The translations under genes and the position numbers were made by a program. The notes beneath the pieces were generated by a model, which was not told the origin of the DNA, made no database searches, and saw nothing but the letters and a program-made list of their open reading frames with translations. From a virus, in the IMG/VR virus record IMGVR_UViG_3300035665_000240, positions 1 to 23,898 of that record: a DNA stretch of 23,898 nt; one strand, written 5' to 3'. Shown in pieces: positions 1 to 23,898 of the stretch. Within the stretch, counting starts at the first letter, position 1; every line of letters begins with the position of its first letter.

Positions 1-129
1 CTGTGGCGATAACGATTTGATTGCTGACTCTGGGAGATAACGCTCCCCTGTATCAGATGATCGTTTACCACTCTTGGTGGTCCATTTCTGGTCACCCCAA
101 GCTTTCAAGGATTGCTGCGGAGCCTTCAC
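1..129 (-). CDS. Small conserved phage protein, 3' end cut by window edge
   Basis: The frame opens at a GTG at 129 whose last two bases are part of the TGA stop of the upstream gene (GTGA coupling), with a GGAGG about 9 bases upstream. Forty-three codons are visible before the window ends. The visible protein is basic and contains GERYLPESAIKSLSPQ, which I recognise from a widespread family of small phage proteins of unknown function that usually sit next to NYTKPG-type proteins like the one upstream. The full family is roughly 90-110 residues, so about half is missing. No catalytic motif is visible. The assignment rests on the conserved motif and on tight translational coupling; the function is unknown. 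Confidence 0.7.
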   Translation of the reverse strand, partial: MKAPQQSLKAWGDQKWTTKSGKRSSDTGERYLPESAIKSLSPQ

Positions 130-407
130 TTGTACCCGCCTCCAGCAGCTTTATATCGCTTAGCGAGTAGCTGTGCTTTGCGGGCACTCCACTGGCCTGC
201 ACCAGTACCCTGAACCGCGGCAGCTTTGATTGAATTAAACAAACGCTTTCTCATGCCAGGCTTGGTGTAATTACCAGCTTCATTGACCTTTGATACTTTC
301 CCGCCTTCTGCGTACTGAATGAAATCAGTATCGTCACGTCGGGATCGTAATTTTGGGCGCGGCATTTTGGAGGGATTGATAATCCCCATTCCCCGACTTT
401 TGAGCAT
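126..407 (-). CDS. Small basic phage protein with NYTKPGMRKRLF motif (DUF5872-like)
   Basis: This 93-residue basic protein carries NYTKPGMRKRLFNSIKA followed by GQWSARKAQLLAKRYKAAGG at its C-terminus, the hallmark of a small phage family I recall as DUF5872 (function unknown). The start at 407 has a GGAGG six bases upstream. That ribosome site and the first 74 bases lie inside the last codons of the large virion gene, so the two genes overlap out of frame. A later ATG at 365 (MPRPKLRS) would shorten the overlap but lacks a Shine-Dalgarno sequence. The stop overlaps the next gene's GTG. The high Lys/Arg content is compatible with nucleic-acid contact, but this is inference. Confidence 0.75.
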   Translation of the reverse strand: MLKSRGMGIINPSKMPRPKLRSRRDDTDFIQYAEGGKVSKVNEAGNYTKPGMRKRLFNSIKAAAVQGTGAGQWSARKAQLLAKRYKAAGGGYK

Positions 408-3400
408 TCATCGCCTCCATCAGTGCGGCTAATCCCATCGGCAAATAAGGATCCAAGGGACGTAGGTAATTAGGATACGGCATACCGTAATAAGTTGAAA
501 GTTCTGGACCTAAAACCGTGGGTTGCTGGAAGTCCATCGTGTTATCAGTACCAGTTCCGGGGCCAACGGGCTTGTTAACCGGTACACCAGGTTCCAGTGT
601 TATTGGTGGAATAGTTATTGGCGGGGTAGGCGTTACAGGTGTCGTAGTCGTTCCACCTGTTGTTGTGGTCGTAGTAGTTGTACCGCCAATATCCAAAGGA
701 TCATCTGTAGGCAACTCTTTTGTTGACTTAACTTCTACCGTTGGTGTGCCACCTACAAAGATGCCGCCTTTATCGACGTTAACGTCCGGTATCAAGGTGT
801 CAATATCAAGCTTTGGTTCATCTACTATTGGTTTAGAAGTAACTACTACAGGAGCAGTCCCACCTTCTGTGGTGTTGTCAGCCTTCGGAACAGCAGACTC
901 AACGGTTAACTTAGCTGCGTTTGGATCTTCTGATTTTGCTGCCACATTCACAGTGCCTGCTTTTTGTATTTCACCAGCGCCAGGGATGATTGTGTTGATG
1001 TCCGTGAAATCTACGACCTCAGAAGGCTTTTGACCAGTCACTGTAACGGTTGGCGTACTTGCCATTACATTTGTAGCGCCTAGTCCCAACCCTGGAGTAA
1101 GAGCGTCGATTGTTAATTGATCGCCTATGGGTGTTGAAGGGCTAGAAACTGTAACGGATGGTGTTGTTGATCCAGGAGGTATTACGTCTATTCCTCCCGC
1201 CCCCATGGATGTATCAGCAGCACCCGTTACTGTTACAGCATTAGATGCAAGCTGCGATATGTCGCTGCCCGTTTGGCTATCCTTGGCAAACGCCTGTTGC
1301 TGGTCTGACGTTAGTCCGCTAAGGGTAATTTTGTTCGTAGCATTTGATACACCAGAAGCGATCTCATCAATTAGCTTGGAATTGTTGGTAATGAAATTCA
1401 TGACAGCCATCGGGTTTTGGGCCATCGATGTTATGTTCTGCGCTCCAGAGAGAACGGTTTGAGTAATAAACTTTGCTTGTGCAGGCGTTATAGTTTTTCC
1501 GCTTGCATCCACAATAGCTTCGGTTACCAAGGGCGTCACAGCTGTTGTAAGTGTTTTGGTTAAATCAATCTTTCCATCAACAATTAACTGACTTACCGCA
1601 CTACCTACAGATCTTGCTGCCGTAGTCGCTATATCCACACCAAAATCAACATCTCTTAAGCTAGGAAGCATTAAGTCATAAGCCTGCTTTGCCACCATCG
1701 TCCCTATAACAGGGGCAACCCCAGACACAAAGCCTTTGTTAAAATCGCCGCCGGCGGCTTCGTTGACCAGACCTTGATATGTTCCACGAACAATTGCTGT
1801 TGCCGTAGGTCCGGCTATGGCGGCAGGCATACCAGCAGACATCAGCATCCCCGTAAGTCCCGTCCCAGCCGTCATTTCTCCACCAAGTGCAGCAAGCTCA
1901 ACACCACCGACTGCGCCACCAATAAGCTCAGGCAACAAGTAGGGTGCAGCAAAAGCCGCAGCTACAGCAAGAGGAAGGGCGTACTCTTTTGCGCCATACT
2001 TTTCTTCCCAATTACTGGCTATACCAGCGCCACCACCAGCCGTTTGTCCAAGGAAGTAGCCTGTGCTTCCCTTGCCTTCACCCTCAGATCCAAAGCGCCA
2101 CATACCGTTATTCTCTGACTGAGGTACAGCTTGCAACTCTTTGCCTGTCTTCTTGTCAAAGTAAACAACGTAATTAGTGGCTTGCTCGCCTTCAGTAGCG
2201 CGGAAATCCTCGCCTGGTATGGCTTGACCAGTGGCCGGTAAATTCCTTGTCTCAACACGCGTGCCAATCTGATTCAGATCCGTAATACCGTATTGGGTTA
2301 GGTAATCAACCATCTTCTTAGAGTGATGGTCCCAACCTTGGTTCTTATCCCACACGCCCGCGGTAGTACCGCCCTTGGTAATTTCATTAAGCTGATTGGT
2401 TAGACGCTCTTGGCCAGTAAGCTTTGCATCTGCTTCTTTGGCAGTTACATAGCCTTGGATACCGGTTAATAAGTCCTTGCGGCTTTCCGGGGTGCCTATG
2501 TAATTCACAACATCAGCAAGATTCATCTTGTTGTCTGAAGCAAACTTGATGATCTCGTCATAACTCAGTTGCTTATCTTCACCGGCCGCAAGATCCAAGC
2601 CCGATTTAATCTTGGTATCTGTTTGATACTGTGTAAGCTGATCAGGCTTAACGCCAATATAGCCGGCCAAGTCTTCGATCGACATGTTATTTGTCGATGC
2701 GTACTGAAGTGCCTTGTCAAAAGCAATCTGGCCTTTATCGTCCGCAAGCTTATTCAGATCAGAAGCTATAGCCTGATCTTTCTGATATTTGAATATCTGC
2801 TCAGGGGTTACCTTCAAATAGCCTGCAAGCGCATACGGACCGACATTATTCTTTGATGCGTAATCAAGCGCTTTATCAAATGGGATATTGCCCTTTGTAT
2901 CGGCTAGCTTGTTTAGGCCAACAACAAAGTCTTGGCTCTTCATGGCCGAATTAGTTGCGGCCTGGTCTATACCAAGCAAGTCAGCCAAACCTACCGGTGC
3001 ATTAGTGCCAGAGTCCCGAATAGCCGTGGCGATCGTACCCAGGTTATCTGATACAAGCGTCTTGAATTCATCTGGCGTCTTGTTAAAAAACTTAGCCAGG
3101 TTGTCTAGCTCAATACCTTTATCAATAGCCAACGCCAAAGCCTTGGGCAATCCAACCGCCCCTGCCGCGTCTGCCACTGAAGCAATCTGCTGCCGGTCCT
3201 TTTCATAGACCAACATGTCTGTCGTAAGCTTGGGAAACTTTTCTTTCAGCGCGTCTTGAACATCTGCATACGCAAGCTTATTGCCATCTGCGTATTCAAC
3301 AATCTTAGTCATGCTGACATTACCGTCCTTATCTAGGAACTTGGTAACGTCTGCTTGGATAGCACTTGCTTCCTTGGTTTTTATTGCGGTGCTAATGGCT

Positions 3401-4098
3401 GCATTGGCGGTTGTTTCATCAACGCCAATAGTTTTAGCTATCTGCCTTACCTCATCTGCCGTGGCGCCATTCTGTACAAGTTTGGTAATTGGATCTTGCA
3501 ACACCTTGGACATTGCCGTGGTGTAATCATTAACCGTTTTGTTTGTACCAAAAGCCGTATTCACCATGTCCACAGCCAACTGCGGGGACCATGATTTCTC
3601 TAGCGTTATCTCAAGCAATCGCTGATCCATCAGCAAATCACTTGGACTCCCTGCCGTTAGACGAGTCTTAAACTCATCAGCCGTCATCCCAAACTTTGAC
3701 CTTTGCGAATCAGCTATCTGCTGTGGCGTTGGTCCTGATGGCGGAGGTGGAGGGGGAGGCGGTGGTGGTTCTGGTTGAGGTTCGGGAGAAGGTTGAGGGG
3801 CGTAAATATTACGAATCTCACCTGCCGAGTAACCAGCATTTACTAAATTAGCAACAAGAAACTTTGGCAAACCTAACTCGGAAGCTAGGTCTGCTATGGG
3901 ATCAGAAGGCTGCGCCTGTACTTCTTGGACGGTTTCTTGAGGAGGTTTCCACCCACCCTCTTTAATCATCCATTGAATGGTTCCTTCGTCGGCAATGCTT
4001 CTTAATTCATCAAGCGTTGTACCGGCAGCGGTAAACCGCGCAATTTTGTCAGCCGCACCTAGACCAAACCATTCACTATCAAATACAGGAAGTGCCAC
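334..4098 (-). CDS. Large repetitive virion protein (1254 aa), possible tail or ejection protein
   Basis: A GTG start eight bases after the previous stop with AAGGTG upstream opens a 1254-residue protein. Visible parts: a helical N-terminus; a proline tract at about 101-125 containing ten consecutive prolines; at about 247-549 four degenerate copies of a roughly 52-residue helical unit, the clearest sharing YAS-NN, LAGY and YQ-D positions; an Ala/Gly-rich hydrophobic stretch at about 706-800; and a Thr/Val/Pro-rich C-terminal third with recurring TVTV-type segments and a seven-threonine run near 1141. No lysozyme or protease motif was seen. Length, repeats and position in the late block suggest a virion protein, for example an ejected internal or tail protein whose hydrophobic part contacts the membrane. 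I do not recognise a named family. Confidence 0.7.
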   Translation of the reverse strand: MALPVFDSEWFGLGAADKIARFTAAGTTLDELRSIADEGTIQWMIKEGGWKPPQETVQEVQAQPSDPIADLASELGLPKFLVANLVNAGYSAGEIRNIYAPQPSPEPQPEPPPPPPPPPPSGPTPQQIADSQRSKFGMTADEFKTRLTAGSPSDLLMDQRLLEITLEKSWSPQLAVDMVNTAFGTNKTVNDYTTAMSKVLQDPITKLVQNGATADEVRQIAKTIGVDETTANAAISTAIKTKEASAIQADVTKFLDKDGNVSMTKIVEYADGNKLAYADVQDALKEKFPKLTTDMLVYEKDRQQIASVADAAGAVGLPKALALAIDKGIELDNLAKFFNKTPDEFKTLVSDNLGTIATAIRDSGTNAPVGLADLLGIDQAATNSAMKSQDFVVGLNKLADTKGNIPFDKALDYASKNNVGPYALAGYLKVTPEQIFKYQKDQAIASDLNKLADDKGQIAFDKALQYASTNNMSIEDLAGYIGVKPDQLTQYQTDTKIKSGLDLAAGEDKQLSYDEIIKFASDNKMNLADVVNYIGTPESRKDLLTGIQGYVTAKEADAKLTGQERLTNQLNEITKGGTTAGVWDKNQGWDHHSKKMVDYLTQYGITDLNQIGTRVETRNLPATGQAIPGEDFRATEGEQATNYVVYFDKKTGKELQAVPQSENNGMWRFGSEGEGKGSTGYFLGQTAGGGAGIASNWEEKYGAKEYALPLAVAAAFAAPYLLPELIGGAVGGVELAALGGEMTAGTGLTGMLMSAGMPAAIAGPTATAIVRGTYQGLVNEAAGGDFNKGFVSGVAPVIGTMVAKQAYDLMLPSLRDVDFGVDIATTAARSVGSAVSQLIVDGKIDLTKTLTTAVTPLVTEAIVDASGKTITPAQAKFITQTVLSGAQNITSMAQNPMAVMNFITNNSKLIDEIASGVSNATNKITLSGLTSDQQQAFAKDSQTGSDISQLASNAVTVTGAADTSMGAGGIDVIPPGSTTPSVTVSSPSTPIGDQLTIDALTPGLGLGATNVMASTPTVTVTGQKPSEVVDFTDINTIIPGAGEIQKAGTVNVAAKSEDPNAAKLTVESAVPKADNTTEGGTAPVVVTSKPIVDEPKLDIDTLIPDVNVDKGGIFVGGTPTVEVKSTKELPTDDPLDIGGTTTTTTTTGGTTTTPVTPTPPITIPPITLEPGVPVNKPVGPGTGTDNTMDFQQPTVLGPELSTYYGMPYPNYLRPLDPYLPMGLAALMEAMNAQKSGNGDYQSLQNAAPKITIPT

Positions 4099-4106
4099 AA
4101 ATCACC

Positions 4107-4631
4107 TTAGCAAGAATAGCCGCCCTTGGCCATCTTAACCATGGTTCCCTTGGTCTTGCCCTTCACGGCAACGCCATCTTTAGAAGGAGCAGCAGTCTTC
4201 ACTGCACCCATCTTCATAGGCTTAAGACCTTGGGGGACAACACCACCAGCTTTCCCGGCTCCGCCTCTGTAAGTTCCAGTTTCGGTCTTTGAACCGGGAT
4301 AAGGATCTGTTTTAACCGGTTTTCCGGAACTGTCACGGATTTTTTTACCGCTAGAGTCTGTCACTGCGCCACCAAACTCATACTTCTTCATACCCTTCAT
4401 CTCGGCCATTTCATGCTTGACCATAGACTTAGGTGCGCCCTTAGCTTTCATAAAGGCAACTTCTTTCTTGACCATTGCCTTGGGCTCACCGCCCGCTTTG
4501 TAACCTTTCATAGCTCTTTGCTCCGATAGTCCAATCGCAATTGCTTGCTTGGGGTTAGTAACTTTCTGGCCAGAGGAAGACTTGAGTTTACCTTCCTTGA
4601 ATTCACGCATAACGCGTTTTACCTTGTCCAT
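4107..4631 (-). CDS. Lysine-rich phage protein with DUF6496-like N-terminus
   Basis: The 174-residue protein is very rich in Lys, Gly and Met. Its N-terminus, KVKRVMREFKEGKLKSSSG with VTNPKQAIAIGLSE, matches my memory of DUF6496, a small domain common in uncultured phages. The middle has repeated KxMVKxEx(A/E) units. The C-terminus carries DGVAVKGKTKGTMV, a motif shared with the two genes upstream. Its ATG overlaps the previous stop by one base (TGATG), and AAGGA lies about seven bases upstream. Highly basic proteins in this position could bind packaged DNA or be minor virion parts; this is inference. Function unknown. Confidence 0.7.
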   Translation of the reverse strand: MDKVKRVMREFKEGKLKSSSGQKVTNPKQAIAIGLSEQRAMKGYKAGGEPKAMVKKEVAFMKAKGAPKSMVKHEMAEMKGMKKYEFGGAVTDSSGKKIRDSSGKPVKTDPYPGSKTETGTYRGGAGKAGGVVPQGLKPMKMGAVKTAAPSKDGVAVKGKTKGTMVKMAKGGYSC

Positions 4632-5206
4632 CAGATAATCCTTCCGCGTGTTTTGCCTTTAGAAGCTATACCGTCGGCACGCTTTGATGCAGAACCTACC
4701 TTGCCACCAGCCTTAAAGCCTTCTTTCATCCGGCGACGTGCTATGTACAGGTCGGGCTCCATGCCAAACCTATCCTTGCGTAGATAGCTGACATTGGTAG
4801 ATCGTGCCGCACGAGCATCAGGGGCAAACGATGACATGGATGGTGATTCTGGCTTAGCAGGTTTGGCCGCGGGCTTAGCTACCCCTCCTCTGCGGGTCAA
4901 CCCTTTTTGAGCATTCATGTAATCACGCAGGTTATCAAAACCGGCTTTTTTCATCTGCTCTTTGGTGACTACGGGAGCCTTAGTAGCAGTCTTTGTAACC
5001 GTCCGACTGAAACCAGCGGAACCAGGCTCTTCCATTTCTGATACAGAAATGCTTTCCTTAACCTTGGGTCTTTGCTTTTCTTCCTCGGCAGCTTCATTAA
5101 TGCGCTCTTGGATAGTTCGCGGACCCATCTGACCAAAGCCTTGGTACTCAGAAAACGAGTCAACCAACTCGCCTTCATTGAATCGCTTGACTCTACGCTT
5201 CTTCAT
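4631..5206 (-). CDS. Basic phage protein with C-terminal KGKTRG motif
   Basis: The 191-residue protein has an acidic/basic mixed N-terminal half (INEAAEEEKQRPK), a disordered Ala/Pro/Lys middle, and a C-terminus FKAGGKV followed by ADGIASKGKTRGRII. That tail recurs in the genes on both sides. The start at 5206 is preceded by AGGGGG about five bases upstream. This ribosome site belongs to the CCCCCTACT flank of a palindromic element that fills the gap to the upstream gene. The 3' end overlaps the next ATG. I know the tail motif from other phage small proteins but not its function. Confidence 0.65.
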   Translation of the reverse strand: MKKRRVKRFNEGELVDSFSEYQGFGQMGPRTIQERINEAAEEEKQRPKVKESISVSEMEEPGSAGFSRTVTKTATKAPVVTKEQMKKAGFDNLRDYMNAQKGLTRRGGVAKPAAKPAKPESPSMSSFAPDARAARSTNVSYLRKDRFGMEPDLYIARRRMKEGFKAGGKVGSASKRADGIASKGKTRGRII

Positions 5207-5210
5207 ACTA

Positions 5211-5254
5211 CCCCCTACTTTAGTAGCAAATCCCGCCAGCTGGCGGGATTACTT
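5211..5254. repeat. Palindromic repeat element, copy 1
   Basis: A perfect 22-bp palindrome centred on CCGCCAGCTGGCGG occupies 5229-5250, flanked by CCCCCTACT at 5211-5219. The whole 44-bp block matches the reverse complement of 15631-15674 at 37 of 44 positions by my hand alignment. Here it spans the junction between two genes: it covers the stop codon of the gene ending at 5249 and the ribosome-binding site of the gene starting at 5206. As RNA it would fold into a stem of nine pairs with an AGCT loop. It lacks a good U-tract, so a terminator role is weak. Confidence 0.7.
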
Positions 5255-5500
5255 CATTACGACCATCGTGCCTTTAGTCTTGCCACGCTTGGCGCATCCA
5301 TCAGCGGCTTTCACGTAACCACCGGCTTTGAACATCTTGCCAAGGTTGGGGCGCTGATCCATCTTGCGTAGCTTGGCATCCTCTACTTCTTGTTGCATCG
5401 CACCACGTTCTTTTTGGGTGGGTACAAGATCGTAGTTAGGGTTGTAGTTCGTGTCGCCATGGCGCCCACGGCCTTTACGGGGATCATTTTGCATCATCAT
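5249..5500 (-). CDS. Small basic phage protein with C-terminal KGKT-type motif
   Basis: This is an 83-residue hydrophilic protein ending FKAGGYVKAADGCAKRGKTKGTMV, the same tail as in the two following genes. The upstream stop overlaps the start (ATGA). Three ATG codons stand in a row at 5500, 5497 and 5494; with AGGA immediately upstream, the second or third gives better ribosome spacing than the first. The body contains an amphipathic, coiled-coil-like stretch (QKERGAMQQEVEDAKLRKM). Its stop codon lies inside the 22-bp palindrome. Function unknown; probably translated with the neighbouring short late genes. Confidence 0.65.
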   Translation of the reverse strand: MMMQNDPRKGRGRHGDTNYNPNYDLVPTQKERGAMQQEVEDAKLRKMDQRPNLGKMFKAGGYVKAADGCAKRGKTKGTMVVMK

Positions 5501-5748
5501 TTCCTTTCAGCGAGGGCATCAATTTTTGCTTCCAACCTGCCAATACCTGCGTCAAACCTTTCCATGATTCTTTCAAGGTCTGCACGAACTTCTGCGCGAG
5601 TGATGTGATCACGGGCAATTTCCTCCCGAGTTCTGTTAAGTAGGATCTGGATGCGCTTCTGTTCATCTGAAGCTTGCTTAAGCATGAACATCACCAGACC
5701 CACAAAGAATGATGTGATGAGATTCCAAATAAGAGCGCCCGTATCCAT
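5497..5748 (-). CDS. Membrane-anchored coiled-coil protein (holin- or spanin-like candidate)
   Basis: The 83-residue protein begins with one hydrophobic helix at about residues 5-24 (ALIWNLITSFFVGLVMFML). A charged segment, EQKRIQILLNRTREEI, and a heptad-like helix ending IGRLEAKIDALAERK follow. This topology, a short N-terminal anchor with a coiled coil, is common among small phage membrane proteins near the lysis or tail genes. It could be a holin-like or inner-membrane spanin component, or a membrane-associated tail factor. No lysozyme or endopeptidase gene is visible beside it, so a lysis role is unproven. The start directly follows the upstream TAA, with GGAAG six bases before it. Confidence 0.6.
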   Translation of the reverse strand: MDTGALIWNLITSFFVGLVMFMLKQASDEQKRIQILLNRTREEIARDHITRAEVRADLERIMERFDAGIGRLEAKIDALAERK

Positions 5749-6003
5749 TTAGCACTTCCATGCGCGTAGACTTTTGTTAATACGGCTATTTGGATCTTTG
5801 GCTGTTTTGGCCGACGTAAGTTTCTTTTTCATCCCTTCCATTCTGGCGCAGAATGATTTCTTACGTGAACCGCCCTCGGGTTGAGGAGCCTTAAGACCGG
5901 GCTTATCGGGATTGGCTGCGTTATAAGAAGCCCGACCCTTGGCGTTTAAGCCACCGGCCGGGTTTTTACCTTCTTTGCGTTGCCAAGCCGGCGTCTTAGC
6001 CAT
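5749..6003 (-). CDS. Small basic phage protein, DUF6321-like
   Basis: The 84-residue protein opens MAKTPAWQRKEGKNPAGGLN followed by AKGRASYN, then has KSFCARMEGMK and ends with a short Ala/Trp tail. This is the pattern I recall for DUF6321, a small basic protein found in many uncultured aquatic phages and some giant viruses; its function is unknown. The ATG overlaps the end of the upstream gene by eight bases (ATGGCTAA), so translation is likely coupled. The high Lys/Arg content suggests nucleic-acid contact, but there is no direct evidence here. Confidence 0.75.
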   Translation of the reverse strand: MAKTPAWQRKEGKNPAGGLNAKGRASYNAANPDKPGLKAPQPEGGSRKKSFCARMEGMKKKLTSAKTAKDPNSRINKSLRAWKC

Positions 6004-6268
6004 AAAACACCGTGACTTTGGCGTTGGTCAGTGTGGCGTAAGCACTTGTCTTACACCAAACGCCATTGGCAGGAATGAGTACAGCAAAGGTTTCACCATT
6101 AGCAACTGTGTTAATGATGAACTTGCTTGTGCCGCTCGATCCGCCGTCTTTAATCTCAACACTGCCAGTGGATGCACCCGGTTCAACAACCAACCCGCGG
6201 ACGCGAGTTGGTGTAGCCGAGACATCACCAGACGCAGCAAGAGACTTGCCTAGGACGTCTGTGTCCAT
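5996..6268 (-). CDS. Small beta-rich phage structural-type protein
   Basis: The 90-residue protein has alternating hydrophobic and polar residues typical of a small beta sandwich: TRVRGLVVEPG, GSVEIKDGGSSGT, ATLTNAKVTVFYG. I recall similar short proteins in phages between capsid and tail genes, with unassigned function; a head or neck decoration role is plausible. The start at 6268 has AGGAG six bases upstream. The gene lies 12 bases after the previous gene and overlaps the DUF6321-like gene by eight bases, placing it in the block read from the promoter-like sequence at 6906-6934. Confidence 0.6.
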   Translation of the reverse strand: MDTDVLGKSLAASGDVSATPTRVRGLVVEPGASTGSVEIKDGGSSGTSKFIINTVANGETFAVLIPANGVWCKTSAYATLTNAKVTVFYG

Positions 6269-6280
6269 GTGACACTCCTA

Positions 6281-6820
6281 TTAGGACGTTGCGAATGGTG
6301 TAGCGACAGTTCCTGAGCCAAGGGCAATACCGTTGACCATGTACTTGTTGGCTGCGATCGCAACGATCTGGACCCATGAGCCTGCAACGCCACCGGTCGT
6401 TGTGCCATTAAAGTTAATGAAGTCATCGCTTGCACCGGCTGTATAAGCCACAAGCGCATTGGAAGAATCAGTATCAACACCAAGGATCGTACCGACAAAC
6501 CTGTCAGTGCCATCTGTACCAATCTTCAGTGAAGATGTAGCAATCGTGGTTGGAACCCAGATCGTATAAACAACGCCTTCGTTGTTGGCCGTATTGGGAT
6601 CATTGCCAGGGCCAGACGAGGATACGTTAGCTGAGGTATTGATTGCAGGAAGTGTCAGAACCACGTTAGCAGCAAGTGTGCCGCCCACGGAAATAATCCG
6701 ACCGGCATGGGCCACGGGATTCAGTGTAGTACTGGAAGTGATCTCAACAATGGTCGATGGACCCTGCTGATAAATACCGCCAAGCGAACGGACTGGGCCG
6801 TCAAAGGTAGAAATAGCCAT
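6281..6820 (-). CDS. Gly/Thr-rich phage structural protein
   Basis: This 179-residue protein is rich in Gly, Thr, Ser, Val and Asn with almost no charge clusters, as expected of an all-beta virion protein. It begins MAISTFDGPVRSLGGI and includes runs such as AANVVLTLPAI and GTILGVDTDSS. I recall the FDGPVRSL start from phage proteins close to the capsid genes that are usually annotated hypothetical or head-fibre-like. GGAG lies about six bases before the ATG. It is the first gene downstream of the HNH insertion and of the promoter-like site overlapping that gene. Probable capsid fibre or decoration protein; the family is not certain. Confidence 0.6.
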   Translation of the reverse strand: MAISTFDGPVRSLGGIYQQGPSTIVEITSSTTLNPVAHAGRIISVGGTLAANVVLTLPAINTSANVSSSGPGNDPNTANNEGVVYTIWVPTTIATSSLKIGTDGTDRFVGTILGVDTDSSNALVAYTAGASDDFINFNGTTTGGVAGSWVQIVAIAANKYMVNGIALGSGTVATPFATS

Positions 6821-6846
6821 GATAACTCCGCGTAGTAGCGCATCCC

Positions 6847-6885
6847 CATACCGTCTCTACTAAGTCTGCTAGGCCAGTCGGTATG
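6847..6885 (-). other. Seven-bp inverted repeat in the intergenic leader
   Basis: CATACCG at 6847-6853 and CGGTATG at 6879-6885 could pair across a 25-base loop in the leader between the 6906-6934 promoter and the gene starting at 6820. It may be a weak RNA structure or chance; nothing else is recognisable in this 91-base gap. Confidence 0.25.
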
Positions 6886-6905
6886 AGTTAAATCCTAGTA
6901 GGGTG

Positions 6906-6934
6906 GTTGTATCAGTTATTAGGGTGGGAGTCAA
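6906..6934 (-). promoter_or_regulatory. Sigma70-like promoter overlapping the HNH gene 3' end
   Basis: On the minus strand TTGACT (6934-6929) is followed after exactly 17 bases by TACAAC (6911-6906). It lies across the last codons of the HNH gene and its downstream edge, about 85 bases before the start codon at 6820. It is well placed to restart transcription after the intrinsic terminator that follows the major capsid gene. Confidence 0.5.
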
Positions 6935-7514
6935 TCAGCTTATTGGACTTCAATAGGTTTTCTTCTTGCGTGATTACACGCAAATTCCATGGGACGTGTA
7001 GGCCACATATGGTTGGGTTGATAAGAGGAATGATGTGATCAACAACATACCGCTCCCCGGTTATTTTTGTTAAACGCATGGCATGTAAGTAGAGCCCTTT
7101 GATCGCCTCTTTTTGCTCTTGCGTTATCCATGGGGGTGTCGCGTTTTTGTGGCGACGCTTCCTAACGCTATTGAACGCTTTATAAAGATCTGGGTTTTGC
7201 TTCTTGTATTTCTCCCTGTGTCTTGTTCTTTCTTCTACCGGCCTTGCATTTGCTCTGGCAATGACTTGCTCTTTGTTTGCTTCGTAATACCTGCGTTTTG
7301 CTTGCTTGCCAGCTTCAGATTCGTTGTATGCCCGGAAGTACTCAGCCCTTGTTACGTTAGCTTTTTCCCATTCAACCTTCAGGCATTCAACGCATGAGCC
7401 TTTTGTTTTGCGAGGCGCGATGTGTCCGTGCTTGCAGGGTTCGCCTGTGAAGTAATACTTTGCTCCGACAGCTTTTGCTTCTGGGCGTGATTTAGGTAAA
7501 TTCGCGATGTCCAT
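6912..7514 (-). CDS. Free-standing HNH homing endonuclease-like protein
   Basis: From the ATG at 7514 (AGGAG five bases upstream; preferred over the in-frame codon at 7553, which has no ribosome site) the protein is 200 residues. It has a probable N-terminal zinc site (C27, H29, C41, C44), a long basic helical middle, and a C-terminal HNH fold with VVDHIIPL (D159, H160), PWNLRV (N177) and EENLLKSNK (N186). This is the DHIIPL...CGLHVPWNL phage HNH family, which cuts double-stranded DNA and is often an invading homing element. It sits between the major capsid gene and the next structural gene, just past an intrinsic terminator. The motif looks intact, so the enzyme is probably active. Confidence 0.9.
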   Translation of the reverse strand: MDIANLPKSRPEAKAVGAKYYFTGEPCKHGHIAPRKTKGSCVECLKVEWEKANVTRAEYFRAYNESEAGKQAKRRYYEANKEQVIARANARPVEERTRHREKYKKQNPDLYKAFNSVRKRRHKNATPPWITQEQKEAIKGLYLHAMRLTKITGERYVVDHIIPLINPTICGLHVPWNLRVITQEENLLKSNKLIDSHPNN

Positions 7515-7551
7515 ATTATCTCCTGTTATACGACACTGGAAATTATAGGAC

Positions 7552-7580
7552 AAATAAAAGGGGGCGTCAACCCCCTCTTA
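7552..7580 (-). terminator. Rho-independent terminator after the major capsid gene
   Basis: Read on the minus strand, the stem AGGGGG/CCCCCT (7576-7571 with 7564-7559) has a six-base loop and is followed directly by a TTTTATTT run. It starts 20 bases after the capsid stop codon. The G/C-only stem and U-tract are textbook. It would end or attenuate the packaging/capsid transcript before the HNH gene. Confidence 0.85.
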
Positions 7581-7595
7581 TTGGAACGTAATTGA

Positions 7596-8504
7596 TTACG
7601 CGCCCTGGCTTCCGAAGATTCCTAAAGGATCGGAAACGCCAAAACTATAACGCTCCCTTGCTTTATATCTTACGTTACCGGTATCGAAGTCCCCGTCCAT
7701 TCCAGTACTCATCGGTGTCCGCACAAAGTGCTTCAATCCGTTGGGTACATCGGTGGTGAGGAACCAGCCGTTCGTGTCGGTCAAGAAGTGGTTGATCGTA
7801 TAGCCTTCTGGGATCGAACCGTTGTTCTTGATGGCGTTGATGTCGTTGTTGTTGGTGCCGACACGGAGTTCGGTTTCCAACAGACGCGTTGCCACGAACT
7901 GGAGGTTAGGAGGAACAATGAGCTTGCGTGGGCGAGCTGCAATCAACAGATCACGTTCGTCGGTCCAAGCTGCGATTTGAATGACTGCGTTTTCCAACGA
8001 AGTCTCATTCAAGTCTGCCTGGGTCGCGGGCGTGTTGCTGTTAGTGCCGCCGGATACAAGAGGATGTGATGTAGAGAACAGAGGCTGGCCGTCACCATAA
8101 GTAACGCTTGATGCCCATCCGTTGTTCAATACGGCTGCTGCTTTCACCTGCTTGGTGTATGCCATGGCGCGTGCGAGTGCCTTGGTATAACGTGAGCTGA
8201 GCGAGTCGTACAGGTTGTCTTCGATTGCCTCTTCGGTAATCGAGAAACCCATAGCGATCGTCTCATGGGTGTAGCGAGCTGTCCAAGCTTCCTGCGCGTT
8301 GTCATAACGAATCGCAGCGCCTTCGTTCTTGACCGGTGCGGCCGAGAATCCAGACAGCTTGGTTTCCTCTTCAAATGAACGCTCAGAGGTCTCGGTTTCG
8401 TAGATCTCTTTGTGTTCTTCGCCATAGCGAGCGTACTCAAGACCGAACAGTGCGTTCAGGCCGGGGAGCAGCTCTTTCAGTAGTTGTGCGCGTGAAATAG
8501 CCAT
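7596..8504 (-). CDS. Major capsid protein (HK97/Mu gpT-like fold)
   Basis: The 302-residue protein starts MAISRAQLLKELLPGLNALFG and has the N-terminal Glu-rich arm (KEIYETETSERSFEEE), the central helix with YTKALARAMAYTKQ, then DGQPLFSTSHPL and the later segment LIAARPRKLIVPPNLQ. These are features I recognise from Mu-like HK97-fold major head proteins. It would assemble into the icosahedral shell on the scaffold encoded upstream. The start has AGGGG eight bases upstream. It follows the probable capsid-associated gene by 11 bases and is followed by a strong terminator, as expected for the most abundant late product. Length fits the family. Confidence 0.85.
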   Translation of the reverse strand: MAISRAQLLKELLPGLNALFGLEYARYGEEHKEIYETETSERSFEEETKLSGFSAAPVKNEGAAIRYDNAQEAWTARYTHETIAMGFSITEEAIEDNLYDSLSSRYTKALARAMAYTKQVKAAAVLNNGWASSVTYGDGQPLFSTSHPLVSGGTNSNTPATQADLNETSLENAVIQIAAWTDERDLLIAARPRKLIVPPNLQFVATRLLETELRVGTNNNDINAIKNNGSIPEGYTINHFLTDTNGWFLTTDVPNGLKHFVRTPMSTGMDGDFDTGNVRYKARERYSFGVSDPLGIFGSQGA

Positions 8505-8516
8505 TTAAGTTTCCCC

Positions 8517-9185
8517 TTACAGTCCGACTGGGTTGTTGTACGCATGACCGCCCGTAACCACGCCCGTCGCCTGCACTACATAAGCTGCATTGAACTTAAC
8601 GATGATTTCTGGGTAGTAAATCGTACTGCTATATGTGAATGCCGTATCGGGCACCACATCAATGATTCGCAACGGCAATGTTTGTGTCGTTGCACCGGTT
8701 GCAATATCTACTGCGTAACGGCTGTCCTTGGTCGTGGTATTCAAGGTGTTTGCAACCATAGCCACGTTCAGACCGATGTCTGTGTATTGGAAACCAGACG
8801 TGGTCGAAACTACCGTGGTTCCACTAACGCCACAAACTTGGAACAGCTGATCTGGATCTTCACAGACATAAGCAACGATATAAGTGTTGCTTGCTACTGC
8901 GGTGCCAGAAATCCATGCTTGCGAAAACGTGGGTTGACCAGTTACAGCAGAAACAAACGTACATCCCATGAATACACCAGCAAAGCCAGTGACAGGAGCG
9001 GCCGTCGTCTCGGTACAAACAACAATGCAACCATTGTTGTCAAACTTCACAGGGTCACCAAAACCAATGCTCGATGCGCTGGAGTTTACGATCCGACGCT
9101 GACGAGTGGCTCCGGCAAACACCTGACCGCCGATCAAGTTGATCGGACGCAGGCCATATGGGCCTGAAATCGTCGGGTAAGCCAT
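8517..9185 (-). CDS. Capsid-associated structural protein
   Basis: The 222-residue protein begins with ISGPYGLRPINLIGGQVFAG and continues with many Val/Thr/Gly beta-type segments (GFAGVFMGCTFVSAVTGQPT) and a C-terminal YYPEIIVKFNAAYV. The PYGLRP-LIGGQ start is a pattern I recall for structural proteins encoded just before the major capsid gene in many aquatic podovirus-like phages, where it is annotated as hypothetical, minor capsid or decoration. GGAG lies eight bases before the ATG. Eight cysteine residues or fewer, no enzymatic motif. A capsid decoration or minor capsid role is the best inference. Confidence 0.65.
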   Translation of the reverse strand: MAYPTISGPYGLRPINLIGGQVFAGATRQRRIVNSSASSIGFGDPVKFDNNGCIVVCTETTAAPVTGFAGVFMGCTFVSAVTGQPTFSQAWISGTAVASNTYIVAYVCEDPDQLFQVCGVSGTTVVSTTSGFQYTDIGLNVAMVANTLNTTTKDSRYAVDIATGATTQTLPLRIIDVVPDTAFTYSSTIYYPEIIVKFNAAYVVQATGVVTGGHAYNNPVGL

Positions 9186-9205
9186 TTGAGTTACTCCAAA
9201 TGAGG

Positions 9206-9646
9206 TTATCTTTTACCGAATTGGACCTCGGTGCGTCTGTCATTAAACAGTGGCATCCGTGGGTCGTTTTCGCGCATAAAGTTGCTGTCCACACTCTTCA
9301 TCCAATCGTTGGCTTGCTTCAGGTAATGGGTATTACGCTGATCCACCATCTCAACGGGAGCGCGGCACAACATTAATCCACCAATCTCAATATTGCCGGT
9401 TTGAGGTCCGGTTGCGAGCAGGGCTCGGGTTACCTCGGGATAGTCTTCCCACTTGCATGGTTCGAATCCATCCTGATGACGGCTGGCTACATTCCTTGCG
9501 TCGGACTGCCCCAGTACTGCGGTGCGTACCCAACGATGTCTCCAACCATCCCGCGGGAGAGGATCGGGCAATGAGCTGGGCGGCTTCCATTGCTTCGGAC
9601 GTTCCGTGGTTTCACGGGTCTGTGCTTCTCTGGATTCGCGGCTCAT
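9206..9646 (-). CDS. Conserved phage head-operon protein of unknown function
   Basis: The 146-residue protein contains GWRHRWVRTAVLGQSD, GFEPCKWEDYPE, GNIEIGGLMLCRAP and ENDPRMPLFNDRRTEV. I recall this motif series in a family that sits between scaffold and capsid genes in many podovirus-like phages; it has no assigned biochemical role. The ATG overlaps the scaffold stop (ATGA), with AAGGAA five bases upstream. Tight coupling to the scaffold gene suggests a role in prohead assembly, or as an internal head protein. No membrane segment or catalytic motif is seen. Confidence 0.65.
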   Translation of the reverse strand: MSRESREAQTRETTERPKQWKPPSSLPDPLPRDGWRHRWVRTAVLGQSDARNVASRHQDGFEPCKWEDYPEVTRALLATGPQTGNIEIGGLMLCRAPVEMVDQRNTHYLKQANDWMKSVDSNFMRENDPRMPLFNDRRTEVQFGKR

Positions 9647-10578
9647 AACTTTCCTTCCATGCGTAGTTTTGCCAATTCCATGGCGTATTTTTCAAGCGGA
9701 ACTCCAAGCCTCTTGGCCGTGTTGGCCTCTGAGGTTGTCAGCTTCAGTTTTTTAGGTGGCGAGCTGCGCGTTGCCGGGGCAACCACCGAAGCAGGAGGCT
9801 TTGCTTTTTCCTCTGGTGGCTCCCGATCACCAAAGTACTCAGGGAATTTCTCCCTTACGCGAGAATTAATCTTCTCGTAATACTCATCCGTCAATGCGTA
9901 ATGTTCACCATTTTCCCGAGTAAGCTTTTTATGCAGGCCCATGGCAAAAAACGTCATCTCATCATCTACCCCAGGCTCGCCTGATTGACCAAACCACTTA
10001 TTATTGGCCTTCCAGGTTTCTGCTTTGCGGTCCTGATAAGTATTCTGCTGAACATTATAAGCAGGGTTTTGTTGCTGTGGCAACTCAGGTGCTGGTTCAG
10101 GCGCAGCAGGTTTGAAGTTTTTAACCCGATCAGCCTTCAACATCGCCACATTTAATGCTTTCTGGGCCGCCAATATCCTGTCAGATTCTTGGCTATCCAG
10201 TGCTTCTTTATAACTACGCTCTGCCTCAGCTACTTCTTTATCTGTGGCAAATTGCATCGTCTTTATTAACGTGCTTTCACCCGTAGTTAGTTTCTCTTTC
10301 AGCTTTGCATTCTCTTCAGCAATCTGTTTTGCATAGGCAATAGCTGCCTCACGCTCACGCTGCGCCTCTTCCTTGGCCCTGCGCTCATCGTGATACCCAT
10401 GCTTTAAATGCTGAATGCGTTTCTTTACATTATCTGAATACTGTTTGATTTCATCATCAGGTATCTCAGATGGATCACCCTTTAATGGCGTCGCATTCCT
10501 ATCCGCCTCGGGGCGATCGTCAACAATCTCGATCTCTGTCTCACCCTCGACTTCAAATTCAATCTTCTCTTCACTCAT
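9643..10578 (-). CDS. Capsid scaffolding protein
   Basis: From the ATG at 10578 (MSEEKIEFEVEGETEIEIV; a purine-rich AAGGGGAAG precedes it, while the codon at 10626 in the same frame has no ribosome site) the protein is 311 residues. It is highly charged: an acidic N-terminus, a long alpha-helical coiled coil (RRAKEEAQREREAAIAYAKQ), a Pro/Gln-rich linker (PAAPEPAPELPQQQ) and a basic C-terminal helix ending MELAKLRMEGKL. This is typical of phage scaffolding proteins, which bind the capsid subunit through a small basic C-terminal helical domain and leave during maturation. Position between portal and major capsid genes supports the call. Confidence 0.8.
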   Translation of the reverse strand: MSEEKIEFEVEGETEIEIVDDRPEADRNATPLKGDPSEIPDDEIKQYSDNVKKRIQHLKHGYHDERRAKEEAQREREAAIAYAKQIAEENAKLKEKLTTGESTLIKTMQFATDKEVAEAERSYKEALDSQESDRILAAQKALNVAMLKADRVKNFKPAAPEPAPELPQQQNPAYNVQQNTYQDRKAETWKANNKWFGQSGEPGVDDEMTFFAMGLHKKLTRENGEHYALTDEYYEKINSRVREKFPEYFGDREPPEEKAKPPASVVAPATRSSPPKKLKLTTSEANTAKRLGVPLEKYAMELAKLRMEGKL

Positions 10579-10588
10579 GACTTCCCCT

Positions 10589-10954
10589 TTATGCGCGGCT
10601 ATAGCCACGAGGATCTTGGACCACACCCTCTATGGTGTCGTCGTTGATCAAACGAAACTCCCGTCCGTGAATCTTGAACCGGGTTCCTGAATAAGCACGC
10701 ACCAAAACAAAATCGCCTTCTTTGCACCATGGTCCCGTTGGGAACTTTGCCGCATCCTTATAGCAATCCGGTCCCATCTTCAGTACAAACAAAACAACCG
10801 TGCTGAACTCTTCAATTTTTGCAAGCGAATCAGGCTTGAATAAACCATTGGCAAACTTATCCTCTACCTCTGGTAAGGCGCATAACATCCGATAACCCGT
10901 GGGCTCCGGGAGTTGCGTTGCTTCCTGCTGAGAATCCTCAGTAATATCACTCAT
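10589..10954 (-). CDS. GroES-like co-chaperonin-type phage protein
   Basis: The 121-residue protein has GYRMLCALPEVEDKF near the start, a TVVLFVLKMGPDCYKD strand, and KEGDFVLVRAYSGTRFKIHG then INDDTIEGVV. These match the order of strands in the GroES barrel, where (E/K)GD-VLV, a flexible turn and a terminal D-I-A-V strand are conserved. I recall this family annotated as GroES-like co-chaperonin in aquatic phages. Such proteins can cap host GroEL to fold phage capsid proteins (as T4 gp31 does). The AAGGA upstream and eight-base overlap with the preceding gene show coupling. Function is inferred from fold; the mobile loop is not obvious. Confidence 0.6.
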   Translation of the reverse strand: MSDITEDSQQEATQLPEPTGYRMLCALPEVEDKFANGLFKPDSLAKIEEFSTVVLFVLKMGPDCYKDAAKFPTGPWCKEGDFVLVRAYSGTRFKIHGREFRLINDDTIEGVVQDPRGYSRA

Positions 10955-11135
10955 CGTATTCCTTCATTCGATTGGCAAGGTCTTCGTTGATGCGCCTTGC
11001 GACCAAAAGACCTTGAATCTGGCCGCAGACGAATTTGTACTCCTCAAAACTCTTCATGCTCCCTTGCGAGAGTTGTCCTTCTAAATACCTAATCTGCTTA
11101 TCAATCTCTAGCTCTACTGCTTCGGCGTAATTCAT
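10947..11135 (-). CDS. Small helical protein between portal and GroES-like genes
   Basis: The 62-residue protein is almost entirely helical (EIDKQIRYLEGQLSQG, KSFEEYKFVCGQIQGLLVAR). I recall similar short proteins with KSFEEYK and GQIQGL just after the portal gene in related phages; function unassigned. The ATG overlaps the portal stop (ATGA), and its own end overlaps the next start, so all three are likely translated in sequence. A helper role in head assembly is a guess from position. Confidence 0.6.
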   Translation of the reverse strand: MNYAEAVELEIDKQIRYLEGQLSQGSMKSFEEYKFVCGQIQGLLVARRINEDLANRMKEYDE

Positions 11136-13534
11136 TTACCCATCCTTGCTAGTGACTGATCACGCTGAATGTCTGCCGCCTTATCAATCATCTTGGCCGC
11201 TATATTCTGCTCAGCTATCTGGTTCAAGCTTTGAATGCGTTGCTGCTCAAGCATGACTTTGTCCTGTTGAGCCTGTGCTTTCAACATAATGTCAGCCTGA
11301 TCCTTGGCGGCCTCACGCTGCTCCTTCTGCTGCTTAAGCGCCAACTCTGCCTGTTGCATCTGGATCAAAGGATCTTGTGCTTGCTGTTGAGCCTGCTGTT
11401 GCTGGGCCTCAGCCATGTGCTGCTGTAGTAACTGCTGAGCACCACGCGCTGCCAGCCTTGAGATTTCAACCTCAAAGTCTTCAGGCAAAGGCTGATCTGG
11501 AGGTGGCAACGGCACACCAAGCTGCTGCTCAATCTGCTTGCGGTACAAGAACGCCATATGCTCATTGATGTGGGCCATGGCCGCGGCCATCATTACGCCA
11601 CCCTGGGGATTCTGCTGCACCTGCTGTCTCAGCATGGGATCTTGGATAGCCGCCGTATGAACCGCCAAGTGAGCCTCATGATCTTGGTAGATAAAGGCTT
11701 TCACTGGCTGCATCGTCAGTATGGCCATGTTCTCTGATACCGGATCACGAGGTTGCTCTGCCTTAGCTGCTGGGATCAGCTTATCAATGTTCTTGATACC
11801 CAAGACTTCCAACATGCGCTTATGTAACTCAGGCATGTCATAGATCTGTGGAGCCTGTGCTGCCAACTGTAGTACTGCTTGGTACTGAGTAACCCGCTGT
11901 GCAAGGGTTGTTGCATTGGGATCAGATACTGGTATGACATCAACCAGGTCATAATCAGCTTGTTTGACCAGCCTTCCGCCAGGAGCATCTACGTCGTAGC
12001 TATATTCCGTAGGTGCATAGTCTCTGATAATAGAAGCAAGAAGCTTGAACTCCTGACGCATGGAGTAGTGAAGCCTTGCCTGCACCGCAGACATAACCTT
12101 GAGGGTTCTCTCCAATACGGCAAGCGTCGTACCAACCGGTGTATTCGCGGACAAGTCCGAAATCTGCATATCAGCCGTTGCTGCAAACCGGCGGCCTTCC
12201 TGAACTATCGTCTGTAGCAACTGGTAAAGAACCTGGCTTGGCTCTTTGTAAGGAAGCGGAAGGATGTTGTCCCTAATGGAACCTGATGGCACATCCACAT
12301 CCCTGAACTCACCCGGCGCAATCGGTGTGTCATCACCCTTGACTCGCAGGCCGCGGGACTTCAATCCACCAGGCAGGTTCGATAACGTACCGGCATCCAC
12401 CAACTGACGGATCAAAGATGTTCCCGACTTGGCAAATGCACCTACCAAGTGGATCAATCCAAATCCATAGAACCCAAAGCCTGGGATGTACGGGTAATGT
12501 ACAAAGTGCATCCGCTTGAGCTTTAACGGATCTTCCTCATACCAGTTCCTACGGATAGCTAGGATCTTGTTCGTGCTTTCATCAATCGTCACCACATAAG
12601 GCAGTGCAATTTCCGTGGGGCCGTTCTTGTCAGTATCTTCAAAGCCTGGAAGATCTAGCTCTACGTGCATCTCAAGAATGCGATACCTGTCATCCATCGT
12701 GGCTGACATACCTTCTTCTTCAGCCTTGCGCTTCTCTACCTCACTTAATACCGTTGATGGCTCACCTAAATCCACATCTCGCCAGAACCCTGCGTGCTGA
12801 AGCTTCCTCACTTCATTCTGGGTCTTACGCATGATGTGCGTAATCCTTGGCGCCGACCTTAAATCGCTTGCACCAAAGGGAACCACAATATCCTCTGCCG
12901 GAATGAACATCGAAACCGGCCGGCCAAGCGAAGGATCGTAGTAGACCTTCTTAAATGCTGACCCTGCCAAAGCCAAAGACCAAAGCATCTTCTCGTGCTC
13001 AGGTCGGTACTCAGGCATCTCTTCCGTTAACCGGTAGTTCATGTCATCTTTGACACGCTCTGCCGCATCCTCTTTCTCTTTGGTAAGCGCCCCAACAATC
13101 TGAGTCTTTACCGGCCCCGAGGCAGGGAAAGTCTCCATAATAGATTCAGCTTGGAACCTAACTGCCGCTTCTGACAGCAACGGATAAAACACACCGCACG
13201 CACCAGGCCATGGTTCTGTACGCTCTTCGTATTTCAAACCAAGAAGCTTCAGCCCATCAGCGTAGGTATCTACCCATTCCTTGCGGGATGACTTATCTGT
13301 CTCGTAGTCTTGGATCAGATCACTAGCAATAGACGCCAGATCCCGGTCATCCATGTACTCAGCAAGGTTGGCATCAAAATCTTCTGGGCTTTCACGTTCA
13401 GCCTCAAAGATAATTTCTACGCCGTCTGCTGATATGGCTAACGAATCTGGGTTCTCAATCTCAATTTCCACTTCCGTGGGTTCTTCCATGGCGGCATCAA
13501 GACCTAATGGCGCAGGATAAAGTGCAGGTTCCAT
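11132..13534 (-). CDS. Portal protein (head-to-tail connector)
   Basis: The 800-residue protein follows the large terminase gene by eight bases, with AGGAG five bases before its ATG. It contains a helical N-terminal region, PWPGACGVFYPLLSEAAVRF, IPAEDIVVPFGASDLR with RITHIMRKTQNE, the GFGFYGFGLIHLVGAFAKSG segment and GTTLAVLERTLKVMSAVQAR, features of large P22/podovirus-like portals. The last 130 residues are a Gln/Ala-rich coiled coil (QQQQAQQQAQDPLIQMQQAE). A dodecameric portal would form the DNA channel and dock the terminase. The long C-terminal helix resembles a portal barrel extension (inference). Its order after TerL is canonical. Confidence 0.9.
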   Translation of the reverse strand: MEPALYPAPLGLDAAMEEPTEVEIEIENPDSLAISADGVEIIFEAERESPEDFDANLAEYMDDRDLASIASDLIQDYETDKSSRKEWVDTYADGLKLLGLKYEERTEPWPGACGVFYPLLSEAAVRFQAESIMETFPASGPVKTQIVGALTKEKEDAAERVKDDMNYRLTEEMPEYRPEHEKMLWSLALAGSAFKKVYYDPSLGRPVSMFIPAEDIVVPFGASDLRSAPRITHIMRKTQNEVRKLQHAGFWRDVDLGEPSTVLSEVEKRKAEEEGMSATMDDRYRILEMHVELDLPGFEDTDKNGPTEIALPYVVTIDESTNKILAIRRNWYEEDPLKLKRMHFVHYPYIPGFGFYGFGLIHLVGAFAKSGTSLIRQLVDAGTLSNLPGGLKSRGLRVKGDDTPIAPGEFRDVDVPSGSIRDNILPLPYKEPSQVLYQLLQTIVQEGRRFAATADMQISDLSANTPVGTTLAVLERTLKVMSAVQARLHYSMRQEFKLLASIIRDYAPTEYSYDVDAPGGRLVKQADYDLVDVIPVSDPNATTLAQRVTQYQAVLQLAAQAPQIYDMPELHKRMLEVLGIKNIDKLIPAAKAEQPRDPVSENMAILTMQPVKAFIYQDHEAHLAVHTAAIQDPMLRQQVQQNPQGGVMMAAAMAHINEHMAFLYRKQIEQQLGVPLPPPDQPLPEDFEVEISRLAARGAQQLLQQHMAEAQQQQAQQQAQDPLIQMQQAELALKQQKEQREAAKDQADIMLKAQAQQDKVMLEQQRIQSLNQIAEQNIAAKMIDKAADIQRDQSLARMGK

Positions 13535-13542
13535 CTTGGCTC

Positions 13543-15069
13543 CTAGTAATAAGCGACCTTGCGGCGATACATCGGCTCACGGTCTTCATCGTCTGATTGC
13601 AGGCTCAAGAAACCGCCCGTCCTAAAGCGCAATAACGCTTGGGTCATCGAGTCTACTAGGTCATCATGCTCCCCTGAAGGAAAAGCTGCGACTTCCTCAA
13701 TCAACTCATCCGCAAACTTACGCTCTGGCACCCAGATCCGCCCCGAGGCAAACAAATCCGATACGGCATTTAGCCTCACGATCTTGTCGTTGCCTTTGGT
13801 TGGGCTGTACTCACTGACCGGAATACCCATCCTTCGGAGTTCAAAGACCAACGGGCTTCCTGCTGCCTTGGCTTCAACCAGAAATACATCCGGTTCCCAC
13901 TCGCGGTAGGTTTCATAAGCCTTCTGCTTAAGTTCAGGGAATTCATATCGGTCCTTAAACGCATCCAGCAAGATGATATTCGTTTCTCCCTCCTCTGTCG
14001 TCCACACACCCCATGTAGTACAAGCAGAAAAGTCAGCCCTATTGTGCTTGAGAAACGCCGTGTCCCAACTCTGAATCACAAAATCACATGGCGGCGGCCT
14101 ATCACCCTCCCAAACCTTCCACCACTCTCGCTTAACAATCGCACCTTCCTCAGCCGTCGGCTGTTGCTGGTACTGAGCATTCCATTTCCCTACCGGCAAC
14201 TCCTCTTTAAGCGCCAGTAACTCCTCTAACTTCCAAAACTCAGGCCAAACAGGTTTACCCGACGGCATAATCGCAGGTAATTCAATAACTTCCCACTCAT
14301 CACCGCCTCTTGTTTGACTTGCTTTAATAACTTGACCCGTTAAATCCCTTAATGACCAACGCGTCATAACAATAATAATTGCACCGCCAGGTTGTAATCG
14401 CTGCCGCGGACCTGACGTATACCATTCATATACTGAATCAAATATATCTGGTTTATGAGCCGCTAATTTAGCTTCTTGTTCTGAATGCGGATCATCAATA
14501 ATTAATAAATCAGCACCTTTACCCGTTACAGAACCACCAACACCAATAGAAAAATACTCACCACCCTTATTAGTAGCCCATCGCCCAGCCGATTTATTAT
14601 CTGCTTTGAGTTTTACATCAGTGAATACTTGATTATATTCTTCTGAATCAATTAAGTTTCTAACTTTACGTCCAAAACCAACAGCTAATTCAGCAGTATG
14701 TGAGGTCTGTATTATCTTTTTATTCGGATTCTTACCCAAAAACCAAGCAGGTAATAAATAACTGGCAAACTCAGACTTAGTATGACGTGGCGCCATATTA
14801 ATAATAAGACGTTTATTATGTCCATTAACAACATTTTCAAACGCCTTAGCCACTACTTCATGATGTTTACCTGGAATAAACCCCGGCCACATGCGTTTTA
14901 CAAACCCCATGAAATCATTTTGAGCATGGGACTTAGCATCTTCCCTCTCTAACTCCTCTATCTCCTGAAGCAGTACCCGCTTCTCATCCTCAGTAAGTAG
15001 ATGAAGCTTCCCGGCAGCTGCTTTGGCTAACTGCCTAATGTCCAATTTTCTTCCTAACCACCCGAACAC
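13543..15069 (-). CDS. terL: Terminase large subunit
   Basis: The 508-residue packaging motor has an ATPase domain with Walker A APRHTKS (93-99), Walker B LLIIDD (188-193) and coupling motif MTRWS (235-239). The RNase H-like nuclease has SWDTAF (D336), VEAKAAG (E399) and HDDLVDS (D469, D470, D473). All expected catalytic residues are present, so packaging activity is likely. The frame starts at a GTG at 15069 with TAGGA immediately upstream, poor spacing; a TTG at 15045 after GGAAGA is an alternative start. It overlaps the winged-helix gene by 35 bases. The DNA encoding the ATPase core is much more AT-rich than its flanks. It would cut concatemers and drive DNA into proheads through the portal. 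Confidence 0.95.
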   Translation of the reverse strand: MFGWLGRKLDIRQLAKAAAGKLHLLTEDEKRVLLQEIEELEREDAKSHAQNDFMGFVKRMWPGFIPGKHHEVVAKAFENVVNGHNKRLIINMAPRHTKSEFASYLLPAWFLGKNPNKKIIQTSHTAELAVGFGRKVRNLIDSEEYNQVFTDVKLKADNKSAGRWATNKGGEYFSIGVGGSVTGKGADLLIIDDPHSEQEAKLAAHKPDIFDSVYEWYTSGPRQRLQPGGAIIIVMTRWSLRDLTGQVIKASQTRGGDEWEVIELPAIMPSGKPVWPEFWKLEELLALKEELPVGKWNAQYQQQPTAEEGAIVKREWWKVWEGDRPPPCDFVIQSWDTAFLKHNRADFSACTTWGVWTTEEGETNIILLDAFKDRYEFPELKQKAYETYREWEPDVFLVEAKAAGSPLVFELRRMGIPVSEYSPTKGNDKIVRLNAVSDLFASGRIWVPERKFADELIEEVAAFPSGEHDDLVDSMTQALLRFRTGGFLSLQSDDEDREPMYRRKVAYY

Positions 15070-15253
15070 TCCTAGGCTTACCAGGCGTTTTCTTCAAATA
15101 CCCCTGCTTACACAGACTCTTCACCAGCCTATGCACATTACTCTTACTGTCCTGTAGCAATACAAACCGTATGTCGTCATACGAAGGACCAAAGTGATAC
15201 AACTCCCACCAGGTCTTTACAGCCAGCAGGACTTTTGCCTCTGCCTGTGTCAC
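15035..15253 (-). CDS. LexA-type winged-helix DNA-binding protein (72 aa)
   Basis: The whole 72-residue protein looks like a LexA DNA-binding domain: an N-terminal helix (AEAKVLLAVKTWWELY), then GPSYDDIRFVL, SKSNVHRLVKSLCKQGYL as the recognition helix and wing start, and a basic tail PGKPRSVRVVRKK. There is no peptidase domain, so it cannot be a self-cleaving LexA. The GTG start overlaps the upstream TGA (GTGA). Lying between the small and large terminase genes, it could regulate the late operon, or aid DNA recognition in packaging. The 35-base overlap with terL suggests coupled translation. The fold call is from pattern only. Confidence 0.65.
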   Translation of the reverse strand: MTQAEAKVLLAVKTWWELYHFGPSYDDIRFVLLQDSKSNVHRLVKSLCKQGYLKKTPGKPRSVRVVRKKIGH

Positions 15254-15456
15254 TTCAACTCCCTAATCAACTCAGCACACACCTTCGCCCCACGGTCCTT
15301 GGTATTCCTACCCCAGTCCTCACAGACCAAAGCACACCTCTCCCTCTCATGTATCTGTACTAACCTCATAAAGGTCAACAAATCCCCAGTAGTACCTATC
15401 CACCCACCATCCCCAACCTTCATACCAGCACTACTGGCCATCTTCACCAGATTCAT
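15250..15456 (-). CDS. Small conserved phage protein of unknown function
   Basis: The 68-residue protein has an IHERERCALVCEDWG segment and ends in AKVCAELIREL, a pattern of paired Cys and charged residues that I recall from many short phage proteins of unknown role. Its ATG at 15456 has GAGGAGG about four bases upstream and lies inside the last 26 bases of the small terminase gene in another frame; the end overlaps the next gene by GTGA. It is therefore part of the terminase operon. Nothing indicates an enzyme. Confidence 0.55.
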   Translation of the reverse strand: MNLVKMASSAGMKVGDGGWIGTTGDLLTFMRLVQIHERERCALVCEDWGRNTKDRGAKVCAELIRELK

Positions 15457-16387
15457 TCAACCTCCTCTGCACCTCTTCCCTGGCTTCCTCCCTAGGCTGC
15501 CACTCTATCTTCGGCACCTCCCCCATCGTCTCCGCATACCACCTCTTAGGATCCTCCCATATCGGCCTCTCCTTTTTTTTCCTACCCCCCTTATGGGAAC
15601 CCACTTCTTCTTCTATGGGGGCCTCTTCCGTAGTAATCCCGCCAGCTGGCGGAATTGTAGACTTTAGTAGGGGGTGGGGGTCTTCTTCTGGGGCATCGGT
15701 AGAGTTATCAGAGCGTTGGTGTGGATGGGAAAAATTATCAGATCGTTGGTGTGGATTATTGGACCTAGCGCCGCCCCCAGCCCCCTGGCCACTTTGCCCC
15801 TCCCCCCCTACCGTGGGGTCGTCCTCGTGCGCCTGCGCGTGTGCGGGTGGGTGCTCGCGCGTGTGCTCGTGCGCGTCCACGTCAATCACCCCGCCGAGTC
15901 GGGCTAGCTTTTCCCGCAAGCGTGCCGTTGTATCCGAGCCGGTTTGATGCGTGACGACTGACCGGGTTTCAAATGCGCTTACGTCCGCAAGCTGGCCGAG
16001 CATGCGCAAAGCCTGAAGGCGATCGCTATCCTTTTTGGCTGTCCTGGCGAGGTGCTGAAGGGAATCTACAAGGAAAGAACGGATTTGCAGGGGGTTTTGC
16101 GAATACCTCAACCGTTCAACCGCTTGTTGTTGCGACAACGCCGCTTGCACATTATCCGCCGATGCCGCCCTGCTCGCCATCATGCTCACCGTCTTGCTGT
16201 TCGTTGTCTTGGGCTCATGCGTCATGAGATACGCTTCCCGCTTACTAGCTCCCGCCCCTATTGCTTCCACTAGTGCTTTTTGCTTTGGTGTCAGCGGTAT
16301 ATGGGGAGTGAGCACCTTGTGTGCTGGTATTCCCTTGCTTATGAGGTCAACCGCTACCGGCGGTAATTCCTGCGCCTCACTTGCCAT
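15431..16387 (-). CDS. terS: Terminase small subunit
   Basis: From the ATG at 16387 (GGAAGG upstream; the in-frame codons at 16429 and 16402 lack ribosome sites) the protein is 318 residues. LTPKQKALVEAIGAGASKRE and AYL...NSKTVSMMASRAASADNVQAAL form the helix-turn-helix with the spacing of phage small terminases. A helical oligomerisation-like segment follows (QIRSFLVDSLQHLARTAKK). The C-terminal half is low complexity: a His-rich stretch (HEHTREHPPAHAQAHE), a Gly-rich part, two copies of PHQRSDN and a Lys-rich patch. Such a tail is long for the family. It would recognise the packaging site and deliver DNA to TerL. The coding DNA holds a palindromic element and 22-bp direct repeats. Confidence 0.8.
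   Translation of the reverse strand: MASEAQELPPVAVDLISKGIPAHKVLTPHIPLTPKQKALVEAIGAGASKREAYLMTHEPKTTNSKTVSMMASRAASADNVQAALSQQQAVERLRYSQNPLQIRSFLVDSLQHLARTAKKDSDRLQALRMLGQLADVSAFETRSVVTHQTGSDTTARLREKLARLGGVIDVDAHEHTREHPPAHAQAHEDDPTVGGEGQSGQGAGGGARSNNPHQRSDNFSHPHQRSDNSTDAPEEDPHPLLKSTIPPAGGITTEEAPIEEEVGSHKGGRKKKERPIWEDPKRWYAETMGEVPKIEWQPREEAREEVQRRLNESGEDGQ
15631..15674. repeat. Palindromic repeat element, copy 2
   Basis: This is the inverse-orientation copy of the block at 5211-5254, 37 of 44 positions matching by hand. The palindrome at 15635-15656 has the same CCGCCAGCTGGCGG core with one mismatched pair in the outer arm. It lies inside the small terminase gene, where the minus strand reads STIPPAGGITTEE, so it has been kept in frame. 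The AGTAGGGGG flank is also conserved. Confidence 0.65.
15705..15756. repeat. 22-bp direct repeat, two copies, inside terS
   Basis: Two copies at 15705-15726 and 15735-15756 (period 30 bases) start TTATCAG and end GTTGGTGTGGAT, differing at one base. On the coding strand they give the duplicated peptide PHQRSDN. They lie 31 bases from the palindromic element, and could be a protein-binding repeat such as a packaging site or only a recent slip duplication. Confidence 0.6.
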
Positions 16388-16487
16388 GCTTTGCCCTTCC
16401 ATTGCCGTGTGAACGTTATGCGAACGCATTATGACCGTTTATCGGTTGCAGTCAACCGTATGTCAGCTAGAACTTGCCATTAGTCCA

Positions 16488-16515
16488 TTTATACCCCTTA
16501 GCCTATTGCATACAA
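16488..16515 (-). promoter_or_regulatory. Promoter-like site for the terminase/capsid operon
   Basis: On the minus strand TTGTAT (16515-16510) is followed after 16 bases by TATAAA (16493-16488). It is about 100 bases upstream of the preferred terS start at 16387. Its -35 lies inside the left arm of the inverted repeat at 16510-16543. Confidence 0.5.
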
Positions 16516-16534
16516 TACATAACACGCCTATGAT
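16506..16534 (+). promoter_or_regulatory. Promoter-like site for the plus-strand cassette
   Basis: TTGCAT (16506-16511), a spacer of exactly 17 bases and TATGAT (16529-16534) fit a sigma70 promoter. It is 37 bases before the first ATG of the cassette. Its -35 overlaps that of the opposite promoter, and its -10 reaches the right arm of the inverted repeat. Confidence 0.55.
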
Positions 16535-16543
16535 GTATTGCAT
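16510..16543. promoter_or_regulatory. Operator-like inverted repeat between divergent operons
   Basis: ATACAATACAT (16510-16520) and ATGTATTGCAT (16533-16543) are inverted 11-base arms with one mismatch, separated by 12 bases. The centre-to-centre spacing (23 bases, about two helical turns) suits a dimeric helix-turn-helix repressor. It covers the -35 boxes of both promoters. The rest of 16430-16571 holds nothing else recognisable. Confidence 0.55.
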
Positions 16544-16571
16544 CGACTAACTACAACCTGGAGCCTTAATC

Positions 16572-16778
16572 ATGACAACCGATCAAGTCATTTCCTTAGC
16601 CGTGAGACATGCTGACTGCCCCAGCTCTCATGCTTGTTTAGATGATGCAGTCCTTGCCCTTACCGCTGATTACTTTACCCCGTCCGAGCGTCAGCTATAC
16701 GCTAAACAATGGGCAATCCGATCGCTTGCTCACTCCGTGGGCATTTTTCACCCTGATTACCAGCAGGCTACCCGCTGA
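16572..16778 (+). CDS. Small protein with SLAHSVGIFHPDYQ C-terminal motif
   Basis: This 68-residue protein is the first gene of the plus-strand cassette. TGGAG lies eight bases before the ATG. The C-terminal segment AIRSLAHSVGIFHPDYQQA is a motif I recall from short proteins of unknown function in beta- and gammaproteobacterial integrative elements, plasmids and phages. The N-terminus has ACLDDAVLALTADYF, likely helical. No enzymatic motif. The promoter-like sequence at 16506-16534 would drive it. Role unknown. Confidence 0.6.
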   Translation: MTTDQVISLAVRHADCPSSHACLDDAVLALTADYFTPSERQLYAKQWAIRSLAHSVGIFHPDYQQATR

Positions 16779-16792
16779 GAGCTTAGCCAATT

Positions 16793-16830
16793 GCCCCGGG
16801 CTCCGGGGCCTTTGGGTGCGCTTTTGCACC
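16793..16830 (+). promoter_or_regulatory. Tandem-hairpin mRNA leader, copy 1
   Basis: Two stem-loops follow each other in the gap between cassette genes: GCCCCGG/CCGGGGC with a three-base loop (16793-16809), and GGTGC/GCACC with a six-base loop (16815-16830). The second is followed by AACCAGAGAGAACCACAAC and then the ATG at 16852. The same order, second stem and AGAGAACCA segment occur before the gene at 17933. No U-tract, so it is not a normal terminator. Confidence 0.65.
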
Positions 16831-16851
16831 ATAACCAGAGAGAACCACAAC

Positions 16852-17052
16852 ATGAAACGATTGATTAACCGCTTAGCCCTCAGGCTTGCTCCCTTTACAG
16901 TGCGCGTGCTTAGCTCAGACCGCACTTATACCCACAAGGCGCACTCATACGCCGATGCGCTCTCATGGGCCCAGCAATACCCCGCCGACTGGGGACGCGT
17001 AGTTATAACCGGCCGGTTCGGTCGCGCAATTGCAGAACGGGGCCAAGCATGA
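16852..17052 (+). CDS. Small basic cassette protein (66 aa)
   Basis: The gene starts at the ATG at 16852, inside a longer open frame that begins within the previous gene; the hairpin leader and the AGAGAGAA sequence directly upstream support this start. The 66-residue product is basic: MKRLINRLALRLAPFTVRVL, then AHSYADALSWAQQYP and a C-terminal GRFGRAIAER. The ALSWAQQYP...RFGR-IA pattern resembles short proteins that I recall from proteobacterial mobile elements. The stop overlaps the next ATG (ATGA). Function unknown. Confidence 0.6.
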   Translation: MKRLINRLALRLAPFTVRVLSSDRTYTHKAHSYADALSWAQQYPADWGRVVITGRFGRAIAERGQA

Positions 17053-17351
17053 GCAAACCTTACACCGAGCGCACATGGCCCGAACGCCTCGCCATCATGA
17101 AAGACTTAGAGGCTTGCAATTCAATGATGCACCAGGGCCACGTTGGGAACGGCTTTGTCGCTGCCATTGGCCGGGATAGCTTCGCCGTGACCGATCAAGC
17201 CATGCGAGCCCATGGCTTTGAATGCGCCGAGCTTTACAACTTCCCGCTTGGCACTGATAAACCCGCCGAGCACCTACGCCATGACTCCCGCGGCTTTCCT
17301 TCCTGCTGCTGGCTTTTGGCTTGGTTCGAACCGATCGGGGGGCAAGCATGA
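17049..17351 (+). CDS. Cassette protein of unknown function (100 aa)
   Basis: The ATG at 17049 overlaps the previous stop (ATGA), so it is preferred to the longer frame opening at 16965. The 100-residue protein contains WPERLAIMKDLEACNSMMHQ, GNGFVAAIGRDSFAVTDQAM and a C-terminal SCCWLLAWFEPIGGQA. I do not recognise a family. It has no signal peptide. Its end again overlaps the next start by ATGA, so it belongs to one translationally coupled cassette. GC content is high like its neighbours. Confidence 0.55.
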   Translation: MSKPYTERTWPERLAIMKDLEACNSMMHQGHVGNGFVAAIGRDSFAVTDQAMRAHGFECAELYNFPLGTDKPAEHLRHDSRGFPSCCWLLAWFEPIGGQA

Positions 17352-17692
17352 TGCTACTGAGCAAAACCTATGAAATAATCACGCCCGAATCCGCCGAGGA
17401 TGGCGCGGTTGATCGGTCAGGCTTTGAGTTCGAGCGCGAGCCCTTTGGGTTCCGCGAGCTTATGCAAGCACTCGACGACTACGATCACCCCAGCGATTCG
17501 CACATAGGCCCACACACCTGGGTTTCGACCGCCCCAGAGATCGACTGGCGCACTGGCGCCGAGACGGTTTATAGCTTGCACTTTGTTGGGCCCGAGTCGA
17601 AGCGTAAGTATTGGCTGAGAGCATTACGCAATCGCTTTCGCCCGAAAGTAGAACCACGCAACCGCGGCCAAATGGCCCTTGAAGGAATTTAA
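17348..17692 (+). CDS. Cassette protein with GPHTWVSTAPEIDWRTG motif (114 aa)
   Basis: The ATG at 17348 overlaps the previous stop (ATGA); a second ATG follows at 17351. The 114-residue protein has FGFRELMQALDDYDHPS, then GPHTWVSTAPEIDWRTGAET and VYSLHFVGPESKRKYWLRAL. I recall similar short proteins (FREL...DY-PS, TRTG, SLH(Y/F)VGP) from proteobacterial plasmids and integrative elements, where their role is unknown. The basic C-terminus (RNRFRPKVEPRNRG) could bind nucleic acid. Its presence supports the idea that the cassette came from a mobile-element gene pool. Confidence 0.6.
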   Translation: MMLLSKTYEIITPESAEDGAVDRSGFEFEREPFGFRELMQALDDYDHPSDSHIGPHTWVSTAPEIDWRTGAETVYSLHFVGPESKRKYWLRALRNRFRPKVEPRNRGQMALEGI

Positions 17693-17694
17693 TT

Positions 17695-17859
17695 ATGAAC
17701 GACTACATTGCACAAGGCTTTAAGAACCGCCGCGACTATCTCGAATCATTGGCCGAGGAATACGACCGCGACAAGGTTTTTATGCTTGCTTCCTTGCTTG
17801 GCCCTTCCGAGGACTTTGACGGGCTAGTGACCGCCCTCGAAGATGACATGGATTACTGA
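17695..17859 (+). CDS. 54-residue cassette protein (GFKNRRDYL...GPSEDFDGL)
   Basis: This is a short but convincing gene: GAAGGA lies about eight bases before the ATG at 17695, and 54 codons end in TGA at 17857-17859. The protein includes GFKNRRDYLESLAEEYDRD and LASLLGPSEDFDGLVTALED. I recall the RRDYL-SLAEEY and LLGP-EDFDGLV motifs from a small family found in proteobacterial mobile elements; function unknown. It is separated from the previous gene by only two bases. Acidic overall, unlike its basic neighbours. Confidence 0.7.
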   Translation: MNDYIAQGFKNRRDYLESLAEEYDRDKVFMLASLLGPSEDFDGLVTALEDDMDY

Positions 17860-17871
17860 GGATGCAACCTC

Positions 17872-17910
17872 GGGCACTTTGCGAAGTGCCCAGGGGTGCA
17901 GCTTCGCACC
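17872..17910 (+). promoter_or_regulatory. Tandem-hairpin mRNA leader, copy 2
   Basis: GGGCACTT/AAGTGCCC with a four-base loop (17872-17891) is followed by GGTGC/GCACC with a six-base loop (17895-17910), then ACCAAGAGAACCAAACC before the ATG at 17933. The second stem and the AGAGAACCA segment match copy 1, while the first stem has a different sequence but the same place. Pairing rather than sequence is conserved in the first stem. Confidence 0.7.
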
Positions 17911-17932
17911 GATCAACCAAGAGAACCAAACC

Positions 17933-18376
17933 ATGGAACAACGCAAGCAGCAAATTATCGACAGCCTTTACCGCTGGATTAAGCAGCGCCCCGGACTTGA
18001 GTTCGGGAATTATGGCGACATTTCAGCTTACCGATCAGAGCTTCGCAGCATCACCAAAGATTTACACCACGCCCGCGAACTGCTCGCCTACGTTAGCCGC
18101 CGCCCAAGTATCACAGCCGACGATTTACTAACCGCCGCCCGCAGCGCCTTCAGCGGCCGCCTAAGCATACGCGAAGGCTTAGCACGCGCCGAGGTTGAAT
18201 ACTGTACCGGGCAATACTGGCCCACTGAATACCGCCGCGCTACTTGCGCCGTGCTTGCCTCGGCTATCTGGTATCGACTCCGCGACGATGTACAAGGCGA
18301 CGACAAAGCCGAAGCCATACGCAAGGCCGCACGCCGTGAGCTCCCCCGATCAGTAGCGGCCCGGTGGTTTCGATGA
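17933..18376 (+). CDS. Cassette protein with GQYWPTEYRRATCAVLASA motif (147 aa)
   Basis: The start is taken as the ATG at 17933, right after the hairpin leader, rather than the upstream in-frame codon at 17843 that would put coding sequence through the hairpins. The 147-residue protein has a helical N-terminus (KQQIIDSLYRWIKQRPGLEF), RSELRSITKDLHHARELL, and CTGQYWPTEYRRATCAVLAS followed by an Arg-rich C-terminus. I recall the GQYWPTEYRRA-CAVLAS segment in hypothetical proteins of proteobacterial mobile elements. It could be DNA-binding from charge; no catalytic motif is seen. The end overlaps the next ATG. Confidence 0.65.
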   Translation: MEQRKQQIIDSLYRWIKQRPGLEFGNYGDISAYRSELRSITKDLHHARELLAYVSRRPSITADDLLTAARSAFSGRLSIREGLARAEVEYCTGQYWPTEYRRATCAVLASAIWYRLRDDVQGDDKAEAIRKAARRELPRSVAARWFR

Positions 18377-18666
18377 TCTGCCGCCCTTTTTTCACCTTCG
18401 CACCCGCTGGAGACTTCGAGCGGGAATTTTTCCGACTGGTCGACGAGTATCGCGCACGCAACCCGCGCGGACTTTCGGGAACCATAGGCGAGAAAGGCAG
18501 CTTTCAGGTTTTCACGCCGCCGAAAACGACTCACCCGCTACTGTTCGCCGCTCAAATGGTTAGCCGCAAGGATTACCGCATAGCCGACCCCTACGGGCCC
18601 GCTGGCATGGTCGAATGTGAAGGCAGCTTGCTGTTCTATGGGCTTGCTATACACTCGCCCGGATGA
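18373..18666 (+). CDS. Cassette protein of unknown function (97 aa)
   Basis: The ATG at 18373 overlaps the previous stop (ATGA), which fixes the start in preference to 18364. The 97-residue protein has FEREFFRLVDEYRARNPRG, then KGSFQVFTPPKTTHPLLFAA and DPYGPAGMVECEGSLLFYGL. It is not a family I recognise. No membrane segment. Its end overlaps the next gene by ATGA. Codon use is GC-rich like the rest of the cassette. Confidence 0.5.
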   Translation: MICRPFFTFAPAGDFEREFFRLVDEYRARNPRGLSGTIGEKGSFQVFTPPKTTHPLLFAAQMVSRKDYRIADPYGPAGMVECEGSLLFYGLAIHSPG

Positions 18667-18863
18667 ATCCTTACATCGAGATGAACGAAGGCATGGCCGA
18701 GATTTTAGCGGCCTTGCCCGACCAATTCGAGCACCCGGGCACAGCCGCCGCCGCACTGGCCGCGGCCTTTGTCGTTCACTGTCGGCAATGGGGTATCACC
18801 GACGAGACCGCACAGACGCTTATCACCGCCGCTCTAGCCGACTACACACTGACGAAGCATTGA
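18663..18863 (+). CDS. Last cassette gene, small helical protein (66 aa)
   Basis: The ATG at 18663 overlaps the previous stop. The 66-residue acidic protein has EGMAEILAALPDQFEHPGTA and AAALAAAFVVHCRQWGITDE, an Ala-rich helical arrangement without a clear membrane anchor. Its last 30 bases overlap the 3' end of the primase-like gene on the other strand, so the two operons converge with no intergenic terminator that I can see. I do not recognise the family. Confidence 0.5.
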   Translation: MNPYIEMNEGMAEILAALPDQFEHPGTAAAALAAAFVVHCRQWGITDETAQTLITAALADYTLTKH

Positions 18864-19616
18864 CCGCACCGCACCGAGACCCGCTCTCATATGCAGATCG
18901 TTTGCATCATCACCAAGTGTCGGACTCATGCACCACGGCAAACCCGAAGCCTTCGCAACCCGCTGACCCGTTCCGCTCGTGTCATGATCGGCAACGATAC
19001 GCCCGCCCGTAATGCGTGCCACATGCGCCAGATTGCCCGCACTGAAGCACACCACCACGCGCACATCAGAAAACCGCAACGCCGCTTGCACGCTTAGCCC
19101 GGTCGCGTAGCCTTCGACTAACCACGGCTCCCGACCACGACCGAGCACGAACACCGCGCCTTTCGCACGCGTGCCAGGTATGAAGCGCTTTTCACCACTG
19201 ACTTGGATTCTCTGGGCGCCCACCACCCGCTGCGTATTTACATCCCTCATGGGTACGATCAGCTCTTCACCAACGACTAGCCCCTTAGCATCTGGAAATC
19301 CCTTGGCTTTCAGATAGGGATGCTGCGCCATGGTTGCCTTATTGATCAGCTCCTGCGCTTGCTTGGCCGCCCGTGCGTGCTTGATACGCTCTTCACTATC
19401 GTCAAAGTATTTGATGAACTGGCTGACCTTCTCACCATACCGAGCAAACGATTCCATGGTTGCCCAGTTCTTCACCACTCCTGAGTTGCCATCAAAGATG
19501 TAAGCACCATTCCTTTTGCGTGGCTTATCTACCGTGGGTACCCGGTGCCACCTGCCATCAGGTATGGCATGGTTGATGATCAGTCCATGGGCCTGTGCAT
19601 GTGCAACGAAACTCAT
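18834..19616 (-). CDS. Toprim-domain DNA primase-like protein
   Basis: The 260-residue protein has an N-terminal region with GRWHRVPTVDKPRKRNGAYI, a helical linker, HPYLKAKGF (98-107), then a Toprim fold: WLVEGYATGLSVQAAL with E168, VVVCFSAGNL, and IVADHDTSGTG with D210 and D212. These acidic residues are those expected for metal binding in Toprim primases. No helicase domain is attached; the SF2 helicase is encoded separately upstream. It probably makes RNA primers for phage replication. It starts at an ATG overlapping the upstream stop (ATGA). The 3' end overlaps the plus-strand cassette by 30 bases. Confidence 0.8.
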   Translation of the reverse strand: MSFVAHAQAHGLIINHAIPDGRWHRVPTVDKPRKRNGAYIFDGNSGVVKNWATMESFARYGEKVSQFIKYFDDSEERIKHARAAKQAQELINKATMAQHPYLKAKGFPDAKGLVVGEELIVPMRDVNTQRVVGAQRIQVSGEKRFIPGTRAKGAVFVLGRGREPWLVEGYATGLSVQAALRFSDVRVVVCFSAGNLAHVARITGGRIVADHDTSGTGQRVAKASGLPWCMSPTLGDDANDLHMRAGLGAVRSMLRQCVVG

Positions 19617-19876
19617 GTGTTGCGCTCCTTTAGCTTGGCTTCAATGGCTCGTGCAAATCCCCACCGATCAAAAAACTCCGAGTTACTTGCGTCGAATTTT
19701 TCAGCGAGGTAACCCAAATCCTGTATCTCTTCATCGGTCAGCCCTTGCCACTCACCCCATACGCCAACCTCTCCAACCCTTGCCAGATCTGACTTACAAC
19801 AATGCCCACACCTTGGACACTCAAAGTCATCAAGATATGACCTTGGCTTCTGGTGCATGTTGTGATCCCCGCTCAT
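19613..19876 (-). CDS. Small CxxC-type phage protein
   Basis: The ATG at 19876 overlaps the stop of the HTH gene (ATGA) and has GGGGGAAGG upstream, so the longer frame to 19957 is rejected. The 87-residue protein carries FECPRCGHCCK, a cysteine cluster that could bind zinc but lacks an obvious second pair, then LTDEEIQDLGYLAEKFD and a C-terminal helix AIEAKLKERN. It sits between DNA-binding and primase genes, so an accessory replication or regulatory role is possible. I do not recognise a characterised family. Confidence 0.6.
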   Translation of the reverse strand: MSGDHNMHQKPRSYLDDFECPRCGHCCKSDLARVGEVGVWGEWQGLTDEEIQDLGYLAEKFDASNSEFFDRWGFARAIEAKLKERNT

Positions 19877-20049
19877 ACCTTCCCCCCAAGTAGTAGCCTC
19901 AGTGAATCCATGACCCAGTACTTCGGGCCTGTCGTTATCCCCGCGGCGATACGCCATATCGATGACTGAGTAACACCAATTGACTTGGCAATCTGGTGAT
20001 GCGTCATGCCCCTAGCTTCCAGCGCTCTCACTATTTCCTGTGGTGTCAT
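19873..20049 (-). CDS. Short helix-turn-helix DNA-binding protein (58 aa)
   Basis: The ATG at 20049 overlaps the helicase stop (ATGA), giving a 58-residue protein; the longer reading to 20157 would lie within the helicase gene in another frame. It is essentially one HTH: MTPQEIVRALEARGMTHHQI, AKSIGVTQSSIWRIAAG, then a helix YWVMDSLRLLL. The QIAKSIGVTQSSIWRI segment fits the Cro/CI (XRE) recognition pattern. As the main small HTH protein beside the divergent operons it is a candidate to bind the inverted repeat at 16510-16543, though this is inference. Confidence 0.75.
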   Translation of the reverse strand: MTPQEIVRALEARGMTHHQIAKSIGVTQSSIWRIAAGITTGPKYWVMDSLRLLLGGKV

Positions 20050-23000
20050 ACCAATCTCCTGCCGAACTTGCTCTTCGCATACTTGATGACCTGCTGCTTG
20101 ATCTTGTTCTGTGTAACCATCCTTGGCTCCACAAAGATCGCCTCGTGAAACTTCCACTTAGGCCAATCCCCCGTCAGGTTCTTGTACTGGGCCTTGGCAA
20201 ATCGCTCAGCCGCCGCAAGATCCCCGCGCTTCCTGTCCTTGCTGATCTGCACAATCTCCCACCAAACCAGCCGCTTATCTGACATCCAATCCGATGACTT
20301 GGTGCCGCCAAACTCCACCATCTGGCCAGCCGTATTCAGTACATTGCTTGCGGATCTGCGCTCTGCCCCGCACGATGGACACACCCGGCCGCGAAACATG
20401 TACCCGCACGCCGTGCATTTGATCTCTGCCTTCTCTTTCTCAGTAGGCTCCTTGCGTACCTTGGCGTCTAGCTTCCCGTCCTCTAATTCCTGTACGCCAT
20501 GGGCAAATACCTCTACCTGATCCTCCCAGAACCGAGTGAGGTTGCCTGCGTGACAGTTGTGGACTAGGAGACCTTCACAAGTGAAGCGATTGTGGGGTCC
20601 GGCGTTGAGTATGTCCCATACTTCCCTTTCGGTTTCAACGATGGTTTGTGGAACCTCTCGATGATCTGGTCGTCGGTCATGCCTGTTGCGAAAAACTTTT
20701 GCAATGTACTGTCCGAATATTTTATTTCTGGGTTTTTCATCCTGAAGCGGTGCATGTGTGCCACCGACTTCGGGCCCCTTTTGTTGCACTGATTTAGTTT
20801 GATAGAGGCCCAGCGCAAATTTCCAGGCTCGTAGTGCCCATTTGTATCTATTCGATCGAGTTGTACGTAACCACGATCTAGCTTGGTTTCGAATTCCGGT
20901 ATACCCAAGTTGTTCATGATCCAAATGGTCCCGGCTTTTACCCCAGGAAACCTGAACTCGATTCCTCTCCCGCCGTAGTGTTGATACTGACCGTTTTTCG
21001 GGTTGCAGCACCTTGCCCTCATGGCTTGAACTCTCGAATAAAGCCAGTCTGGATAAACCGGGTCCGGCTGGTTGCAATTCCTGCAACCTTTGGTCTTTGC
21101 TCCAGTCAGGTTGTGAAAAGAAATCACCGATCTGTTGAAACAAGTCACGCACTCGCATATGACGTGGAGTTTTCTGTTTCCCTTTTTCCCCAACCACATA
21201 ACGTGAGGATCCACGATCTCCACCGATCCGTATCGGGCTCCAACCAAGTCCGGTCTGTGTGATGACGATCTGTTTTTCGGCACATTCCCCAAAGGTGCGC
21301 CAACCATCTTTCGTGTGGACGAGGTGATTTGGGGTTGCTGTGAGCCCCTGATATGTGATGACTTTTCTGATTCCATTGCAGACGGCTCCTCCATGGGTGA
21401 TAAAGTTACATCCGTCCCATATTTTATGGTCTTTTGTAACTTTTTCAATAGGTACAAGCCCTCTGTCCGTTAGAACCCTACTTCCACGCGCAAGGCACAG
21501 CCACACAGCGAAGTCCTTGCCGGGATGCGGACGCATAACCCTGCCCATCTGCTGAATGTGACCCGATAATGATTTTCTATATGGCCTGGCACATACACCG
21601 ATTTTAATATCTGTAACATCAAATCCTTTTGCCAATGCCTCACAAGATATTAATCCGATAATATCGCTATCAGGTTTTCTGAACTCATCGATTAATTCCC
21701 TGCGTCGTTCGTTATTACCATCTTTATAACTGATCTGCTGAAAGTTATAACCCCTCTGTGCAAACTCCCTGCACAATTCCTCACCGTGTGCAACGGTTGC
21801 GCTAAATACAATGGTTTTAACTGGGCCATTAAAGTGTTTATTGGTAGCCTCGATCCACTCGGACACAATGTCTCCGACGATCTCAACCCCTTGTTTTTCC
21901 ATATCTTTTTCTGCCCACTCGCCATCAAACTTAACTTCGGCGCCACGCATATCCATTTCGGATTTCGCTACAAACATTTTAACGGGCACTAACCAACCAT
22001 CATTAATTAGTTTATCGGTCGTGGTGCTGTTAACTACGTTACTAAATATCTTTGATAATCCTTTTGTAAATGGTGTTGCAGTTAATCCAACAACCACCGC
22101 ATTTGGATATCTATTAATTGCATCTGCTACAGATTTGAATACCGTATGGCATTCATCTATAACAATTAACTTTGGCTCATTATCTATCTTGCGTCTTGCC
22201 AATGTCTGTGCGGATATAACCTGCACATATTCATATGGACGCCAGCGCCAGTGATCCGCCTGTATGACGCCATGAGGTACGCCATACCTATCCAGTGTTG
22301 TACTGGTCTGGTCTACCAGTGACACCCGATCGCATATGAACCAAGCTACGTTCTGCTTGGCTCTTGCTTCGTTCAATAAGTAGCTGGCGGATACTGTATT
22401 GTGCGTTACCGTGAAGTCGCCAAGGCAAAACAATCGATTGCCATCAATCTCAAACCCGTAGTAATCATCTTCCGGCAGTTCCTCAAGGGTTATTCCTGTA
22501 ACCAAATGGCGCTTCTTTTGGTTTCGTACAGGGAATACTTTGTCCCTTGTGGGTATACGATCAAGATCCCCTGTAAGGCTAACCCTCCAGTAATCTGAGC
22601 TGAAGCCAAGTGATTTAATGCCTTTGCGCTGCTTTGATACGTAAGCACTGAAACCACATGAGCGAGCAATAAAAACAAAGTCGTTTGCTAGGTGCTCGTA
22701 CTTGCTAATCCAATCACACCCTGACTTATCAATCGATCCATCGGTATCAATCATGCCGGCGAGGATCTCTAGCCTATCCCTTATGTCAGCGTACTTGTAA
22801 ATATCTGGAATGTGTTTGTTCTTAAACACACGGAGCTTTTTAAGATTCTCGGTAAATTGGTTTGTCTTATCCTGGGACTTCAGTGTATGGGTCGGACATC
22901 CGTTGTATGAATAACTAGTGCTTATCGAACAACCAATTGACTGTCCATACGCAATCCATTCATCAATCATCTTGCAAGGATATTTTGATATGGCTGGCGA

Positions 23001-23549
23001 CTTTGCTGTTCCGTCACCTATCCATGCTCCAAGAATGTAAGGCGGAATAGGTAGATCAGCATCAACCCTGTCAAATTTTTGAATCCCTGAACATCGCCAA
23101 CCCTTGAGGTTGTGTTTAACAGTTTGATTGCTAGCAAAAAATACATCTGCTCTGACGTTAACAATATCGGCGTCTTTTGAGATTTTTGTGCCATCGCTTA
23201 ACACCATGCCATCTGTGCCAAATGTTTTTCTAAGGCTCAGAATGTGGCTGGCATTAACAACGTATGGATCGCCTTTGATAGGCACAACACGAAACATTTT
23301 TTCCCGCCCGCGAGCTATGGACAAAACGGTTCTAGGCGTACCGTCATCACCCATGATCTTGTCCCGAGGGAATACAAATTGCACCGGGATAATTCTCCCG
23401 TTGGCCATTAGTATTGGGGTGTCTTTTGCTAAGCACTTGCCAGCTCCGGTGGGCGCCACCAGGATCTGTGACCGGTGCCCCTTGCGGACACCATCACGTA
23501 GCTCATCCAGTGCTTTGATTTGGTAGTCACGCAGACTTTCGATCAGCAT
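20046..23549 (-). CDS. SF2 DNA helicase with two inteins
   Basis: From the ATG at 23549 (GGAGG six bases upstream; an earlier codon at 23573 lacks one) the precursor is 1167 residues. Extein motifs: P-loop APTGAGK ending at K38 and continued by T385 after intein 1; DECH at 465-468; TAT at 490-492; motif VI QQMGRVMR around 666-673; a four-cysteine zinc ribbon at 1045, 1048, 1057 and 1060. Removing inteins at 39-384 and 685-998 leaves a 507-residue DEAD/H helicase of normal phage size. It would unwind DNA for replication or recombination with the Toprim protein. The gene overlaps its neighbours at both ends. ATPase activity requires intein 1 splicing, because the P-loop is split. Confidence 0.9.
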   Translation of the reverse strand: MLIESLRDYQIKALDELRDGVRKGHRSQILVAPTGAGKCLAKDTPILMANGRIIPVQFVFPRDKIMGDDGTPRTVLSIARGREKMFRVVPIKGDPYVVNASHILSLRKTFGTDGMVLSDGTKISKDADIVNVRADVFFASNQTVKHNLKGWRCSGIQKFDRVDADLPIPPYILGAWIGDGTAKSPAISKYPCKMIDEWIAYGQSIGCSISTSYSYNGCPTHTLKSQDKTNQFTENLKKLRVFKNKHIPDIYKYADIRDRLEILAGMIDTDGSIDKSGCDWISKYEHLANDFVFIARSCGFSAYVSKQRKGIKSLGFSSDYWRVSLTGDLDRIPTRDKVFPVRNQKKRHLVTGITLEELPEDDYYGFEIDGNRLFCLGDFTVTHNTVSASYLLNEARAKQNVAWFICDRVSLVDQTSTTLDRYGVPHGVIQADHWRWRPYEYVQVISAQTLARRKIDNEPKLIVIDECHTVFKSVADAINRYPNAVVVGLTATPFTKGLSKIFSNVVNSTTTDKLINDGWLVPVKMFVAKSEMDMRGAEVKFDGEWAEKDMEKQGVEIVGDIVSEWIEATNKHFNGPVKTIVFSATVAHGEELCREFAQRGYNFQQISYKDGNNERRRELIDEFRKPDSDIIGLISCEALAKGFDVTDIKIGVCARPYRKSLSGHIQQMGRVMRPHPGKDFAVWLCLARGSRVLTDRGLVPIEKVTKDHKIWDGCNFITHGGAVCNGIRKVITYQGLTATPNHLVHTKDGWRTFGECAEKQIVITQTGLGWSPIRIGGDRGSSRYVVGEKGKQKTPRHMRVRDLFQQIGDFFSQPDWSKDQRLQELQPAGPGLSRLALFESSSHEGKVLQPEKRSVSTLRRERNRVQVSWGKSRDHLDHEQLGYTGIRNQARSWLRTTRSNRYKWALRAWKFALGLYQTKSVQQKGPEVGGTHAPLQDEKPRNKIFGQYIAKVFRNRHDRRPDHREVPQTIVETEREVWDILNAGPHNRFTCEGLLVHNCHAGNLTRFWEDQVEVFAHGVQELEDGKLDAKVRKEPTEKEKAEIKCTACGYMFRGRVCPSCGAERRSASNVLNTAGQMVEFGGTKSSDWMSDKRLVWWEIVQISKDRKRGDLAAAERFAKAQYKNLTGDWPKWKFHEAIFVEPRMVTQNKIKQQVIKYAKSKFGRRLV
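20556..21497 (-). mobile_element. Intein 2 (314 residues) with out-of-frame endonuclease gene
   Basis: The element starts at Cys685 (CLARGSRVLTDRGLVPIE, block A), has block B TPNHLVHT with H742, and ends with VWDILNAGPHNRF then LLVHN (blocks F/G) before Cys999 of the extein. All splicing residues are present: first Cys, block B His, penultimate His and final Asn, +1 Cys. There is no LAGLIDADG or HNH motif in this frame. The linker of about 200 residues is Arg/Gln/Ser-rich and matches nothing, because it is the other frame of an endonuclease gene. It sits after motif VI in a VWL-HAGN sequence. Confidence 0.9.
20564..21307 (-). CDS. Homing endonuclease-like protein nested out of frame in intein 2
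   Basis: The frame is +1 to the helicase. It is open from 21457, but its first 50 codons are only shifted intein sequence; the ATG at 21307 (GAAAG nearby, weak) gives 247 residues. From there: DLVGARYG at about 20-27, a Cys cluster (CECVTC at 51-56 and CRNC at 75-78), a helix with SRVQAMRARCCNPKN, YGGRGIEF at 111-118 and LDRIDTNGHYEPGNLRW at 150-166. This is the phage family with a DL-G-R-G / Cys / YGGRGI / DRID-NG-YEP-N-RW series, HNH- or AP2-like and often found as mobile endonucleases. The first catalytic His of standard HNH is Arg here, which is usual for this family as I recall it. TDDQIIERF near the end may be DNA-binding. Confidence 0.85.
   Translation of the reverse strand: MVGAPLGNVPKNRSSSHRPDLVGARYGSVEIVDPHVMWLGKKGNRKLHVICECVTCFNRSVISFHNLTGAKTKGCRNCNQPDPVYPDWLYSRVQAMRARCCNPKNGQYQHYGGRGIEFRFPGVKAGTIWIMNNLGIPEFETKLDRGYVQLDRIDTNGHYEPGNLRWASIKLNQCNKRGPKSVAHMHRFRMKNPEIKYSDSTLQKFFATGMTDDQIIERFHKPSLKPKGKYGTYSTPDPTIASLVKVS
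22398..23435 (-). mobile_element. Intein 1 (346 residues) with LAGLIDADG endonuclease, in the P-loop
   Basis: The element begins at Cys39 immediately after GAGK and ends at Asn384 (FCLGDFTVTHN), followed by Thr385, which restores GAGKT. Block A is CLAKDTPILMANG, block B has NASH (H102), and block F/G is YYGFEIDGNR and LGDFTVTHN. The two LAGLIDADG helices are LGAWIGDGT (173-181, D179) and LAGMIDTDGS (263-272, D270), both with the catalytic acid, so the homing endonuclease is probably active. P-loop insertion is a known preferred intein site because it is very conserved; unspliced precursor cannot bind ATP. Confidence 0.93.
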
Positions 23550-23898
23550 GTTGACCCTCCAAGAATTCTCCATGCTGTTGCCGCCACTGCTGGAACTTGT
23601 CCATTTCCAATGGCTTTAAGTCTGTCCACTCTAGCGGCCACCCCATCAGCCACTCGACCCACGTCGGGTTCAACTTTCCACCATTCCCCGCTCCCATAAG
23701 GCGGGCTTGCTCTATCCCGACATTGTTTTTCAGCAACTCCCAAGAGCCTGAGCCCCCGCACATCCCCGCAGTTCTTGGTGAGGGCCATTTCATCACCGCC
23801 GTTGCCAATCCGTCTCCGCTCGTTGGACTCAGACCTTTCTTGTTGTAATTTCCATTTACGATTGGAGTAGGCCAAATCTTCACAGCCAGCGACAGCGG
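23527..23898 (-). CDS. C-terminal part of a phage DNA methyltransferase-type protein, 5' end off the edge
   Basis: The frame is open to the right edge; a GTG at 23883 could be an internal start giving 118 residues, but the residues before it (PLSLA) also fit the family. The visible part has LWPTP-type repeats (IWPTPIV, KWPSPRT), NYNKKGLSPTSGDGLATAV, GGKLNPTWVEWLMGWPLEWT and a final DLKPLEMDKFQQW. I recall this C-terminal series from phage cytosine-methyltransferase-like proteins (often called Dcm-like) and from standalone short proteins. The catalytic motifs would be upstream, outside the window. It may protect phage DNA from host restriction. Its 3' end overlaps the helicase start. Confidence 0.6.
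   Translation of the reverse strand, partial: PLSLAVKIWPTPIVNGNYNKKGLSPTSGDGLATAVMKWPSPRTAGMCGGSGSWELLKNNVGIEQARLMGAGNGGKLNPTWVEWLMGWPLEWTDLKPLEMDKFQQWRQQHGEFLEGQHADRKSA

Follow-up and report, generated by a model that had tools for sequence, protein, structure and literature searches.

The window, i.e., the whole stretch of DNA that was analysed, is a 23.9-kb fragment (23,898 nt) of a virus of bacteria deposited in IMG/VR. Its - strand carries portal and terminase genes as far as position 16429, and a primase-like Toprim gene together with a helicase containing intein segments from 23573 down to 18834. Between these two blocks, a + strand operon extends over 16572-18863; none of its eight small genes matches a family, and Blast of the whole operon against named phages gave no match. 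The junctions of this operon are either 4-nt overlaps or 2 nt long, except those between genes 1 and 2 and between genes 5 and 6, which are gaps of 73 nt each, and it is here that the two leaders sit. Just 5' of gene 1, at 16507-16545, an inverted repeat (ATACAATACAT / ATGTATTGCAT) flanks a promoter-like TTGCAT-17-TATGAT and looks like a candidate operator of the operon. Regarding the helicase, its 1175-aa ORF (20046-23573, - strand) contains Hint/LAGLIDADG (intein) segments, and a 297-aa ORF (20564-21457, - strand) overlaps it in another frame, so that two long frames occupy the same DNA; judged by eye, the shorter one looks like an HNH-type endonuclease.

The features of the two leaders, and the genes that follow them, are listed below.

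16776..16778, + strand: gene 1 ends here with TGA, in overlap with strand A of element 1 (5' end)
16777..16830, + strand: element 1, whole, in the order A, hairpin 1, B, C (from the fold, the inverted repeat and the covariance model)
16777..16790, + strand: strand A of element 1 (GAGAGC, U.C mismatch, UA, G.G mismatch, CCAA)
16793..16809, + strand: hairpin 1 of element 1 (GCCCCGG/CCGGGGC, perfect stem 16793-16799/16803-16809), present in both folds
16815..16825, + strand: strand B of element 1 (GGTGC plus the loop GCTTTT), common to both exclusive folds
16826..16830, + strand: strand C of element 1 (GCACC), pairing with 16815-16819 in the tandem fold (hairpin 2)
16839..16847, + strand: AGAGAACCA spacer of leader 1, with a weak Shine-Dalgarno-like GAG; ATG at 16852
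16852..17052, + strand: gene 2 (66 aa, no family), first of the block of genes 2 to 5 (4-nt overlaps or 2-nt gaps)
17857..17859, + strand: gene 5 ends here with TGA, in overlap with strand A of element 2
17858..17910, + strand: element 2, whole: A (GAGG, mismatch, TGCA, mismatch, CCT), hairpin 1, B, C; inverted repeat 17858-17905
17872..17891, + strand: hairpin 1 of element 2 (GGGCACTT/AAGTGCCC, perfect stem 17872-17879/17884-17891)
17895..17910, + strand: hairpin 2 of element 2 (GGTGC-AGCTTC-GCACC), exclusive with the A:B pairing
17920..17928, + strand: AGAGAACCA spacer of leader 2; ATG at 17933
17933..18376, + strand: gene 6 (147 aa, no family), first of the block of genes 6 to 8 (4-nt overlaps)

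The original prediction assigned both leaders the same layout, and the stems, six-base loops, AGAGAACCA and ATGs are all found where it placed them; within the window the motif GGTGC-N6-GCACC has exactly two occurrences, as has AGAGAACCA, one per leader, and in folding energy each leader surpasses 199 of its 200 shuffles (z -2.64 for both). Its description of the leaders as tandem hairpins was incomplete, since both hairpins are real but a competing, extended fold had been missed. Both structures start upstream of the leaders as first delimited, on the TGA of the upstream gene, and the minimum-energy fold is a longer imperfect hairpin in both cases: at 16777-16825 in leader 1, where 16777-16790 (GAGAGC-U-UA-G-CCAA) pairs with 16812-16825 (UUGG-G-UG-C-GCUUUU), and at 17858-17905 in leader 2, where 17858-17870 (GAGG-A-UGCA-A-CCU) pairs with 17893-17905 (GGG-G-UGCA-G-CUUC). 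The same arms, of 20 and 22 nt, were recovered by a repeat search. Because the extended fold takes up both the GGTGC strand and the loop behind it, the GGTGC/GCACC hairpin (GGTGC-GCTTTT-GCACC at 16815-16830 in element 1) cannot form alongside it. Strand B thus has two partners: its imperfect pairing with A lengthens hairpin 1 to about 21-23 levels (approximately two A-form turns), and its perfect pairing with C is the hairpin 2 already recognized. The two folds are mutually exclusive and nearly equal in energy; the extended fold is lower in all but one of the close versions tested and equal in that one, the energy of the tandem fold minus that of the extended fold has a median of +1.8 kcal/mol, and the tandem fold is favoured in 17 of 56 elements.

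More than 50 distinct relatives were identified in viral contigs by an architecture scan and two pattern scans; for close relatives, scans of viral contigs yielded about 20 distinct versions. A strict architecture scan of 1.4 Mb yielded 23 stop-anchored matches in the real sequences vs 0 in shuffled ones; without the anchor the same scan gave 268 vs 273, with GC-rich chance hairpins dominating, as they also did in a looser first architecture scan, which indicates that the stop anchor and the tight geometry carry the signal. A pattern derived from three members matched 48 stretches of the viral contigs, vs 3 when the pattern was reversed (one of these inside a member), and nearly all the matches lie on a stop codon, 20-35 nt 5' of differing genes. 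Furthermore, a stop-anchored scan within the pattern-matched contigs gave 77 real vs 9 shuffled matches, adding elements unrelated in sequence, with one to four elements per record. Matches to the pattern TGGGGTGCGCTTT..GCACC in L122, L123 and L124, which fall within or between reading frames without the layout, and a match in L118, likewise without it, were set aside as chance. Leader 1 gave only short chance matches in Blast against named phages and plasmids, the isolates HTVC027P, 023Pt_psg01, HTVC033P and CRP-207 had no covariance model match, and two exact patterns had 0 matches in bacterial genomes.

Across these relatives the geometry is recurrent. Full length falls between 21 and 23 levels for 53 of the 63 filtered elements; the length filter of the scans (17-27 levels) tightens this spread without itself reducing it to 21-23. 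Among the 63, hairpin 2 has its 5' end 10-11 nt from the base in 46, and the stop codon stands at -2..0 of strand A in 47. From the base inwards, the recurring pattern is 5-6 bp, a mismatch, 2 bp, a purine-purine mismatch and then about 12 levels; counted from the base, the mismatches occupy levels 6 and 9, or 7 and 10, and are thus three levels apart. Among 26 scored elements, G.A is the inner mismatch in 17, G.G in 5 and A.G in 3; C.C, C.U and U.C predominate at the outer one, and the alignment columns C12 and G45 are invariant.

The structure had been judged to persist despite sequence change, and compensatory changes strongly support this for hairpin 1, for the GGTGC/GCACC hairpin and for the extended pairing alike. 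In close versions, hairpin 1 appears as GCCTCG/CGGGGC, CCCGG/CCGGG or GCCCCCC/GGGGGGC; B:C appears as GGTGC/GCACC, GGTGG/CCACC (L005, L038, L057), GGTAC/GTACC (L057) and many other forms; and A:B changes on both sides are seen in L034, L005 and L057. G-U wobble pairs occur on the gene-sense strand, which points to the RNA of that strand. Covariation in homologues, named beforehand as the check on the shared leader, is present. For an unbiased test, we took a set of 35 distinct sequences selected by pattern, considered only positions outside the pattern, and re-dealt the strands among the sequences. The paired fraction was 0.848 for the A:B outer stem (0.640 +/- 0.034 shuffled), 0.947 for B:C (0.548 +/- 0.062) and 0.963 for hairpin 1 (0.654 +/- 0.042), and 0 of 1000 shuffles reached any of the three observed values; given the relatedness among the sequences, the shuffles are not to be read as strict probabilities. 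All three helices, both competing ones included, are thus supported by unbiased covariation.

In an alignment of 41 sequences (A1), 11 of 13 A:B pairs are altered on both sides, and the A:B covariation score is 0.499 vs 0.179 shuffled (0 of 500 reaching it) and at most 0.143 when the strands are slid; A1 includes members chosen by fold, so this test leans towards structure. The A1 covariance model finds element 1 (16778-16830, 46 bits, E 1.8e-12, with close relatives in the training set), and it also matches L120, outside the training set, with E 9e-8. Its second-best match in the window is element 2 (12.5 bits, E 0.18), likewise outside the training set. The view of the leaders as duplicates consequently holds for the structural class, to which both belong, and not for the sequence, where leader 2 is divergent (12.5 vs 46 bits) and need not be a recent duplicate. 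Taken together, the structure class of the element is well supported, and both leaders are members of one widespread phage intercistronic RNA element, for which the sequence shows the order A, hairpin 1, B, C.

The element also occurs next to different genes. Element 1 is retained while upstream genes are exchanged, and in L010, L015 and L037 a type-1 element directly precedes gene 6 rather than gene 2; both facts indicate that the element is modular. The junction of this recombinant layout lies inside a shared CAACCAAGAGAACCAA stretch. A gene 2 homologue without the element (L050) has a strong AGGAG ribosome site where leader 1 has the weak AGAGAACCA. In L103 and L119 the same layout is found upstream of a gene of 221 aa (Pfam GP88) that is unrelated, and in L120 upstream of yet another gene. 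Among 80 relatives of the GP88 gene, picked by protein similarity alone, the upstream regions include versions of wholly different sequence (L127-L129, L166, L173, L183 and L202). Elements differing in sequence were also observed on both sides of the GP88-family gene in L173, L175 and L183/L238.

Processing sites between phage genes are already known. For instance, T7 R1.1 is a 60-nt known RNase III substrate with an asymmetric internal loop, located between genes 1 and 1.1 (PMC6121014). In our analysis the T7 early intercistronic segments fold similarly to the leaders; those between genes 0.4 and 0.5 and between genes 0.7 and 1 start at the TGA of the preceding gene and give long hairpins interrupted by an internal loop. 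Presumed cut positions were drawn on these segments. Like the T7 RNase III sites (R0.5, R0.7, R1.1 and others), the element stands between cistrons, close behind the stop codon of the upstream one, and has an imperfect hairpin of about 20 levels with an internal loop or mismatches midway; the next start follows a few tens of nt later. Unlike them, it has a covarying strand C, which is present in all members by construction and of which the T7 scan finds none; its mismatches stand at fixed places, its sequence is far more variable, and its cutting by RNase III is putative. 5'-terminal stem-loops stabilise E. coli mRNA, according to the account of Emory et al. (1992) given in PMC3997798. After a putative cut, the downstream message would open with hairpin 2 and run through an unstructured, A-rich leader to the start codon, and its 5' end would thus resemble such ompA-type stem-loops, although in the element this hairpin is internal to an operon and has an upstream strand as its competitor. 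The three segments with exclusive pairings, A:B vs B:C, both covarying, recall attenuators and riboswitches; unlike these, the element has no U-tract after C, and its start region is unmasked in either state. The two-hairpin layout also brought to mind HK022 put-type antitermination RNA, which alters RNA polymerase to let it pass terminators.

A search of the full text of open-licence papers found no description of the bistable architecture, and Rfam 15 gave no match at the elements, whether those of the window or those of 14 related loci. One sub-threshold match to a phage-type family, int-alpA (28.4 bits, gathering cutoff 35.8), was seen in L119 at 7696-7772, - strand, away from the elements; being the only one, and not at an element, it led us to reject an int-alpA identity. 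Intergenic hairpins are common in phages, and what sets this class apart is the combination of two covarying exclusive helices, a fixed geometry, a stop-codon anchor and recurrence across unrelated phages and genes, a class that is absent from Rfam.

The original prediction offered protein binding, mRNA stabilisation or processing for the leaders, and as far as sequence can tell all three are possible, with processing or stabilisation fitting best. Its most likely function, as inferred here, is mRNA processing and stabilisation at the borders of translationally coupled gene blocks. The best explanation of the whole, which we put forward tentatively, is a processing site in which B refolds with C after the cut and which divides the operon into blocks. 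The extended fold would be the processing site for an enzyme that cuts double-stranded RNA, most likely host RNase III, with a cut near the boundary between hairpin 1 and B that would divide the operon into the coupled blocks gene 1, genes 2-5 and genes 6-8. The freed strand B could then refold with C, so that hairpin 2 would start the downstream message and shield its 5' end, and the upstream message would finish in hairpin 1. Possibly A is covered, and the cut delayed, by a ribosome at the stop codon. A double helix of constant length over unrelated sequences suits an enzyme that measures double-stranded RNA, and the cut-and-refold model would account for why A:B is imperfect and B:C perfect, why the elements sit between gene blocks, and why their sequence is free to vary. 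Counting in its favour, the elements separate blocks of overlapping genes, and the start region is equally open in both folds, so that gating of translation is not needed; counting against it, near-balanced folds are superfluous for a plain processing site, and the T7 sites lack a C strand in the same scan, which makes the resemblance partial. If true, such sites would provide a sequence-readable map of how operons are divided into messages in uncultured phages.

Near-balanced folds and a stop codon within A leave room for gating by the terminating ribosome, the explanation we rank second and consider unlikely: a ribosome terminating upstream would mask A and allow B:C, and otherwise the extended hairpin would form, so that decay, pausing or downstream translation would depend on upstream translation. 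The elements would then be a class of bistable stop-codon switches, found in many unrelated phages, in which the terminating ribosome decides between a double-stranded hairpin that is cut and a pair of short hairpins left uncut; we give this form of the idea the same rather low probability. The stop codon at -2..0 of A in 47 of 63 elements, the closeness of the folds in energy (median 1.8 kcal/mol), the covariation of both folds and the extent of strand A, which is about the span that a terminating ribosome would cover, speak for it. Against it, the switch has no visible output, as the start region (-18..+3) is as open in the ensemble (unpaired probability 0.63) as when the tandem fold is imposed (0.62), and a constant hairpin length is not required. 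On the same grounds, masking of the ribosome site is disfavoured as unlikely. Were the switch real, the fate of a block's message would be coupled to translation of the preceding block, and ribosome gating would represent a new way of linking message fate to translation.

The remaining readings are less probable. That the hairpins act without cutting, blocking 3'-to-5' decay of the upstream message and giving differential expression of the blocks, is improbable; their position directly 3' of the stop codon, their GC-rich stability and their occurrence between gene blocks agree with such a role, which leaves the competing B:C helix and the fixed mismatch pattern unexplained. The competing helix is equally unaccounted for if the irregular hairpin (G.A or G.G mismatch, CUAGC/CGAUA motif) is the site of a phage or host RNA-binding protein controlling the operon, a slightly less probable reading: the inner mismatch (G.A, G.G or A.G in 25 of 26), the mostly C.C, C.U or U.C outer one and the invariant C12 and G45 favour it; against it, elements precede or follow many unrelated genes in phages that are themselves unrelated, and no protein emerged as a candidate. 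That the leaders are not simple terminators was correctly anticipated, no terminator-like site being called at either of them, and none of 56 elements has at least 5 U in the 8 nt after the hairpin (5 of 56 have 4 U). It is thus very improbable that the extended hairpin, with a U-containing 3' arm, stops part of the transcription after each block; several members do pair an A-rich with a U-rich run in the outer stem (L195, type 1), but leader 2, L088, L019 and L185 have no U-run. Least probable of all is a DNA-level cassette or recombination site marking exchangeable genes. The likeness to integron attC sites is that both lie after the stop codon of exchangeable genes and combine variable sequence with a conserved imperfect hairpin; the retention of element 1 while upstream genes are swapped, and the type-1 element before gene 6 instead of gene 2 in L010/L015, would agree with it. 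Unlike attC, the element has + strand G-U wobbles and the B:C helix, which point to RNA, the attC core sites RYYYAAC / GTTRRRY expected at the hairpin base are absent from the consensus of 41 elements, and elements flanking one gene differ in sequence (L173, L183, L175).

Other candidates were considered and rejected. A pseudoknot or kissing interaction between the loop of hairpin 2 and A is possible in type 1, but was dropped by reasoning: leader 2 offers too little pairing in the loop, and every loop nucleotide would be taken up. A leader peptide starting from UUG after GGGGUG is not conserved in relatives (L005), and neither is GCUUUU as a boxA/nut-like motif. As for strand C acting as an anti-Shine-Dalgarno, C sequences are variable and do not match downstream start regions; in L126 alone C does match the start region, but that gene-start sequence is identical in relatives without the element. 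Finally, the genome of one relative (L014, 9250-10438) contains a long array of 18-nt units in which AGAGAACCA-like words alternate with GAACGAGTCA-like words (minus strand of the repeat reading), an array that has the AGAGAACCA word in common with the leaders.
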